Positions 1 through 64,000 of a stretch of DNA of 64,000 bases are shown one piece after another. How positions within the stretch are numbered: position 1 is the stretch's first letter; every line of letters begins with the position of its first letter. The notes beneath the pieces were generated by a model. It saw only the letters and a program-made list of their open reading frames with translations. It was not told the origin of the DNA and did not search any database. Position numbers and translations under genes: made by a program. The DNA lies in assembly GCA_035653615.1 (NCBI GenBank), contig DASRBN010000019.1:1-64000 (forward strand). The letters run 5' to 3'. This stretch comes from Ktedonobacteraceae bacterium. Lineage in GTDB: Bacteria > Chloroflexota > Ktedonobacteria > Ktedonobacterales > Ktedonobacteraceae.

Positions 1-58
1 GCGCCACGTGCATGCTGAATACAGGTAGATGTGCGAGCAGTGTCTAGTAAGGAAAACA

Positions 59-865
59 ATGGCGAACAACACAAATGAGGGTATAACCAGGCTATCAAGC
101 AATGCAAGCAGCGGTACCGCGATGCTGAGAAGGCGCAGGCAGATGACGCAGCAGCAGGCACATTCATCCGGCAAGCTGGGCAGGGCTGACCTGCATATGC
201 ACAGCACCTACAGCGATGGCATGGGTACGATTGAGCAGATTCTCGATTATGTAGAGCATCAGACGAGTTTAGATGTGATTGCGCTTACCGATCATGATGT
301 GATCGAGGGAGCATTGCGCGCGCGCGATCTCTGGGCAAAAGGCCGCTACCGTTTTGATTTTATCGTGGGCGAAGAGATCAGCACCAGGGAAGGGCACATG
401 CTCGCCCTCTTCATTGAGAAGCGCATTCCACCGCGTTTGAGTATCGAGCGCAGCATTGAACTTGTGCATGAGCAGGGAGGGCTGGCCATCGTAGCGCACC
501 CGCTGAATCGCATCTTCCGGCACAGCTGCCAGCGCGAGGTACTGGATCGTATCGCCGCCTCAGATGATGTCTGGTTGGATGGCATCGAAACCTGGAACGC
601 CAGCTTTTGCGGCATTTACGCGAATCGACTGGCGATGAGCGCCAATCGCGAGGTGTTTGGCTGGCCGGAACTTGGCAATAGCGATGCCCATACCCTCAAA
701 GCCATCGGGCGCGGCTGCACCTGGTTCGAAGGCAGCAACGCGCAGGACGTGCGCGCCTCTATCGAGGCCGGGCTTACCGCTCCAGGTGGAAAATTGTGGC
801 GCATGAATGATTACCTGGTGCTGGCAGGACACCATATTAACAAGCACCGCCAGCGTATTGCCTGA
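59..865 (+). CDS. PHP-domain metal-dependent phosphoesterase
   Basis: Predicted cytosolic metal-dependent phosphoesterase of the PHP superfamily, the group that includes YciV/RNase AM-like enzymes. The 268-residue protein carries the expected metal ligands: HMH at residues 46-48, TDHD at 77-80, GEE at 104-106, AHP at 146-148 and SDAH near 208-211. The first about 40 residues are polar and basic and lie outside the fold. An upstream GTG at 29 is in frame, but AAGGA at 49-53 sits 5 bases before the ATG at 59, so that start is preferred. The substrate cannot be told from sequence; short oligonucleotides or a nucleotide phosphate are usual for the family. No operon partner is visible upstream because the window begins here. 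Confidence 0.88.
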   Translation: MANNTNEGITRLSSNASSGTAMLRRRRQMTQQQAHSSGKLGRADLHMHSTYSDGMGTIEQILDYVEHQTSLDVIALTDHDVIEGALRARDLWAKGRYRFDFIVGEEISTREGHMLALFIEKRIPPRLSIERSIELVHEQGGLAIVAHPLNRIFRHSCQREVLDRIAASDDVWLDGIETWNASFCGIYANRLAMSANREVFGWPELGNSDAHTLKAIGRGCTWFEGSNAQDVRASIEAGLTAPGGKLWRMNDYLVLAGHHINKHRQRIA

Positions 866-895
866 TTGTTCATTGAGATAAAGCCTACAAATGCA

Positions 896-924
896 TTGAA
901 AATCGCTCGTATTGGTGGTATACT
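896..924 (+). promoter_or_regulatory. sigma70-type promoter for the coiled-coil gene
   Basis: TTGAAA at 896-901 and TATACT at 919-924 are separated by 17 bp, close to the consensus. The expected start lies near 931, giving a short leader with GGAGAGG before the ATG at 955. Confidence 0.7.
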
Positions 925-954
925 CCTCTCAGCCATTCTAAATTGGAGAGGACA

Positions 955-1506
955 ATGGATAACGCTGATCTCAACGCTCTTCGCCTGCTCCTGCGCGAGG
1001 AGGTCAACGCCGCAGTCTATTCGAGCGAGCAGCGCCTGGGCGACACCCTGGGGCGCATCGAACACGATCTTTCATCCGTCAAATCAGATGTCTCATCGCT
1101 CAAATCAGATGTCTCATCAGTCAAAACACAACTCATCAATCTGGAAAAAAGAGTTGAGGTGCTGGAAATAAGTTTTGCCGGTTTCAGAGATGATCTCCTG
1201 CTTTTGAAAAAAGATAACGCCATACTGAAACGAGGTCTTTCCGAGGTAGAGGGCAACCTTTCTCAGGTTATCTCCGTTCTCGACGAAGTAACGACGCACA
1301 TCAATGAATTGCAGGCCGCGCAGCGCAATGTAGAAATCAAGGTGGACGAAAACATCCTTGGGCTAAAACGAGAGATGCAGAAGCTGGCGTATAAAGTGCA
1401 GGCCTTTATGGACAACGTGAATGACGCGATAGCCGGCGTCACCATGCGCATTGACATGCATAAGGACACACCCTTGAATCAGGCGCATCCGAACTCAGCC
1501 GCCTGA
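955..1506 (+). CDS. coiled-coil protein with heptad repeat, unknown function
   Basis: No family is recognised with certainty. The 183-residue product is almost wholly alpha-helical and charged, with a long coiled coil from about residue 20 to 160 and no membrane segment or signal peptide. Three 21-bp DNA units at 1072-1134 encode three successive heptads (SSVKSDV, SSLKSDV, SSVKTQL), so part of the coil grew by tandem duplication. The ATG at 955 follows GGAGAGG at 945-951; an in-frame TTG at 943 lacks such a site. It has its own promoter and stands alone. A scaffold or oligomerising role is plausible but is inference only. Confidence 0.7.
   Translation: MDNADLNALRLLLREEVNAAVYSSEQRLGDTLGRIEHDLSSVKSDVSSLKSDVSSVKTQLINLEKRVEVLEISFAGFRDDLLLLKKDNAILKRGLSEVEGNLSQVISVLDEVTTHINELQAAQRNVEIKVDENILGLKREMQKLAYKVQAFMDNVNDAIAGVTMRIDMHKDTPLNQAHPNSAA
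1072..1134 (+). repeat. three tandem 21-bp units inside a coiled-coil gene
   Basis: Units 1072-1092, 1093-1113 and 1114-1134. The first two differ at only a few bases and the third is diverged. Each encodes exactly one heptad, so gain or loss of a unit keeps both the frame and the coil register. Confidence 0.8.
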
Positions 1507-1612
1507 CTATTTTCTTCTTTTGTTGCAATGAAGCGGCCCTATGCAGCTTTCGAAAAAGCTGGTGATTCCCAGAAGCTGTCAGAACGAGGGGGGATCCACG
1601 TAGTCTGAGAAT

Positions 1613-1738
1613 GGCGCGAGAGATTCTTCGCTACGCTCAGAATGACAGGCCCCGGACATACAAGATATGTCCGGGGCCTGTCATTCTGAGCACAATGAGC
1701 CGAAGCCCTGAGGAATGAAGGGGAGGAATCTCTCGCCC
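1613..1738. repeat. palindromic repeat family A, copy 1
   Basis: A perfect 26-bp inverted repeat (1635-1660 and 1666-1691, loop CAAGA) lies inside a longer, degenerate palindrome built on the box ATTCTTCGCT...CTCAGAATGACA. The right outer arm carries an insertion of about 30 bases. The copy is intergenic, between the coiled-coil gene and the phosphatidyltransferase. Confidence 0.85.
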
Positions 1739-1804
1739 AACTTTTGGGGAAACAGCAGGGCAAAAGTAGTATCCAAAACATTCTAAGTGTGATACAATAG
1801 GCAT

Positions 1805-2620
1805 ATGTTTAGCAGACGCATACAGCAACGAGCGCGAGAGTTAGTAGCTTTGATTATGCGGCCGCTTGCCCGGACAGGTGTTACTCCAAATACGCTCACC
1901 TTGCTGGGCTTGCTGCTGAGTATACTTACGGCTGTAGTGATAGCTCAGGGCTGGTTATTGGCCGGTGGCCTGCTGATGCTGTTTGCTGGCATCTTTGATA
2001 TGTTCGATGGAGCGATAGCCCGTATCCGTAATGCCGCCACAACCTTTGGCGCTTTCCTTGATTCGACGCTTGACCGCTATTCGGAAAGTATCATCCTGTT
2101 TGGGTTACTCTATTACACTCTACAGCGGCCAGCCTTGCAAGACCCGCTCTGGCCCTTTCATTCTGAGCAACCCTGGATGATTACGCTGATATATATAGCA
2201 GTAGTCGGCTCATTACTGGTGAGTTATACAAAAGCGCGCGCCGAAGGGCTGGGACTGGAGTGTAAAACCGGACTGCTCGCTCGTCCCGAACGTGTCGTCA
2301 TTCTGGCGCTTGGATTATTAACCGGTACCACTATCTGGGCATTGATCCTGCTGGCGGTCTTTTCAAATGTGACAGCGATAGAGCGTATCGCCCATGTATG
2401 GGGCATCACTCTACGCAAGCCCGTAGCAACGAGCGAACCTGTACAAATATCCGGGAGCACAGGGGGAGATGGACAGGTATCACATTTCCACCTGGATACG
2501 ATGCAAACCGGAGCCTCAGATGGATTGGAACCGGCTCCTATCCCTCTTGCTAACACCTGGAATCCAGGGAGCCATAGCAATGTTGATGGTGGCCCTCACC
2601 GGGTAAATGCAGAGGAATAG
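1805..2620 (+). CDS. CDP-alcohol phosphatidyltransferase
   Basis: Integral membrane enzyme that transfers a phosphatidyl group from CDP-diacylglycerol to an alcohol in phospholipid synthesis. The full family signature is present with correct spacing: D68, G69, A72, R73, G82, D86, D90. About six hydrophobic helices lie between residues 30 and 205. The final about 65 residues are polar, low-complexity and probably dispensable. At 271 residues the length is usual apart from that tail. The acceptor alcohol (glycerol phosphate, inositol phosphate or other) cannot be read from the motif. TACAAT at 1793-1798 ends only 6 bases before the ATG and no ribosome site is visible, so the message may be leaderless. 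Confidence 0.9.
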   Translation: MFSRRIQQRARELVALIMRPLARTGVTPNTLTLLGLLLSILTAVVIAQGWLLAGGLLMLFAGIFDMFDGAIARIRNAATTFGAFLDSTLDRYSESIILFGLLYYTLQRPALQDPLWPFHSEQPWMITLIYIAVVGSLLVSYTKARAEGLGLECKTGLLARPERVVILALGLLTGTTIWALILLAVFSNVTAIERIAHVWGITLRKPVATSEPVQISGSTGGDGQVSHFHLDTMQTGASDGLEPAPIPLANTWNPGSHSNVDGGPHRVNAEE

Positions 2621-3161
2621 CTTACCGTACATACCAGTAGTCCGCCGTCCACTGGTAATGTGCGTTCAGTGTGACATGACGGCGTAGACAAGTGTTATCA
2701 AACCGGATCGTGCATGTGGCTTATGCCTACCTGTTCGTCTCGCCTTGCAACAGCGTGAGATGCAGGTGGAAGCCTTTCCGAGAATACAAGAGCGGCAGGT
2801 GATTCAACTGCCGGCCAGCAACGCGGATCGGTGAAGGTGTGCCTTTTCTATGGCATGCTCCCGAACACCCGTTGCCTTAGAATGAGACGATTGGCGTACA
2901 TATACTGCCTATCCATCTTGCCGGGGACGGCGCGGGCTGATTGATCAGCCTCATACACATGAACTTGAGTGACGAGGGAATAGACCCATCGCATGGCGAC
3001 CAGCGAGGACCGCCCGGATGGGGACTGGCATAGCCGCTAAACTCTGAGCATAAAGATGGTAGGAGACAAAATCCGCCTCATATACATTCGATCAACTATT
3101 CTCCTTTGGCAATAGCCCGCGCTCCGGTCGATAACCTGGAAATTTGAGACTGGAGACCTTA
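2621..3161. other. 541-base non-coding stretch with nested hairpins
   Basis: No protein gene is credible here. The segment has ordered inverted repeats. GGCTT 2718-2722 pairs with AAGCC 2770-2774, enclosing TACCTG 2728-2733 with CAGGTG 2763-2768 and TCTCGC 2738-2743 with GCGTGAGA 2753-2760. A separate stem is CGGCAG 2793-2798 with CTGCCG 2808-2813. A 16-base palindrome at 2935-2950 resembles repeat family B. I could not match it to RNase P, 6S, SRP, tmRNA or a known riboswitch. It may be an unknown RNA, a long leader of the NYN gene, or a decayed ribozyme or intron. Confidence 0.4.
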
Positions 3162-5540
3162 GTGACAACAGAAAATACTCATCCCGACAACGGCGACATG
3201 CAGGCTTCCGCCGTTGAGCAATTGCCTGCCTCTGAAACCCCACCAACTTCAGATGTTGCAGAATCCGGCGGGGAACAGGTTGCCGCAACACAGTCCGGCA
3301 CATCCGATAGCGTGCCGGAGCATGGAGGCCAGGCCGCTGGTTCTCCAACAGCGGAACATGATGAAAGGCATACTCAAAGTGAATTTGCCGGCACAGGCAG
3401 TTCAGATGTTGAACATCAAACCCCTGCCATAGATACAGCGAGCAGCAGCGAGCCATCTATTACACCTGCGGCACAGATGATGGCTGAAGAGATGTTCGCT
3501 ACCACTTATCCTGACCAGGCTCTCTCGATGGCTGAAGGGGTTGTGCGCCCTTTCACCGATTTCATTGAAGAATTCCGCCAGACGGAAGTAAACTTTGGCT
3601 CCTTCGGACAAGAACCCGGCGCAGAGGCTTTTGCGGCGTTTCCTTCCATAGCCGAACCTGGTTCAACTCAATCCCCACCGGTTGACGAGGCCGCGGGCAC
3701 TACAGCATTTGTACCTGAGCCGCCCACAGTGGAGGAAGAGCAGAAGGCCCCTGCCCAGGAAGCGAAACCTGTCACCAACAAAGAGCGCCCGGTGTCGCCT
3801 TTATTGCGCCCCGCCACGCGCACGCGCTCACGTCATGGCAGTAGCCGGCAGCGAGAAAGCGCCGCTGCCGCAACTCCTGAACGAGCCGGCGCGAGGCCTG
3901 CCCGAGGCGGTCAGGGTACTCAGGAGGAAAGAGATTTGAGTTCAGTCGCGCAAGATGCGCAAACATCCCCGGCGGCAGAATCCGCCCCTGCTATGCCTGG
4001 TGTTCCCCAGCAGGAACCCGCCACTACCGGAGTACCGGCAGAGGAACAGCCCAAACCCGCTCGCCGCTATCGCTTTGATCGACCGGCACCCACTTCTCCT
4101 GCTGTTCCAACACAGCATTCCGTGCAGCCTCGCCCGGAAGAAGGCAAAGAGAACCGCGCACCCGCTCGCTCGGAAAATGGACAGGCTCTCGAGCGTGAAG
4201 CGCAAGCAGCCCGGCAAAATGGCGGCGCTGCTCAGCATACCGAGCAACAAACTGCAAAACAGCCATCCACTCAGGAGCCGTCAGCCGTCAATGGCGAAGC
4301 TGCCGCGACTCCAACGCCAGCTCCCACTCCGGCTCATGGACGACGCCACGCGCAGGAACACCCGCATGAAAAGGAGAAGGGACAGCCATCTCTTGCATCC
4401 GCGGTCCAGGCCGATATGACACCTGCTACCGAAGGAGCGGAATCTGCTGCTCCTGTTGCTCAGGAGGTCCCACCTGAAGAACTGCCGCCGCTGGAATACT
4501 CGGAATTGCAGGCCGCCACTTCGCGCCGCCGCCGCCGCCGCCGTTCTGGCAACGCGAGCTCGCCGGCTGCCAGTACAACCTCTACTCCTGCTTCTGGTGT
4601 AGCAGGGAAACCGGCGCCATCCGAGCAGCCATCTCTGGGGAGTACAACGTCGGGGCTGGCGCAAGGACCAACACCGATGCCTGCATCTCCTGTAGCGGTG
4701 CCGCGTAATGCATCGTCACCCGCTAGCGCCGCGCCCCAGTATAATATCATCTCCGGCTACACCGTAAGCCAGATGAATCAAGGAAACGATGGAACAGGCC
4801 CATTCATGGGACCCGAGCCATCTCCCGCTCGCGGCAGCACGATATCACGAGAATCGCGACCCATTCGTGAAACGCAGCGCGGAGCGTCACACGTTGCTCG
4901 TCATGGCGAATCAATGGCTTCACCCGCCTCGGTCGGCCAACTGGCGAACGTCATCTCGCAGGCGTTTCAATCGCAGACAGACCGCATCGTAGCGGAACTG
5001 CGGCGCGCAAACCAGGTTCCAACAAACGTCTCCGTCTCCTTCCCGCCGTTCCCATCGACGGAGCGCGTGGGCGTATTCGTAGATGTTGCGAACCTGCTGT
5101 ACTCAGCGCGCACGCAGCGCTTAACCATCGACTTCGGCAAGCTGCTTGACTTCCTGCGCGGCAATCGCCGCCTGGTGAGGGCGCATGCCTATTGTCCCAC
5201 CAGCCCGCAGCCGGGCGACGAGCAGATGTTCTTGCAGGCCGTCAAGGGACTCGGCTATCGCATCACGACCAAGAACTACAAGACCTTCTCGAGCGGCGCG
5301 AAAAAGGCCGACCTCGACCTCGATCTATGTATGGATGTCGTGCGTCTCGTAGATGGCCGCGCCGTCGACTGCATCGTCCTGGTCAGCGGCGACAGCGATT
5401 TTATGCCCATGCTTGACTACTGCTCCGACCACGGGGTGCGTGTCGAGGTGGCAGCTTTCGATGAGTCGATGTCCGCTACATTGCGGCAGAGCTGCGATCT
5501 CTTCATCAACCTTGCCATGCTAGACGAAATCCGGGCATAA
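3162..5540 (+). CDS. NYN-domain (PIN-like) nuclease with long disordered N-terminus
   Basis: Likely metal-dependent RNA nuclease of the NYN/LabA type. The catalytic domain occupies about residues 632-792 of 792, with the acidic residues of the fold visible: FVD (D641), the KKADLDLDL run (about 715-722) and SGDSD (about 742-746). Before it come some 600 residues rich in Pro, Ala, Glu, Gln and Ser with no predicted fold, including a run of seven arginines in SRRRRRRRSGN that could bind RNA. The GTG at 3162 is chosen because GGAG at 3152-3155 is 6 bases upstream; a TTG at 3144 is also in frame. It is followed at once by a long perfect hairpin. The RNA target is unknown. Confidence 0.82.
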   Translation: MTTENTHPDNGDMQASAVEQLPASETPPTSDVAESGGEQVAATQSGTSDSVPEHGGQAAGSPTAEHDERHTQSEFAGTGSSDVEHQTPAIDTASSSEPSITPAAQMMAEEMFATTYPDQALSMAEGVVRPFTDFIEEFRQTEVNFGSFGQEPGAEAFAAFPSIAEPGSTQSPPVDEAAGTTAFVPEPPTVEEEQKAPAQEAKPVTNKERPVSPLLRPATRTRSRHGSSRQRESAAAATPERAGARPARGGQGTQEERDLSSVAQDAQTSPAAESAPAMPGVPQQEPATTGVPAEEQPKPARRYRFDRPAPTSPAVPTQHSVQPRPEEGKENRAPARSENGQALEREAQAARQNGGAAQHTEQQTAKQPSTQEPSAVNGEAAATPTPAPTPAHGRRHAQEHPHEKEKGQPSLASAVQADMTPATEGAESAAPVAQEVPPEELPPLEYSELQAATSRRRRRRRSGNASSPAASTTSTPASGVAGKPAPSEQPSLGSTTSGLAQGPTPMPASPVAVPRNASSPASAAPQYNIISGYTVSQMNQGNDGTGPFMGPEPSPARGSTISRESRPIRETQRGASHVARHGESMASPASVGQLANVISQAFQSQTDRIVAELRRANQVPTNVSVSFPPFPSTERVGVFVDVANLLYSARTQRLTIDFGKLLDFLRGNRRLVRAHAYCPTSPQPGDEQMFLQAVKGLGYRITTKNYKTFSSGAKKADLDLDLCMDVVRLVDGRAVDCIVLVSGDSDFMPMLDYCSDHGVRVEVAAFDESMSATLRQSCDLFINLAMLDEIRA

Positions 5541-5547
5541 GCTCGGG

Positions 5548-5618
5548 GTTTCTCACAGAAAAGGAATGGCGAAACGATACCGGCGGCATCGTTTCGCCAT
5601 TCCTTTTCTGTGAGAAAC
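5548..5618 (+). terminator. 31-bp perfect hairpin after the NYN gene
   Basis: Arms 5548-5578 and 5588-5618 are perfectly complementary over 31 bp with a 9-base loop. It begins 7 bases after the stop codon. There is no clear U-tract, so it may stabilise the 3' end as well as, or instead of, terminating. Confidence 0.7.
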
Positions 5619-5859
5619 ACCCTCTTCCTTACGTATGTATTGCAGGGCAAGGATTGCCTGGATAAACTGTTCCGTACAATGGAATAGCGTTCCTTGCCGT
5701 AGCTTTCATGGTATACTGAAAGCTAGAGAGAAATGTTCCCGGTTCCCCCGAATCTATTCTATTTGGTGAGAGCAGGACGTTTATCTTGATAAGTTCCGCT
5801 GTTCATGTATCACATGGTATTGTGGCGGTTATTTTCTTTTGGAGAGAAAGGAAGCTCAC

Positions 5860-6966
5860 ATGCGAAAAACAGGCGGTTATGCCAGCATCGCAACATTCCT
5901 CATGTTATTTGCCGCGTTGCTTTCTGCATGCGGCAGCAGCAGCACAAACACCGGTTCAGGTGGTGGTGGCAGCACTCCTACGGCCCCTGCCGTAACAGTG
6001 GCGCTGGTAACGGATATTGGAGGCTTGAATGACCAGGGCTTCAATCACCTGGCCTACTTAGGCTACACCAAGGCCATGAACCAGTATCACTTCGCTTCGC
6101 ACATCATTCAAACCCAGTCGCAGAATGATTATGTGCATAACCTGACTCTGGCAGCTCAGAGCGCGCAAATGGTCATTGCCGTGGGTTTCCTGATGCAAAC
6201 CCCGCTCTACCAGGTTGCCCAGCAGTTCCCCAACGTGAAGTTTGCAATCGTTGATGGCTGCGCCGTACCGAACCCGAATACCGGCGCCTGCCAGAATCTC
6301 CCCAATGTTGCTCCATTGTTCTTTAAAGAGCAAGAGGCCGGGTGCCTGGTTGGAGCAATAGCCGGCCAGATGGAAGTCGATGGCAAGGCCAAGGTACCGA
6401 ATCTCCTCGGCAAGAATACCATCTCTGCCGTGGGTGGCCTCTCCATTCCGCCCGTCAACCGCTACATTGCCGGCTACAAGTATTGCGCGCAGAAGGTTGA
6501 CCCCAGTATCAACGTCCTGGTCAACTACTCGCAGGATTTCTCAGATACGGCGAAATGTAAAGACGTGGCGTTGAGCCAGATCAACCAGCACTCCGCCGAT
6601 ATCATCTTCCAGGTAGCAGGTGGATGCGGCGTCGGCGCCCTTGATGCAGCTTACCAGAAGAATGTCTACGGCATCGGCGTCGATGCTGACCAGAGCTATG
6701 TGCATCCCGATGTGATCACCAGCGCTCTCAAGAGGGTTGATGTTGCCGTCTATGATATCATCGATGATGCTGAGAAAGGCACCTATAGCACCTTCGTCAG
6801 CAACTACAACAGCAATCCGGCTTCAGTAGCGTTTGATATCGCTCACGATGGTGTCGGCTATGCAACGCCTACCAGCGCTGTTCCTGCCGATGCTGCTGCC
6901 AAGGCCATGGACTTTGAAAACCAGATCAAGGCCGGCACGCTTGTTCCGCCCACCACGATCCCGTAG
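5860..6966 (+). CDS. BMP-family ABC transporter substrate-binding lipoprotein
   Basis: Extracytoplasmic solute-binding lipoprotein of the BMP/Med family, whose known members bind purine nucleosides. The signal peptide ends in the lipobox LSAC with the lipidated Cys at 24, followed by a Ser/Gly/Thr linker. The motif DIGGLNDQGFN near residue 57 is the family's ligand-loop signature. Length 368 is normal. The ATG at 5860 follows GAGAAAGGAAG; the upstream in-frame TTG at 5839 would spoil the signal peptide. Two permeases and a double ATPase follow on the same strand, completing the importer. A 31-bp hairpin separates it from the permeases, which would give more binding protein than channel. Confidence 0.92.
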   Translation: MRKTGGYASIATFLMLFAALLSACGSSSTNTGSGGGGSTPTAPAVTVALVTDIGGLNDQGFNHLAYLGYTKAMNQYHFASHIIQTQSQNDYVHNLTLAAQSAQMVIAVGFLMQTPLYQVAQQFPNVKFAIVDGCAVPNPNTGACQNLPNVAPLFFKEQEAGCLVGAIAGQMEVDGKAKVPNLLGKNTISAVGGLSIPPVNRYIAGYKYCAQKVDPSINVLVNYSQDFSDTAKCKDVALSQINQHSADIIFQVAGGCGVGALDAAYQKNVYGIGVDADQSYVHPDVITSALKRVDVAVYDIIDDAEKGTYSTFVSNYNSNPASVAFDIAHDGVGYATPTSAVPADAAAKAMDFENQIKAGTLVPPTTIP

Positions 6967-6980
6967 GCTTCGCTGCTTGA

Positions 6981-7047
6981 GGTAAGGAGATTGTTGTAAG
7001 ATAGGGCGACCGTGAGGGTCGCCCTATCTTACAACAATCTCCTTACC
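6981..7047 (+). terminator. 31-bp perfect hairpin between binding protein and permease
   Basis: Arms 6981-7011 and 7017-7047 pair perfectly over 31 bp around a 5-base loop. Lying between the binding-protein gene and the first permease, it probably attenuates readthrough or protects the upstream message; a trailing TTCCCCTCTTG is only weakly U-rich. Confidence 0.7.
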
Positions 7048-7124
7048 TTCCCCTCTTGTACTATGCTTGTTTCTCGTAAACATGAATGTTATGATTATGA
7101 GAAACAAAGTAGGAGGAAATAAAT

Positions 7125-8501
7125 ATGGCCGTGCAAACAAAGCAATCGCCGCCTGCTCCGAAATTGAGGCCAACACCATGGCTGCGCAAGTTTACTTCCG
7201 CGGTCGGCCGTCCTCTCTTCGCATTTATCCTGGCGATGATCGCCGGCATCATCGTCATTATGATCACCTCGCAAGGCTCTCCCGGAGATCGATTGAGCGC
7301 GGCGCTCACTGCTTATCAAGACCTTTTTGTTGGTTCTTTTGGAAACGCGCAGAATTTTTCTTTTACCCTGGTCACAGTTACCCCGCTCATTCTTACCAGT
7401 ATTTCCGTTGCGATTGCTTTTCGCGCCGGCCTTTTTAATATTGGAGCCGAGGGACAGCTGGCCGTAGGCGCCATGGTGGCAGCTATTATCGCCTTCAAAG
7501 CTCCCACGTGGCCAGGCTGGGCCTTGATCCCCTTGATGATCGTCGCCAGTATGCTGGCCGGCGCCATCTGGGGTGGTATCGTGGGCATACTGAAAGCGTG
7601 GCGCGGCGCCCACGAGGTCGTCACCACCATCATGTTGAACTGGATCGCATTTTATGTGACCGACTACCTGATAGAAGGGCCCTTCAAGGCGCCCAACCAG
7701 GCAGACCAGACCGATGCGCTGCCTAAGCAGGCTACCTTTCCCACCGTTGCCGGCGCCTATAATCATACCCTGGGCACCTTTCTGCCACAGATCACCAATC
7801 CCCAGCAGTATCCTATCGATATCAGCATCTTTATCGCCCTGCTTGCCCTCGTCGTCTACTGGTTTATCGTTTCCCGCACAACCTTTGGCTATGAGGTACG
7901 CGTGATCGGCCAGAATCCTAAAGCCGCTAAGTACGCCGGCATCCCCACGAAGCGCAACATCTTTCTCGTCATGGCTATAGCCGGAGCTTTCTCCGGTCTG
8001 GCGGGTTCGCTGCACTTGATGGGGCAATTCCCTTACCAACTGATTGGTTCCACCTTCCGTATTGATCCAACCGGATTTGATGCCATCGGCGTGGCCCTGC
8101 TTGGCCGCACCACTGCCATCGGTGTCTTACTCGCCTCACTACTTTTCGGCGGTCTCTTGTACGGTGGGTCATACATGCAATTATTCGCCAATGTGCCTGG
8201 TGATCTCGTCTATATTATTCAGGCCCTCGTGCTGTTCACCATCGCAGCCGAGTTTCTGCCCGCCATCCAGCGTGCTTTGCCCAGGGGAATATTCGCCAGC
8301 CGCAAACCCGCCCTCGTGCCACCCGTTGAAGGAGCAACCATCAGCGACATTCCCGAAAATGACAAAAATAACGGCAGTACCCTGCAGGAGGGAGCGCTAA
8401 CCGGGCCCCCCGGCGTTGTCAGGGGCAGCCCTGGCGAAATTGAATCAACCGGCCAGGCCTCTACAGCAGTCGATGATTCAAATAGAATTGCGGAGGATTA
8501 A
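7125..8501 (+). CDS. BMP-type ABC transporter permease 1
   Basis: Inner-membrane channel subunit of the nucleoside-type importer, family BPD_transp_2. The conserved loop FNIGAEGQLAVGA (about residues 104-116), which contacts the ATPase, is present. There are roughly ten membrane helices from residue 27 to about 385. The last about 60 residues are polar and proline-rich, longer than usual. AGGAGG lies 8 bases before the ATG at 7125. The gene ends 2 bases before the second permease, so the two are translationally linked. Confidence 0.92.
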   Translation: MAVQTKQSPPAPKLRPTPWLRKFTSAVGRPLFAFILAMIAGIIVIMITSQGSPGDRLSAALTAYQDLFVGSFGNAQNFSFTLVTVTPLILTSISVAIAFRAGLFNIGAEGQLAVGAMVAAIIAFKAPTWPGWALIPLMIVASMLAGAIWGGIVGILKAWRGAHEVVTTIMLNWIAFYVTDYLIEGPFKAPNQADQTDALPKQATFPTVAGAYNHTLGTFLPQITNPQQYPIDISIFIALLALVVYWFIVSRTTFGYEVRVIGQNPKAAKYAGIPTKRNIFLVMAIAGAFSGLAGSLHLMGQFPYQLIGSTFRIDPTGFDAIGVALLGRTTAIGVLLASLLFGGLLYGGSYMQLFANVPGDLVYIIQALVLFTIAAEFLPAIQRALPRGIFASRKPALVPPVEGATISDIPENDKNNGSTLQEGALTGPPGVVRGSPGEIESTGQASTAVDDSNRIAED

Positions 8502-8503
8502 TC

Positions 8504-9451
8504 ATGTTCTTTCAAGTGCTATTTCGCGTCCTCGGCTCCAGCGACCTCTGGCAGGCCACCTTACAGTTCGCAGCCCTGCTCGTCCTACCGGCCCTGGCAG
8601 GCGTAATCTCTGAGCGCAGTGGCGTCGTCAATATCGCCATGGAAGGCATGATGCTCACCGGCGCTTACGTGGGGGTAATGAGCGCGCTGGCAACAAATAA
8701 CGTCTTCGTCGGCGTTCTCGGCGCTATGATCGCCGGAGGTGTTATGGCGCTCATTCATGCCGTCGTCTCCATCAACTTTCACGCCAACCAGATCGTCAGC
8801 GGCCTGGCCGTCAATATCGCCGCGCTAGGATTGACGAACTATCTGCTGCTTGTACAGACCAACGGTCAGGGCGTGCCACACCTGGTGAATGCCCTGCGCC
8901 TGCCGATTGTCACCTGGGGGCCGCTCGCCAATATACCTTTCCTGGGTCCCGTCCTGTTTCAACAGAATATTATCTTTTACGTGGCCATCGTGATCTTGAT
9001 AGCCACCCAGTTCATCCTCTTCCGCACCAACGTCGGCCTGCGCATCCGTGCCGTGGGCGAGCATCCGCAGGCCGCCGATACAGCTGGAGTCAATGTCCGG
9101 CTCGTGCGCTATCTCTGCGTCATCGCCGGTGGCTTCCTTTCCGGCCTGGCAGGAGCATTCCTGGCGATGGGCATCGCCGGTATCTTCAACTCGAATATGA
9201 CCGCGGGCGCGGGCTACATCGCGCTGGCAGCCGTGATTTTCGGCAAATACAATCCGTTAGGAGCCGGTGGGGCCTGCCTTATCTTCGGCCTGGGCGAAGC
9301 CCTCAGCACGCGCCTGCAAGATACCGGCATCTCACCCAACCTGCTCAGCACGTTGCCATATATACTGACCATCATCGCGCTGGTTGGCCTCGTCGGGCGT
9401 ACCATCCCACCTGCCGCCGATGGCATACCCTATGACCCAGGTTCGGAATAA
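8504..9451 (+). CDS. BMP-type ABC transporter permease 2
   Basis: Second, shorter channel subunit (315 residues) of the same importer. The family loop VVNIAMEGMMLTGA is seen near residues 42-55, with about eight to nine hydrophobic helices in all. CGGAGG within the end of permease 1 gives the ribosome site. The pairing of one long and one short permease next to a BMP protein is the standard layout for these nucleoside transporters. A repeat B palindrome lies in the 44-base gap before the ATPase gene. Confidence 0.92.
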   Translation: MFFQVLFRVLGSSDLWQATLQFAALLVLPALAGVISERSGVVNIAMEGMMLTGAYVGVMSALATNNVFVGVLGAMIAGGVMALIHAVVSINFHANQIVSGLAVNIAALGLTNYLLLVQTNGQGVPHLVNALRLPIVTWGPLANIPFLGPVLFQQNIIFYVAIVILIATQFILFRTNVGLRIRAVGEHPQAADTAGVNVRLVRYLCVIAGGFLSGLAGAFLAMGIAGIFNSNMTAGAGYIALAAVIFGKYNPLGAGGACLIFGLGEALSTRLQDTGISPNLLSTLPYILTIIALVGLVGRTIPPAADGIPYDPGSE

Positions 9452-9460
9452 CACCGTAGG

Positions 9461-9476
9461 GGCCGATTGATCGGCC
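9461..9476. repeat. palindromic repeat family B, intergenic copy
   Basis: GGCCGATTGATCGGCC, arms of 7 bp, preceded by TAGG. It sits between permease 2 and the ATPase gene and leaves GAGGAGGA intact as the next ribosome site. Confidence 0.8.
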
Positions 9477-9495
9477 TCGTGAGGAGGATACACCT

Positions 9496-11076
9496 ATGCA
9501 AGAAAGCACAATGGTTGAGCCAACAAAAGCGCAATCTTCGCCCATCGCCGTAGAGATGCGCAATATCACCAAAACCTGGCCGGGGGTCGTCGCCAACGAT
9601 CACGTCGATCTCATCGTCCGTAGGGGCGAAATCCACGCCCTCGTTGGCGAAAACGGCGCTGGCAAAACGACGTTGATGAATATCCTCTACGGCCTTATCC
9701 ATCCAGATAGCGGCGAGATTTTTGTCAATGGCCAGCGCGCGCATATCACCGGCCCCCGCGACGCCATCCACCTTGGCATCGGTATGGTGCATCAACACTT
9801 CATGCTCATCCCGCCCCTGACCGTGGCCGAAAACATCGTCCTGGGCCACGAACCCGGTAGTCCAGCCTCGGTCTATGATGTCAAAAAGTCTCGCGAGCTG
9901 ATCTTGCAGATCAGCAAACAATATGGCCTGCCCATCGATCCCGATACGCGTGTCGAAAAACTCTCCGTCGGCCTGCAACAGCGTGTCGAAATCCTGAAAG
10001 TTCTCTATCGCGCCGCCGATATCCTCATCATGGATGAACCCACCGGCGTGCTGACTCCGCAGGAGACGTTCGAACTCTTCGGCGTCTTACGCGGCCTCGT
10101 CGCCCAGGGCAAGACCATCATCTTCATTACCCACAAACTGCGCGAGGTGCTGGAACTCACCGACCGCGTTACCGTGCTGCGCCGCGGCAAAAACGCGGGC
10201 GAACTCATCACCCGCGAAACCAACCAGGCCGAAATCGCCCGCCTGATGGTCGGGCGCGAGGTATTGCTGCGCGTCAATAAAACCCCCGCTCACCCCGGCC
10301 CGGTCGTCCTGCACGTAGAAGATGTACACGCGCAGGACGACCGCGGCCTGGAGATTCTGCATGGCGTTAGCTTCGACGTGCGGGCCGGTGAAATTCTCGG
10401 CATCGCCGGGGTCGAAGGCAACGGCCAGTCCGAACTCGTTGAAGCTCTTACCGGCATGCGCAAGATCACTAGTGGCAAGATCACGCTCACCGAGGTCGAA
10501 GATGGGCAGGCCGTCAGGACATATGATGTGACGACAATGGATGCGAAAGCGGAACGCCGCGCAGGTCTGGCGCATATTCCCGAAGATCGTCGCGGCAGCG
10601 GGCTGGTGCTGACCGATTCCATCGCCGATAATATGATCCTGGGACGCGCGAACTGGCCGCAGTTCACCTGGCGTGGCTTCGTGCTTCTCTTGAAGCGTAT
10701 TCTTAACTGGGCCAGAAAATTGATCCTTGAATTCGATATTCGTACCTCTTCTGCCGAGGCCCCGGCGCGCTCGCTCTCCGGCGGCAACCAGCAAAAGATC
10801 ATCATCGCGCGCGAATTTTCCGCCAATCCCATGGCCCTCATTGCCGCGCAGCCGACACGCGGCGTCGACATCGGCGCCATCGAATTCATCCATCGCCGCA
10901 TCATCGAGCAGCGCGACGCCGGGAAAGCCGTCTTGCTCGTCTCCGCCGAACTGGATGAAATCCGCTCGCTTTCCGACCGCATCGCCGTCATGTACGAGGG
11001 CAAAATCGTTGACATCGTCTCGCCCGATGCGACAGAGGAGCAGTTGGGCATTCTCATGACCGGGGGACATCTTTAG
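9496..11076 (+). CDS. BMP-type ABC transporter ATP-binding protein (double domain)
   Basis: Cytosolic ATPase that powers the importer. It has two fused nucleotide-binding domains as in sugar and nucleoside importers of the RbsA/MglA type. Domain 1 has Walker A GENGAGKTT at 51-59, signature LSVGLQQR near 156 and Walker B ILIMDEPT near 174. Domain 2 has a degenerate Walker A (GVEGNGQSEL, no Lys) near 309 and signature LSGGNQQK; the usual DEPT is replaced by AAQPTRG. Such loss of the second site is normal in this family. The ATG at 9496 follows GAGGAGGA. Length 526 is typical. Confidence 0.93.
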   Translation: MQESTMVEPTKAQSSPIAVEMRNITKTWPGVVANDHVDLIVRRGEIHALVGENGAGKTTLMNILYGLIHPDSGEIFVNGQRAHITGPRDAIHLGIGMVHQHFMLIPPLTVAENIVLGHEPGSPASVYDVKKSRELILQISKQYGLPIDPDTRVEKLSVGLQQRVEILKVLYRAADILIMDEPTGVLTPQETFELFGVLRGLVAQGKTIIFITHKLREVLELTDRVTVLRRGKNAGELITRETNQAEIARLMVGREVLLRVNKTPAHPGPVVLHVEDVHAQDDRGLEILHGVSFDVRAGEILGIAGVEGNGQSELVEALTGMRKITSGKITLTEVEDGQAVRTYDVTTMDAKAERRAGLAHIPEDRRGSGLVLTDSIADNMILGRANWPQFTWRGFVLLLKRILNWARKLILEFDIRTSSAEAPARSLSGGNQQKIIIAREFSANPMALIAAQPTRGVDIGAIEFIHRRIIEQRDAGKAVLLVSAELDEIRSLSDRIAVMYEGKIVDIVSPDATEEQLGILMTGGHL

Positions 11077-11117
11077 GGGAGAGGACAGGGACAAGCCACT
11101 ATTCCTACGGAACTGTT

Positions 11118-11630
11118 TCAGCGATACAAAAAATATCCCACCACTCCTGCCAGTCCCAGGATCAGCAGGATATTGACCTTGCGACTCAGCGCCAGCCCGA
11201 AGGCGCCCGCTGCAATCAGCAGCCCTTTCCAATCCACACCGGGCTGGCGCAGAATCGTCCACACCACGGCGAGCAGCAGGCCGACAACCGCCAGCGAGAT
11301 ACCATGCATCGCACCCTGCACCCAGGTTCTATGTTCGATACGCCTGTAACCGGCAGAGATGAGCAGCACCAGCAGCGCGGGAATCGTAATCGCAATCAAG
11401 GCCAGCAGCGCCCCCAGATAGCCATAGGTCAGATATCCCAGGCTAATCACCCACAAACCATTCGGACCGGGACTGATCTGGCCGATAGCAATCGATTGCC
11501 CAAAATCCGCCTCCGTTGCCCAGCCATTCGCCAGCAAATCCTGGTGCAAACTCGGCAAATTGCTAAATCCCCCACTCGAAAAAAGCGATGCCTTCAAGAA
11601 CAGCAGGAAGTAAATGAGGGGATTAATCAT
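11118..11630 (-). CDS. chromate transporter, half-size subunit 2
   Basis: Half-size member of the CHR (chromate ion transporter) family, 170 residues with about five to six membrane helices. The family motif GQISPGPNG is present near residue 49. It overlaps the end of the upstream half by 8 bases, so the two products are probably made together and form a heterodimer, as known for split CHR pairs. Family members export chromate; some may move other oxyanions. It converges on the ABC ATPase gene with no strong terminator between. Confidence 0.88.
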   Translation of the reverse strand: MINPLIYFLLFLKASLFSSGGFSNLPSLHQDLLANGWATEADFGQSIAIGQISPGPNGLWVISLGYLTYGYLGALLALIAITIPALLVLLISAGYRRIEHRTWVQGAMHGISLAVVGLLLAVVWTILRQPGVDWKGLLIAAGAFGLALSRKVNILLILGLAGVVGYFLYR

Positions 11631-12243
11631 GCGGCTGCTCCTCCTGCCCTTCCTTCAGTAAAGGCGCAGGACGTGGTGAAAAGAGCAGCGCGCCAAGGAA
11701 TACTGTCCCAATGATGACAATCACAACCGAGAGTTTTAAGAAGATGACCGCTGCCGCGCAGGCAAGCATGAGAATGCCGCTGCCCAGCAAATAGATCATC
11801 CCTTCTTTATAGCCCTTGCGGATCAAAGGCAGCGCGAAATTCAGCCCAACCAGCAGCATGACCCCGCCGGTAGCCGGAACTACTCCCCTCAACACTGCCT
11901 GCACTGCCGCGATGTGTTCTATTTGCTGGAAAAGCGCTGCCAGCAAGCAGGTAATCGCCGCGCTTGGCAGCAGTAATCCGGCCAGAGATGCGAGAATGCC
12001 GCGTGTTCCTCCCAATTTTCTGCCCAGCAGCACTGTCAGCGCCAGCAGATTAATACCGGGAGTCAGCAGGCATAAATTCCACAGGTGCAAAAACTCTTCC
12101 ATCGTGAGCCATTTATGCCGCTCAATAAAAGTACGCTGGATCAAGAAGGTAGTTGATGCCCCACCACCAAAAGACTGCAACCCGATGCCCACCCAGATAC
12201 GAAAAAGCTGCCATATCGTAGGTCTGGGGTCCTGTAATTCCAT
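11623..12243 (-). CDS. chromate transporter, half-size subunit 1
   Basis: First half of the split CHR transporter, 206 residues. It shows the N-terminal family motifs LQSFGGGA (about 19-26) and LLTPGINLLAL (about 54-64); in most members the second reads PGP, here PGI. About five to six hydrophobic helices. AGGAG lies within 10 bases of the ATG. The C-terminal tail is short and polar and overlaps the next gene. Full-length CHR proteins fuse both halves; here they remain separate genes in one operon. Confidence 0.87.
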   Translation of the reverse strand: MELQDPRPTIWQLFRIWVGIGLQSFGGGASTTFLIQRTFIERHKWLTMEEFLHLWNLCLLTPGINLLALTVLLGRKLGGTRGILASLAGLLLPSAAITCLLAALFQQIEHIAAVQAVLRGVVPATGGVMLLVGLNFALPLIRKGYKEGMIYLLGSGILMLACAAAVIFLKLSVVIVIIGTVFLGALLFSPRPAPLLKEGQEEQPHD

Positions 12244-12321
12244 GAAAGAGACTCCTTTAATTGATATACCTGGAAGTATATGATAGGGCAGAATCCCCAG
12301 ATTAACAATGACCTGTTGCCC

Positions 12322-12724
12322 CTACGTCCCCAACCACTCCAGCCAGGTTGCATGTCCATTGCAGTAAGCAAGCAGCCGCTCGATTTTCGCTCCATTCTCG
12401 TATGCCAGCAGCCTCAATCGCGGACCTTCAGTGCTGATGGCGTCGATAGAAACGCAATAAAGGTCGCGTTTCCTGCCATAGGCGTCCATGAGCGCGGCAA
12501 ATCGTTCGCGGGCTTCACGCGCGAACTGGTTGATCACGAACGTGTGGTAGAGGCATAGCACAGGCTCTTCAGGCACCTCTTGCATATGTCAGCATCTCCG
12601 TATCATTGGAGATAGCCGCGCATAATCGTTCATAGAGCGGCGAAATGCCTGGTAATTCACGCGTGGCAAAGTATTTGAAGTGCCACGCAAGCCTCTCAGG
12701 TAAGAGTTGTTGTGATGCGGTCAT
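12322..12724 (-). pseudogene. broken DUF2332-like gene, internal deletion plus frameshift
   Basis: Two reading frames carry the two ends of one protein family as I remember it. The 5' part (ATG at 12724, AAGGA 6 bases upstream) encodes 51 residues with RLAWHFKYFATRE and SPLYERLCAAI, typical of the DUF2332 N-terminus, and stops at 12569. The 3' part (12585-12322, other frame) encodes VLCLYHTFVINQF and EARERFAAL, typical of its C-terminus. Intact members are about 350 residues; some 200 central residues are missing, so this is not a programmed frameshift. The family has no firmly known function. Confidence 0.6.
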
Positions 12725-12753
12725 AGCTGATCCTTGCGGAAAAAATATACAGG

Positions 12754-12818
12754 TAACAAGACGAATGCAGACACATTTCCCGCGCGGCGCGGGAAATGTA
12801 TCTGCATTCGTCTTGTTA
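12754..12818 (-). terminator. 31-bp hairpin after citrate synthase
   Basis: Arms 12754-12784 and 12788-12818 match at 30 of 31 positions with a 3-base loop. It begins 6 bases past the citrate synthase stop and separates it from the broken gene. Arm length equals that of the hairpins at 5548 and 6981. Confidence 0.75.
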
Positions 12819-12824
12819 TTGCTT

Positions 12825-13970
12825 TCATCGCTGCTCAATTGGCACGAACCGCAAATTCATTGGCCCCACATACTCGGATTCTGGGCGGATCAGGCGATTG
12901 TTGCCAACCTGCTCCAGGATATGGGCGGTCCAACCTGCCACCCGGCTCGCGGCGAACGTCGGCGTGAACATATCGCCCGGCAAGCCAACCGAGGCCAGCA
13001 GCACAGCGGAATAATACTCGACATTGGTATAGAGACGCCGGCCTGGCTTCTGCTCGTGCAACAACGCCAGCGCCAGTTCTTCGACGTGCCGTGCCAGCGC
13101 GAACTCCTGTGGATCGGCCAGACGTGCCAGCTCGCGTAATTCTTCTGCTCGCGGGTCCTCCGTTTTATAGATTCGATGACCAAAGCCCATCAGGCGCTCA
13201 CCGCGTGCCAGCGCGTTTTTCAGCCACTCTTCAGCCTGCTCCCGCGTCCCAATCGCCTGAAGCATATCGCGCACCTTCGAAGGCGCGCCACCATGCAATG
13301 GTCCTTTCAGCGCTCCAATTGCCGCCACAATTGCTGAAACAATATCCGAACCCGTACTCGCTACAATGCGTGCCGTGAAGGTCGAAGCATTCATACCGTG
13401 ATCGGCCAGCAGGACCAGGTAGGCATCCAGCGCCTTCACATGCTCTTCCTTTGGCACCTGCCCGGTCAGCAGGTAGAGGTAGTTCGCGGCATAGCCAAGC
13501 TCTGGGTGCGATTCCAGTGGTTCCAGTCCATTGCGCAGGCGATGGAAAGCGGCCAGGAAGACCGGAAAGCGAGCAGTCAGCGCGATTGCCTGTTCAAGCG
13601 ACGGCTGGCCATGAATCGTGGCCGCGCCCCACGCCGAGACTGCTGTGCGCAGCGCGTCCATCGGTTCGGTTGTCGCCGGCAAATTTCTCAACACCTGCAA
13701 AACGTCTGCTGGCATGCTGCGTTCCGCCAGTAAGCGCACTTTCAAATCCACCAGCTGCGTCCTGTTTGGCAGTTGTCCAAACCACAGCAGGTAAGCGATT
13801 TCCTCAAACGAGGTAGTGCGGGCGAGATCATGGATGTTGTATCCACGATAAATCAGCCGTCCCTCCGTTCCCTCCACCTTGCTCAACGCCGTTGTTGCCG
13901 CGACCACCCCCTCTAAACCACCTCGATTTTGCCTCGGTTCTTGAATCGCTGTCGATGTCTCCGCTGTCAT
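12825..13970 (-). CDS. citrate synthase / 2-methylcitrate synthase family
   Basis: Condenses acetyl-CoA (or propionyl-CoA) with oxaloacetate. The catalytic motifs are present: HGMNAST (His), GALKGPLHGGAP and MGFGHRIYK with the CoA-binding EDPR. The third acidic residue appears as Glu in TNVEYYSA, where classical enzymes have Asp; I recall Glu there in a citrate/methylcitrate subgroup. The ATG at 13970 is chosen for GGAG about 10 bases upstream and because it gives 381 residues, the usual size; the frame is open further upstream but without a ribosome site. A divergent HTH gene lies 244 bases away. Sequence does not decide between citrate and methylcitrate synthesis. Confidence 0.9.
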   Translation of the reverse strand: MTAETSTAIQEPRQNRGGLEGVVAATTALSKVEGTEGRLIYRGYNIHDLARTTSFEEIAYLLWFGQLPNRTQLVDLKVRLLAERSMPADVLQVLRNLPATTEPMDALRTAVSAWGAATIHGQPSLEQAIALTARFPVFLAAFHRLRNGLEPLESHPELGYAANYLYLLTGQVPKEEHVKALDAYLVLLADHGMNASTFTARIVASTGSDIVSAIVAAIGALKGPLHGGAPSKVRDMLQAIGTREQAEEWLKNALARGERLMGFGHRIYKTEDPRAEELRELARLADPQEFALARHVEELALALLHEQKPGRRLYTNVEYYSAVLLASVGLPGDMFTPTFAASRVAGWTAHILEQVGNNRLIRPESEYVGPMNLRFVPIEQR

Positions 13971-14128
13971 TTTAGTTTGCTCCTTTGCTTTTGCGGAAAA
14001 CCAACGGTTTACATTTAACTCGCTGTACTTAGGTATTACCATGAATTTCTATGAAAGTCAATGGTTATTGATGATAATCGATAATACTTGATTTATATTG
14101 ATTTCATTCGACGCGATACCCAAAATGG

Positions 14129-14158
14129 TTGACAAAATTGCCTGTACTTCCCTATTAT
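14129..14158 (+). promoter_or_regulatory. promoter for the HTH gene
   Basis: TTGACA 14129-14134, 18-bp spacer, TATTAT 14153-14158. The neighbouring AT-rich stretch 14063-14090 (TTATTGATGATAATCGATAA) has partial dyad symmetry and could be an operator shared with the divergent citrate synthase gene. Confidence 0.7.
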
Positions 14159-14214
14159 GTAGATAGAAGATTAGATAGCAGGAACATGATGTACTTGCAG
14201 GAAAAAGGCAGACG

Positions 14215-14508
14215 ATGATCGAGCTAGACGGTGAAAACTACCTGGATGGTAACGAAGCCAGCCGCTTGCTGGGCGTGAAGATGTCGACGCTTTACGCCTA
14301 CGTGAGCAGGGGGATTCTCAAAAGCTACAAACAGGGCATCAAGCGGCAGCGCCTCTACAAGCAGGCCGAGCTTGAGGCTTTACTGCGCCTGCGTCCCAGC
14401 GATGTTCCTCTGCCGCAGACTCCTCCAAAGCAGACCAGAGATGATGCCGCGCCACAAAGAAAACTCACCGAAATCCCGCTCGCCGAGGACTGGATTCCAT
14501 ATACATAA
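14215..14508 (+). CDS. stand-alone HTH domain, divergent from citrate synthase
   Basis: Small 97-residue DNA-binding protein of the MerR/excisionase-like HTH class. Residues 9-55 form the domain: NYLDGNEASRLLGVK, then STLYAYVSRG as recognition helix, then a basic wing with KRQRLYKQ. The tail is proline-rich. From memory, the same LLGV...TLYAYVSRG module occurs fused to the front of some citrate synthases in other bacteria; here it is a separate, divergent gene. It most likely regulates the citrate synthase gene or binds its product. The ATG at 14215 has only a weak AGGAAAAAGG ribosome site. Confidence 0.75.
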   Translation: MIELDGENYLDGNEASRLLGVKMSTLYAYVSRGILKSYKQGIKRQRLYKQAELEALLRLRPSDVPLPQTPPKQTRDDAAPQRKLTEIPLAEDWIPYT

Positions 14509-14546
14509 TGATGGTTTTTGACAAACTATTATAGCAATGGACGCCG

Positions 14547-14562
14547 GGCCGATTTATCGGCC
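14547..14562. repeat. palindromic repeat family B copy
   Basis: GGCCGATTTATCGGCC with 7-bp arms, in the convergent gap between the HTH gene and the first MFS gene. Confidence 0.75.
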
Positions 14563-14609
14563 TTGCGGGATTACCAGGGTTTATCACCACAATCGGAAAG
14601 TACTCCAGG

Positions 14610-14686
14610 CCGTGTCATTCTGAGCGCAGCGAAGAATCTCTGGCGCAATGGACACAGATTCTTCGCTCTCGCTCAGAATGACACGG
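14610..14686. repeat. palindromic repeat family A, copy 2
   Basis: Inverted arms 14610-14639 and 14656-14686 of about 30 bp, one arm with a small insertion (GCGAGAG for GCGCAG). Placed between two convergent genes, where it could also act as a bidirectional terminator. Confidence 0.85.
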
Positions 14687-14726
14687 CTGAACCAGTCGGA
14701 TGACCGGTTTTGATCGTGAAAATTCA

Positions 14727-15998
14727 TCATCGTTCAGTCACCTCGCTCAGCCGGCCAGAGTGACGTATATGCGGACTCAAAGTCGCCCACAAAGCCAGCA
14801 TTATATAGCAGCCGCCGAATACCAGTATGGTTGAAATTGCGCCGATATCCTGTAACAGCACGCCTGCCAGCGCAATTCCCACGGGCCGCAGCCCATATGA
14901 AATCAGGCGAAAAGAACTGTTCACGCGCCCCTGCAACTCGTCAGGAATAAGCGCCAGGCGATAACTGAACTGTATAATGTTGTAGTTGGAATCAACCAGG
15001 GCAAATGCCCCCAGAACTATGGCGAGAGCCAGGGGACTTCTTGCCAGCGCGTACAGCAGCAACGTCAGCGTATAGAGCCACCACAGTCCGATGATCGCAT
15101 GTCCATAACGAAAGCGCTTCTGAATGTGAGGCGCGGTGAGCGCGCCGGTAATGCTGCTAACGCCGCCAACGGCAAAGATTCCACCAATTACTGCCGGCGA
15201 GGCATGTTGCTGCTGGGCAAACACAATCACAATCAATGGAGTGCCATAACCGATGGCGCTCAAACCACTATTGAGAAAGGCCATCGTCCTCAATAATGGT
15301 TGATGCCACAGCCACCGAAGTCCTTCGACAATCTCAGCCACCAGCCTGCGCCGCCCGGCTACCCGCTCCTGCTGGAATCTGACGCGAATAAAGAGCAACG
15401 ACAACACGGATACTGCATACGAAAGAGCGTCCGCCAGGAACGGCAATATCTTTTGCAAGCTGAACATTAGGCCACCCAGCGGCGGACCCAGCAGCGAAGT
15501 GATGCCAAATGCGACCTGATTCTGCGCCGTGGCCGCCGGTAATTGTTCTTTAGAGACGACCTGGGGCAGAGCAGCTGTTTCCGCCAGGTCGAAAAAAACG
15601 AACAGCGTCCCCTCGATCAGCGAAACAAGATAAAGTTGTAGAATGGTCAGGTGCCCAAGAGCAAACGCGAGCGGAATACTGCCGAGACTTAGCGCCCGTC
15701 CCGTGTCGCACAGCATCATCACCTTTTTGCGGTCCCAACGGTCGATCAAAGCACCGCCCGGCAATGTGAAGATGAAATACGGCAACTGACGTAGCGCGCC
15801 CACAAGACCTGCCTGTGCTGGAGAGCCTGTCAATGCCAGCACCAGCAGCGGAAACGCGAGCTGCGAGACGCCCGACCCGGTCGAGGAAATGGCCTGCCCG
15901 CTCCATAGTAGCATGTAATCCCGATTGCGCCATAAAGATTTTGCTGCACGTTGTTTCAGCACTTCTTGTTTCGTCGTATCCCCCCTTGTTGAGGGCAT
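14727..15998 (-). CDS. MFS transporter, DHA3/macrolide-efflux-like, copy 1
   Basis: Inner-membrane drug-exporter-like protein of 423 residues with about 12 helices. The MFS loop motif LIDRWDRKKVM lies near residues 81-91. Best family guess is DHA3 (MefA-like) from the N-terminal pattern NRDYMLLWSGQAISSTGSG. The neighbouring gene 16208-17479 is the same length and highly similar throughout, so the two arose by tandem duplication. Both lie on the minus strand, with copy 1 downstream, separated by a 209-base gap holding a large palindrome. The ATG sits next to an 8-bp hairpin that overlaps the ribosome site. Substrate unknown. Confidence 0.88.
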   Translation of the reverse strand: MPSTRGDTTKQEVLKQRAAKSLWRNRDYMLLWSGQAISSTGSGVSQLAFPLLVLALTGSPAQAGLVGALRQLPYFIFTLPGGALIDRWDRKKVMMLCDTGRALSLGSIPLAFALGHLTILQLYLVSLIEGTLFVFFDLAETAALPQVVSKEQLPAATAQNQVAFGITSLLGPPLGGLMFSLQKILPFLADALSYAVSVLSLLFIRVRFQQERVAGRRRLVAEIVEGLRWLWHQPLLRTMAFLNSGLSAIGYGTPLIVIVFAQQQHASPAVIGGIFAVGGVSSITGALTAPHIQKRFRYGHAIIGLWWLYTLTLLLYALARSPLALAIVLGAFALVDSNYNIIQFSYRLALIPDELQGRVNSSFRLISYGLRPVGIALAGVLLQDIGAISTILVFGGCYIMLALWATLSPHIRHSGRLSEVTER

Positions 15999-16011
15999 AG
16001 CACGCCCTCAA
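15989..16011 (-). promoter_or_regulatory. hairpin over the start of MFS copy 1
   Basis: TTGAGGGC 15989-15996 pairs with GCCCTCAA 16004-16011 around 7 bases. The stem contains the G-rich part of the ribosome site and touches the start codon (15998-15996), so it could reduce initiation. Confidence 0.45.
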
Positions 16012-16052
16012 TCCTTTCTACTGTAAAGAAATGCTCTTTAGCGAATGATGAG

Positions 16053-16176
16053 TTTTCACAAACTAGTCCGGCAACAACGCGATGAATCGGCGCCCCGGCG
16101 AAGCAGTAGGGGCCGATTCATCGCGCCCATCGCCGATTGATCGGCCCGCGCCCACCGCCGGACTAGTTTGTGAAAA
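16053..16176. repeat. large palindrome with nested family B units
   Basis: Outer arms 16053-16072 and 16157-16176 are perfect 20-bp inverted repeats. The 84 bases between hold three units of the family B type (around 16079-16095, 16111-16126, 16131-16147). Lies between the two tandem MFS genes. No coding capacity and no target-site duplication that I can see. Confidence 0.8.
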
Positions 16177-16207
16177 ATTCATTACATCGCAAGTAGCAAC
16201 CAAAATA

Positions 16208-17479
16208 TTACACTGTTTCAATTTCTGACAGGGGTTTCGCATTGCGAACATGCGTGTTCATCGTCGCAGCTAATGCCAGGATGGTCATGCCGGCTGTATC
16301 TACCAGGATCGTTGGTATGACGCCGATATATTGAATGAGCAGGCCGGTTAGCGCCAGCCCCAGGGGTTGACCGCCAAATGCAATCAAACGGAACACGCTA
16401 TTGACTCGCCCCTGCAACTCGTCGGGAATAATCGCGCTGCGGTAACTGAACTGCACCACGTTATAGACGGGACCAGCTACCACGGTTGCCGCCGTGATAA
16501 TGCCCAGGACAGCCGGATTCGGCGCGATGATATACAACGGTATAAATACTGCGAAGATCCACGAGGTGCCAATAATCGCCTGTCCAAAACTCAGACGCTT
16601 CTGTAGCGGAGTCGCAATCAAAGCGCCTACAATGCCGCCGATACCGGCAACGGCAAAGATCAGGCCAATCGTGAAGGAAGAGGCATGCTGCTGCTGTGCC
16701 AGCACGATGATGATCAGGATAAAACCTGAGTTTATCAGATTATTTCCGCCGGTCAGTAGCGCTATGAAACGAATGAGCGGTTGGTGCCACAGCCAGCTCA
16801 ATCCCTCTCGAATCTCGATCCACAGATTACGCCGCGCGGCAACCCGTTCCTGCTGAAATTTCACTTTGATGAAGAAAAGCGAGATCACTGAAACCACGTA
16901 TGATACAGCATCAGCCATAAACGGCAGCAAACGCCCCGCCGAGTAGAGCGCGCCACCAAGCGACGGGCCGAGCAATAGCGTAATGCCATCGGTCGCCATA
17001 TTCTGTGCTGTGGCAGCAGGTAACTGCTCCTTCGGCACTACCCTCGGTAAGCAGGCAGCTTCGGCGATATTGAAGAAGACGAAGAGCGTGCCCTCGATCA
17101 GCGACACCAGGTAAATCTGGAAAATTGTCAGGTGCCCCAGCACGAGCGCGACCGGAATACTTGCCAGGCTAATTGCGCGACCCGTATCGCAGAGAATCAT
17201 GACCCGTTTGCGATCCCAGCGATCAATGAGCGCGCCGGCAGGCAGGCTGAAGATGAGATATGGCAACGCTCGCAGCGCGCCCGCAAAACCGGCATCGGCA
17301 GGAGAACGAGTCAATGCCAGGATCAGCAACGGAAAGGCCAGCGTGGAAACCTGTGTGCCCACATTGGAAACCATCTGCCCGCTCCACAAAAGCATATAAT
17401 CCAGGTTTAACCACAATGATTTCGGACGTTTTGAATTCACCTCTTCGGCCCCGGTCAGTTCCTCGTTGGTAGCAGGCAT
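16208..17479 (-). CDS. MFS transporter, DHA3/macrolide-efflux-like, copy 2
   Basis: Upstream paralogue of the MFS gene at 14727, also 423 residues with about 12 helices and the loop motif LIDRWDRKRVM. The two share long blocks such as LWSGQ, RSPA/GSPAQAG, SLIEGTLFVFF and IPDELQGRVNS. AAAGGA precedes the ATG by about 6 bases. An imperfect palindrome 64-80 bases upstream may be an operator. No regulator gene is adjacent. Role as exporter of a small hydrophobic compound is family-based inference. Confidence 0.88.
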   Translation of the reverse strand: MPATNEELTGAEEVNSKRPKSLWLNLDYMLLWSGQMVSNVGTQVSTLAFPLLILALTRSPADAGFAGALRALPYLIFSLPAGALIDRWDRKRVMILCDTGRAISLASIPVALVLGHLTIFQIYLVSLIEGTLFVFFNIAEAACLPRVVPKEQLPAATAQNMATDGITLLLGPSLGGALYSAGRLLPFMADAVSYVVSVISLFFIKVKFQQERVAARRNLWIEIREGLSWLWHQPLIRFIALLTGGNNLINSGFILIIIVLAQQQHASSFTIGLIFAVAGIGGIVGALIATPLQKRLSFGQAIIGTSWIFAVFIPLYIIAPNPAVLGIITAATVVAGPVYNVVQFSYRSAIIPDELQGRVNSVFRLIAFGGQPLGLALTGLLIQYIGVIPTILVDTAGMTILALAATMNTHVRNAKPLSEIETV

Positions 17480-17542
17480 ACAAAAATCCTTTCAACGACC
17501 TCAAAGGCTCTATTACTTTTGTTCTAATAAAAAAGATCCGAC

Positions 17543-17559
17543 TTGATAATTATGATCAA
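17543..17559. promoter_or_regulatory. possible operator upstream of MFS copy 2
   Basis: TTGATAATTATGATCAA is symmetric at 14 of 17 positions, with half-sites TTGAT and ATCAA, in the AT-rich region upstream of the MFS gene. The protein that would bind is not known. Confidence 0.4.
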
Positions 17560-17673
17560 CATAATAGTAAATATTACCATATAAATGGGGAATTTTCAAG
17601 AGGAACATCAGCGGAGGTTACCAGAAGTTCGTTAGCTCGGATGAAGTGACTCAGCTTAATGTAAGGAGGGAGG

Positions 17674-17700
17674 GATTCTTCGCTGCGCTCAGAATGACAT
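17674..17700. repeat. palindromic repeat family A, single arm
   Basis: One arm only of the family A box (GATTCTTCGCTGCGCTCAGA followed by ATGACAT). The partner arm is missing, so this copy is decayed or a half unit. Confidence 0.75.
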
Positions 17701-17727
17701 GGCCCCCGCGGTCCTCAAGCGTTCGGA

Positions 17728-18864
17728 TTATCTTCCCGCCGCGAAGAAAACCGTCCAGCTGCCCTCGGCCCATTCCGCCGTCAGCGAGTAGCAGCCGGCC
17801 GCGGGAATATACACATTCGTGTTTATGATGATCCATGACCCATTATCGATAGTGTGGCTCGAGAGGGTTGGATCAGAGGGATCTAAGAGGAGAAGAGCGG
17901 TCACTCCCTGGCCCGAGGGGACGCTATCAAGGAAGACCGGCGCATCGTTGTCGTTGCTGGCGCCCTCCAGCACGACAACATTTGTGTAGTTGGATTGCAA
18001 TAGCAGCGTGATTGGCTCGTACCAGCCCAGGCTGCTCCGTTGTGAGCGCTTGAGCTGCGTCAAAGCTGCCCCATTTTTATCGAGACCGCTGATCCAGAGA
18101 GGTGGGCGTCCAATAGCACCAGGCTCAGGCCCTGCATTGGAACTTGACCCGGTACTACCGGGACAGTATTGGGGAGCAGCCTCTAGCGGGTCTTGAATGG
18201 GTGTTACCTGTGATGAATAGATTCCCTGGTGCCAGGTAAATTTGTTGGCAGGCGAGGAGCCGATGAATCTGCCGGAGCCGCTTACGGCAGAAGGGCCGCC
18301 AGATGTCAGCGTTGCATTGCTGTTTGTAGTAGGGGTCGCAGTTGATCCGGTCAATAAGCTCAAAGCGCCATTCCAGGCTGATGGCATTCCTTCCAGCATA
18401 ACCATAATTACCAGTATTGCGACAAATACCGCCGTAATCAGCGACAGAGCCTGTCTCCGGCGTTCCCGAGGTGAAAAGCGAGTAACCAGGGATGTAAGAG
18501 GCCTCGCCACCAGAAAAGATGGCTGTTTTTCACCCTCCGGCAGGTCGCTAATCTCCAGCTCAAAATCGTCATCGCTCTCCCCGGATTCAGGTGGGGTGTA
18601 GGAACCAGATTGATCGCGTCCAGGATGGGGCCGTCCTCGCCATGCCCTGAAATTAGCCAGCAAGGAGTCAACCTTGCCATCCGGCGGCAGATCGGTGATC
18701 TTCACATCGAAATCATCATCGCCGTCTAATTCAGCTGCATCTATTTCGTTCTCTCCGTCAAAATCGCCTGTTCCTGAGTGAGACCATAAATGTATATTCT
18801 TGCTATCCTCGTCCTTGAAATTGAAATCATCATCCATCTCATCGTTGTTTTTGAGATTGTGCAT
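17728..18864 (-). CDS. single-pass membrane protein, unknown function
   Basis: No family is recognised. The product of 378 residues has a strongly acidic cytoplasmic half (runs such as MDDDFNFKDEDS and AELDGDDDFDVK), a membrane segment near residue 172-192 (ALSLITAVFVAILVIMVML), then a Ser/Gly/Thr-rich exported part with a possible compact domain of about 150 residues. It is the last gene after MoxR and DUF58. The ATG at 18864 is preferred over the GTG at 18879 because AGGAGAGG lies just before it. Its context suggests a surface or envelope role linked to the MoxR-DUF58 pair; this is inference. Confidence 0.65.
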   Translation of the reverse strand: MHNLKNNDEMDDDFNFKDEDSKNIHLWSHSGTGDFDGENEIDAAELDGDDDFDVKITDLPPDGKVDSLLANFRAWRGRPHPGRDQSGSYTPPESGESDDDFELEISDLPEGEKQPSFLVARPLTSLVTRFSPRERRRQALSLITAVFVAILVIMVMLEGMPSAWNGALSLLTGSTATPTTNSNATLTSGGPSAVSGSGRFIGSSPANKFTWHQGIYSSQVTPIQDPLEAAPQYCPGSTGSSSNAGPEPGAIGRPPLWISGLDKNGAALTQLKRSQRSSLGWYEPITLLLQSNYTNVVVLEGASNDNDAPVFLDSVPSGQGVTALLLLDPSDPTLSSHTIDNGSWIIINTNVYIPAAGCYSLTAEWAEGSWTVFFAAGR

Positions 18865-18875
18865 CCAGCCTCTCC

Positions 18876-20294
18876 TCACAACCTGAAGCCGGCCGGCAAT
18901 GGTTGACGCGTACCGTCCGCATCTTCCTCCGCCGGTGTTGTACCCACCGGCATCCTGGTATATCCTGCCACCAACTCTTGCCAGGTGGACTCTCCTCCAA
19001 GGCGATAGACACTCACGCCCGCCAGTTTGCGTGGCGCGGGACCATCACCTACGAAGAGTAGTGTGACAGCATGACCAGATTGTCTGACTCGTTCCAACGT
19101 CTCCAACAAAGCCTCGCTGATGGTACCCGTTACTACAACCACTGTCGCCCCTGCAGGCAGCCGCGAGCGTTCGGTGCGAATCACGTCTTCGATGGCATTA
19201 CCAAAATACGTCTGGATGCGTGCCAGGGTCTCCATTATACGCTTTCTTTGCTCCTCGTTGCTTGCGGGCGGCAGGTGAATGCGGCGCCGCTTCAATTGCT
19301 CGGCAATGACCGCATCCACATTATGTTCTCTTGCCGTCGCTCCCTGCCCGCCTGCCGCTGCCTCTATTGTGGAGAACGCCTGCACTTCGGCAGCGGAAAG
19401 AGATGTAGACAATTCCGGCATATACATAACCGTGTTCGCGTACAGTCCAACCGCGTATCCATGATCGAGCGCCCAATCGGCTACTGAAGCGGCGGCGCAG
19501 ATTGACAGTTCCGTCAGTTCCGGGTGAAATCCATACCAGACATCCATCTGCGCCATGACGTTGAGGAAAAGCACCAGCGTATAGGTGGTAGTTGGCTGGT
19601 ACACCTTGCTCTGTAGCTTCATCGCTCGTGCCGTAGCTTTCCAATGCACGCGCCGCAGCTCGTCGCCATAGGTGTAATCACGCACTCCAATTACACGCGA
19701 GGGATCTTCCAGAATCCGGCGAGGGGTCTGATAGTCTCCAAAGGGATAACGCGCGGGCAGCCCAAATCGTGTCAGCGGAACAACCAGCGGATAGACAAGC
19801 AGGTATTGCCGGTCACCCATCGTCTCTTCGCGATGCTGAAACCCGAACACGTCTCCGCTGCGCAGCGTTGCCGGCCCAAATGAATGCACGCCTCGCGCCG
19901 TACAGCGCACCGTGTAACGGCGGGTCACCCTCTCATACCAGCGCAGGCTGAATAGATTTTCCAACAGCGCCCTGTTAGTCGTTAAGCTGATACGCACGCG
20001 TGGATCAGAAAAGCTCAGCGAATTCGGAACGCTATCTTCGACCTCCAGCCATGGCAATGGCAGCAACTTGGCATTCTCAACCGAGAGCGACAGCGTGATG
20101 TCCTCTCCAAAAAGCACGCGCCGCTCGCTGAATTGACGCGTATAGCGCAGGTTGCGCAGGCAATAGTTGATCCAGATATCGGCCATCCCCACAACCAGCA
20201 GGCCCAGCAGCCCGATCACCAGCAATAAAGGCTGGCGGAGCAGAAAGCTGATCAGGAAGATCAACAGGGATATGTAATACCATTGTTTGCTCAT
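18876..20294 (-). CDS. DUF58-domain protein
   Basis: Membrane-anchored protein of 472 residues. Two N-terminal helices (residues about 5-45) are followed by a long extracytosolic or peripheral region, and the DUF58 core motif RRVHWKATARA lies near residue 213. The C-terminal part resembles a vWA-like fold by family knowledge. It overlaps the MoxR gene by ATGA, the standard MoxR-DUF58 arrangement. Such pairs are believed to work in assembly or maturation of complexes or envelope proteins; the exact job is not established. Confidence 0.85.
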   Translation of the reverse strand: MSKQWYYISLLIFLISFLLRQPLLLVIGLLGLLVVGMADIWINYCLRNLRYTRQFSERRVLFGEDITLSLSVENAKLLPLPWLEVEDSVPNSLSFSDPRVRISLTTNRALLENLFSLRWYERVTRRYTVRCTARGVHSFGPATLRSGDVFGFQHREETMGDRQYLLVYPLVVPLTRFGLPARYPFGDYQTPRRILEDPSRVIGVRDYTYGDELRRVHWKATARAMKLQSKVYQPTTTYTLVLFLNVMAQMDVWYGFHPELTELSICAAASVADWALDHGYAVGLYANTVMYMPELSTSLSAAEVQAFSTIEAAAGGQGATAREHNVDAVIAEQLKRRRIHLPPASNEEQRKRIMETLARIQTYFGNAIEDVIRTERSRLPAGATVVVVTGTISEALLETLERVRQSGHAVTLLFVGDGPAPRKLAGVSVYRLGGESTWQELVAGYTRMPVGTTPAEEDADGTRQPLPAGFRL

Positions 20295-21253
20295 GATTCT
20301 ACCGGCACCGACACGCTATGCAGCACTTCATCGATGATCTGTTCCATCACGCGACCATGCAGCCGCGTCTGGCTGGTGGCGATCATGCGGTGAGCAAGCA
20401 CGGGACGCGCGACATTTTTCACATCATCGGGAATGACGTAAGAACGTCCATGGATGGCCGCGTAGGCCTGTGAGGCTCGATACAAAGCCAGTGTTCCGCG
20501 CGGGCTGACGCCCAATTCAACGCCGTTGTGTGAGCGCGTCGCTCTAACCAGTTCAACGACATAGCTCTCGATTTCCGGTTCGACGCGTACCCGGCGGATC
20601 ATCGCCTGCAATGCCTGCAAGCTCTCACCGGCGAGGACGGGTCGCAGCTCAGCCAATGGCTGTTCTTCTTTGAAACGCTGCAAAATCAGGCGCTCTTCCG
20701 TTCGATTGGGATAATCCAGGCGCAGGCGCATTAAAAAGCGGTCAAGCTGCGCCTCGGGTAAAGGAAAGGTGCCTTCAAGTTCAATGGGATTCTGCGTGGC
20801 GATCACGATGAAAGGGCGCGGCAAGAGCATCGTCTCGCGTTCGACGCTGATCTGGCGTTCCTCCATCGCTTCCAACAGAGCTGACTGAGTGCGCGGCGTG
20901 GCGCGATTGATCTCATCGGCCAGCACCACCTGCGAGAGCAGCGGCCCCGGGCGAAATTCAAATTCTCCCTTTTTCTGATTGAAGAAAGTAATGCCCGTGA
21001 TGTCTGAAGGGAGAAGATCAGGGGTAAACTGAATACGTTGAAAAGAGCATCCCAGCGATTTAGCCAGGGATTTAGCCAGCGTTGTTTTGCCGATGCCCGG
21101 CACATCTTCAAAAAGAACATGCCCCTCGCATAACAAAGCAACCATCAGCAGGTCGATAACCGCCTCTTTGCCCACGATGACGCGGCTGACATTCTGCCTG
21201 AGGGAGCGAGCAGCCTCCTGCACCTGGCGGATTTCATCCGTTATCTGTGTCAT
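20291..21253 (-). CDS. MoxR-family AAA+ ATPase
   Basis: Cytosolic AAA+ ATPase of 320 residues. Walker A is GIGKTT near residue 52-57, Walker B is VVLADEINRA near 109-118, and sensor 1 IATQNP lies near 149-154. The C-terminal lid is of the MoxR type. AAAGGG lies upstream of the ATG with a spacing slightly longer than ideal. It is the first gene of a three-gene run with DUF58 and the acidic membrane protein, overlapping the next gene by 4 bases. Likely a chaperone for metal insertion or complex assembly, by family. Confidence 0.9.
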   Translation of the reverse strand: MTQITDEIRQVQEAARSLRQNVSRVIVGKEAVIDLLMVALLCEGHVLFEDVPGIGKTTLAKSLAKSLGCSFQRIQFTPDLLPSDITGITFFNQKKGEFEFRPGPLLSQVVLADEINRATPRTQSALLEAMEERQISVERETMLLPRPFIVIATQNPIELEGTFPLPEAQLDRFLMRLRLDYPNRTEERLILQRFKEEQPLAELRPVLAGESLQALQAMIRRVRVEPEIESYVVELVRATRSHNGVELGVSPRGTLALYRASQAYAAIHGRSYVIPDDVKNVARPVLAHRMIATSQTRLHGRVMEQIIDEVLHSVSVPVES

Positions 21254-21381
21254 AAAAAATCAAGCCCTTTAGTATCCGGCACCCAACTCCAGGCGGCGCA
21301 AGTACTTCCGCCCCGACTCTAGTGGTATTGTATTGAATTATACGCACATCGTCAACAATATTTCACGCCTATAGCCAGCCA

Positions 21382-22254
21382 TCAACCGCCCCTGGGCACT
21401 ACTATGACTGTAACGGGAGTGGAGCGTACTACCTGCCCATTCGGATCTATAGCGACTGCGACAACGGTGGCGATACTATTTCTACCGCGGAGAAAAATTC
21501 CCACATACCAGGGAAGAGTTGCATTTCCATTGTCATCGGTCTGGACGGTCATGCTCGTATAAGGAGAAGAAGGTGGATTGTAGGTGACATGTATTCTGAC
21601 GTTCACCCCTCCTTGATTCGTGGAGACACTCACCTGTACTAAGCTGAAGTTATTGACGTGGTTCGGAATATTCGTGATCGTTACCGTAAGTCCGCCTGGG
21701 CCTGGACTTGGTGAAGGCGCCGGGCTGGGAGTCTGTTGCAGCACAGGCGTTTGCTGTGCCGGGGGCTGGCTGCTCTGCGTGCTGCCGTTAGCCCCTCCCG
21801 GAGTGGGAAAGACAGGATGCAGATCGACCGTAGCCGTAGGAGATGGACCGCCTGCCGGATTCTGAGAAAGCGAATAATTGCCTGACAATCCGGCATTGCC
21901 GAAAAATGCGATGCCGGCCAGTGATACAAAAAAGATTGCCGCGACCAGCACAAATGCGATAGCTATAATGAACGCCTTGTATGCCGGGTCCTTGCGCCAG
22001 AAATAACCGAGTTTTTTAAGCGGGCCGCCTTTAGGAACCACTTCAGGCTCAGGACGAACAAGCTGTTCAGGACGTATCTTTGCCGGATATTTCCCGCTGG
22101 AAGTCAAATCAGGATATTTATTCCCAGGCAGAGGATATGCTGAATCGGGTGGCGCAGGTAAAACAAGTGGTGGCTGAGCTCCCGCAGGCGTGCTACCTCC
22201 TGGTTCTTCCGCTTGATTACCCGGGTACTGCATCATCGCACGTACTCCTAACAT
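21382..22254 (-). CDS. single-pass membrane protein with C-terminal beta domain
   Basis: Unrecognised 290-residue protein. It has a proline-rich cytoplasmic part (about 1-95), one membrane segment (AFIIAIAFVLVAAIFFVSLA near 94-113), a Pro/Gln/Ser linker with repeated PSP, and a C-terminal domain of about 100 residues whose alternating hydrophobic pattern (VTITNIPNHVNNFSLVQVSV) suggests an Ig-like beta sandwich. Two starts are possible: 22254, or 22236 with TTAGGAG before it. It lies upstream of the MoxR run with a 128-base gap. The architecture suggests an exported surface protein; no enzymatic motif is visible. Confidence 0.6.
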   Translation of the reverse strand: MLGVRAMMQYPGNQAEEPGGSTPAGAQPPLVLPAPPDSAYPLPGNKYPDLTSSGKYPAKIRPEQLVRPEPEVVPKGGPLKKLGYFWRKDPAYKAFIIAIAFVLVAAIFFVSLAGIAFFGNAGLSGNYSLSQNPAGGPSPTATVDLHPVFPTPGGANGSTQSSQPPAQQTPVLQQTPSPAPSPSPGPGGLTVTITNIPNHVNNFSLVQVSVSTNQGGVNVRIHVTYNPPSSPYTSMTVQTDDNGNATLPWYVGIFLRGRNSIATVVAVAIDPNGQVVRSTPVTVIVVPRGG

Positions 22255-22351
22255 GTACTCCTACAAGCAAGTAACTTCTAATAATACGGAGTATACTTCA
22301 TCTTCAATCTTATGTACAGTTATATAGGCCAGAAGTTCCATGAATTTCTAT

Positions 22352-23272
22352 CTATGTATCTTTATAAAACGCTTCGATTGCCTCCATTACCGTATCCACC
22401 GGGAGCCGCTCTAAAGGCCTTTCCTGAATAACCTTAACAGCTGGTCCAACCGGGTGCCAGATCGCGGGATCGCTCGGGCCGAAGAGCGCGATGGTCGGAA
22501 CGCCGAGTAGCGCGGCCAGGTGAGTAATGCCCGAATCGTTGCCCAGGTAGCACCGGCAGGCCTGCAACCGGCTTGCAACCTCCAATAATGGCCTGTTGGC
22601 AAGCACCTGTAATAGTCCCGCCTTTGGCGCACGAGTAATCCGCCCCAACATACTTTCCAACCGCCTGTCGTCCGCCGGCCCCGCGAGCAGCAGCACAGGG
22701 CGATCTTGCCGCCATAGACGTTCAACCACCGCAACAAAATGTTCCACCGGCCAGCACTTTGTCGCACCCCCACTACCGGGATGGATGGCAATGGTATTAT
22801 CCCGTGATAGCCGATTTATCGTGCCCATCACCGATTTATGGGCCCCTCCCCGCCCAATCCGCATCCCAATCGTCCCGGCCAGATACTCCACAATATGCAC
22901 ACTCACACCCTCCAGTGGGCGTCCTGGGGCTATAATCACCTGCCTCGCGCCGGCCTCACGCACATTTCTTGCAACGATACCATTGGGATCGCGCAACCAG
23001 CAAATAGCCAGATCGATTTCGGCCAGCAGTTCGCGCACAGCAGGCGAGCGAATACCACCATCAGCGAAGAGTTCGCTCCAGCACATATCCTGGTAATCAA
23101 AAACTTCGTCCGCGACTCCCCATGCCTGCGCCAATGGCAGCACAGCGGCATTGCTCACCAATGTAACGTGTGGCTTGAAATATTCTTCTCTTAACGCCTG
23201 CAACACAGGAAATGCGAGCAGCACATCACCAATGGCGCCGGTCCGGATAACGAGGATACGAGTCTGCTTCAT
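22352..23272 (-). CDS. glycosyltransferase family 9 (heptosyltransferase-like)
   Basis: Transfers a sugar to a cell-surface polymer; GT9 members include the ADP-heptose transferases. The family blocks are clear in this 306-residue protein: N-terminal GAIGDVLLAFPVL (12-24), nucleotide-site IAIHPGSGG (161-169), and C-terminal LGNDSGITHLAALLGVPTIA followed by FGPSDP. Residues 141-156 (GGAHKSVMGTINRLS) are encoded by a family B DNA palindrome inserted between the two Rossmann domains without breaking the frame. It overlaps the upstream small membrane gene by ATGA. Acceptor and donor are not known. Confidence 0.88.
   Translation of the reverse strand: MKQTRILVIRTGAIGDVLLAFPVLQALREEYFKPHVTLVSNAAVLPLAQAWGVADEVFDYQDMCWSELFADGGIRSPAVRELLAEIDLAICWLRDPNGIVARNVREAGARQVIIAPGRPLEGVSVHIVEYLAGTIGMRIGRGGAHKSVMGTINRLSRDNTIAIHPGSGGATKCWPVEHFVAVVERLWRQDRPVLLLAGPADDRRLESMLGRITRAPKAGLLQVLANRPLLEVASRLQACRCYLGNDSGITHLAALLGVPTIALFGPSDPAIWHPVGPAVKVIQERPLERLPVDTVMEAIEAFYKDT
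22809..22848. repeat. family B palindrome inside the GT9 coding sequence
   Basis: Two family B half-units (GCCGATTTATCG and CACCGATTTATGGGCCCC) lie in frame in the glycosyltransferase gene and encode the interdomain linker near residues 142-155. Together with the HerA copy this shows the element is tolerated in protein-coding DNA. Confidence 0.75.
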
Positions 23273-23694
23273 TTGCGTGCCAGCGCCAGCAATTCTATCA
23301 CAGCGACGATGCCCAGGCTCACCATTGCTGTGAAAATACTCCAGCTGTGCCAGGCGCGTAATGCCAGGTTGAAGACAACCCAGAGCGAGAGCAGCGCCCC
23401 CTGTCGTAGCGAATGCCGCACGGTCGCACGATAGAGGCGTGAGGAGAGGAAACGCAGGCTAATGACATACGCGAGGGGAGCGATGGTACTGGTAAGCGCA
23501 ACATAGAGGAGAACAAACACGGTAACAAAAGCCGTCGTCGTCCGCGGGGGCACAAAGCGTGTGAAAAGCAGCAATCCAATCCAGGCCAGGGGCGCAATGA
23601 CCACCAGCGTATAGAGCGCGGTACGCCTGCTCACGCGGCGTCCGGTGCGGCGAATTTTCTGTGGTTGTGTGCGTACCTGGTCAACTGGTTTCAT
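23269..23694 (-). CDS. small integral membrane protein, unknown
   Basis: Unrecognised 141-residue protein with a basic N-terminus (RTGRRVSRR) and four hydrophobic helices at about 26-44, 55-80, 95-110 and 120-138. It lies between HerA (3-base gap upstream) and the glycosyltransferase (4-base overlap downstream), so the three are co-transcribed. No conserved motif is visible. Start ATG at 23694 directly follows the HerA stop, whose end supplies a weak ribosome site. Confidence 0.65.
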   Translation of the reverse strand: MKPVDQVRTQPQKIRRTGRRVSRRTALYTLVVIAPLAWIGLLLFTRFVPPRTTTAFVTVFVLLYVALTSTIAPLAYVISLRFLSSRLYRATVRHSLRQGALLSLWVVFNLALRAWHSWSIFTAMVSLGIVAVIELLALARK

Positions 23695-23697
23695 CGA

Positions 23698-25536
23698 TTA
23701 CCTGAACAAATTAAAGCCCTGATTGCCGTTCAATGGGGCCTCGCTGCGGCGCCGGCTCTGCTGGGCTTCGGAACTGAAATACTGCTGCCACATATCGGGC
23801 GCATCCTTGCTTTCGCCACCGTGCTTCGTAATGCGCTGACCCACGCGGCAGATCACCGGCGTATTGACCGCGGCCCCCGCGATAATCACCTGGCCCTTGG
23901 AAAGCGCCGGCAGGTTGTCCAGCAGGTCGCGACCGACGCCCTCGATAGCGGCGGCCACACTCTTCTGGTCGATCTCGTTCACGATGCGCATGATACACTG
24001 CGTCTGGCACTGGCTCAGCACATCGGCATCCAGCTTGCCCGGGCGCTGGCTGATTAAACCCACGCCGATACCAAATTTGCGCCCCTCCGCCAGCACCTGC
24101 TTGAGAATCGAGGTTGAAACGACCTCGGTCCCTCCTGGCGCAAAATGGTGCGCCTCCTCCAGCAGAACGAAGACAGGGTAAGGCAGGTAAGATTCGCCCG
24201 CATGAACCTTCCCCCGCTCGGTATCCATGCGCGCTTTATATAAGCGGCGCAGCAGCGTGGCCACGATCACCTGCTGGTCGCGCTCATCGATTTCATTGAG
24301 CTGCAAGACGGTGCATTGCCCTGGCTTGAAGATCTCCTGCAAATCCAGGTGCTGCGTATCATCGAAGGTGAAGCTGTTGACGAAGCGCTGCTCGATGCGC
24401 CAGGTCAGGGCATGTACCGTACTGGAGTCATCCGCGCCCTCGCTATCCTCGTCGCCTTTTTGTTTGGAAACGGCCTTGATGGCATTTTTCAGGTCGTTCG
24501 CACCCCACTGAGCGCCTTTCCTGTCATCTTTCACCTTGCGCAGCGCCCGGCTGAGCAGGTATTGCTGCTTCTCCGTCATTTCGGTCAGCAGGTGGCGCAT
24601 ATCGCCCATATCCAGCGTCGAGATGCGCACCTTCACCTGTTCGGGCTTATAGACCTTCACCTCGGCTCTGTAGCTGGCACCTCTAGGGCGCGCCGGGGCC
24701 GATAAATCGGCGCTGGGCGCGATCAATCGGCCCCTACGGGAATCGTCACTTTGTTCGCTATCGAGCGCATTTAATCGACCGGGATGGGTGCCGTCGTACT
24801 GTTCGGCGAACTGGGGGAAGTTGGCGATTTGATCGAGGGTACCATATTCGCCGTGAGGGTCGATAATCAGGACGCAGGCCTTGTTATGCGGCTGCATCAA
24901 CTCCTCGATAATCACGCTGGCGAGATAGCTTTTGCCCGCGCCGGTGCTGGCGATGATGGCGAGATGCGTGCTGACAAGGTCTTTGACGGAGAGGACAATC
25001 GGCACGGCGCCAGGCGCGCGTGTCAGCAGCGAGCCGATGGTCGCGGACCCCGGCTGTCCCTGGCGTTTGCGGCTCAGGATGTTTGCCAGCATCTCGTCGT
25101 CGGCCAGAAAAATTTGCTTGCCGGACTGCGGCGGAATCCAGGGATTGATGAAGGAGGCGGTTGGCGCATCATAATAGCCCATGATGGCAACGTGTAGTTC
25201 AAACAGTTCGTTGGCGCGCGCATCGTAGCCGACCATGGCCGCGACATCCGAGGGAGGTATTTCCGGCTCGGCCAGGAACGTATCCGGGTACAACTGCAAG
25301 GGCAGGCGGCGGATAATGCGGCCCAGCACTCTGCGGGTCGATACGCTTCTCATCGCCCCGTTCTGCGCCTGTCCCTCGCTTACCTGCTGGTCGAGTTCAT
25401 AATACACGTATTCACCATTTTTCAGCACCTGGTCATCGTCGCGCGAGACAAATGTATATTCGTGCGCGTTTTCGCCTGGCCCTTTTGTAATACCGACCGG
25501 TTTGAAAGTTGTGCGGCGATCTGTTGCATCAAGCAT
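23698..25536 (-). CDS. HerA-type DNA-translocating ATPase (FtsK/HerA family)
   Basis: Predicted hexameric ATPase of the HerA/DUF87 group, 612 residues. An N-terminal HAS-barrel-like region (about 10-120) is followed by Walker A STGAGKS (197-203), Walker B VFVLLEEAHHF and an arginine-finger region near SQRPGKLD. HerA proteins thread or resect DNA with a nuclease partner (NurA) in archaea and some bacteria. No NurA-like nuclease is adjacent; the partner is instead the 231-residue gene upstream. Residues 267-281 (RGRLIAPSADLSAPA) are encoded by a family B palindrome in a surface insert. GGAGG precedes the ATG. Confidence 0.87.
   Translation of the reverse strand: MLDATDRRTTFKPVGITKGPGENAHEYTFVSRDDDQVLKNGEYVYYELDQQVSEGQAQNGAMRSVSTRRVLGRIIRRLPLQLYPDTFLAEPEIPPSDVAAMVGYDARANELFELHVAIMGYYDAPTASFINPWIPPQSGKQIFLADDEMLANILSRKRQGQPGSATIGSLLTRAPGAVPIVLSVKDLVSTHLAIIASTGAGKSYLASVIIEELMQPHNKACVLIIDPHGEYGTLDQIANFPQFAEQYDGTHPGRLNALDSEQSDDSRRGRLIAPSADLSAPARPRGASYRAEVKVYKPEQVKVRISTLDMGDMRHLLTEMTEKQQYLLSRALRKVKDDRKGAQWGANDLKNAIKAVSKQKGDEDSEGADDSSTVHALTWRIEQRFVNSFTFDDTQHLDLQEIFKPGQCTVLQLNEIDERDQQVIVATLLRRLYKARMDTERGKVHAGESYLPYPVFVLLEEAHHFAPGGTEVVSTSILKQVLAEGRKFGIGVGLISQRPGKLDADVLSQCQTQCIMRIVNEIDQKSVAAAIEGVGRDLLDNLPALSKGQVIIAGAAVNTPVICRVGQRITKHGGESKDAPDMWQQYFSSEAQQSRRRSEAPLNGNQGFNLFR
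24695..24736. repeat. family B palindrome inside the HerA coding sequence
   Basis: Two complementary family B units (GGGGCCGATAAATCGGCGC and GCGCGATCAATCGGCCCC) form a 42-base palindrome in frame. It lengthens a loop of the ATPase domain by about 14 residues. Confidence 0.8.
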
Positions 25537-25561
25537 AAATAAATGCCTCCATCACTCGGCC

Positions 25562-26257
25562 TCACCCGGTCGTCTCCACCTTCAGCCGCCAGGCAAAGTT
25601 ACGTTTGACAATCGAGAGCAGCGAGAGATTCTGGGGAAATAAACGTTCTAGCTGGTCGATAATTTGCAGTGTGACCATGGGCAACAGGCTGCTGCGCTGG
25701 GCAATAATATGCGGCAGGTAGCCCATGTGCAAATACGGCCCTTTCCTGGTGGATTCGGGATCGCTGAAGTAGTGGAAGACGCAGACCTCGTCATCGGTCA
25801 TCGTCTCGACCACGCTGCCCAGTTCCAACGCCAGCAGCGGCACGCCATGCATGACCGAAAGTACTTCAGGTTTGCCTGCTGGCCTCACGACCTGCTCGAT
25901 CATGCCCAGCACCATGATGTAGATGATAACGGCTTTCTCGGAAATATAATCGGGCGAGAACAGCTCTACCTGCGTCTCATTCGAGAGGCGCGGCCCCAGC
26001 GAGCCGAAGGCAGGATTGACCAGGATGGTGTCATAAATAACGCCCACGGCATACTTCTGGCTTTCGGAGCGGTTACCGGCCGAGAATGGTAGCATATCGT
26101 CAGCCTCTTCTGATTGTTCAGAACGGATGGCGATGCGCACAAAGCGACCGAAGGCGTAATCGGCCGGGTCCGGCTGCTGCTCGCATTCAAGCGGCCCATA
26201 AATCTGACAGACATAATTGATATGCGAATCCGATTTGACGATCTTGCCGATATTCAT
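25562..26257 (-). CDS. HerA-associated protein, possible HAS-barrel
   Basis: No certain family. The 231-residue product lies 25 bases upstream of HerA and is surely co-transcribed with it. Its first about 80 residues (IGKIVKSDSHINYVCQIYG, later AVGVIYDTILVNP) have the beta-rich pattern of the HAS-barrel found at the front of HerA and ATP-synthase subunits; the rest is mixed alpha/beta with no nuclease motif that I can see. It could be an adaptor or loader for the HerA ring. The ribosome site GGGAGCAGAGAG is close to the ATG. Confidence 0.6.
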   Translation of the reverse strand: MNIGKIVKSDSHINYVCQIYGPLECEQQPDPADYAFGRFVRIAIRSEQSEEADDMLPFSAGNRSESQKYAVGVIYDTILVNPAFGSLGPRLSNETQVELFSPDYISEKAVIIYIMVLGMIEQVVRPAGKPEVLSVMHGVPLLALELGSVVETMTDDEVCVFHYFSDPESTRKGPYLHMGYLPHIIAQRSSLLPMVTLQIIDQLERLFPQNLSLLSIVKRNFAWRLKVETTG

Positions 26258-26437
26258 CTCTCTGCTCCCGTCCCTGCGCAGGCAAATTAGAACAGGTTTC
26301 CGTTTCCGGCATTATAACATAGGATGGTAGGGTAGAAGCAAGCCCTATGAGAGGGTGAAAAACGAGAGCAGCCGCGAGGGCTGCTCTTCATGTACAAGTA
26401 CGATAGGGCCAGCCGAGCAAGGGCAGGTAAGGATGCG

Positions 26438-27034
26438 CTATTTCTTTTCAAAAAATTGTCTCACAAATTCGTAGATAACGATAGCCGACGCGATTATCCC
26501 GAAGAGGAGGTAAATGGGATTGATCCATGAAGCAAGTGCCTGCCATAAAGCTTGAAACAAGAGCCAGAACACTTGCAACCATAGATGTAGGACCAGGAAT
26601 AGGCAAATCAGGATGATTATAGTCACGAAACGAGCCCTAGACCCCATCCTCTTGAAAGCGCGCTCGATTTCAAGAGCAAAACGCTCCAGCTGCGTCCCCA
26701 AAGAAGACTCATCATTTTCTCCAGGAGGTAACCTCTGTGTATGTACCTGATTGGCGCGAGGCGGTACATGGCTCTGCCCGGCGGCTATCCTTGGCAGTTC
26801 AGGGTCCGTGTCCATCACCTTTCGTCTGAGGGGCGGCGCGGTAGTTGGCTCCTGCCTCTGGGCAGGTGCATAGCCCGCCGCATACCTGCTCTCAGAAGGG
26901 GATGGCGGGGTAGGTGTTCGTATTGGAGTTGGAGGTTGCTGCCAGGTATCAACTCGCCTTCTCGGTGTGTACCTATACCAGCGTCGTAATCGTTGCTTAC
27001 GTCGACCGTCAGGTTTTCTGCTGTAGTATTGCAT
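26438..27034 (-). CDS. membrane protein with basic proline-rich N-terminus
   Basis: Unrecognised 198-residue protein. Residues 1-130 are low-complexity and rich in Arg, Pro, Gln and Ser. Two close membrane helices follow (about 136-160 and 165-190), ending in a short basic tail (FFEKK). GAGGAG lies 8 bases before the ATG. It stands alone, 180 bases upstream of the HerA-associated gene, and nothing in the sequence indicates its role. Confidence 0.55.
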   Translation of the reverse strand: MQYYSRKPDGRRKQRLRRWYRYTPRRRVDTWQQPPTPIRTPTPPSPSESRYAAGYAPAQRQEPTTAPPLRRKVMDTDPELPRIAAGQSHVPPRANQVHTQRLPPGENDESSLGTQLERFALEIERAFKRMGSRARFVTIIILICLFLVLHLWLQVFWLLFQALWQALASWINPIYLLFGIIASAIVIYEFVRQFFEKK

Positions 27035-27307
27035 AATCTAGCTCCTCGTCTTGTTTTCGCTGTACTCCTATCAATAATGCCTTTCGCTCTCTGTCACAAA
27101 AATCTTCTGATCACCACTTACTTGATGTAATGTTAAGCAATTAAGTAAGTAGAAGCTAGCGGGATACGATCAAATCTTTGCTGGTATGATGCGAACTTTC
27201 TTGAACAAATTGAAACGTGCTGAGCACAATTGAAACAGGCGAACGGAGATCATGATGCTATTCCAAAAAATTCGCATCATTTTCAAAAGACTTGGGGGGA
27301 TTTTTCC

Positions 27308-27336
27308 TTGACACTACTTGAATAAGAGCCTATGAT
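27308..27336 (+). promoter_or_regulatory. near-consensus promoter for a leader RNA
   Basis: TTGACA 27308-27313, 17-bp spacer, TATGAT 27331-27336. One of the best promoter matches in the window, yet the nearest start codon is 380 bases downstream. Confidence 0.75.
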
Positions 27337-27342
27337 ACAAAA

Positions 27343-27562
27343 GGCCCCTATACAGTATCCCTTCAATAATAGAATAATAAAAATACAGATAGCTTGTCGT
27401 GAAGAGTATACTGTATAGTAAATATAATAATAAGGAAGGGAGCGAGTAAGTGAACGGATAGTTGATAGTACCAGCCACAAGCCAGGAGTGAGAGAATAAG
27501 CTCTTCGGCTTCGTAAAAGCTCAGTCGATTCGTCTACTAACGCAAGACTTCGAGCTTTTTTT
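27343..27562 (+). ncRNA. candidate small RNA or attenuated leader before the deaminase gene
   Basis: A transcript from the promoter at 27308 would run about 220 bases to a hairpin followed by seven T. Inside lies CTATACAGTAT 27348-27358 with its exact complement ATACTGTATAG 27409-27419, then two copies of AAGCTC (27498-27503 and 27517-27522) that could each pair with the terminator arm GAGCTT. Such competing pairs are typical of attenuators. No credible peptide gene is present. It may be a free small RNA or control the deaminase gene at 27718. Confidence 0.5.
27515..27562 (+). terminator. intrinsic terminator of the leader RNA
   Basis: AAAAGCTC 27515-27522 pairs with GAGCTTTT; an inner AGTC/GACT stem extends it, and T7 follows. 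It lies 155 bases before the deaminase start. Confidence 0.65.
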
Positions 27563-27717
27563 CTTAATACAGTTCAGGTGGAAGGGCAGGGCTTTCTACG
27601 GTACCGGAATGGCCGAGGGGGAATCAGCCACTCCACAACTGCCCGAGTTGGGCAATTCTGTTTTCATCCAGCAACCAAATCCTTTCATTGTTCTTTGAAG
27701 TAAGGGAGTATCGTATT

Positions 27718-28272
27718 GTGGATTCAGATCCAGAGCTATCGTACTTTTTAGAAAAGGCCATGCAAGAAGCAGAAGAGGCTTCTAAAGCCACTACATACCC
27801 GGTTGGGGCGATCATTGTTAATCCGGAGGGAGAGATCATTGGTCGAGGTCATAACCATGTCTATCATCATGGAGATTATACTTCGCACGCCGAGATGGAG
27901 GCAATCAGGAATGCAGGATGCCGGCTTATGAAGAAGCCGAACTATAATGCCTGCACGCTCTATACCACGCTGGAACCATGTTTGATGTGCTGCGGCGCAA
28001 TCCTCTTAGCTCGCATCAAATGTGTCGTCTGGGTCAAGAACGATGATCTCTATGGGGCATTACGCTGCCTGTGTAAACAAAATCCCTGCCAAGAGTCTTT
28101 ACCTTCCCCCTCGCTTCTTCCCGATGGTTATATAGAGAAAATTACCTCGCTCTCAATTATTTCCGAACCTGAACATGACCTTGCCAGTAAGATGGATTCC
28201 TGGATGGACCAGTGGAATGCTATGAAGCAGGCCAGATTGCATTATTGGGAAGATAGCAGAGTAGAAAAATAG
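27718..28272 (+). CDS. cytidine/deoxycytidylate deaminase family protein
   Basis: Zinc-dependent deaminase of the CDA superfamily (CMP/dCMP or tRNA-adenosine type), 184 residues. Zinc ligand and catalytic Glu are in HAE at 57-59, and the two Cys ligands in PCLMC at 87-91. A C-terminal extension of about 70 residues carries a Cys-rich CLCKQNPC. The GTG at 27718 is chosen for AAGGGAG about 9 bases upstream; an in-frame TTG lies at 27688. It is preceded by a possible attenuator RNA and convergent with the STAND gene. The substrate is not decided by the motifs. Confidence 0.82.
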   Translation: MDSDPELSYFLEKAMQEAEEASKATTYPVGAIIVNPEGEIIGRGHNHVYHHGDYTSHAEMEAIRNAGCRLMKKPNYNACTLYTTLEPCLMCCGAILLARIKCVVWVKNDDLYGALRCLCKQNPCQESLPSPSLLPDGYIEKITSLSIISEPEHDLASKMDSWMDQWNAMKQARLHYWEDSRVEK

Positions 28273-28316
28273 AAGCGAGCGAGGAGGTTGTCGTACAGCT
28301 TCCTCGTTCGCTTCTA
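28273..28316. terminator. bidirectional hairpin between convergent genes
   Basis: GAAGCGAGCGAGGA with TCCTCGTTCGCTTC, one mismatch, between the deaminase stop and the STAND gene stop at 28320. Confidence 0.65.
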
Positions 28317-28319
28317 GCC

Positions 28320-30671
28320 TTATTTGGTCGAACCAACAGGTTCCTTTTCCTTACGATGGGAGTTAAAATGTGAGCGTAACTCTTTGATCAGCTTATCCAT
28401 TCGCTCCACTTCGTGTTCCATACTCAGGCGTTCAAAGCCTTCGCGGGCCTCTTGTGCGAATTTAAGCGACTCTTCCCACCTACCCTGCTTCTGGCGCAGG
28501 TATGCTAATGAACGCTTGTAGGCGTTGGTGCGTCGCTTATCCTTGTTGCGCTCGGACAATGTCAGGCCGGCTTCCAGCAGGCGCTCTGCCTCATCGTAGT
28601 GCCCCTCAATCCTCTCAATATCCGCCAGGTAGTTCCGCGCGTTATTCGCCAGCGATTGCCAGCCGAAACTGTCTGCTTCCTTCATGGCCTGGGTAAAAGC
28701 CGCCCTTGCCCCCGCATAATCGCCTTCCCAATAAAGCGTCGCGCCATAGTTGTAATCAATATTAACCGTGTAGCGTGTTCGCAAGGGCTCCTGCAATTTA
28801 GGTACCAGTTCCCTCGCCTGGTCAAGTAACTGTTTCGCCTCATCAAAGCGTTCCATGAAAATGTACAGGTAGGTATGATTGACAAGCAGCCTGACCTGTA
28901 CTGTTGGATCCCCATAACTGTTTAACTTTTGACCGCGCTTGAAAAGATCTTCAGCATCATCATTATGATCCATTAGCGCGTGGGTATTGACAATACTGGC
29001 AATGGCATCCAACATAGTTGGCCAGTCTCCTCGCCCTCCTGCCGCATCCCTCAACCACTCCAACCAGGCGAGGCGATCATCCCAATAGCCGTAGAGATGT
29101 GTGAAATCAACGACACTACCAGGCACTTCAGCACACCAGAACGATTTGATCTCATCATATCGATCATGAGCAGCACACCAATCAAAGACTGCCAGCAGAT
29201 TCTCCCACTCTTCATCCAGGTGATCATATTTCAGATGCCACTCTCCCATATCGTGACCTCCATACTGACGTGTGAACTTCTGATACCACTCGATCCAGCG
29301 TTCATACGCTTGTTCCTCAAAGGCCCGATTTGCCATCAACTCTGCCATTGCATACTCCCTCGTAAGCGACAGCATGCGAAAGCGATCGTTGAATTCACGA
29401 ATCAGCGAGAGGCGCTGTAGCTGGGCAAGAGCTTCATCTGCGATCAGTGGATCTTCCAGCCCTGCTACGTAGCTCACAGCCGAACGTAAAGGCATGCGAG
29501 GAAACAGCGCAAATGCCATGAGCATTGCGTGTGCTGGCTGGCCACGTAAAGTCTCAACCGAACTCTGAAAACAAAAGCGGGCTACATCGCCGCCGGCTTT
29601 TGGTACATTTTTCAACACAGTCTCTATCGAGTAGCCTGCTGCTCGCTGACCAACAGCATAGACCAGCGCTGCCGGTATTCCGCCAATACGTTCATAGAGC
29701 ATCGCGATTTCTTTTGGACTCAGCTTCACCTGCTTCTCTTCTGCCTGTTGCTTGATCAATTCCAGCGCTGCCTCTTCTTCCAACTGTTCAAGCCGGATGG
29801 GTGTATAGACTGACTGTTGCTCTCGCGTTGTTACCACGACTTTGACTGATGGAGGTAGCTCATACAGAAAAGACATAATTGTCTGCTTATCTTCCATCGT
29901 TTCCATATTGTCAACAATCAGTAATGTCCGCTGGTAGGCTAGCGCCTCCCGAACCAATTCCAGTTGATCCTGCGATGGATTCGCTTTAATACCATATCGT
30001 TCTAGCGTGACTATTACCTCGTTGCAAATTTTGCTAAGCGTTCCATGTGTATGGTATCGCTCGCGTATACCTTGAGCAGTAAGTAATTGTTGTTTGGCGG
30101 AAACAAAGATAATGGCGTCAAAAATGGGGATATTCGGATTAACGATTTCGCCTGTGCTTGCTCGCAAACATTGATATGCTACATCCAGCACCAGAGATGT
30201 TTTACCTACGCCTCCGATTCCATCTACTGGAATCAAGGGGGCTGCATGATGCGGTGAGAGATATTTTAATAATTTCTTTATCTCTTCCTCGCGCCCGATC
30301 AGGCGTGTATGCTCCTGACTCGGCAATCGATGGGGAATGGTTTTGAGTTCTTTTGCTCCGTATAATTCGTTTAACAGGGTAATTGGATCGGGATAATGCG
30401 TTGCATCCAGCAGTTCCTCACACCACTCACGCGATAAACCGCCTTTGCTGTGACCGAGTTGCGCCAGCACCTTGATAGTCTCAGGTTTGGGTAGCGTATG
30501 CCCCTCTTGCCAGCGATACACCATATCGCTGCTGCGCCCGGTTTGTTCGCCTATATGCTTCATTGTTCGTTTCAACGTCCAGTCCTGCGTCTTTGCCACG
30601 CTATGTGTGAGCAAGACAATAAGTTTGCCTGCATCGGTAAAAAGATCTTTTTGCGGATAGCGACGGCTCAT
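28320..30671 (-). CDS. HTH - STAND NTPase (NB-ARC) - TPR protein
   Basis: Large signal-transduction ATPase, 783 residues. The first about 80 residues hold an XRE-like HTH (TMKHIGEQTGRSSDMVYRWQ). The NB-ARC P-loop is GIGGVGKTS at 151-159, Walker B is LLIVDNME near 250, and a winged-helix region follows. The last about 300 residues are TPR-like repeats that would sense a ligand. Such proteins act as regulators or as immune-type switches in Ktedonobacteria and actinomycetes (AfsR/SARP-like and Avs-like groups); neither role is shown here. AAGGAG precedes the ATG. It is convergent with the deaminase gene. Confidence 0.85.
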   Translation of the reverse strand: MSRRYPQKDLFTDAGKLIVLLTHSVAKTQDWTLKRTMKHIGEQTGRSSDMVYRWQEGHTLPKPETIKVLAQLGHSKGGLSREWCEELLDATHYPDPITLLNELYGAKELKTIPHRLPSQEHTRLIGREEEIKKLLKYLSPHHAAPLIPVDGIGGVGKTSLVLDVAYQCLRASTGEIVNPNIPIFDAIIFVSAKQQLLTAQGIRERYHTHGTLSKICNEVIVTLERYGIKANPSQDQLELVREALAYQRTLLIVDNMETMEDKQTIMSFLYELPPSVKVVVTTREQQSVYTPIRLEQLEEEAALELIKQQAEEKQVKLSPKEIAMLYERIGGIPAALVYAVGQRAAGYSIETVLKNVPKAGGDVARFCFQSSVETLRGQPAHAMLMAFALFPRMPLRSAVSYVAGLEDPLIADEALAQLQRLSLIREFNDRFRMLSLTREYAMAELMANRAFEEQAYERWIEWYQKFTRQYGGHDMGEWHLKYDHLDEEWENLLAVFDWCAAHDRYDEIKSFWCAEVPGSVVDFTHLYGYWDDRLAWLEWLRDAAGGRGDWPTMLDAIASIVNTHALMDHNDDAEDLFKRGQKLNSYGDPTVQVRLLVNHTYLYIFMERFDEAKQLLDQARELVPKLQEPLRTRYTVNIDYNYGATLYWEGDYAGARAAFTQAMKEADSFGWQSLANNARNYLADIERIEGHYDEAERLLEAGLTLSERNKDKRRTNAYKRSLAYLRQKQGRWEESLKFAQEAREGFERLSMEHEVERMDKLIKELRSHFNSHRKEKEPVGSTK

Positions 30672-30910
30672 TCTATTCTCCTTCTTTACAAATCTTCTAA
30701 TTCTAATGCGAGAAAGTTGATACCAAATTAAGATTAATATAATTCTTCCTGCAAGTACAAGTGTGAAACATCGTATTATCTCGAAAAAGATGCGAATTTT
30801 TTGGAATAATTCGAAATCAATCCATGGTTATGTCAATACAATATTGTTCTCACAAGAGGCAGGCACCACTACAGACCATTGCCGTAGCGGTGCCTGTTCT
30901 GCCTTGCTCA

Positions 30911-31024
30911 CTAGTATCGTGATCCGGGTGGATAAGAGTTGTGCGAACGCATTATCAATAATCCCAGAATCAATCCTGCAAGGAAACAACTGAGTCCGAT
31001 AATGATAATTGTTTGAGTATCCAT
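30911..31024 (-). CDS. tiny single-pass membrane protein (37 aa), possible operon end
   Basis: ATG at 31024 with AAAGGAG 6 bases before it. The product begins MDTQTIIIIGL, has one membrane helix (GLSCFLAGLILGLLIM) and ends SHNSYPPGSRY. The same frame is open far upstream with a second hydrophobic run, but without a good start codon. It is 178 bases downstream of the NUDIX gene on the same strand, so it may close the radical SAM operon. A hairpin at 30860-30896 follows it. Too short to be sure it is expressed. Confidence 0.45.
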   Translation of the reverse strand: MDTQTIIIIGLSCFLAGLILGLLIMRSHNSYPPGSRY

Positions 31025-31202
31025 CCTGCTCTCCTTTGGTTGCCCCGGTGCTGCTAACTCTTCGTCCGGCACTCTGCACCATCGAATTACCGTTATGGAG
31101 AAGAGTACCGCACAGGTAATTACAAATGCTAGAGCAAACCATGCAAAGGATTTGGAAAACAGTACAAATTTTCAAGATGTCTAATATTGTTCTAAATTGC
31201 AT

Positions 31203-31685
31203 CTATTTGTTCCACCGTGAGCAATCCTTTAACGCTGCTAGCGCCGCCGCGTAGCTGCTCATTTGCCGGTTGACCTCTTTCTCAATCTCGCTGGCTGTCA
31301 ACCAGCGTACCGGCAACTCAGGCTCCTGCTGTTGCGTCATCTGTGAAGGCGCTATCAATATCCCATAAACGATGTCCAACCAGCTTCCGCCACGATGATC
31401 CCTGATAGGTGTCATAGTGATGAGTGTGAAGTTTTGATCCTGGGGAAGTTGTATTCCGGCCTCCTCGCCAAGTTCCCGCAGACCGGCTTCTAACGGCGTC
31501 TCGCCAGGATCGATGGCCCCGCCAGGCAATTCGAGTCCTTTTGACTGATGGCGCACAAACAGGCATTTGTATTTATCAGGCCACGGCGCTATAACCGCAA
31601 TCCTTGCCGCGGCGCGCACCAGGCGCACCGGCTTTTTTCCGGCTTCTTCCGCCCTCGTCAATGGTAAGAGCATTTCTTCTCTCAT
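31203..31685 (-). CDS. NUDIX hydrolase
   Basis: Cleaves nucleoside diphosphates linked to another group. The Nudix box is complete at residues 56-78: G56, E62, R70, E71, E74, E75, G77 with the required spacing. Length 160 is usual. It overlaps the PfkB-like gene by ATGA and so is translated with it in the operon that starts with two radical SAM genes. In this context it may hydrolyse a nucleotide intermediate or a toxic side product of the pathway; the substrate cannot be read from sequence. Confidence 0.88.
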   Translation of the reverse strand: MREEMLLPLTRAEEAGKKPVRLVRAAARIAVIAPWPDKYKCLFVRHQSKGLELPGGAIDPGETPLEAGLRELGEEAGIQLPQDQNFTLITMTPIRDHRGGSWLDIVYGILIAPSQMTQQQEPELPVRWLTASEIEKEVNRQMSSYAAALAALKDCSRWNK

Positions 31686-32542
31686 ATGCTTTTTACCTCT
31701 ACTGGATTCTCGCCGGACGTACAGAACGAAGCGGCATGCTTGCTGGCAAAAGTTGCCGCATCCAGGTAGCTGGAACCATTTGATAAAGCGTAAAGTAACC
31801 CGGCGGCAAAGCTTGCCCCGGCACTGACTGTCCTCAAAGGTTGGATGGGTTCAGCCGGAATGACATGCTCATTATGCTGATCCAGCAGCACTGCACCAGA
31901 ACTCCCAAGGGTGATGACTGTTGCTCGTGCCCTGCACGTCTGAAGCACATGCCGCCCCCATGCTATGGCCTCTTTGATGCTTCCACTACCCCTCATCTGT
32001 ATGATATCGACAGAAGAAAGTTGCGCAAGCCGTTGTAATTTCTCTTCAAGATGCGACGAACTGAGATTGACCAGGCAGCGCACATTTGACTGCGACCACC
32101 TGTTCAGAAGCGCCAGGCGCTCCTCCAGGTATTCTTCGTAAAGATCAAGGTAGGCAAATCGATAATCGGCGGGCCTATCAAGAGCCGCGAAGTCACGAAA
32201 AGGGCAATCTTCCACCAACCAGGTACGCTCATCTGCATCAACCGGCAACAGACAAAAGGTATTCGGGGTAGAAGTTCCGTTCGTATCGATCTGAGAGATA
32301 TCGACCCCGTTCTGTTGCAGCAGGTCGAGCAGCGGCGAGCCATCATGGCGAGCAATCGCATTAGTGGGCAGCAGGCGGCAGCGCATTCCCAGCCGCGAGG
32401 CGAGCAGCGCTACAATCGAGGCGTCATTGCCGATCTGCCGCTCAGTTTTTGTGATAAAGGTCATCTCTCCCTGGCGAGGGAAGTAGGAAACGGAGAGAAT
32501 AATCAACCATTTCAGGTCGCCTACTGCGCACAGGTCGAACAT
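31682..32542 (-). CDS. PfkB-like sugar kinase family protein lacking the catalytic Asp
   Basis: Ribokinase/PfkB-fold protein of 286 residues. The GN site is GND at 38-40, and the C-terminal ATP-site motif is recognisable as TVSAGASFAAGLLYAL at 238-253. In active members the block reads GAGD with the Asp as general base; here it is S240-A241-G242-A243. The second family anchor, the N-terminal GGN, is also weak. The fold is likely kept, but kinase activity may be lost or changed. It lies between a B12-type radical SAM gene and the NUDIX gene, overlapping the latter by ATGA. It may bind a nucleoside or sugar without phosphorylating it. Confidence 0.7.
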   Translation of the reverse strand: MFDLCAVGDLKWLIILSVSYFPRQGEMTFITKTERQIGNDASIVALLASRLGMRCRLLPTNAIARHDGSPLLDLLQQNGVDISQIDTNGTSTPNTFCLLPVDADERTWLVEDCPFRDFAALDRPADYRFAYLDLYEEYLEERLALLNRWSQSNVRCLVNLSSSHLEEKLQRLAQLSSVDIIQMRGSGSIKEAIAWGRHVLQTCRARATVITLGSSGAVLLDQHNEHVIPAEPIQPLRTVSAGASFAAGLLYALSNGSSYLDAATFASKHAASFCTSGENPVEVKSI

Positions 32543-32555
32543 TGTCTTCTCGCTT

Positions 32556-34772
32556 TCAAGCCATTCTCAGCGCCTGCGTATTAACCAGGGAGGAGGTTGC
32601 CCAGCCATTGTACGCCGAATGCCAGTGCTGCTGCTTTGATGGTGACAGTGTTGACGCATGTTCGTTAACCGTCTCCATCAGACGTCGCATTTGCTCTTCA
32701 TACCACATTAAAATACTAATGATGGCTTTATCAATTTGTCCGTCCCCAACCAGCTTGCGTGCATTAGCACAAATTTCCTGGTGTCCTTCCATACTGGCAT
32801 GCGCCTGCTCCCAATGCTGTACAGTTTTATCATCGACCAGCGCAAAGGCCTGGGCCAGGCTGCGAATCAGCATGTATCCGAGATAGCGATGACCGCTAAT
32901 CGCCTCATGTAGTAACTGTTTTTCCGCGTCACTTGAGACTTTCTGTAGCCCTTTCAAGGCGTACACAATCGGAAAACAGTAATTCACCCAGTACTGGCAA
33001 GCCATACAGATATTGCCTAATTCCGGGATAGCATAGTCTGTGCGATAGCGCGCGAAAGAGACATCTATCTGATTACTTATCAACTGTGGTGCCTGCTGGC
33101 GCAAATCATAGAGATATTTGCTCTTTGAAAGCACCTCAAGCGGCGATACCATGTATGAGACATCCTCATAGATGGGCCTACCTGAGGCCTCGTGCATAAC
33201 CTGGCCATGGTTAGAGCAAACGATATCCCAGATCTCCTCTACACTCGCATTGCGCGCCGCCGGAAGCACAATATCTGTTCTGCCCAGGAACTCGATATTA
33301 TCGACCAGGTCTTGCACAGACATCAGTGGATCGAAGAAGATGAAGCCAAAACGCAGGCGCGCGCCCAGCAGGCTTAAATAACGGATCGCGGATATCATCT
33401 CATCTACTGTGCTGCCCTTTTTGTAGCGTTCAAGCTGCGCGGATGCTCCCGATTCGACCCCCAGAAAGAGCCGGGACAGGCCACCTTCCACACAGCGATT
33501 GAACAACCTGCCTCGCTGGAGGTGCCAGTCTCTATCACGACCTTCGCGAAAGATCTGATCGGCCCGGCAAGAGGCATCGAATGTTATCTGTAAGCCTCGC
33601 TCCCGCGCTCCGTCTAAAAAATCGGTAAGACGCCGCACCGTTGCGTCTCCATCTTCCACGCCGACAAAATCCTCGTCGGCCAGGAAGATGTGTGGAGTGC
33701 GCCCAAAATGCCGGAAGACCTGCATAAAGGTCTCCCATTGCTGTAACATAGACGTGACCGGAATCGATCTCCACACGCCACCCTTGTGAGAGCGCGGGCA
33801 AAAGCTACATTTGTTGTACTGGCATCCCCGACTGAACTCCGCCGTCATGACACCATCTCGCGCGAAAAGTTCTGGCACCGTATCAAGCGCGGGGGTTGGC
33901 AGTTGTTCCATGGGCAGGTAGGTCGGAGGCGTGCTGACAAGCTTCTCTTGCTTGCTCAGGTAGTAGATACCCGGTACCTGGCTCCAGCGCGAGCGATCTC
34001 TTCCGGCCCTGACGAGACCGGCCAGCGAAAGTTCACCCTCCTTGCGGCAAATCACCACCTCTGGATACGCTTCCAGAATCTCGCGGTAGCACATAGCGGG
34101 CAGTATATTTCCAAGGATGACTACAGGTGGTTCGCCGGCGGCCTTCTCTGTATAGAGCTTATCCAGCAGTTGTTCCATCAGATCAAACTGGCCGAAGTTA
34201 ACCGAAACCCCCAGAAAATCCGGGCGAGATTCGCGTATCTCCGCCAGCACGTCATCCACGGTAGCATCAAACTGGCAATCGATCAGCTTGACGGTGGCGA
34301 GATGGCGTAATCGTAAATAGGAAGCCAGATAGGCAATACCAAGCGTGAGGCGCGCCGCCGGGTACATCTCTGGATGGAACAGGCTTACCAGCAGAACAGA
34401 GGGCAGCGCAAGCCTGGCTTTCAGGGCTTCTGTCAAAGGTGCGATCAGGCAATCACCGGCCACACTAAGGGAATGCTCCTCAAAGTCTACTTCAAGCTCG
34501 TCAACCAGCTCGCTCACAAATGGATGCGAGGTTAGACTGATACCAGGGCTACACAGCATCAACTGCCCATCACCCTGAAGGCAGAGAATATGTTGATCGG
34601 GCGAGCCGGCAACCGCTACATCGAACTTCATCTCTTCCCACAGGCGCGACGCTCGCAACTGTGCGAAGATCGCATGAGAAATGGCCTTGGGTGTCTCCCA
34701 GGGCGTGTTTAATGCTGCCCTTATTTCAGGCCAGACATCGCGTACAAGAGCCAGGATACGATGAGATGTCAT
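32556..34772 (-). CDS. B12-binding-type radical SAM protein
   Basis: Large iron-sulfur enzyme of 738 residues. A cobalamin-binding-like Rossmann region lies at about 120-260 (SRPDFLGVSVNFGQ, PVVILGNILPA) and lacks the DxHxxG motif, which is common in radical SAM members of this class. The radical SAM cluster motif is CQYNKCSFC with C317, C322, C325, so the spacing is CX4CX2C instead of the usual CX3CX2C. About 120 extra residues precede the B12 region. It is the second gene of the operon, 14 bases ahead of the PfkB-like gene. Such enzymes methylate, rearrange or thiolate substrates; the reaction here is unknown. Confidence 0.85.
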   Translation of the reverse strand: MTSHRILALVRDVWPEIRAALNTPWETPKAISHAIFAQLRASRLWEEMKFDVAVAGSPDQHILCLQGDGQLMLCSPGISLTSHPFVSELVDELEVDFEEHSLSVAGDCLIAPLTEALKARLALPSVLLVSLFHPEMYPAARLTLGIAYLASYLRLRHLATVKLIDCQFDATVDDVLAEIRESRPDFLGVSVNFGQFDLMEQLLDKLYTEKAAGEPPVVILGNILPAMCYREILEAYPEVVICRKEGELSLAGLVRAGRDRSRWSQVPGIYYLSKQEKLVSTPPTYLPMEQLPTPALDTVPELFARDGVMTAEFSRGCQYNKCSFCPRSHKGGVWRSIPVTSMLQQWETFMQVFRHFGRTPHIFLADEDFVGVEDGDATVRRLTDFLDGARERGLQITFDASCRADQIFREGRDRDWHLQRGRLFNRCVEGGLSRLFLGVESGASAQLERYKKGSTVDEMISAIRYLSLLGARLRFGFIFFDPLMSVQDLVDNIEFLGRTDIVLPAARNASVEEIWDIVCSNHGQVMHEASGRPIYEDVSYMVSPLEVLSKSKYLYDLRQQAPQLISNQIDVSFARYRTDYAIPELGNICMACQYWVNYCFPIVYALKGLQKVSSDAEKQLLHEAISGHRYLGYMLIRSLAQAFALVDDKTVQHWEQAHASMEGHQEICANARKLVGDGQIDKAIISILMWYEEQMRRLMETVNEHASTLSPSKQQHWHSAYNGWATSSLVNTQALRMA

Positions 34773-34793
34773 AGACCCCTCTTTCTGAGCTAG

Positions 34794-35957
34794 CTACGAA
34801 AAAAACCATCCCTGCTGCGCTTCATAGTCCAGCGCATTACGTCCGCAGCCCTTCCAGTAAGGTGTCAGTTCATATTCCTTGTATACCTTTTGCAACACGC
34901 AAGCAATTTCCAGCAAATCGTCATAAGACGGGCGAGGATGATCCTCAAACTGACTGCCATGGTCGTTATGAAAAACATTGATGATAGGCGTCACTCCCAT
35001 TTCAGCGAGATACCTGATTCCGGCAATGGTCGACTCTGCCGGCTCGAGACCGGCGATAAGGATGGAATGCACGCGCTTGCCACTGATTACAGAAGCAGCC
35101 CGTTCCAGCGCTTCAAGCAACCGGCGTCGCCCATACAATTGAGTCTTACCAGGACAGATCACCTCGAAAAGGTGTTCATCGAATACTTCCAGATTCATAG
35201 TGACGCGAGCGTTCAAACCTTCAAAAGCCGCAAACAGGCCAAAGTCATTGGACGGCATCGTCGCAATATGCGTCTGCAAGGGATGTGCGATACCTAATAA
35301 CGATTGCTTCTTATCAAGTGCCACCGCAATCCTTAAATGTCTCTGGAAGCCTCGATCATAATCGGATAGGTTTCCGCCCACCAGCATGATCTGCTTCAGC
35401 AGGTCGGCATCCGTTTCCAGGGCTATCTCAAGTACAGAAGCCGCCAGTGAGGGACTGATGGTAGGGACGAAAATTTGCTGGGAACTGCGGTTCGGCTTGA
35501 GAGAGCAAAATTTGCATTCGTGACCTTCGTTAAAGTAGTAACAGGATGCGGGAGTAAAGAAGGCCAGGGATGATCCGCCATAAAGATTGGCAACCCTGTC
35601 ACAGCGGATTCCGGTGGGCGTCATACAGTCAAAGAAATGAGGGCGCCGGGGAAAAGTTACTTCCACATCGATATCATCCTTGCCTGTGAGGCGATATGTG
35701 CCGGCGTCGTATATCAGCTTCCAGGGAGAATGCTGCTTGTAATTGACTGCCACTATAACATCGCCGATATACAATTCTTGAGGTATGCGTTTCGCCCGGT
35801 CTAACGCTGCCTCATCGCTGTCATCATAGGCACGCCGTTTCTCCATACGCTCTAGATCACGGGCGAATTGCTCCAAAAACTCGTTATCAAAGGAAACCCC
35901 TTCTGATAAGAGATGCAATTTGAGATGCGCCGCATCATGTTGAGAAAGTGCAGTCAT
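34794..35957 (-). CDS. radical SAM protein with CX8CX2C cluster motif
   Basis: First gene of the operon, 387 residues. The cluster-binding cysteines appear as C139, C148 and C151 in CYYFNEGHECKFCSL, an unusually wide CX8CX2C spacing. The following TIM-barrel-like part includes IMLVGGNLSDYDR, consistent with the SAM-binding glycine motif, and the C-terminus contains further conserved-looking blocks (NVFHNDHGSQFED). AGGGAG lies 6 bases before the ATG. It is not a biotin, lipoyl or molybdenum-cofactor enzyme that I can recognise. A TTGACA-17-TATCTT promoter lies about 80 bases upstream. Confidence 0.8.
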   Translation of the reverse strand: MTALSQHDAAHLKLHLLSEGVSFDNEFLEQFARDLERMEKRRAYDDSDEAALDRAKRIPQELYIGDVIVAVNYKQHSPWKLIYDAGTYRLTGKDDIDVEVTFPRRPHFFDCMTPTGIRCDRVANLYGGSSLAFFTPASCYYFNEGHECKFCSLKPNRSSQQIFVPTISPSLAASVLEIALETDADLLKQIMLVGGNLSDYDRGFQRHLRIAVALDKKQSLLGIAHPLQTHIATMPSNDFGLFAAFEGLNARVTMNLEVFDEHLFEVICPGKTQLYGRRRLLEALERAASVISGKRVHSILIAGLEPAESTIAGIRYLAEMGVTPIINVFHNDHGSQFEDHPRPSYDDLLEIACVLQKVYKEYELTPYWKGCGRNALDYEAQQGWFFS

Positions 35958-36038
35958 AGTTCTCCCTTTCTCATCTCTGCGAAACCTGTGTCAAGAGTCC
36001 GAAAAAATAATCTTACATATACCCTCTACCCACCTCCT

Positions 36039-36067
36039 AAGATAAACGATATAGATAAATTTGTCAA
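36039..36067 (-). promoter_or_regulatory. promoter of the radical SAM operon
   Basis: On the minus strand TTGACA (36067-36062), 17-bp spacer, TATCTT (36044-36039). The leader of about 75 bases starts with a second AGGAGGTG followed by ATGTAA, a possible start-stop leader. Confidence 0.6.
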
Positions 36068-36350
36068 TGATTTGTCTAGTAAATCCTTTAAATGATTTTA
36101 CAGTAAAAAACTCTTAGTATAAATCGCCATGGTTTTATTGTGTGGGCCGAAATTGAGATTCCTTTGCAAAATAAGCTCTCCTGTTATTCTAGTCAATCAT
36201 GTTCTACTATCATCATCTCTTCGTCAAAAACACAAAATGAGGCATTGTTTTCTAATAATAGACGTATCGGGAAAGAAATTTAAAAAACTCGCTCATCCCT
36301 GCAATCGGTGAACGCTAATGAGATGGAAGCACGATGTCTGGAGGTATGCT
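36068..36350. other. 283-base AT-rich gap, nothing recognised
   Basis: AT-rich sequence upstream of the radical SAM operon. I see no gene with a ribosome site, no palindromic repeat and no clear promoter on the plus strand. Confidence 0.6.
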
Positions 36351-36396
36351 AAAAAGGTGCCAGATGGCCTTGCAAGACCATTGACACCTTTTTTTC
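36351..36396 (-). terminator. terminator after lactate permease
   Basis: AAAAAGGTG pairs with CACCTTTTTTT, extended by an imperfect stem with one bulged base. Serves the permease gene that ends at 36463 and faces away from the operon. Confidence 0.7.
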
Positions 36397-36462
36397 TACC
36401 GTTGTACAAAAATTGAACTCAACCAGCGCTTCCCCGCGTCAGGAGGGTATGAGCGGGCCTAT

Positions 36463-38085
36463 TTATTTCATCAGCCCGGGCAGGAAGAAGTAATAGAGGA
36501 GTCCAATGAGGATCAGCCAGGCCAGCAGGACCAGCGTCCAGCCCATGTTATGGCGAATGACCTCGCCTTCATCACGCACAAACTTGGAGGTTGAAACGCC
36601 TACGCTGGCCGTCTGTGGAGCAACCGGCTTTCCGACCTCGGCTCCCACCGAGTTCAATGAAGGCAGTAATAGCACAGGAAAACCGAGCAATCTGCCAACC
36701 TGCACCTGCACCAGCCCAAACAGGCTGTTGGTAGATGTATTGCTGCCCGAAAGCGCCACGCCTATCCAGCCCAGAATGGGAGCGAGCAGGATGAAGGCCG
36801 GGCCTACCTTGGAAAAGCCGTATGCCAGAGATGCGCCCATACCAGAATAATTGAAGACGTATGCCAGACCAAAGATGAAGACGCCAACCAGCAGCGCCCC
36901 CCACATCTGGCGGAAAGTATCACGAAACACCTGCCCCAATAGCGTTAGACTGGGACGGATAAACAATAACATGACCAGCCAGGAGACCAGAATAGCCGTT
37001 CCTCCAATAAAGGGCGCGTATGCGAAGGAGACAGAAGTGGTCTTATGGCTGATGGATGAGACCGTCTTGACGGCCAGGCTGGGCGCGGTGATCTTCGGCA
37101 AATTGGACCAGGGACCCGTCCATAGCACGACCACTACTACCAGAATTAAGAATGGCAGCCAGGCTTCCAGTACTGAGTGCCGGGATGCCGGGTTGGGATC
37201 GCCGATTCCAGAGGAACGCTGTATCGCCTGGTCTTCCACGCTCAGCGGTACCCCTCCGTAGCCCAACACTGTTTTGGGACGCCAGACCTTCAGCAGGAGC
37301 AGGAGCGCGCCAAAGGAAACCAGAGCGCCAACAATATCGGGGAGATAAGGCCCCAGGAATTGCGAGACCGGAAACTGGCCCAGGATGTAGGCCAGCGAGC
37401 CTACCACCGCCAGTGGCCAGCCATCGCGGAATCCCTTGCGGCCCGTGACCAGGTAGATCAGCACCCAGGGCGGCAGCAGGGCCAGTACCGCTACAATCTT
37501 TCCCACCGAGGCCGAGAGCGATATCAGCGGCAAATTGGTTACGGCAGCCAGCGCGATGATCGGCGCTCCCAACGCGCCATAGGAAACGGGAGCGTTATTG
37601 GCTATCGCCGCTACGCGCAGTGCGTCCAGCTCAGCTACGCCCAGGACAACCAGGATTGGGGCAACGACTGCCCACGGATAACCAAAGCCAACCAGACCTT
37701 CTAGCAGCGCGCCGAGAGCCCAGGCCAGCAAAATCGTCTGGACACGCACATCAGCGGTAGCCTGCTCGACCAGCCAGTTTTTGAAGGTATCGAAGAGGCC
37801 GGTCAGCCTCAGCGTGTTGAAGATCACCACCCCCCAGAAGGTAATCCAGTCGACCGCCCAGATGCCATTGGCGCTCCCAATGAGATACGCCTGGATACCA
37901 TTACTGAGCGGCATTTGCCACAACGCGATGGCTACAATGAGAGTGAGAATGGAGCCAATCAGTGTCGCCAGCCAGGCAGTGACGCGGAATACTGCTAACA
38001 TCACGAGCAACACAATGACCGGAATGAGTGCGGCTAATACTGTCAGACCAAGATTCCCCGTCGGATCGAGTACCTGTTTGAACAT
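36463..38085 (-). CDS. lctP: L-lactate permease (LctP family)
   Basis: Integral membrane proton-lactate symporter of the LctP family, 540 residues with about 14 helices. Family blocks are VGFGYPWAVVAPILV (near 132-146), NAPVSYGALGAPI (near 164-176), and the C-terminal SGSNTSTNSLFG with a Q-rich following helix. GAGGAGG lies 8 bases before the ATG. It stands alone between the radical SAM operon and dnaE, divergent from dnaE, with no adjacent lactate dehydrogenase or LldR-type regulator. Glycolate transport is an alternative in this family. Confidence 0.92.
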   Translation of the reverse strand: MFKQVLDPTGNLGLTVLAALIPVIVLLVMLAVFRVTAWLATLIGSILTLIVAIALWQMPLSNGIQAYLIGSANGIWAVDWITFWGVVIFNTLRLTGLFDTFKNWLVEQATADVRVQTILLAWALGALLEGLVGFGYPWAVVAPILVVLGVAELDALRVAAIANNAPVSYGALGAPIIALAAVTNLPLISLSASVGKIVAVLALLPPWVLIYLVTGRKGFRDGWPLAVVGSLAYILGQFPVSQFLGPYLPDIVGALVSFGALLLLLKVWRPKTVLGYGGVPLSVEDQAIQRSSGIGDPNPASRHSVLEAWLPFLILVVVVVLWTGPWSNLPKITAPSLAVKTVSSISHKTTSVSFAYAPFIGGTAILVSWLVMLLFIRPSLTLLGQVFRDTFRQMWGALLVGVFIFGLAYVFNYSGMGASLAYGFSKVGPAFILLAPILGWIGVALSGSNTSTNSLFGLVQVQVGRLLGFPVLLLPSLNSVGAEVGKPVAPQTASVGVSTSKFVRDEGEVIRHNMGWTLVLLAWLILIGLLYYFFLPGLMK

Positions 38086-38293
38086 ATAATGCCTCCTCGT
38101 TTTGCAGTCTCAAACATCAATAATACCCTCCTGTCGCAATTGTACCTGAGTTTTGCCGGTTTTTCTACGGTTATTCAGGCGACCCCGAAAGTCCCTCTAA
38201 AAAGCATCACAGTAGCGTTGCTTAAAACGGGATCGTTTTAAAGGCAGATATCTGGACTAAGCCGATTTATGTCCAAATTTTCTGGCTATTCAC

Positions 38294-38322
38294 TTGACAG
38301 ATAGAATACCCGTTCTTATGCT
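38294..38322 (+). promoter_or_regulatory. dnaE promoter
   Basis: TTGACA 38294-38299, 17-bp spacer, TATGCT 38317-38322. The start codon lies 30 bases after the -10 box with TGGAGGGA in between. Confidence 0.75.
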
Positions 38323-38352
38323 TTATGTAGAATACCTTCTGGAGGGAATATC

Positions 38353-41300
38353 ATGGGGGCCGATTTCGCGCACCTGCACGTCCATACCGAATATTCATTG
38401 CTGGATGGCTTTAGCCGCACGAAGAAGCTCGTGTCGCAGGCCAAAGCCCTGGGAATGAATCACCTGGCCATTACCGATCACGGCGTCATGTATGGCGCTA
38501 TCGAGTTTTACAAGGCCTGTAAAGCTGGAGGCATCAATCCCATCATCGGCATCGAGGCCTATCTGACCGAGGATATGCACGATCACTCGAAACGCTACAG
38601 CGACGACTACCATCACCTGCTGCTGCTGGCTAAAAATAATACCGGCTACTATAACCTCTTGAAATTGACCACTATCGCCAATACCCAGGGCTTCCACCTG
38701 CGCCCGCGTATCGACAAAAAAGTCCTGGAGAAGTATGCCGAGGGGTTGATCGTCACCTCTACCTGCCTCTCCGGCGAGATTCCCAAGATGCTGCTCAAAG
38801 AACACCAGGAAGAGGCCTATAACATGGCCCGCTGGTACCAGGATGTCTTCGGCCCTGAAAACTTCTATCTCGAAATTCAAGAGCATCACGGTACATTTGA
38901 CGATGGCCAGCCCTCGCCACAGGGCAGGCTCAACCAGATGCTTTATCAAATGCACAAGGACTTGCAGATCGAGATGGTGGCCACCAACGACCTGCACTAC
39001 GTCGATGCGCACGATGCCGCCTCGCATGACGTGCTATTGTGCGTGCAGACCGGCAAACAGTTGAATACGCCCAAACGCATGAAGTTCGATAGCCACGAAT
39101 ATTACCTCAAAAGCCCGGGAGAGATGGCGCAACTTTTCCCCGAATTGCCCGACGCCCTGTTGAACAGCGTGCGCATCGCCGAGCAGTGCAGCGTAGATCC
39201 CCTGGCCTACAAAGCGCAATTGCCCAACTATAACATCCCCCCTGGATATAGCTCGCAAAAGGAGTATTTGCGCGCCCTGTGTATGGAAGGCGTCAAAGAA
39301 CGTTTTAGCGAGCTGACCGAGCAAATTGAGAAGCAGATCGACTACGAAATCAATTTGATCAACGAAAAAGGCTTCGTCCCCTATTTCTTGATCGAGTGGG
39401 ACTTTGTGAACTACGCCCGCTCGCATGGTATTCGCTGCTCGGCGCGTGGTTCTGCCGCCGGCAGCCTGATGGCCTACACACTGGGCATCACCAACGTTGA
39501 CCCCCTGCGCTACCAGCTGCCTTTTGAGCGCTTCTTCAATCCAGAACGCGCCGATATGCCCGATATTGATATGGACTTCCCTGACGACCGCCGTGAAGAA
39601 GTGATCGAGTATGTCGCACGCAAATATGGTGAGGACTGCGTGGCGCAGATGGTCACGTTCAACACCATGGCAGCTAAAGCATCGGTCAAAGACGTGGCTC
39701 GTGTAATGGGCGAGCAGGAAATGGGGGACCGCATCACGCGCCTGATCCCCACCGGCCCAAATGTCACGCTGCAAAAATCGCTTGATAGTATCAAAGAACT
39801 GGCGGACCTGTACAAGCAGAACCAGGTCGCGCAGGAGATCATCGACCAGGCCCTGAAACTGGAAGGCGCGGTGCGCACCACAGGTGTACACGCTGCCGGT
39901 GTTATCGTCGCCAACGAGGCGCTGGAAAACTTCGTGCCGCTGCAATTGCGCGACCCCAAAGACCCCAGCAAGGGACGCATCACGCAGTACGAGCAGGCAC
40001 ATCTGGAAGAGCTCGGCCTGATCAAATTCGACTTCCTCGGCCTCTCCAACCTGACCATCCTCGATAATACCCTCAAATATATTCAGCAATCGCGTGGGGA
40101 AGAGGTGGTTCTGGAGAAGGTGCCGCTTGACCCGGTGGGCGACCCCGTGCAGGATGCTAAACGGAAAAAGGCTTTCGATCTGCTGGCGAGCGGTGAGACT
40201 ACCGGCATCTTCCAGCTAGAGGGCGCGAAGATGACCGAGTATATCAAACAACTTAAGCCGACGTGCATCGAGGATATCATGGCCATGATCGCCCTCTACC
40301 GGCCCGGCCCGATGGATAGCATTCCCGAGTTCATCGACGCCAAGCACGGGCGCAAGAAAATTACCTATCTTGATCCACGCCTTGAAGAGTGGCTGAACGA
40401 ATCCTACGGCGTCATCGTGTACCAGGACCAGGTGCTGTTCATTACCGTCGGACTGGCGAACTTCTCCTGGGGCAAGGCCAACAAGTTCCGTAAGGCCCTC
40501 AGTAAAAAGAAGATGGACGAGGTCGAGGGCTACAAGAACGATTTCATCGAGGGCTGCGTGAAAAACAACGTGAAGCGAGACGTGGCCGAACAGCTCTTCA
40601 CGCTGATTTTGCCGTTTGGCGGCTACGGTTTTAATAAGGCCCACGCGGCCAGCTATGCCGTCGTCGCGTTCTATACCGCCTATCTCAAAGCCAATTATAC
40701 GGCCGAGTTCATGGCCGCAACCATGACCACCGAGGCTTCGGATACGAAGAAGATTGCTAACGCTATCGCGGAGTGCAAGCGCATGGGCGTTGAGGTATTG
40801 GGGCCGGATGTCAACAAAAGCGACCGGGGCTTTACTGTCGAAGACGGTGGTGTGCGCTTCGGCCTGCTCGCCATCAAGGGCATCGGTGAAGGCCCGATTG
40901 GTGAAATCGCGCGCGCGCGCGCCGAGGGCGGTCCTTTCAAATCGCTGGCAGACTTCTGCACGCGCGTCGATCCTAAATTCGTAGGCAAGGGAGCGCTCGA
41001 AACATTGATCAAGGCCGGGGCGCTCGATTCGCTGGCGGGTGGCAAGCGCCACCAGTTGCTCGATGCCGTGGAACGTGCCATGCAGTTCGGCAAGAACGAA
41101 CGGGCCGCGAAGGAGCGCGGCATGATCAGCCTGTTTGGAGAGATCGAAGAGGTTGAGAATGCCTTCGAGTTCGCCCTCAATCCCCATGCCGAGGAGATTC
41201 CCCGCAAGCAGTTGCTGCAATGGGAAAAAGACCTGGTGGGCGTCTATATCTCCAAGCATCCCCTGGCCTACCTCACCGACCTGCTCAAGGAGCGCGTGAC

Positions 41301-41868
41301 GCATACAACGGCGCAGATTACGGAGGAACTTGATAAGCAAAAGGTGGTGCTGGGCGGTACTATTCGCGAGGCGCGGCGCATTACGACCAAGAAGGGCGAT
41401 ACAATGTGCGTCGTGCAGTTAGAGGATATGTATGGCTCCGTCAGCGTCACGGTCTTCCCCAGGGTCTACGAGGAGACGGCGGAACTCTGGAACGAGGATA
41501 CGGTGGTGATCGTGCGCGGCGAGGTGCAGGTGAGGCGCGACGAACCGGGCATTCTGTGCAACGCGGTCGAACAATTGCACGCGGCAGAAGAAGAGATGGA
41601 CCGCAAGCGCTACCAGGTGTGGCTCAAACTACAACTCAGCGGCAAAGACGAACGCTCCATCTCCGACGATATTATTAAGGTGCAGGACATCCATCGCTAT
41701 ATTCGCGAGCGCCCGGGGCGCGACCACTATGAGATCCTGGTCTCCAACGGCGAGTGGCACGCTCTGCTGACCCCCAGCGATAATACCATGTTTTACACTC
41801 CAGAACTCCATGCCAGGCTCGAAGAGGTGCTCGGCCCCGGCATGGTGGAGGCAAAGGTGGTTGTATAG
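38353..41868 (+). CDS. dnaE: DNA polymerase III alpha subunit
   Basis: Replicative DNA polymerase catalytic subunit, 1171 residues, the usual DnaE length. Domains in order are PHP (HLHVHTEYSLLDG, 8-20; IITDHGVM-like near 40), the C-family palm with PDIDMDFPDDRREEV near 397-411 holding the catalytic Asp residues, fingers, a helix-hairpin-helix region, and a C-terminal OB fold (about 990-1090). The PHP ligands look intact, which in DnaE of many bacteria means intrinsic proofreading. Single gene with its own promoter and TGGAGGGA ribosome site; no other replication gene is nearby. Downstream is a repeat A palindrome. Confidence 0.97.
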   Translation: MGADFAHLHVHTEYSLLDGFSRTKKLVSQAKALGMNHLAITDHGVMYGAIEFYKACKAGGINPIIGIEAYLTEDMHDHSKRYSDDYHHLLLLAKNNTGYYNLLKLTTIANTQGFHLRPRIDKKVLEKYAEGLIVTSTCLSGEIPKMLLKEHQEEAYNMARWYQDVFGPENFYLEIQEHHGTFDDGQPSPQGRLNQMLYQMHKDLQIEMVATNDLHYVDAHDAASHDVLLCVQTGKQLNTPKRMKFDSHEYYLKSPGEMAQLFPELPDALLNSVRIAEQCSVDPLAYKAQLPNYNIPPGYSSQKEYLRALCMEGVKERFSELTEQIEKQIDYEINLINEKGFVPYFLIEWDFVNYARSHGIRCSARGSAAGSLMAYTLGITNVDPLRYQLPFERFFNPERADMPDIDMDFPDDRREEVIEYVARKYGEDCVAQMVTFNTMAAKASVKDVARVMGEQEMGDRITRLIPTGPNVTLQKSLDSIKELADLYKQNQVAQEIIDQALKLEGAVRTTGVHAAGVIVANEALENFVPLQLRDPKDPSKGRITQYEQAHLEELGLIKFDFLGLSNLTILDNTLKYIQQSRGEEVVLEKVPLDPVGDPVQDAKRKKAFDLLASGETTGIFQLEGAKMTEYIKQLKPTCIEDIMAMIALYRPGPMDSIPEFIDAKHGRKKITYLDPRLEEWLNESYGVIVYQDQVLFITVGLANFSWGKANKFRKALSKKKMDEVEGYKNDFIEGCVKNNVKRDVAEQLFTLILPFGGYGFNKAHAASYAVVAFYTAYLKANYTAEFMAATMTTEASDTKKIANAIAECKRMGVEVLGPDVNKSDRGFTVEDGGVRFGLLAIKGIGEGPIGEIARARAEGGPFKSLADFCTRVDPKFVGKGALETLIKAGALDSLAGGKRHQLLDAVERAMQFGKNERAAKERGMISLFGEIEEVENAFEFALNPHAEEIPRKQLLQWEKDLVGVYISKHPLAYLTDLLKERVTHTTAQITEELDKQKVVLGGTIREARRITTKKGDTMCVVQLEDMYGSVSVTVFPRVYEETAELWNEDTVVIVRGEVQVRRDEPGILCNAVEQLHAAEEEMDRKRYQVWLKLQLSGKDERSISDDIIKVQDIHRYIRERPGRDHYEILVSNGEWHALLTPSDNTMFYTPELHARLEEVLGPGMVEAKVVV

Positions 41869-41898
41869 GGCGCGTGATTCTTCCCTTTGTTCCCCAGG

Positions 41899-41982
41899 GA
41901 TTCTTCGCTGCGCTCAGAATGACAGGCCCCGGACATGTCCAGACACGTCCGGGGCCTGTCATTCTGAGCGCAGCGAAGAATC
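41899..41982. repeat. palindromic repeat family A, copy 4
   Basis: Arms 41899-41934 and 41947-41982 are perfect over 36 bp with a 12-base loop. Begins 31 bases after the dnaE stop and may serve as its terminator. Confidence 0.9.
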
Positions 41983-42233
41983 TCTGGCCAACTTCTGCAG
42001 AGGCATAGAGCCAGGGTTGTCTCCGCGTTCTGCATTTCGCAATGCCTGCTTTTTCGTTGCGCATGAAACATGAAAAGCGAGTAGAAGCCCTGATGAATTT
42101 GCCAATCGAATCAGGGAATGCAAGGGCCACCCGTCCTGTAGGGACAGGTGCCTCACAAACTCACCCTTCCCAAATTCGGATTTGTGCTGTATGCTGTCTG
42201 AGAACAATTTTGTTGTTCAACAGCATCACAAGC

Positions 42234-44123
42234 ATGTTTGAGAGAAGGCATCAAGAAGACGTGAGTTCAGAGCACAGGGAACCATCGCCAGACAATGAGC
42301 GGCAGCGGCCCACCTCGGAATTATGGGGAGCCTGGGAGACGCCGGACGATACCAGGCCGCGGCAGCCTGCGCCCCGGCCGCAATTCTGGCGACCGCCAAC
42401 ACCAGGTGGTTCTCAATTTAATCCTGCCGATCCACAATTTACTCACCGCGAGCATGTGACGGGCGCTTTGCCTTCTCATCCATCAGAAGCTCCACTGTTC
42501 CGGCCCGCGAATGCCCCCTATCCCCCTTTTCCAGGATATCAGTATCCGGCCCAGGGACAGAGGCAGGTTCCGGCGCAGGCAAATCCAACGCCTGGTGCCG
42601 GCTATCCCCCCTCTCAAGGGATGATTCCGCTACAACAGGGACAGCGGCCTGCTAATCCGCCTGCGCAGGCATCGTCTCCCATGTTGCCGCCACCCCCACA
42701 GGGGCAGGGCTATCCACCTCAGAGAGCTGCTTATCCCGCATATCCGGGGAATCCGCAGTATCCATTCTATCAAGGTTATGGCCCCTACGCGCCTCCCTAT
42801 GGGCCACCGCCGGGCTATAACGGCTATGCGCCTTATCCACCGTATCCACCGGCCGGCTATTATCCATATGCTCCTTATGCATGGCAGCCGCCGCAACCAA
42901 AACGCGACCCCTATCTTTTAAGCGTTGGCATCGCGGCCCTGGTTGGTTCAAGCCTGTTATTGCTGGCCGGACTTGGCTGCCTCGGACTGCTCGCGCTGTT
43001 CAGCATTGCGCCAAAGCAGAATTTGAGTCCGAGCAGCATTTTCGCCAGTGTCGTGCTGTTCATCGCGTTCGCCATCACGGGTGTTGCCGGTGGCATTGCC
43101 GGCCTTTACCATAGTATTCGCCAGGTATTTTTAAGAAAACCATCGCGGGACTTTTCGCTACCGCGCTTCTGGATTTTTGTGATCCTGTATTTGATAGTCG
43201 TTGGCGCCGGCTTCCTGCTGCATACTCAAAAACAGGATGTAGCGTATCCCGCGCTCACCGTCGTGCTGATCCTGCTCGCGGGCCTCTTTCCCGCGCTCGC
43301 TGTCCTGGCGCTTGGCGTAAGGCGGCTGCATTTCCCTAGAAGCGCTGCCTGGCCGACGACCTGGCGGCGTTTTACGCTGGCACTACTCAGCGGGGCTACT
43401 CTGAGCATTATCATTGCGGGCCTGCTAGAATTTGTGGCAGGCGTGCTGCTGGTGCATGGTCAGACCGCAAATCCTTTAATTTGCGCCGACCAGCCCAACG
43501 CGCCCGGCTGCCAGAATCCAGGCGTCTATACGCTGCTCTTGATCATGGTGGCAGTCATCGCGCCCATCGTCGAAGAGACGGTCAAGCCCATAGGAGCATT
43601 GGTGTTGATGGGCCGCATTCGCAGCGCTGCCGAAGCTTTCACGCTGGGTCTCGCCTGCGGCATTGGCTTTAACCTGATCGAGACAACGGGCTACATCAGT
43701 TCCGGCTACAATGACTGGCTCAGTGTAGCGCTGATTCGTACCGGTTCTGGACTGCTGCATGGCTTTGGCGCCGCCATGGTCACCCTTGGCTGGTATTACC
43801 TGATCCACGGCAAAAACCGCCGTTTCTTGCTGGCTTTCCTCTGCTGGCTCTATGCCGTCTTGCAACATGCCCTCTGGAACGGCTCATGGGGCCTGGTACT
43901 CATCCCAGGGCCAATCGGCAATTACTTCAACAACACAAACGTGCCGGTCGGCCCATACCCAATACCCGCTTACGAGATCATCAATATCGTGGAGGCGCTC
44001 GTCATGCTGGCCTTCTTCGTGTACATGACAGGGCGGCTCAGGACAAGAACGCCCGCATCACCTGCGCCTGGCGGGAATGCTCCAGCCACAGAACGCGGTC
44101 AAAAGGAGACAGTACGAGCATAA
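42234..44123 (+). CDS. PrsW-like intramembrane protease with Pro/Tyr/Gln-rich N-terminus
   Basis: Multi-pass membrane protein of 629 residues. The first about 220 residues are a low-complexity, Pro/Tyr/Gln/Gly-rich cytoplasmic domain with repeated PPYPP-like units. The remainder has roughly nine helices and the PrsW core: IVEETVKPIGA (two Glu), AFTLGLACGIGFNLIE, and two His regions (GLLHGFGAAM, LQHALWNG). PrsW cleaves the anti-sigma factor RsiW in Bacillus; the target here is unknown and no anti-sigma gene is adjacent. The start is uncertain: the frame is open to 42042, but residues before 42234 overlap repeat-derived sequence and no ribosome site is clear. Confidence 0.8.
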   Translation: MFERRHQEDVSSEHREPSPDNERQRPTSELWGAWETPDDTRPRQPAPRPQFWRPPTPGGSQFNPADPQFTHREHVTGALPSHPSEAPLFRPANAPYPPFPGYQYPAQGQRQVPAQANPTPGAGYPPSQGMIPLQQGQRPANPPAQASSPMLPPPPQGQGYPPQRAAYPAYPGNPQYPFYQGYGPYAPPYGPPPGYNGYAPYPPYPPAGYYPYAPYAWQPPQPKRDPYLLSVGIAALVGSSLLLLAGLGCLGLLALFSIAPKQNLSPSSIFASVVLFIAFAITGVAGGIAGLYHSIRQVFLRKPSRDFSLPRFWIFVILYLIVVGAGFLLHTQKQDVAYPALTVVLILLAGLFPALAVLALGVRRLHFPRSAAWPTTWRRFTLALLSGATLSIIIAGLLEFVAGVLLVHGQTANPLICADQPNAPGCQNPGVYTLLLIMVAVIAPIVEETVKPIGALVLMGRIRSAAEAFTLGLACGIGFNLIETTGYISSGYNDWLSVALIRTGSGLLHGFGAAMVTLGWYYLIHGKNRRFLLAFLCWLYAVLQHALWNGSWGLVLIPGPIGNYFNNTNVPVGPYPIPAYEIINIVEALVMLAFFVYMTGRLRTRTPASPAPGGNAPATERGQKETVRA

Positions 44124-44304
44124 TTCATGGCCGCTAGCTTTCTCTCATAGAGGGCCACAATGGGGCCTTACACGGGTGGATTTTTTGCTGCGCCCCGCTC
44201 GCTCCTCATTCCCACCAAATTCAGCAACTTGAAACCCTGACTGCTCGTATAACATGTAGTGGGTAGTTGTTGTTGTGTGCTTTGCAGAACAAAGGAGGGT
44301 TCCG

Positions 44305-45210
44305 TTGAAAACATATAAAATCTCTTCGATTTTTATCGGCCTGGCGCTGGCAATAATACTGCTGGTAGTGAGCGCGTGCAGCGCGCCCGGTACCACCGGT
44401 AGTAGTAACAGTAGTTCGCTCACTGTAATGCAGGTGTTGCAGAACAGCGCGAAGGCGATGCAGAATCTCAAGTCCGTCCACTTTAATACAACGACAAAGG
44501 CCTCTTTTCAAGGCTCATCATCGTCATCCGCATCGTCTCCAGGCGCTATCACCGTCAACTTGAAGGCGACCGGCGACCAGCAGTCTCCGAATGAGCAGGC
44601 ACAAATTTCGTTGAACAATATGATGAACATAGCTGAAGTCGTGACAGCCGACAAGGTCTACGTCCAGAATACACAGGGAAAGTGGTATGTGCTGAATAAA
44701 AGCGATTTGAAAGGTCAATCGGGCGATCTGTTGAACGGCAGCAATCTGTTCAACATGAACACCTTGATGTCCATTCTAGAGCAGGTCAAGCTTACCGACC
44801 ACGGCGATCAGATGCTAAACGGGCAAAGCCTGCGCCACATCACCGCGACACTCGACAAAAACGCGCTGCAACAGATTCTGACCACCAACAGCCAGCTCAG
44901 CAATGCCATCGGTAAGCAGAACATCGATAAAATTCTCAACTCCACCAGATCGTTCAATTCGACCCTGGACCTCTGGATTGACGAGACTCACTTCTACGTT
45001 CATCGCACGGAACTGAAGGTCAACGCGAATGCCGACCTGAGTTCCCTGGCTACTCCCGATACCCAGAACGGCGTTAAACTGCCGTCGAACGCGACGATTA
45101 CCCTCGATACAATCGTCGACCTGAGCAACTTCAACACACCCGTGACGATCACCCCACCAGCAAATGCCACGCCGACGAATAATCCAGGCGTGATTTTTGG
45201 CATGGATTAA
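44305..45210 (+). CDS. LppX/LprG-like lipoprotein
   Basis: Exported lipoprotein of 301 residues. The TTG at 44305 is chosen because AAAGGAGG ends 6 bases before it. The signal peptide ends VVSAC (lipobox), followed by a Ser/Thr linker and a domain (about 45-290) of the LppX_LprAFG type, whose Mycobacterium members carry lipids between membranes. The repeating pattern NSAKAMQNLKSVHFNTTTKA at the start of the mature part is typical. It is followed by a small hairpin terminator. Ligand unknown. Confidence 0.78.
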   Translation: MKTYKISSIFIGLALAIILLVVSACSAPGTTGSSNSSSLTVMQVLQNSAKAMQNLKSVHFNTTTKASFQGSSSSSASSPGAITVNLKATGDQQSPNEQAQISLNNMMNIAEVVTADKVYVQNTQGKWYVLNKSDLKGQSGDLLNGSNLFNMNTLMSILEQVKLTDHGDQMLNGQSLRHITATLDKNALQQILTTNSQLSNAIGKQNIDKILNSTRSFNSTLDLWIDETHFYVHRTELKVNANADLSSLATPDTQNGVKLPSNATITLDTIVDLSNFNTPVTITPPANATPTNNPGVIFGMD

Positions 45211-45224
45211 ATGTTGTAGTAAGC

Positions 45225-45252
45225 AGCAGAGGCAGCATATATTGCCTCTGCT
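45225..45252 (+). terminator. terminator after the lipoprotein gene
   Basis: AGCAGAGGCA and TGCCTCTGCT form a perfect 10-bp stem with an 8-base loop; a T-rich stretch follows. Confidence 0.75.
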
Positions 45253-45714
45253 GTATATTTTGTTTTTGAATGCGGACCGGTGAAACGTGGATAGTAAAGA
45301 TTTTCCTCGTGATAGAAATCTACTTCTTGCCAATCCTGCTCTAACAACGCTCCGTTCGCAACGTTTCTGGTTTCTCTTGCGCGCGTTGCTGTCATTGATT
45401 GTGGCGAAGACGGGGCGGGCGCTGTATGATTCGGGTGGTAACCCAGGCTAATCACTCAAACCATTAAGATTCCTATTTAATCTCAACCAGATCGTAACTT
45501 TTTCTCTATTCAAGGATTTTTCTGCCTTCCCTATAATTGATACTGATCTTATCAGATGGGGGGGGGCTGCTTTAAAGTACAACAGGAGCTACCTGCTCAA
45601 GAGGTAACTCTTTGGCAATAACTTATAAAATTTGAGATATCTATGCCACCCACAAATTCCTGGGAACCATTCTTTGACAATCACGCCCCACGCTACATGC
45701 AGAACAAAGTTTCA

Positions 45715-45744
45715 TTGACTTCCCCATCCTGCATGATTTATACT
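45715..45744 (+). promoter_or_regulatory. promoter in front of a gene remnant
   Basis: TTGACT 45715-45720, 18-bp spacer, TATACT 45739-45744, then AAAAGGAG at 45772-45779. It now drives only a ten-codon frame (45786-45818) and the remnant described next. Confidence 0.5.
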
Positions 45745-45785
45745 CCAATCATAAACAATCACATCTCACCAAAAAGGAGACACCC

Positions 45786-45870
45786 TTGAAAGACACGGGC
45801 ACATCATACAGGCAGTAACGCTATCACTTCATGGCGGAAAACTTGTAGACCGCTTTTATAGATAAGCGGA
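45786..45870 (+). pseudogene. possible remnant of a sulfate adenylyltransferase start
   Basis: In one frame the sequence around 45815-45862 reads SLHGGKLVDRF, like the (P)HGGKLVxR block that opens sulfate adenylyltransferase (Sat) in my memory. It stops at once (TAA near 45865) and the ribosome site and promoter lie upstream in another frame. This would be a gene that lost all but its first codons. The match is short and could be chance. The rest of the 860-base gap from 45253 to 46072 shows only AT-rich sequence and a run of nine G at 45558-45566. Confidence 0.35.
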
Positions 45871-46072
45871 TCATAGTTTCGCCGCAATTTGCGAGATTTT
45901 CTTTTTACTGCCGTATGCCGTGCTCGTGGGATTGAGCAGGCTCCTTCCTTTCTCATCGACCAATTGCCCCGGCCCGCGCATCCCCCGCTGCTTCCTGAAC
46001 AGGAAACCCTTGTTGTTTTTCAGCAGCAGTAGCATGGCATACGCACGAACTTTTTGATATGCGAGGTATGCT

Positions 46073-47713
46073 ATGCTATTGCAGGCGCGCAACATCTCAA
46101 AATTCTACGGGGCCATCACCGTACTCGAGGATGTCTCCTTCGTCCTCAATGAAGGCGAGCGCACCGGTCTCGTTGGCCCCAACGGAGTCGGCAAATCAAC
46201 GCTGCTCAAAATCTTGATTGGACAGGAAAGCGCCGACTCGGGTTCCTTCTCTTTCGCGCCTTCAACCGAAATTGGCTACCTGCCACAGACAACGCCCGAA
46301 TTTTACGGGCACACGATGCAGGATTTGATCCTGGAATCGGTCGGCAATTTGCGCCAGTTGGAAGAGCGCATGCGCGAGCTTGAAACCGCTATGTCCACCG
46401 CCGGCGAAGAGCAACTCGCCGCCTTGATGGAAGAATATGCCCTCATCTCAGGGCGTTTCGAGGATCGCGGCGGCTACGAACTTGACCACAAGATCGACAC
46501 TATCCTGGATGGGCTGCGCATCTCCTACCTGCCGCGCAATCGCGAGATGCAGACGCTTTCGGGCGGCGAGAAGGCCCGGGTAGGACTGGCAACGCTACTT
46601 CTGAGATCGCCGGATCTGCTATTACTGGACGAGCCGACCAACCACCTGGATGTCGCTAGCCTGGAATGGCTCGAGTCCTATCTCGCGCGCTACAAAGGTG
46701 GTATATTGCTCGTCTCGCACGACCGGCAATTCCTCAACCGCGCCGTCAACGCGATTTTCGAAATCGATGAATACTCGCACCACCTGAAAAAGTACGAGGG
46801 CAACTACGATGCCTACGTACAGGCGAAGGCGGCTGAACGCGCGAAATGGGAGGAGGACTACGAGCGGCAGCAGGAAGAAATCAAAGAATTGCGCAAACGC
46901 ATCCGCGAGACGGCGCGCAATGTTGCTCATAATCGCCCACCCCGGGATGGCGATAAAATGGCCTATGATTTCTTCGGCGGGCGCGTCCAGAACACCATCT
47001 CGCGCAACGTGCGGGCCGCCGAGGAACAGCTGCAGCGCATCGAAGCCAATCCCATCCCGAAGCCGCCGAAGCTGATGCAGGTCAGCCCGAACTTCAACGT
47101 GGAGCCGCTGCAATCCCAGGTCGTCATCAGCGCCGAGAAACTCACGAAATGCTGGGGCAGCAACTGCATTCTCCGCGATGTCAGTTTCACGATAGCCTCT
47201 GATGCGCGTATCCTGCTCTTCGGCCCCAACGGCGCGGGCAAGACCACGCTGCTCAAGATACTCACCGGCCAGGAACAGCCCGACGGCGGCGAAGTGCGTG
47301 TAGTAGACAGCGCCCGCATCGGCTACCTTCCCCAGGACCCGGAGATGGACCTCAACAAAACGGTGATCGAGACGTATCGCTACGGCCAGGTAGGTTACGA
47401 GGCCGAATTCGTAGGCAGGCTGATCGGCTATGGCCTGTTCCGGCTTGAGGACATGCAAAAGAAAGTCGGCCAGTTAAGCGCCGGCCAGCGTCGCAAGCTG
47501 GAGATCGCCTGCCTGATGGCCGAAGGCCCAAATGTGCTGCTGCTCGACGAACCAACCAACTACATCAGCCTGGACGTGCTGGAAGCCTTCGAATCCGCGC
47601 TTCTGATCTTTCCCGGTCCGGTAATCGCGGTTTCACATGATCGCTGGTTCATACAGCGGTTCGGGGGGAAAGTGTGGGAACTGGTGGAGGGGAGGATAGT
47701 GAGGGAAGAATAA
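46073..47713 (+). CDS. ABC-F family ATPase (ribosome-associated)
   Basis: Soluble protein of 546 residues with two ABC domains and no membrane part, as in the ABC-F family that acts on ribosomes. Domain 1: Walker A GPNGVGKST (35-43), signature LSGGEKAR (163-170), Walker B LLLLDEPTNHLD (183-194). Domain 2: Walker A GPNGAGKTT (384-392), signature LSAGQRRK, Walker B LLLDEPTN. The interdomain linker near 230-300 is charged and helical, the usual P-site tRNA interaction motif. The ATG at 46073 has only GCGAGG upstream. Antibiotic resistance and general translation roles both occur in the family. Confidence 0.9.
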   Translation: MLLQARNISKFYGAITVLEDVSFVLNEGERTGLVGPNGVGKSTLLKILIGQESADSGSFSFAPSTEIGYLPQTTPEFYGHTMQDLILESVGNLRQLEERMRELETAMSTAGEEQLAALMEEYALISGRFEDRGGYELDHKIDTILDGLRISYLPRNREMQTLSGGEKARVGLATLLLRSPDLLLLDEPTNHLDVASLEWLESYLARYKGGILLVSHDRQFLNRAVNAIFEIDEYSHHLKKYEGNYDAYVQAKAAERAKWEEDYERQQEEIKELRKRIRETARNVAHNRPPRDGDKMAYDFFGGRVQNTISRNVRAAEEQLQRIEANPIPKPPKLMQVSPNFNVEPLQSQVVISAEKLTKCWGSNCILRDVSFTIASDARILLFGPNGAGKTTLLKILTGQEQPDGGEVRVVDSARIGYLPQDPEMDLNKTVIETYRYGQVGYEAEFVGRLIGYGLFRLEDMQKKVGQLSAGQRRKLEIACLMAEGPNVLLLDEPTNYISLDVLEAFESALLIFPGPVIAVSHDRWFIQRFGGKVWELVEGRIVREE

Positions 47714-47748
47714 TCTTAACCATAACAAAAATAAATATAACCAATAAC

Positions 47749-47778
47749 TTGAAAGAATGTAACAGACTATGGTATTGT
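47749..47778 (+). promoter_or_regulatory. promoter for the carbonic anhydrase leader
   Basis: TTGAAA 47749-47754, 18-bp spacer, TATTGT 47773-47778; expected start near 47785. Confidence 0.55.
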
Positions 47779-47784
47779 TATCTG

Positions 47785-47928
47785 AGAGGCAAAGCCTTCT
47801 TCACAGAAGTTCGGCCTCGTAAATGAGATGGCTCTATCTCAAGACAGGCTTTCAGGCCTCTTCGTGAGTGGAATAGCGCCGGGAAGCTGTTTTATTTCGT
47901 TCGTCTCGATTAGCAAAGGAGAAATAAC
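47785..47928 (+). promoter_or_regulatory. structured 5' leader of the carbonic anhydrase gene
   Basis: About 144 bases with three stems: GAGGC 47786-47790 with GCCTC 47814-47818 enclosing CTTCT/AGAAG; TGAGAT 47824-47829 with ATCTCA 47836-47841; and a GGCTTTCAGGCC stem. No known riboswitch class was matched. The motif TTCGGCCTCGTAAA at 47810-47823 recurs, with one change, in the leader RNA at 27504-27517. Could be a riboswitch, thermosensor or simply a leader. Confidence 0.4.
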
Positions 47929-48420
47929 TTGTCAGCAGCGCAGGAATTTCAGAAAGCAAACGAATCTTATGCCGCCAATTTCCAGAAAGGTGATTTAGCT
48001 ATGCCGCCTGCCAGGCATGTAGCGGTGCTTACCTGTATGGATGCGCGCATCGATCCCGCCCGCGCCCTCGGTCTTGAAGAGGGAGACGCGCATGTTATCC
48101 GTAACGCCGGTGGGCGTGCCTCAGAAGCGCTTCGTTCGCTGATCATTTCCGAACAGTTGCTCGGCACTACCGAGATCGTCGTTATTCACCATACAGACTG
48201 TGGTATGCTCACTTTCAGCAATGCAGACCTGCAGGCAAAAGTGAAACAGGACCTGCACGCCGATGCCGGCAACATCGACTTCCTGCCGTTTAGCGACCTG
48301 GAACAGTCGGTGCGCGATGACGTTGCGTTTCTCAGAAACTCGCCGTTCATTCCTCAGAACATCGACATCAGCGGCTTCATCTATGACGTGAAAAGTGGAA
48401 AGTTATTGCCTGTAACCTGA
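47929..48420 (+). CDS. beta-carbonic anhydrase-like protein
   Basis: Zinc enzyme that hydrates carbon dioxide; 163 residues, shorter than many beta-class enzymes. Zinc ligands fit the pattern C36-x-D38-x-R40 (CMDAR) and H88...C91 (HHTDCG). The TTG at 47929 follows AAAGGAG with 7 bases between. The protein lacks the longer C-terminal helix of plant-type enzymes, as in some bacterial members. A structured leader and a GC-rich terminator flank it. Related proteins of this length sometimes lack activity, so activity is likely but unproven. Confidence 0.85.
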
Positions 48421-48440
48421 TGATACTTAAGGTCGACAGA

Positions 48441-48485
48441 AACCAGGGCGACCGCCAGGGGATGCCCCTGGTGGTTGCCCTGGTT
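48441..48485 (+). terminator. terminator between carbonic anhydrase and phosphatase genes
   Basis: Arms 48441-48461 and 48465-48485 form a 21-bp stem with two G-T pairs and an ATG loop. Confidence 0.75.
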
Positions 48486-48516
48486 TGTATCCCTCTAAGA
48501 AAAGATAGAGAGCAAA

Positions 48517-49095
48517 TTGCCAAAACTGATACTCGTAAAACATGCCCAACCACAAATTGACCCCTTTATGCCGGCGCGCGAATGGCCTCTCTCACCAGAA
48601 GGCAAACTGCTCTGCCGGACACTGGCGAATAAATTAGCGGCATACGAGCCGGACGTGATCGTTTCCAGTACCGAACCTAAAGCGGTAGAGACCGCCAGGA
48701 TCGTTGCCGAACGCTTACAAAGGCCTTTCGAGATCGTCGAAGGACTGCACGAGCATGATCGAAGCAACGTGCCTTTCTATTCTCCCCAGGTATTCGAGCA
48801 ATCGGTTGCCACTTTCTTCCAGCAACCCACGGAACTGGTCTTCGGACGCGAGACGGCTGCCCAGGCGCGGGAACGCTTCTCGCGAGCCATCGAGGGTGTG
48901 CTTGAAAAGTACCCAGATAGCAACGTTGCGATTGTGGCACACGGGACCGTGATGACGCTGTTCGTGGCCGCTCACGCGCAGATAGAGTCGTTTGCGTTCT
49001 GGAAAGGGTTAGGGATGCCGTCGTTCGTCGTGATGGAGAGACCGGGGTTGGAAGTCCTGGAGGTGGTTAATCGGATTGAATACGAGGAGCTTTAA
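48517..49095 (+). CDS. histidine phosphatase (phosphoglycerate mutase-like)
   Basis: Member of the histidine phosphatase superfamily, 192 residues. The catalytic block is LVKHAQ (H9), in which the usual RHG arginine appears as Lys; the second His lies in AIVAHGTVM near 145 and the acid/base region with Glu near 80. The TTG at 48517 follows GATAGAGAG, a weak site. Such proteins act on sugar phosphates, protein histidine phosphate or nucleotides. Two bases of substrate recognition cannot be read here; it stands alone downstream of the carbonic anhydrase terminator. Confidence 0.8.
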   Translation: MPKLILVKHAQPQIDPFMPAREWPLSPEGKLLCRTLANKLAAYEPDVIVSSTEPKAVETARIVAERLQRPFEIVEGLHEHDRSNVPFYSPQVFEQSVATFFQQPTELVFGRETAAQARERFSRAIEGVLEKYPDSNVAIVAHGTVMTLFVAAHAQIESFAFWKGLGMPSFVVMERPGLEVLEVVNRIEYEEL

Positions 49096-49319
49096 GCAAT
49101 ACTATCACATACTCATTTACGATAACCGGGTCGGTGAACGCATCCCCTCTATAACGCTCATCGACCCTTTATTTATGGGGATGTTGCTCAATAAGGTTGC
49201 AACATTCCGCTACATATCTTCCCAGCTTCTCAAACTTTGATATCCCAGATTGTCTGGCCGCTACTTGTAATATCAGCCTCAAAGGTAAAACGAGGTAGTA
49301 TAGTGCTGGATTCGACAAG

Positions 49320-49392
49320 TGGGGCTGAGAGGACTCGAACCTCCGGCACACGGTTTAGGAAACCGTTGCTCTATCCACTGAGCTACAGCCCC
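49320..49392 (-). tRNA. tRNA-Arg(CCU)
   Basis: Folds as a complete cloverleaf on the minus strand: acceptor GGGGCTG/CAGCCCC, anticodon stem ACGGT/ACCGT with loop TTCCTAA giving anticodon CCU, T-arm GGAGG TTCGAGT CCTCT, and discriminator A. The CCA end is not encoded. Confidence 0.92.
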
Positions 49393-49401
49393 GGCACCAC
49401 A

Positions 49402-49431
49402 ATTTTACCATAGAAGTCAACGCTGCTTCAA
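49402..49431 (-). promoter_or_regulatory. promoter of tRNA-Arg
   Basis: Minus strand TTGAAG (49431-49426), 18-bp spacer, TAAAAT (49407-49402), placing the start about 9 bases before the tRNA. Confidence 0.55.
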
Positions 49432-49685
49432 TGTGTGTACTTTTCCACAATTTAGAACATTTGTCCACATACTTATCCACATTTCTACCTGCATGCGCAA
49501 GTACTGCTCGAAGCACCTCGCTACCTTCTTTCAGATGCTCAAGTTATTCGTTTGATTTTTACTTGATCTTTGTTGGGATTCCCGGTTATACTCTTGATGA
49601 AGGAATAAAGGCCGAGGTAGTCATCAGGATATTTGTCCACTTCCATGATTGAAACAGCTATCAGAGCATAGACAGGAGACCTATA

Positions 49686-50855
49686 ATGGACGACAAGAAA
49701 GGCATCATCAACCAGCAACCAACGAAAGTATCAGGTTCGCACGCACCTCCCCAAACGGGCTACTACATTGTAGTGGGCGATGCAGAGCACCCTGAAGCAA
49801 AAGAGGTCCCTGTCTATGACCGTCGACAAGGAGAGCCAGCGACGAAGGCTTCGATTGGACAGGCAGTCAAGGTTTCGCAAATCCAGGAAGCATGGTGCCA
49901 GGTGCAAAGGCCAGAGTTCAATGGATGGATGCCTGTTGCACACGTGGCCTTCCAACCTCAACCCGCACAGACAAAGATTACATGGTCGAAGAGCAATGGC
50001 CCTCTTTACGGAAAGAATGGTGCCCCCGACCCGGATGACGTGCGGCAAGGGAACCTCGGCGATTGCTACTTTCTCGCTCCGCTGGCAGCAATAGCGAATA
50101 CGCTTGATGGGAAAAAACTCATAATGGCCATGCTCCGACCAAAGGCTCCGGGTCTGTTTCAAGTCACATTTTGTAACATCAACTCTAAAAATAAAGTGTA
50201 TCTCAACCAGGAAGAGGATTCAGTGATAGTAGATAGCTGGTTTCCTCTTGCCAGTAGCGACAACTCAAAACCAGCAACATTTCTTTATTGTCCCGCAAAG
50301 CCAATCCACGATACGAGCATTCCTATCTGGCCAGCCGTTCTGGAAAAGGCATATGCTCAGTGGGACCCCGACGGATACAAGGGCTTAGATAACCAGGCCT
50401 GTTCACGGGCGATTGCTCATCTCACAGGCCTGGAGCCACGTTCTCTGCACTGGAATCCCACCTCGACAAAGCAGGCAAAAATAACATGGAATAATAGAAC
50501 CTTTGCTTTCGAAGAGCAAGAAGACGAAATGAAAGACAAGATGAAAGCGGAGTTGCCAAATGTAGACCCGGCGGACCTCTTGCTGGTATTACGCGAAGCC
50601 AGCAAGAATGCCGACGCTATCCTCGTCGCAGGAAGTTTGATTAAAAGCAAGAACGATACTAATTTCCTGGATGAAGCGTATGAGATTAAGGACAGCCACC
50701 AGTATGTCATCCTTCAAATCAATGAAGATGGCAGTCTCTTGCTCTGGGAGCCAAAGGCCGGACAACTCAAAAAGCCACTTCCAATTGAAAAATTCGCCCA
50801 GCTCTTTGATGATGTGCTTACTGTCAACTGTAGTCAATCGCTCTTTTTCAAATGA
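49686..50855 (+). CDS. calpain-like cysteine protease with SH3-like domain
   Basis: A C2-family (calpain-type) protease of 389 residues. Residues about 25-90 form an SH3-like beta domain. The catalytic Cys is C127 in QGNLGDCYFL, the classic calpain motif. The His appears as H338 in DSHQYV, but the following Asn-Pro-Trp element of calpains is replaced by WEPKAG, so the Asn of the triad seems missing. No signal peptide or membrane segment is seen, so it may act in the cytosol. GGAG lies 8 bases before the ATG. A terminator hairpin follows. Substrate unknown. Confidence 0.82.
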   Translation: MDDKKGIINQQPTKVSGSHAPPQTGYYIVVGDAEHPEAKEVPVYDRRQGEPATKASIGQAVKVSQIQEAWCQVQRPEFNGWMPVAHVAFQPQPAQTKITWSKSNGPLYGKNGAPDPDDVRQGNLGDCYFLAPLAAIANTLDGKKLIMAMLRPKAPGLFQVTFCNINSKNKVYLNQEEDSVIVDSWFPLASSDNSKPATFLYCPAKPIHDTSIPIWPAVLEKAYAQWDPDGYKGLDNQACSRAIAHLTGLEPRSLHWNPTSTKQAKITWNNRTFAFEEQEDEMKDKMKAELPNVDPADLLLVLREASKNADAILVAGSLIKSKNDTNFLDEAYEIKDSHQYVILQINEDGSLLLWEPKAGQLKKPLPIEKFAQLFDDVLTVNCSQSLFFK

Positions 50856-50917
50856 GGGATGCTTTCCTCACTCGAAAACGCTGCATAACTTAATAGTACC
50901 TCTGCCAAAAATGTAGG

Positions 50918-50950
50918 AGGGCCGGCTACCCCTTATGGAGAGCCGGCCCT
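50918..50950 (+). terminator. terminator after the calpain-like gene
   Basis: AGGGCCGGCT and AGCCGGCCCT, a perfect 10-bp stem with 13-base loop. Confidence 0.7.
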
Positions 50951-51005
50951 TGCCTTACGGGTGCCTGCTTAACGATCTTATGTACTGTGACGAGATTCCG
51001 GTTAC

Positions 51006-51028
51006 CGGAGCCGATCAATCGGTCCCTA
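51006..51028. repeat. palindromic repeat family B copy
   Basis: GAGCCGATCAATCGGTCCC, slightly diverged in the outer bases, followed by TACGG as in the other copies. Lies between the calpain and LysM-CHAP genes. Confidence 0.7.
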
Positions 51029-51109
51029 CGGATGCCGGACGTACTTGCTCAAGTACGTAAGTATCTCACTGGCCGGAGATTCTGGCTCAGATGGAGTCAG
51101 AAAATTGCG

Positions 51110-51862
51110 CTACCGGGTGATGAACGTCACGCCAGGTCCTGGCGTAAACTGGACATCGACGACCTGCCAGGGATCGCTGCCCCAGCTCATGTTGCTGGCT
51201 ATGACACGATTGCCCGGCAGCACCTGCTCGACGACTGCCACGTGGCCGCCACCATAAGCGCCTTCTACCCACGGCTGCAGATCGACGATAGCGCCGACCG
51301 TGGGCAGGCTGGAAACGTGCCAGCCAAACTGGTACGCGCGCGCCGTCCACTCCCAGGCTTCGGAATTAATGGTCCATGGCACGTAGTAGCCATGCATCTG
51401 GCGATATCGCTCATTTGCCCACCACGTGCAGCTACCATAGGGGAAAACGTTGTACGAACCACCCACGGGCGGATTATTATTCGACGGCTGGCTATAGGTG
51501 GGAGGTTGACTGACCGGCGGATTGGAGGAACTTCCGCCATTTGAGCCTGCACCAGGAATGCAAATAACCTGGTTGACATATATGAGATTGGGGTTGGAGA
51601 TATGATTGTAGGACGCCAGATTCATATAGGTCGTGCCATACCGGCCGGCAATCCCTGCAAGGGTATCTCCCCCAACGACTATGTAAGTTCGATCACCGCT
51701 GCCACAGGTCGCGAATGACTGCGCATGCGCTTTACCCGTGTTCGCACCCAGCGTGACTCCCAGAAACAGCAGTCCCAGTATAGCTGCTACACTACACTTT
51801 GCTACAAAACTCGACGCACTACGATTGACAAATAGCCCCAACCATTGTTGGTATTTTTGCAT
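51110..51862 (-). CDS. secreted LysM-CHAP peptidoglycan hydrolase
   Basis: Exported cell-wall enzyme of 250 residues. The signal peptide ends near residue 47 (KAHAQS). A single LysM domain (59-103, YIVVGGDTLAGIA) binds peptidoglycan; a Ser/Pro/Asn linker follows, then a CHAP domain with catalytic C144 (YGSCTWWA) and H207 (GGGHVAVVE). CHAP enzymes cut amide bonds in peptidoglycan. The ATG at 51862 is chosen over the longer frame because AAAGGAAAGG lies upstream and gives a clean signal peptide. Confidence 0.9.
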   Translation of the reverse strand: MQKYQQWLGLFVNRSASSFVAKCSVAAILGLLFLGVTLGANTGKAHAQSFATCGSGDRTYIVVGGDTLAGIAGRYGTTYMNLASYNHISNPNLIYVNQVICIPGAGSNGGSSSNPPVSQPPTYSQPSNNNPPVGGSYNVFPYGSCTWWANERYRQMHGYYVPWTINSEAWEWTARAYQFGWHVSSLPTVGAIVDLQPWVEGAYGGGHVAVVEQVLPGNRVIASNMSWGSDPWQVVDVQFTPGPGVTFITR

Positions 51863-52252
51863 TGTACCTTTCCTTTGATTTACAACTTGCACCCGCAAGC
51901 TGTTGCATTTCTGCTCCACGATTACAGGATACAAACTCCAACAACCCGCAATCGCGTCGCATAGACAACGCTGCATATAGTAGCATACACACGATGAAAC
52001 ACAATGAAGCAGTCTGAAAATAGGAGAAATAGGCTATATGATTCATAATGAAGAGATTATATAAAATGGAGGTGTGGGTATGCTTTTTGGGTCGGGCAGA
52101 GGCAATCAACAGACTTCTCCGGCTTAGTCAAGTGAGAAATCAAGGGTTTTTTTCAAAGATTAAGGCGAAAAATAGGTAACGAAATGCTTATGCTTCTCGC
52201 CACGAGACACAAATGTATCCGGCTAAACTGCTAGTTACACGGAAGTTGGCCG
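51863..52252. other. 390-base gap, no gene
   Basis: Holds the ribosome site and promoter region of the LysM-CHAP gene on the minus strand. No other gene, repeat or clear RNA element was recognised before the palindrome at 52253. Confidence 0.55.
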
Positions 52253-52340
52253 GAGATTCTTCGCTGCGCTCAGAATGACATGCCCCGGAGACAGCCGGCT
52301 GTCTCCGGGGCATGTCATTCTGAGCGCAGCGAAGAATCTC
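52253..52340. repeat. palindromic repeat family A, 88-bp perfect palindrome
   Basis: Arms 52253-52296 and 52297-52340 are perfect over 44 bp with no loop at all. This is the most complete copy in the window and would form a cruciform. Lies in the gap upstream of the 52616 gene. Confidence 0.92.
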
Positions 52341-52375
52341 TATCCCACCGCCTGAACAGGCACGCGACCAGCCGC

Positions 52376-52502
52376 AGGCATGTCATTCTGAGCGAAAAAT
52401 GCCGAAGCCCTGAGCGCAGCGAACGCGGAAGAATCTGCAAGGAGCCACGTCGATCAGGGACTTGCTTCAGATTCTTCGCTGCGCTCAGAATGACAAGTCC
52501 GA
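52376..52502. repeat. palindromic repeat family A, expanded copy
   Basis: A diverged copy with the same box in both arms but extra sequence in the left arm and a loop of about 35 bases. Begins 35 bases after the perfect palindrome. Confidence 0.75.
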
Positions 52503-52524
52503 ACTGGCTTTCAGTGGCAAACAG

Positions 52525-52553
52525 TTGAAATTCTGTCGGAAGTAATGTAGAAT
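52525..52553 (+). promoter_or_regulatory. promoter of the 52616 gene
   Basis: TTGAAA 52525-52530, 17-bp spacer, TAGAAT 52548-52553. Confidence 0.6.
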
Positions 52554-52615
52554 ACGTAAAAAGCGTATTTTAACTTTCAACTGGCTGTTTTTTTACCTCT
52601 GAGGAGAAGGACCCC

Positions 52616-53959
52616 ATGATTAGAGATCGCGCTGAGAGAAGAATGTATCGTAGAAGTCCGGGCCGGCAATATGGCTACGAGTATGATCCACTACATTCTT
52701 CCGGGCAGAATAGCTCCGGTCAAATAGAACACACGGATGTTCTCTCACAACGCGATGCATGGTCTTCTCAGGCAGCTGCGGGCGCTTCCGCCGGTCCTCG
52801 CACAACGGGACTACTGGCTCCCCGTCCTGATCCGCGCCGCACGCGCCAGCTTTTGCGCCAGAATATCCTCGCCAGCAAATCAAAATCGGCCCCGCTGGTT
52901 GAAACGGATCAGCTTGTCCCTGACATACAGACTCATCATCTCTCGCCGAATGATAATCAGTATATGTACGACGATGAACAGGACGACACGCTGTATAGCA
53001 GTCGCCGTGCCCGTTCTGCTCAGGTATATCCCTCTCATCCTCGCGCCGGAAGCTACGTTGAGACCAGGCAGGATATGGTCGAGAGCGAGTATGATGCTGG
53101 CGTCCCTGAGTATCTTGACCCTGACCTTGGTATCGAAGAAGACGAATATAGAGATGAAGATCCGCTTGAACGCCGCCTGATGCGGCCTGAGTCGCAGCGC
53201 AGCAGGACACCTTCTCGCCGCATCGATGAAGAGTATGCGCCTGAGCCTTACGAGCGAGGAAGACGGCGCAGCGCACCGGTTGAATACGACGAGTATGAAG
53301 AAGACTACGCCGGTGAAGAGATAGAAGACCGGCCAGCACCTCGCAAAAAGAAAAAGAAGTCAGTCTCGAGGCGCAAACTGCTGATCGGCGCCATCGCGCT
53401 TGGCGGGACTGCCGTCGCGGCCTACGAACTGGCGCCCCATATACCTACCGCACTTGAGAACGCTGGAACAAATATTGAACACGAGATTCAGGATGCCTTC
53501 AATCGTGGAGTCGCCGCCGGTGGAGAGGCAGTGCGCAAAGAATTCATCAATGCCCTGGATGATCTTGAAGGTGTTTCCCTCGATGCCGCTATTGGAGCAG
53601 CCAGACTTACGCGCACCGCGTATGATGTGTTTGTCTCTCCCATCGTCACGCTTTCCGCCACCATCGCCGGAGATTTTCTTTCAGCCCTCAGCCTGGCGCT
53701 CCAGACTGGCCGGGGTTGGTTGAATAAAATCAATTACGGCAGCGCAACGCTCGACGCGCTACAAACGGTCGTCGATAGCTGGGTCAAGCAAGCCCACAAC
53801 CTGCCTCAGCACTGGCAGGCTGCTACGGATACGGACCTGGACGGCGCCCAGTCTTACTTGCGAGCCTTACAGAAAAAGCTCCAGCAAGAGCAGGCGCTCC
53901 TCAACAGCCAGGCGACTCCAACTGTAACGCCAAAACCCTCATCGACACCTAAAAAATAG
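52616..53959 (+). CDS. membrane-anchored protein with charged cytoplasmic domain
   Basis: Unrecognised 447-residue protein. Residues 1-230 are disordered, Arg/Ser/Glu/Asp-rich with repeated acidic runs (DLGIEEDEYRDEDPLERR). One membrane helix lies at about 246-266 (LLIGAIALGGTAVAAYELA). The C-terminal about 175 residues are amphipathic helices with a Thr/Pro-rich end, likely exported. GAGGAGAAGG precedes the ATG. The cytoplasmic part could be regulated by phosphorylation. No homologue is known to me. Confidence 0.6.
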   Translation: MIRDRAERRMYRRSPGRQYGYEYDPLHSSGQNSSGQIEHTDVLSQRDAWSSQAAAGASAGPRTTGLLAPRPDPRRTRQLLRQNILASKSKSAPLVETDQLVPDIQTHHLSPNDNQYMYDDEQDDTLYSSRRARSAQVYPSHPRAGSYVETRQDMVESEYDAGVPEYLDPDLGIEEDEYRDEDPLERRLMRPESQRSRTPSRRIDEEYAPEPYERGRRRSAPVEYDEYEEDYAGEEIEDRPAPRKKKKKSVSRRKLLIGAIALGGTAVAAYELAPHIPTALENAGTNIEHEIQDAFNRGVAAGGEAVRKEFINALDDLEGVSLDAAIGAARLTRTAYDVFVSPIVTLSATIAGDFLSALSLALQTGRGWLNKINYGSATLDALQTVVDSWVKQAHNLPQHWQAATDTDLDGAQSYLRALQKKLQQEQALLNSQATPTVTPKPSSTPKK

Positions 53960-54005
53960 CGCCCCGTTCTCTACGCGGATGAAATTTTCCGACTCAAGGA
54001 GAATA

Positions 54006-54136
54006 CTGTAGGGACAATGGCCTGTCCTTGTCCCCTCGGGGTTCTACGTCAGGACTGTAAGGACAATGGCCTGTCCTTGTCCTCTCCGGAGTTTCAGGAC
54101 AGGCACCAGGCAGGGAACAGGGACAGGCCACTGTCG
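54006..54136. repeat. repeat family C, GGACA-type direct and inverted copies
   Basis: Two direct copies of CTGTAGGGACAATGGCCTGT...(54006-54037, 54055-54086) differ at a few bases, and a third diverged unit follows. Each holds the hairpin GGACA...TGTCC. Related GGACAGG-type pieces lie near 11083 and 42136. Lies in the gap before the amino-acid permease. Confidence 0.7.
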
Positions 54137-54379
54137 CTACTTGACTTACAAGAGTACACAAGTTACCATTAGGAATAATATCTCTGCCTGTTCCATTTCG
54201 ACCGGCGGGTACCGGTCGAAATGGAGCATTTACACGTCAGCTTAGCTAGAAAGGAGAGACGAAAAACCTTACCCCGCATTTTTCATCTACCTGTGTCAAT
54301 CTCGCGTGTATTGATTTCGTTCATTTGAGCGTTAATGACATTTTGTCAGCTTTACGGAATTGTTCAGGAGGTTTCACAC

Positions 54380-55915
54380 ATGGCAACAACTGCTGAAAGC
54401 GGCAGTGGCAGCGGCGAAGTCCTGCGTTCCGAGCGCATCGCAGGCGGTATTCTCCCCAAGGTCTTGAATTCCTTCGACATGGTCGCTATCTTCGTAGCAA
54501 TCGTCCTTTTTATCAGTAACTCGGCAGTGGCGACCGCGATCAATGGGTCTCCCACCGGAGGAGCCGCCTACGTCTACTGGATACTGGGTTTTATCACTTT
54601 CCTCATCCCCGGCGCCATCGTTACCGGGCAACTTGGTTTGATGTTCCCCGGCGAAGGCTCTATTTATGTATGGACGAACAAAGCTTTCGGAGCGTTCCTG
54701 GGCTTCTTCGCCGGATTCTGCGCATGGTGGCCGGGCGTGCTGGTGATGATCGCCACCGGTGATGTCGTCGTCTCACTGATCCAGCAGCTTGGTGGTCAGT
54801 TCAACGCAAGCCTGCTGGCGGACCCCTGGTCGCAGGGACTGGTGATCATCCTGGTGATCGCCTTCTCGTTCTTTATGTCCGTGCTGCGCTTCCGGGTCAC
54901 GCAGAACTTCGTCAACATCGTTTTCGTCGCCTATGGGGGCGCGATCGTGCTGATCGGCCTGGCAGCTGTTCTCTGGTTGGTGACGGGCCACGCTTCAAAT
55001 ACGAACTTCTCAACCAGCTGGCTGCCCAGCGGTTCGACCGCCTCGCTCTACGGCCTGATCATCCTGGCCCTGCTGGGCATCGAAGTACCCTTGAACATGG
55101 GCGTTGAGATCAACGATTCCCGTTCAATCACTCGCTACCTGCTCTGGGGATCGGTGGTCGTGATGGCCGCCTATCTGATCGGCACATTCGGCGTGCAAAT
55201 CGCTGTGCCCATCAAAGATCAGCCCAATCCGTCGGCCATCGCGGAAGCCGTGCAACTCGGCTTCGGTGGGGCCGGTAAAGTACTTGGTGTGCTTGTCAAC
55301 CTGATCTTCATCGGTTTCTTCATCTTCAACACCGTCGTCTACAACTATTCGTTTGGCCGCTTGCTCTTCGTCTCCGGCCTGGACCGCCGCCTGCCGACGG
55401 TCATGAGCAAAGTGAATGCCAACCGCGTTCCCTGGGTAGCAGTACTGATCCAGAGCATCATCTCCGCCTTCTTTACTGCTCTCGCGTTCATCATTATGCC
55501 GTATACTCTGAAGACCGGCTTCAAACCCGCTGATCTTTCAACTGTCGTCTATGATATCCTGCAAGCGGCAGTCACAGTCATCTGGTGTGTATCGATGGTG
55601 ATGCTGTTCATCGACGTGGTCATCATTCGCTACAAATACCACGATGTTTTCAGCCGCATCCGGCTCGCGCCCGACTGGGTATTCTATGTCTGTTCGGTCG
55701 TCGGCCTGTTCGCGACGGGCTTCGGGGTCTATGTGACGTTTACCAATCCCTGGACTGGTCTGCTCACCAACAGCCAGTGGGACCTGTGGATTGGGGGTAT
55801 CGGCGTTCTGTCGCTGCTGATAGGCGCGGTACTCTTCTTTGTTGGTCAGGCAACAATCAAATCAAACGTCAGTGACGAGGAGATTATTGCCCAGGTGACC
55901 GGCAGCAGCACATAA
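54380..55915 (+). CDS. APC-family amino acid permease
   Basis: Membrane transporter of the amino acid-polyamine-organocation superfamily, 511 residues with about 12 helices. Helix 1 has the unwound GSP-type segment in NGSPTGGAAY, and the GEGSIYVW loop also fits the family. The ATG at 54380 is chosen because AGGAGGT is 7-8 bases before it; the frame is open further upstream. Its substrate is unknown. It is alone, with a terminator shared with the convergent ftsH. Confidence 0.85.
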   Translation: MATTAESGSGSGEVLRSERIAGGILPKVLNSFDMVAIFVAIVLFISNSAVATAINGSPTGGAAYVYWILGFITFLIPGAIVTGQLGLMFPGEGSIYVWTNKAFGAFLGFFAGFCAWWPGVLVMIATGDVVVSLIQQLGGQFNASLLADPWSQGLVIILVIAFSFFMSVLRFRVTQNFVNIVFVAYGGAIVLIGLAAVLWLVTGHASNTNFSTSWLPSGSTASLYGLIILALLGIEVPLNMGVEINDSRSITRYLLWGSVVVMAAYLIGTFGVQIAVPIKDQPNPSAIAEAVQLGFGGAGKVLGVLVNLIFIGFFIFNTVVYNYSFGRLLFVSGLDRRLPTVMSKVNANRVPWVAVLIQSIISAFFTALAFIIMPYTLKTGFKPADLSTVVYDILQAAVTVIWCVSMVMLFIDVVIIRYKYHDVFSRIRLAPDWVFYVCSVVGLFATGFGVYVTFTNPWTGLLTNSQWDLWIGGIGVLSLLIGAVLFFVGQATIKSNVSDEEIIAQVTGSST

Positions 55916-55929
55916 GACAGGTGTGTATA

Positions 55930-55967
55930 AAAAAATCGCGGGCTGGTCAACCAGCCCGCGATTTTTT
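55930..55967. terminator. bidirectional terminator between permease and ftsH
   Basis: A 17-bp perfect stem (A6TCGCGGGCTGG with its complement) and loop TCAA, with A-run and T-run on either side, suitable for both converging genes. Confidence 0.85.
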
Positions 55968-55978
55968 ACAACCCTGCG

Positions 55979-57973
55979 TTACCTGTACGAGGCCGGGGCC
56001 GAGTTGATGGCGCCCGTCTCCTCCATGATCTGCCGCAGTTGCTTCGCGTCGAGCGTCTCCTGCAAGCGCAGGGCACGGGCAATGCGGTCCAGCGTCTCGC
56101 GGTGTTCCGACAGCAAACCGACGGCGCGATCATAGGCCCATTTCACGATACGATTGACCTCTTCGTCGATAATCGCCGCGGTCTTCTCGCTGTACTCCCG
56201 GGAGCCATTGGCCAGCGCCGTGCCCGCGAATGGGTCCTCGCGCTCGCTGAAGGAGATAGTGCCCAAACGCTCGCTCATACCCCAGCGCGTGACCATCTGG
56301 CGCGCAATGGCGGTGACGCGCTGCAGGTCGTTCTCCGCGCCCGTCGTGATATGACCAATTGCCACTTCCTCGGCGGCACGACCGCCCAGGGCAGTCACTA
56401 ACTGCGCCTCGAGATACTCCTTCGAGTAGTTATAGCGATCATCCAGTGGCGTATACTGCGTTACGCCGAGCGCCTGGCCGCGTGGCACAATCGTCACCTT
56501 GCTGACAGGATCGACATACTGCGTCAGCAGGCCGGTCAGGGCATGACCGCCCTCGTGATAGGCCACCACGTTCAAATCCTGGTCGCTCAACACCAGTGGG
56601 CGTTCCGCGCCGAGCAGGATCTTATCCAGGGCCTCATCAAAGCAGGTCTGCGTCACAGCATCCAGATTGCGGCGGGCCGCCAGCAGAGCTGCTTCGTTCA
56701 CCAGGTTGGCAAGATCGGCGCCGACCATACCAGGAGTCGCGCGAGCGATGGTGATCAGATCAACATCCCTTGCCAGTGGCACGTTACGCGTATGAATTTT
56801 CAGAATCGCCAGCCGGCCATTCCAGTCGGGGCGGTCCACCGTCACACGCCGGTCAAAGCGACCTGGGCGCAGGAGCGCCTTATCAAGACCGTCCGGGCGG
56901 TTGGTGGCCGCGATCACCACTACGGCCTGGCGTACATCGAACCCATCCATTTCCACCAGCAACTGGTTCAGTGTTTGCTCGCGCTCATCGTTGCTATTGA
57001 TGCTCGAGCCGCGCTGGCGACCCACGGCATCGATTTCGTCAATGAAGATGATGCTGGGCGACGCTTTCTTAGCCTGTTCAAACAGGTCGCGCACGCGGCT
57101 GGCGCCAACGCCCACCAGCACTTCTACAAACTCGGAGCCACTGATGGAGAAGAAAGGCACGCCTGCCTCACCGGCAACCGCGCGCGCAAGCAATGTCTTG
57201 CCGGTTCCCGGAGGGCCTACCAGCAACACGCCGCGTGGAATCTTGCCGCCGAGCCGCTGGAATTTGTTGGGCGTCCTCAAGTACTCAACGACCTCGATGA
57301 GATCATTTTTCGCCTCATCCACGCCCGCCACATCCGCGAATGTGGTACCCGGCCTATCCTCCAACACAACTTTCGCCCGGCTCTTGCCGAAACTGAAGAT
57401 GTTCTGCTGCCCCGCGGAGGCGCGACGGAAGAGGAAGAGGAAGACAGCGCCAAACAGGACAATCCACAAGACATCGATCAAGATGTTGGACAGGATTGAA
57501 TTGTCAGGCTGTGGAACAGCCTTGTAACTCACGTGATACTTGTTCAACAGTGTGACCAGGTTGGGGTCGCCGTTAGGCAATTGCGTGAAGTGGAAGCTGG
57601 TCCCTGTCTTCTGCGCACCGCTCGCATCCGTGATCGTCTGCGCCGTCTTAAAATCGCCATTGACATCCTGCCCCTGGAAAGTCACGTCCCTGACATTCCC
57701 CGCCTGCACCTCCTGGTAGAAGGTACTGTAGGGAATTTCAATCGCGTTGGGATTGCTCGTGCTGGGGCCTGAGTTAAAGAAGTATTGAAACAGATACCAG
57801 CCTACCAGTAATACGCCAATGATAATCAGCGAACGCACAATAAGCGACATGCTTGATTTGCGCGGATTATTATTGCCATTTCCATTGCTATTGCCCCCAT
57901 TATTGGGAGGCATAGGATTCGGCCCCCCATTATTGGGGTTCCGTTGGTACATATAGAGAGCCTGAGCATCCAT
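55979..57973 (-). CDS. ftsH: ATP-dependent zinc metalloprotease FtsH
   Basis: Membrane-anchored AAA+ protease for quality control, 664 residues. A polar N-terminal tail precedes a first membrane segment ([11 protein letters not shown]), an external region of about 100 residues, and a second ([18 protein letters not shown]). Then come the AAA domain (Walker [10 protein letters not shown], Walker [13 protein letters not shown] region) and the M41 protease domain with the zinc motif HEGGH instead of the common HEAGH. The start at 57973 follows AAAGAAAGCAGG; an upstream frame also exists. A TTGAGG-17-TACAAT promoter lies about 60 bases upstream. Confidence 0.95.
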
Positions 57974-58034
57974 AGATTCAGACCTGCTTTCTTTGTGATC
58001 GAAGACCACCGGGGATAAACCATAGTAATGTTCT

Positions 58035-58063
58035 ATTGTATCGCATGTGCCAGAGCACCTCAA
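58035..58063 (-). promoter_or_regulatory. ftsH promoter
   Basis: Minus strand TTGAGG (58063-58058), 17-bp spacer, TACAAT (58040-58035). Confidence 0.6.
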
Positions 58064-58348
58064 CAGTTGTTATGCAGTGGGAAAATCCCGCATGTATACT
58101 ATAGGTACGTTAAAGATACGTTTCAGATTACCAGAAGTTACCCCTTCTGGCAATTTCCGGGCGAGACTGCTAATTCGCCTATCGTTTTCAGCCTGCAATG
58201 TCGTATGCTTCTAATTATAGGACGTAGCGAACTGGAAAAATGTATATGAATCGTATCAATACAGTATACCACGTCCGCAGGAAGGCGCGCCGGCCCTGAT
58301 AGGCTGCACGCAGGACTTTTCAATCGCCCTGCACCAGGTGCCATCGAG

Positions 58349-58377
58349 TTGACAAGTCGCAAATGTTGTTGTATGAT
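58349..58377 (+). promoter_or_regulatory. promoter of the initiator tRNA pair
   Basis: TTGACA 58349-58354, 17-bp spacer, TATGAT 58372-58377, 11 bases before the first tRNA. A near-perfect consensus, as expected for a stable-RNA gene. Confidence 0.8.
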
Positions 58378-58388
58378 ATGAGAACCGG

Positions 58389-58461
58389 CGCGGGGTGGAG
58401 CAGTGGTTAGCTCGTTGGGCTCATAACCCAAAGGTCGGAGGTTCGAATCCTCCCCCCGCTA
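58389..58461 (+). tRNA. initiator tRNA-fMet(CAU), copy 1
   Basis: Cloverleaf with anticodon CAU in loop CTCATAA and the initiator's GGG/CCC anticodon stem. Position 1 is C and position 72 is T, so the top pair is mismatched, the hallmark of initiator tRNA. Discriminator A; CCA not encoded. Confidence 0.9.
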
Positions 58462-58501
58462 CTATAGACCCCTAAAAGATGGTAAGACCGGTAATTAATG
58501 A

Positions 58502-58574
58502 CGCGGGATAGAGCAGTGGTTAGCTCGTCGGGCTCATAACCCGGAGGTCGCAGGTTCGAATCCTGTTCCCGCTA
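58502..58574 (+). tRNA. initiator tRNA-fMet(CAU), copy 2
   Basis: Second initiator tRNA with C1, T72 mismatch and GGG/CCC anticodon stem, about 40 bases after the first and differing from it at several stem positions. A T-run follows directly, likely the terminator of the pair. Confidence 0.9.
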
Positions 58575-58765
58575 CTTTTTTTGCCTGGCTCTGCTTACAG
58601 AGCAAAAGCGACCCGCCTGTCCTTAAGCTACCCTGTATTCCTTTCCAGAGGGGATTTATACCTTGCTGATAGCAACACAACTTTTGCTTTGTGTAGTTAT
58701 CTGGAGGATATCTTTCATCCCCAATACATCTGTTAAGCGGCGGGCAACAGTAAGGTGGGATATCA

Positions 58766-58918
58766 ATGGAACAGCTTAGCTCTGATAAGAAGAAGTTGGG
58801 AGAGCTGAGTCAGGCGCATGTAATAGCCAGGCTCCTTGAGAAAGGCTACAATATCCTGCTTCCATACGGGGACAGATGCTCCCCTCGAAGAACAATCAGA
58901 AAAAGGGAGTACATTTAG
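58766..58918 (+). pseudogene. truncated PD-(D/E)XK nuclease-like fragment
   Basis: A 50-residue frame with AAGGTGGG before the ATG. It reads KKLGELSQAHVIARLLEKGY then NILLPYGDRC, which resembles the N-terminal part of intron- or phage-linked PD-(D/E)XK nucleases (G-E-L...L...G-Y...P-G-D) as I recall that family. The catalytic residues that follow in intact members are absent and the frame ends in a basic tail. It lies between the initiator tRNA pair and tRNA-Met. Probably a gene remnant, but the match is short. Confidence 0.45.
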
Positions 58919-58941
58919 CTTCAGACTACGAACTGGAAGAG

Positions 58942-59014
58942 TAGCGGTGACAGGATTCGAACCTGTGACGCTCGGCTTATGAGTCCGATGCTCTACCGAC
59001 TGAGCTACACCGCC
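58942..59014 (-). tRNA. tRNA with CAU anticodon (elongator Met or Ile2)
   Basis: Minus-strand cloverleaf: acceptor GGCGGTG/CACCGCT with a G-T end pair, anticodon CAU in loop CTCATAA, T-arm ACAGG/CCTGT. The anticodon stem has one A-G mismatch at its loop end. It lacks the initiator features of the two nearby tRNAs; tRNA-Met and tRNA-Ile2 cannot be told apart with certainty. Confidence 0.82.
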
Positions 59015-59109
59015 ATGCATAGATATAATATCACATGTGTCAAGAGGTAGCTGGCCGCTGATTCCCCAGAAGTAGACAAGGCCGGGCGTGCAAGGCGTAC
59101 AGGCCGGGG

Positions 59110-59172
59110 GATGCTTCGCTGCGCTCAGCATGACATATCCCAACCATGTCATGCTGAGCGCAGCGAAGCATC
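59110..59172. repeat. palindromic repeat family A, variant copy
   Basis: Arms 59110-59136 and 59146-59172, 27 bp, perfect. The box is changed from ATTCTT...AGAAT to ATGCTT...AGCAT in a way that preserves pairing. Lies in the gap between tRNA and the SHOCT gene. Confidence 0.88.
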
Positions 59173-59330
59173 TCTCGTCCCAGGTCGTCCATGCGTCCCG
59201 ATTTCCGTCACCTGGCCCGCCTCTGAGTAAGCAGCGGCTGGCTGGCTCTCTATAAACTCACAACCATTACCTTTCAAGAGGGCAGCAAGTTCTGGCTGCT
59301 GTCCTCCTTTCATAAGATCACCACTTCGAC

Positions 59331-59792
59331 CTACATCCCATTGAGAATGCGCTGCTTTTCGGCCTGGAATTCCTCGTCGGTCAGGACGCCGGATTCGCGT
59401 AGCTGGCCGAGTTGCCTGAGCTGCGCGATTCTATTGTCTGCCGGGCTGTTTGCGGGCGCCTGGTATGGTTGATATTGCTGGGCCGGTTGCTGCTGGTACT
59501 GGGGTTGGTAGGGTTGCTGCTGGTATTGCGGAGGATATGGCTGCTGGTACTGCGGATACTGCTGCTGGTATTGCTGCTGCGCGGAGCTTCCCGTGTTTCT
59601 ACCCACCAGGTAGCCCAGGCCGCCCGCCATCACACTATCCAGCAAGGTACCCAATCCTCCACCCATACCGCCGCCCAGGCCGTAACCCCCTAAACCACCA
59701 ATAGGCAACAATGGATAACCTCTCCTGCGCATCATGAACGGCCCTCCCATAAATGGGCCTCCCATGAACCCTCCATGCCTGTGATGATACAT
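59331..59792 (-). CDS. SHOCT-domain protein
   Basis: Small protein of 153 residues. The front is Gly/Met-rich, the middle is a long Gln/Pro/Tyr-rich low-complexity tract, and the C-terminal about 30 residues are the SHOCT domain (IAQLRQLGQLRESGVLTDEE then a short helix ending ILNGM). SHOCT domains are short oligomerisation modules. It lies 44 bases downstream of the DUF6325-like gene on the same strand. Function unknown. Confidence 0.8.
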   Translation of the reverse strand: MYHHRHGGFMGGPFMGGPFMMRRRGYPLLPIGGLGGYGLGGGMGGGLGTLLDSVMAGGLGYLVGRNTGSSAQQQYQQQYPQYQQPYPPQYQQQPYQPQYQQQPAQQYQPYQAPANSPADNRIAQLRQLGQLRESGVLTDEEFQAEKQRILNGM

Positions 59793-59836
59793 GCTTTTTC
59801 CTCCTTCCGATTTATTTATTTTTTGTCAATTTGATC

Positions 59837-60283
59837 CTACTGTTGCTGCGCTTGCTGCCGGGCCGCCGCCAGTTCCTGTTCGAGTTGCTCTATAGAACCA
59901 CGCGGCACCATTCCTCCAATAAAGACCTGCGCGTTGGCGCGATCTACAGCTGCTTGCAAGCGATTGATCCATGGATGCTCCAGCAGTACAATCACTGCCG
60001 CTGTGTCCGTGGGAATTGCATTGCTGAGCGTCACGATATCTTCCGGCGTAATCAACCCCATCAGATTTTCCTTAACGGAGCCGAGATTTGATACTTCGTC
60101 ATCGTTCAAATCGTGTACCTCCAGTGCCGAGATCGTGCCATCAGGATTCTTCCTGACAAAAACCAGGTCAACGACACGGATAAGCCCGTTTTCCTGAATG
60201 GCGCTGAGTTCAGGCAAAATCTCGCTCATGAACTGATTGCCCGGCGTTCCGATCACGATATATTCAAGCGGGCCTACAGGCAT
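59837..60283 (-). CDS. DUF6325-like small protein
   Basis: Predicted 148-residue protein with a compact mixed fold: YIVIGTPG, VVDLVFVRKN, EVHDLND, AAVIVLLEHPW and a C-terminal helix. I assign it to the DUF6325/DUF1269-like group by its overall pattern and by its pairing with a SHOCT protein, a common neighbourhood. The ribosome site AAAGGAGGAAA precedes the ATG. No enzymatic motif is visible; some relatives are membrane-associated, but this one has no clear helix long enough. Confidence 0.65.
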   Translation of the reverse strand: MPVGPLEYIVIGTPGNQFMSEILPELSAIQENGLIRVVDLVFVRKNPDGTISALEVHDLNDDEVSNLGSVKENLMGLITPEDIVTLSNAIPTDTAAVIVLLEHPWINRLQAAVDRANAQVFIGGMVPRGSIEQLEQELAAARQQAQQQ

Positions 60284-60641
60284 ATATTTCCTCCTTTTGT
60301 CGCACTATAGCGCGTTCTCTAAGCCATAACTCCTCAGATAATAACCTGTCTTTCTTTAATTAATACGGATGATTAAGGGCCAGGTTTCGGCCAACACAAT
60401 AGCCTGAATCAGGCAAATCCTTGACGAATTTTGATGAAAGCTTGTATTTCCTCGTAATCATTGCGTTAGTACTATTAGCAGCAAGCTTTCAATAGCTTGC
60501 CACAGCTATTCGCTTCTGTTATTATTGTTGAGGCCAGTTACCTCTTTTTTGCTAACCTGTCACGTTTTATACGTTTGGCGCTTATCTATCCGGTTACCGG
60601 CAAGAACAACAAAACTAGCATTGCTTTGTACGGAGATCACT

Positions 60642-61592
60642 ATGGTTAAGGGCCGGTCGCGGGGCATAAAAATTCGTACCGGCGCGCTCATTGCTCTCGG
60701 CGGTACTATTCTAACAATGATAGTTGGGGGCATCATCGGGGGACGCGCTGATGCGCTCTTCGTCGCACTATGGATGATAGTCAGCGCATCTTTCACGGCA
60801 AACTCCTGGCCCTGGATCATCGTCATCGTTCTGGCCCTGGCGCTGGCTGCCTGCATTTACCTCTGGCGACAGAACGCCACGCTCATGAACAGCCAGCTTG
60901 CCGCTCTGAGTAAGCAGCGCGAAAGCCTCAGCAGCGCAGTGGCAACGAAAGATGCAAAGATTCAAGCCCTCAGCAAAGAACGGGATACGCTCGATACCCT
61001 CGACAAAGTGGTGAAGCTCGATGATTCCATACTCCGGTTACTGCCCAACCTGGTCTCAGCGAAAGACCGCGAGAACGAGATGCGCAGGCTGCTCAAGAAG
61101 CTCCTGGAAGACACCTGTGGAACGTTCGCCGGCGATGTGGATCGCGCTTCTCTCTACCTCCCCGACCCGAAATTGGGCAACGAATACCTGACTTTTTGGG
61201 AGGGCTACCAGATGCCGCCGGAGAGCATCCTCCGAACACGATTCTATGTGGGAACAAAGGAAGTAGATAGGAAACGAGGACTGGCGGGCGAAGCTTTCAT
61301 TCAACACCAGATTCTGGTTGGTCATATCATTAAGGAAAGTCATGCCTGGCGCGCTGATAATGACAGCTACATAGACTTTGACAAAAAACGGCCTTTCCCA
61401 CCCTATCGCGCTCTGGTAAGTGTGCCGCTTATTATTGGGGAGAATCCTGCCGATTGCCTGGGAGTCATGTGCTTCGATAGTGAGAATACTGGAGCCTTTG
61501 ATTCACCAGAGGTCCAGGCCATGCTGCTAAAATTAGGCGCCCGCATCGCCTCGATACTGTTGATCTACCAGCAACTTAACGCCATCAAATAG
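60642..61592 (+). CDS. membrane protein with GAF-type sensor domain
   Basis: Membrane sensor of 316 residues. Two helices (about 12-33 and 48-70), a coiled coil (about 75-115) and a GAF-like domain (about 135-310; KDRENEMRRLL, PYRALVSVPLIIGEN). The ATG at 60642 is preferred for GGAGATCACT before it; the frame is open from 60525. It lacks an HD, EAL, GGDEF or kinase output domain, so it may signal through a partner or act as a receptor only. Divergent from the DUF6325 gene with about 360 bases between. Confidence 0.7.
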   Translation: MVKGRSRGIKIRTGALIALGGTILTMIVGGIIGGRADALFVALWMIVSASFTANSWPWIIVIVLALALAACIYLWRQNATLMNSQLAALSKQRESLSSAVATKDAKIQALSKERDTLDTLDKVVKLDDSILRLLPNLVSAKDRENEMRRLLKKLLEDTCGTFAGDVDRASLYLPDPKLGNEYLTFWEGYQMPPESILRTRFYVGTKEVDRKRGLAGEAFIQHQILVGHIIKESHAWRADNDSYIDFDKKRPFPPYRALVSVPLIIGENPADCLGVMCFDSENTGAFDSPEVQAMLLKLGARIASILLIYQQLNAIK

Positions 61593-61619
61593 CTGTGATG
61601 AGATTGGTAGGAGGGTGCA

Positions 61620-61649
61620 TTGATTTTTACGTCATTGTGCTGTTATACT
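61620..61649 (+). promoter_or_regulatory. promoter of the 69-codon gene
   Basis: TTGATT 61620-61625, 18-bp spacer, TATACT 61644-61649. Confidence 0.5.
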
Positions 61650-61676
61650 TAAGTTACAAATGAGGAGGGATATGCA

Positions 61677-61886
61677 ATGCAAATGCAGCCATTGAATGAA
61701 CTACCACCATCAGAGCTGTCGTATGCCGAGCGCGAAGCCATTTTATGGACGGCGGCGCGTCGCTATATGCGTGGCGAGATCACGTCTAAAGAGCTGAAAG
61801 CGATAGAGGACCGCTATGGGTGGAGTATAATTCCGAGGCTCAATAAAGTGCTACCTCCAGATCAACCTGATAAAAATCAGGCCTGA
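61677..61886 (+). CDS. small charged protein (69 aa)
   Basis: Unrecognised but credible gene: GAGGAGGGA lies 7-12 bases before two ATG codons (61672 out of frame, 61677 in frame), and a promoter is upstream. The product is a helical charged protein with Tyr/Arg/Glu-rich body (YAEREAILWTAARRYMRGEI) and a proline-ended tail. It is alone and could be a small regulator or adaptor; nothing more can be said. Confidence 0.6.
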   Translation: MQMQPLNELPPSELSYAEREAILWTAARRYMRGEITSKELKAIEDRYGWSIIPRLNKVLPPDQPDKNQA

Positions 61887-62024
61887 GAACTCTCATGCAC
61901 TGTACTTCCTCTCTTTATCTTTATCATGTAACCGGAACAAGATAGTTTTACTGAGCCATTGGTAATGGGAGGCCATCCCCCTTGTGAAAATTCATTGTCA
62001 GGGGTGGGTACAACCAATCAGCTG

Positions 62025-63272
62025 CTACAGCTGTCGTAGCCCTCGAATCACAGGCGCTATAAGGCAAATCACTCCCATCAACAGGCAGAGCAGCACAGCC
62101 GTCGCAAATGCGAACGGCACACCCAGCGTTCCCAGTAATACACCGCCAACCATCCCTCCGAGCGGATAGCCCGCGACATTCAATGCCCCACGAGCGCCGA
62201 AGATCTGCCCGCGCACCCGTTCGGGAACCAGGCGCTGCGTGATCGATTGTTCCATCACGTAATAGGGCGCGGCTGCCAGTCCCGCCAGGCCCATTACAAT
62301 CAGGGCAAGAGGAAGTGTATGTATAACGACCAGCGGAGCAAGTGTCAGGCCGCTGAGCAGCAGAATCGCGGCCAGCGTGATGCCCTGGCGGCGACTCTTC
62401 GTCCAGCGCTGGCTGATCAAGGCCAGCGAGAGCAATGAGCCAGCGCTGAACGCGGTCATCAGCAGGCCATAGGCCGCTGAACCCGCACCGAGCGTCTTCT
62501 GGCTATACACCGGAATGGCAACCTCGGTCAGTCCTTGCATGAAGAGGAAGAGCAGCGTCAATGTAGAGAGCAAGAAGACAGTTTGCATGCGGAAAAGCGT
62601 GCCGAAGCCGAAGAGATTTCCAGCTCGTTTACCCGCCCCTACCCCTTCATCCTGAGTATGGGAACGCTGAATACGAGGAAGCGCCAGCACCATCGCGCCC
62701 ATTAAGAGGAAGGACAGAGCATCAACAAGCAGAACGAGCGGCGCTCCCATGAAAATGATCAGGAAGCCCGCGATGGCCGGGCCGATGAGCGCCGAGAAGT
62801 CCCAGCTGATCGCGGCAAGCGAATTGGCGCGCTCAAGCTCGCCATCAGGTACGATTTTAGGAACGATGATGTTCAGACCTACGCTTGAGGCAGGTGAAAG
62901 CACGCCGGAACATAGGGCCAGTACATAGACCATCCAGAGGTGTAAAGCACCGGTCAGGTAGAGCAAAGGAATGGCGGCAATAATGCAGGCGCGGCCAAAA
63001 TTATCCACCGCCATAATGGTGCGCGGCTGGTAGCGATCCAGCAGGCTGCCCATCAACGGGCTGGCGACGACCGCGGGAAGCTGGAAGCAAAGCACGATCA
63101 GGCCGATAGCGATACCTGAACCCGTCAACTGCAAGACGAACCAGATCAGCGCCACCACGGTCAGTTGATCCCCCACGCGCGAAAACATCAGCCCCAGCCA
63201 TAAACGCAGGAACGCGGGACGATACAACGGCGAGCGGACACGCTCCTGTTGCGCGGAAAGTAACTTGCTCAT
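62025..63272 (-). CDS. MFS transporter regulated by the adjacent ArsR-like protein
   Basis: Inner-membrane exporter of 415 residues with about 12 helices; loop motif LLDRYQPRTIM lies near residues 73-83. The ATG at 63272 is chosen for AAAAGGAGG 7 bases upstream; an earlier frame runs through a repeat B half-unit. It follows the ArsR-like regulator on the same strand, so that protein most likely controls it. Substrate unknown; the DHA3 group is the best guess. Confidence 0.85.
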   Translation of the reverse strand: MSKLLSAQQERVRSPLYRPAFLRLWLGLMFSRVGDQLTVVALIWFVLQLTGSGIAIGLIVLCFQLPAVVASPLMGSLLDRYQPRTIMAVDNFGRACIIAAIPLLYLTGALHLWMVYVLALCSGVLSPASSVGLNIIVPKIVPDGELERANSLAAISWDFSALIGPAIAGFLIIFMGAPLVLLVDALSFLLMGAMVLALPRIQRSHTQDEGVGAGKRAGNLFGFGTLFRMQTVFLLSTLTLLFLFMQGLTEVAIPVYSQKTLGAGSAAYGLLMTAFSAGSLLSLALISQRWTKSRRQGITLAAILLLSGLTLAPLVVIHTLPLALIVMGLAGLAAAPYYVMEQSITQRLVPERVRGQIFGARGALNVAGYPLGGMVGGVLLGTLGVPFAFATAVLLCLLMGVICLIAPVIRGLRQL

Positions 63273-63301
63273 GAATGACCTCCTTTTCGTGATGTTATGT
63301 G

Positions 63302-63317
63302 CCAGGGGCCGATCAAT
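63302..63317. repeat. palindromic repeat family B, half unit
   Basis: AGGGGCCGATCAATCA, one arm only, at the stop of the regulator gene and upstream of the MFS gene. Confidence 0.6.
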
Positions 63318-64000
63318 CATACTTTTTTGACATACTCGCTCAACAACCCACCTACGCTCTCCAGCACCTCGTTGCGCAGGCTGTAGCGGTGATCGCTCAT
63401 ACGCATGCGAACAAGGCCGGCCTGGCGTAGGGCTGTCAGGTGATGCTGCATAGTCGTTTTCGGGACACCAAACTCATCGGCGATTTCTTGCAACGTATAA
63501 CTGCCCGTCGCCAGCCGCTTTACCACGCGCAGGCGTCGTTCGTCGGCCAGCGCCTTGACAAGACGCACCAGCCGCGCCGGGGGCGTCTCACTATCGGCAG
63601 TAATACTCTCATCGGCGACGGGATAACAGAAGATGCGCGTGCCAGCTCGCTCACCGGAAGTGCTCCAGGGACGCAGGATATAGGAAGGAATGAGTACGAC
63701 GCGCCGGATGCCCGGCTCCGGGACGTATTCCCACCCGGTAGCCGCCTCGATCAATTGTTCCGCCGCCATACTCGCCTGCAAAGCACGTTTGGCCTCGGCA
63801 TCTCGCGCCAGGATAGGCAAGATTTGCGGCTCCTGCTTCTGAAAGACCTCGTCGTACCAGCGCCGCAGGATGTCTATCAGCAGGCGCTTCGTGGCCTCAA
63901 TGTCGAGCGCGAGCAGCCAGCGCAGCGTTCTTTGCCAGTCGGCATCGTTGGGGAACGACGTTTTGAGCAATTGCTTTTGCGCGCCAGCATCTCCCTGCGC
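63317..64000 (-). CDS. ArsR-type winged-helix regulator, N-terminus beyond the window
   Basis: Transcription regulator with an ArsR-type winged-helix domain in its C-terminal about 90 residues (VKALADERRLRVVKRLATGS, then TLQEIADEFGVPKTTMQHHL as recognition helix, then a short wing). The preceding about 130 residues are an unrecognised domain, longer than most ArsR proteins have. The frame continues past 63970 to the window edge with no convincing start, so the annotated gene is partial at its 5' end. It likely represses the MFS gene downstream. Confidence 0.82.
   Translation of the reverse strand, partial: AQGDAGAQKQLLKTSFPNDADWQRTLRWLLALDIEATKRLLIDILRRWYDEVFQKQEPQILPILARDAEAKRALQASMAAEQLIEAATGWEYVPEPGIRRVVLIPSYILRPWSTSGERAGTRIFCYPVADESITADSETPPARLVRLVKALADERRLRVVKRLATGSYTLQEIADEFGVPKTTMQHHLTALRQAGLVRMRMSDHRYSLRNEVLESVGGLLSEYVKKV

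Follow-up and report, generated by a model that had tools for sequence, protein, structure and literature searches.

The window analyzed here is a 64,000-nt stretch of contig C19 (G000:C19) in a Ktedonobacteraceae genome of 6.59 Mb. At positions 14215–14508 of the forward strand it carries a gene for a BldC-like HTH protein of 97 aa (start ATG at 14215), recognized from the ORF list, Pfam, relatives and the predicted fold. A genuine citrate synthase (CS) gene lies on the reverse strand at 12825–13970, and the two genes diverge from a gap of 244 bases (13971–14214), as described in the original prediction. As eight relatives of the HTH ORF, with 54–65% identity over the best segment, are found in the GTDB contig collection, and in seven of these eight a CS gene lies immediately upstream on the opposite strand, the ORF is not a chance one; the named relatives belong to Dictyobacter and other Ktedonobacteria. 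Elsewhere in the window, two adjoining half-length chromate transporter genes with one Chromate_transp domain each occupy 11121–12243 of the reverse strand, and repeat-like stretches at about 14612–14687 and at 17651–17836 have ORF translations reading VILSAAKN (by eye). By eye, the stretch near the HTH gene resembles an inverted repeat and may represent a small mobile element.

In the 97-aa protein Pfam identifies only HTH-type domains, so that it does not combine HTH and Citrate_synt in one chain. The HTH_17 match spans residues 9–58 (3.5e-10, above the curated cut-off), the MerR-like PF13411 is barely over its cut-off (22.5 vs. 21.6), and PF00376 is under its own. AlphaFold (AF2) models residues 1–60 with confidence as a winged HTH (block means of pLDDT 82–91), followed by a low-confidence, disordered-looking tail without a helix (mean pLDDT 73). 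In a Foldseek search with this model, ranks 1–6 and 8 are BldC–DNA complexes (6ama/6amk; TMt 0.80–0.86, 25–30% identity), none of the matches reaching E 0.001 (the best is 1.9e-3); the predicted fold is closest to BldC. At the sequence level, a search of PDB sequences with the HTH profile up to E 1 retrieved only SoxR (E 0.25), and not BldC. The C-terminal tail, EIPLAEDWIPYT (14470–14505), is mostly of the P-x-A-E-x-W type in the standalone HTH proteins described below, with an almost invariant W; as this residue is kept within the last nine positions in 56 of 58 of them, the tail is probably under selection.

The CS gene encodes a CitA-like protein of 381 aa with a full-length PF00285 match (1.3e-127, 426 bits, over the cut-off). 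It exceeds the NF009005 cut-off (369 vs. 332 bits) and is slightly below that of TIGR01800 (418.7 vs. 421.3). The nearest PDB structure is Bacillus subtilis CitA (2c6x, 3.1e-109), which also has Glu at the position of the catalytic Asp. In the alignment, the catalytic residues H191, H226, H265, R274, R343, and R362 of the window CS are present, with E318 replacing Asp. The same Glu is observed in 14 of 16 aligned CS partners of standalone or fused HTH proteins, while the canonical paralogue has Asp; in the window's own genome this second CS is encoded on contig C15 and is 47% identical to the window CS. Contig C12 contains a short CS-like ORF, and no fused HTH–CS protein is present among the CS matches of this genome.

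A profile built from nine HTH sequences was compared with 400 Chloroflexota genomes, yielding matches in 84 of them, and all listed matches were classed. The 58 standalone HTH matches, many of which are close relatives, comprise 31 divergent to a CS gene, 11 divergent to an HMGL-like gene (homocitrate/isopropylmalate synthase superfamily), and 16 adjacent to neither. Neighbours in the latter set, named by eye, include acc genes (L022, the same locus as L013), a RibD-like gene (L023), a hydrolase gene (f4), and urease genes (f46 g104). The 58 include three loci from the GTDB contig search, both frames of the broken gene L097 (counted twice), and the truncated L085. Left out were relatives with weak E-values (L002/L090, L072, L081, L084, L098, L099, L106, L108, L116), by eye generic HTH_17-type proteins in other settings, as well as loci L003–L008 of the own genome and near-copies (L001, L009, L012–L015, L019).

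We considered a replacement of CS by the HMGL-like gene as a Re-citrate synthase and rejected it, PF00285 being present in all 39 genomes tested, including all 11 with HMGL linkage. Two HMGL-like proteins score 131 and 140, far below the homocitrate synthase cut-off of 463. The HMGL-like enzyme family (ETTHRDGQQGG or DTTFRDGQQAR) is tied to the regulator in both Chloroflexota and Deinococcus (L080, L196, L118, and others).

The same HTH module is found attached to CS-like domains. Codons 14284–14313 of the window gene encode the helix-turn-helix stretch STLYAYVSRG (residues 24–33), which alignment, tblastn and inspection by eye show to be common to fused HTH–CS proteins, as the original prediction had supposed for its TLYAYVSRG part. 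A tblastn search of a plasmid collection with the window HTH matched 12 records; seven of the ten rows listed are annotated as citrate synthase (family) proteins, and an eighth (H46) coincides with a match (H3) of a fused query. The existence of fused proteins, assumed in that prediction, holds: in all seven scanned, HTH_17 and Citrate_synt both exceed the Pfam cut-offs. Among the listed matches in the 400 Chloroflexota genomes, 35 have both domains in one frame, again with many close relatives (f24, f43) and thus not as independent events; 18 of these genes diverge from a separate CS gene and eight from an HMGL-like gene, two have a CS gene at the 3′ side, and seven face other genes, four of them with MFS and isochorismatase-like neighbours (by eye). 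A fused query matched 97 plasmid records, and in 41 of them the match spans 80% or more of its length. All seven opened plasmid loci carry fused genes, with partners encoding CS (Agrobacterium pAt), pyruvate carboxyltransferase (two Deinococcus), CoA transferase (two), a GudP transporter, and a DUF2332 protein. So, all four combinations of the two regulator forms with the two target enzymes, CS and HMGL, occur, and the HMGL partners of both forms are homologous (38–42% identity, three compared).

One CS facing an HTH–CS gene (L079, 3669–5174) has N-terminal CBS domains according to Pfam, scanned for this one member, and the other partners in f43 are of equal length; this architecture suggests nucleotide control of the enzyme.

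The original prediction spoke of a split; the change may have been fission or fusion. In the HTH tree, which is unrooted and has few columns, a single branch (support 95/93) divides the 42 fused rows from the 67 standalone ones, with generic HTH_17 proteins grouping among the latter, and there is no sign of recent fission.

Upstream regions of the fused genes contain a conserved inverted repeat, TTGAT-N4..7-ATCAA. Of the 42 regions, 33 contain it in exact form (shuffle mean 0.1) and 37 with at most one mismatch (shuffle mean 2.1), the repeat being absent in exact form from nine regions and even at one mismatch from five. Direct pairs of the same half-site are never exact in these 42 regions, and at up to one mismatch they occur in three (shuffle mean 1.4). 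The inverted repeat is likewise seen at all seven plasmid loci, which belong to Deinococcota, Alpha- and Betaproteobacteria. In L123 it has one mismatch, and in L119 its only copy lies downstream of the annotated start, for which reason this locus was counted as lacking it in the 42-region tally.

Could the fused proteins be plain citrate synthases with a remnant domain and no regulatory role? Catalytic residues lend this reading some weight. H262, R271, D/E312, R337, and R356, in type II CS numbering, are present in all 42 aligned fused domains, and H187 and H222 in most, so that the majority retain H222, H262, and D/E312 together. Still, we consider it improbable, because of the operators: conserved inverted repeats accompany the promoters of fused genes in Chloroflexota, Deinococcota, and Pseudomonadota. 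Moreover, four scanned fused proteins reach only 116–175 bits with TIGR01800 against the cut-off of 421, a low likeness to true CS, and H187 and H222 are both lost in five members (L077, L086, L087, L100, L101), with single replacements by Gln at H222 in L105 and at H187 in L124. Judging from these residues, the proteins lacking both histidines are likely pure sensors, and many of the others might still be enzymes. Four of the five are located beside MFS and isochorismatase-like genes (by eye).

The standalone form is associated with a different arrangement, direct repeats TTGAT-N5-TTGAT with 10-bp spacing. In the window, an array scan gives a proposed operator of five T[TC]GA[TC] units on the forward strand at 14068–14112, starting at 14068, 14078, 14088, 14098, and 14108, that is, in exact 10-bp steps. 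A candidate CS promoter, found by comparison and absent from the list of the consensus promoter scan, occupies 14033–14061 of the reverse strand (−35 TTGACT at 14061–14056, 17-bp spacer, −10 TAATAC at 14038–14033), the proposed operator ending 6 bp upstream of its −35 box. The consensus scan gives a candidate HTH promoter, TTGACA-N18-TATTAT, with 11 of 12 consensus positions at 14129–14158 of the forward strand.

To score arrays, the best four-unit array with period 10 in a region was compared with those in 200 dinucleotide-preserving shuffles, and scores are given as the number of shuffles not beaten. In 27 of 31 HTH/CS regions all 200 shuffles are beaten, the exceptions being L042 (1), L069 (1), L059 (2), and L064 (5). 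Period 10 is strictly the best among periods 8–13 in 29 of the 31, with a tie with period 8 in L064 and a better period 8 in L059. Since the motif was initially read by eye from 18 CS-linked regions, the counts on these are partly circular; in the remaining set of 13, L027 and L031 are near relatives of L028, and among the resulting 11 fresh regions nine score 0 of 200. Direct pairs in the 31 standalone/CS regions are exact in 17 and have at most one mismatch in 29, while inverted pairs are exact in none and appear in four at up to one mismatch (shuffle mean 2.6).

The array is located between the two candidate promoters of the window, and small HTH proteins often regulate their own genes, so it might be an autoregulatory site of the HTH gene, with the CS linkage being passive. 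Genomes in which the two genes are apart make this very improbable. In nine genomes with the HTH gene not adjacent to CS (1.8 kb away in G346, on another contig in G286), the array is found at the CS promoter with the same polarity, scoring 0 in L125, L126, and L184 (G212), 1 in L131, 2 in L127, 3 in L129, 4 in L130, 11 in L128, and 15 in L132; the last two, which have two units only, are statistically marginal. Upstream of the HTH genes of these genomes, no array is seen at the eight loci scored (L022, L023, L046–L048, L050, L051, L055; 49–196 of 200), the ninth (L070, G212) being at a contig edge, and L022 and L023 keep a TTGACAAAAT-type promoter (by eye) before the HTH gene. Eleven CS loci expected to be uncontrolled (L133–L140, L142–L144) score 34–198. 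One CS of G126, a genome with the HTH gene beside urease genes, scores 0 (L141), which fits the pattern of an array at CS, and the HTH loci of its genus (L061, L065, L066, L068) score 44–199. Besides, in G116, where the standalone HTH faces CS (L026), a scan of 29 genomes of the family for the array revealed a four-unit one (0 of 200) just upstream of an HMGL-like gene far from the HTH gene; an array before the HMGL gene is also present in G314 of the same genus (0 of 200). Judged by these comparisons, the direct-repeat array belongs to CS rather than to HTH, and plain autoregulation as the main role of the HTH protein was rejected on this ground. The control of CS by the HTH protein, as originally predicted, is strongly supported by the comparison, through both the conserved linkage and a motif found at the CS promoter even where the HTH gene is elsewhere.

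On another reading, the HTH protein would act broadly, as a nucleoid or excisionase-like protein for which CS is one of many targets. Its HTH_17 and excisionase-type matches, the 54 one-mismatch arrays in those 29 genomes (vs. ten for the reversed pattern), and some homologues beside urease, acc, or hydrolase genes could indicate this, but it is most improbable, given a TIGR01764 score of 24.3 bits below the cut-off of 28.8, CS or HMGL linkage in 42 of 58 standalone matches, and the fact that the sole two one-mismatch matches of the three-unit array in the own genome (6.59 Mb) both lie at the window CS (14068–14102).

At up to two mismatches, the own genome contains 20 array matches compared to six for the reversed pattern. 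A second TTGAT-like array with period 10 is seen there at C16:36769–36803 (L154, L191), between an ORF of 228 aa and an ORF with a MerR-like start; a second target is possible at this site. In the family-wide scan, six more array matches (L185–L188, L190, L191) are found beside other genes, and a two-step pattern at L189 did not recur; therefore some of these sites are chance matches or further targets.

As judged from the repeats, the two forms would use one half-site, TTGAT, in direct orientation with the standalone HTH and in inverted orientation with the fused HTH–CS. This can be followed at a single target, the HMGL gene of the window's family. In five genomes where it faces an HTH–CS gene, its promoter has an inverted repeat with an N6 spacer (exact in L192, L197, and L198, variants in L193 and L194) and no direct array (9–153 of 200). 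At two HMGL promoters with no fused gene next to them (L195, L196), period-10 arrays score 0 of 200 each, and a looser inverted pattern matches there too. Thus, the regulator form and the operator geometry change together at HMGL. In the families with a standalone HTH beside HMGL (f18, f52, and f27) the repeats are weak and may be of either geometry: array scores are 0–9 of 200, one of the 11 regions has an exact direct pair (shuffle mean 0) and two have a direct pair with at most one mismatch (shuffle mean 0.15), and inverted pairs within one mismatch are seen in 3 of 11 (shuffle mean 0.38, maximum 3). No site was found at eight tested CS loci of these families.

The positions of the repeats relative to candidate promoters were also compared. 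Of 37 inverted repeats in the fused regions, 31 lie 2 bp from a TTGAC and four lie 4 bp from one, and the mean score of −10-like hexamers at the 17-bp spacing is 2.87, compared to 0.80–1.77 at other spacings (n = 30). In the direct-array regions, the gap to the −35 box is 6 bp in 10 of 31, the window included; among 15 direct-array loci chosen for this gap, the −10 score again peaks at 17 bp (2.87 vs. 0.87–1.93). Both features therefore place the operator just upstream of the candidate −35 box of the partner gene.

The original prediction took the fused form for an autoregulator. An inverted repeat near the start of the fused gene itself is compatible with that, but the gene mostly faces a separate enzyme gene, and as the repeat abuts the candidate −35 box of this partner, regulation of the divergent partner is at least as likely, so far as can be judged from the site positions.

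For the sign of control, we lean slightly towards activation in the window's family. In f3/f4, two repeats directly follow a TGGACA-like hexamer in nine of ten loci, with a TATAAT-like hexamer at 17 bp in seven of nine; this placement inside the −35/−10 spacer suggests repression. The sign may differ between the families, or control may be repression throughout.

Very probably, the window gene encodes a BldC-like regulator dedicated to CS and acting on direct repeats, with a fused sister form acting on an inverted repeat. As a transcription factor, the HTH protein would serve citrate formation specifically; several of its copies would bind head to tail on the TTGAT repeats, one helical turn apart, and the bound array just upstream of the CS −35 box would set CS transcription. 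In the sister form the same HTH would be carried by a CS-like domain, and, since CS domains dimerize, it would bind the inverted pair TTGAT-N4..7-ATCAA and regulate the divergent gene, often that of CS or the HMGL-like enzyme; a substrate or product would presumably be sensed by the CS-like domain. A more elaborate version, in which the unfused HTH forms a head-to-tail polymer whose tail (LPxAExWIP) docks the CS or HMGL-like enzyme as a sensor in trans for the enzyme's own gene, the fused form being a metabolite-sensing dimer on an inverted repeat, is conceivable and rather unlikely.

The preferred reading, a dedicated regulator in two forms, offers a predicted operator for both and points to likely control of the TCA cycle entry in Chloroflexota. 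Operators are inverted where the regulator has a dimeric domain and direct where it lacks one, which makes a natural experiment, and the proposed connection of metabolism with gene control is now open to laboratory tests. Moreover, in several phyla, database entries named "citrate synthase family protein" probably represent transcription factors that contain a citrate-synthase-like domain. An HTH–citrate synthase regulator was not found in the full texts of open-licence PMC papers.

Partial parallels are provided by several known systems. The minor citrate synthase gene citA of B. subtilis has a dedicated divergent regulator, CitR, of the LysR type. The window locus resembles this pair in having a CitA-like CS with Glu for Asp and a divergent dedicated regulator, but the regulator families are unrelated. 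In the MocR/GabR regulators, an HTH domain is fused to an aminotransferase fold, so that an enzyme fold serves as both the sensor and the dimerizer of a transcription factor, as proposed here for HTH–CS; the latter differs in having the citrate synthase fold, an HTH of the BldC/MerR type, and an unfused sister form. Classical MerR proteins have a C-terminal coiled-coil/effector region and a palindromic site. The window HTH has neither, and with its 97 aa, a predicted tail without helices, and exact inverted sites in none of the 31 regions, it falls outside this class.

The closest counterpart is BldC. Like members of the BldC family, the window HTH has a MerR-like winged HTH without a coiled coil or effector domain. 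Streptomyces BldC is described as binding head to tail on 9-bp direct repeats (PMC5859096). Both are small lone winged-HTH proteins associated with direct repeats spaced by about one turn with AT-rich parts (PMC5859096), but the window repeat is 10 bp, not 9, and the half-site is TTGAT, compared to AATTxxxxC for BldC. Besides, the window family has a conserved C-terminal tail and apparently a dedicated metabolic target, whereas BldC controls a developmental regulon.

Finally, Caulobacter has two CS-like genes, citB and citC, with consecutive locus tags (PMC7083601). According to that paper, CitB complements an Escherichia coli gltA mutant, and CitC fails to do so (PMC7083601). This failure is as expected if CitC were an HTH–CS regulator, and citC and citB may be an HTH–CS/CS pair. 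A regulatory role of HTH–CS proteins may thus explain why CS paralogues such as CitC fail to complement.
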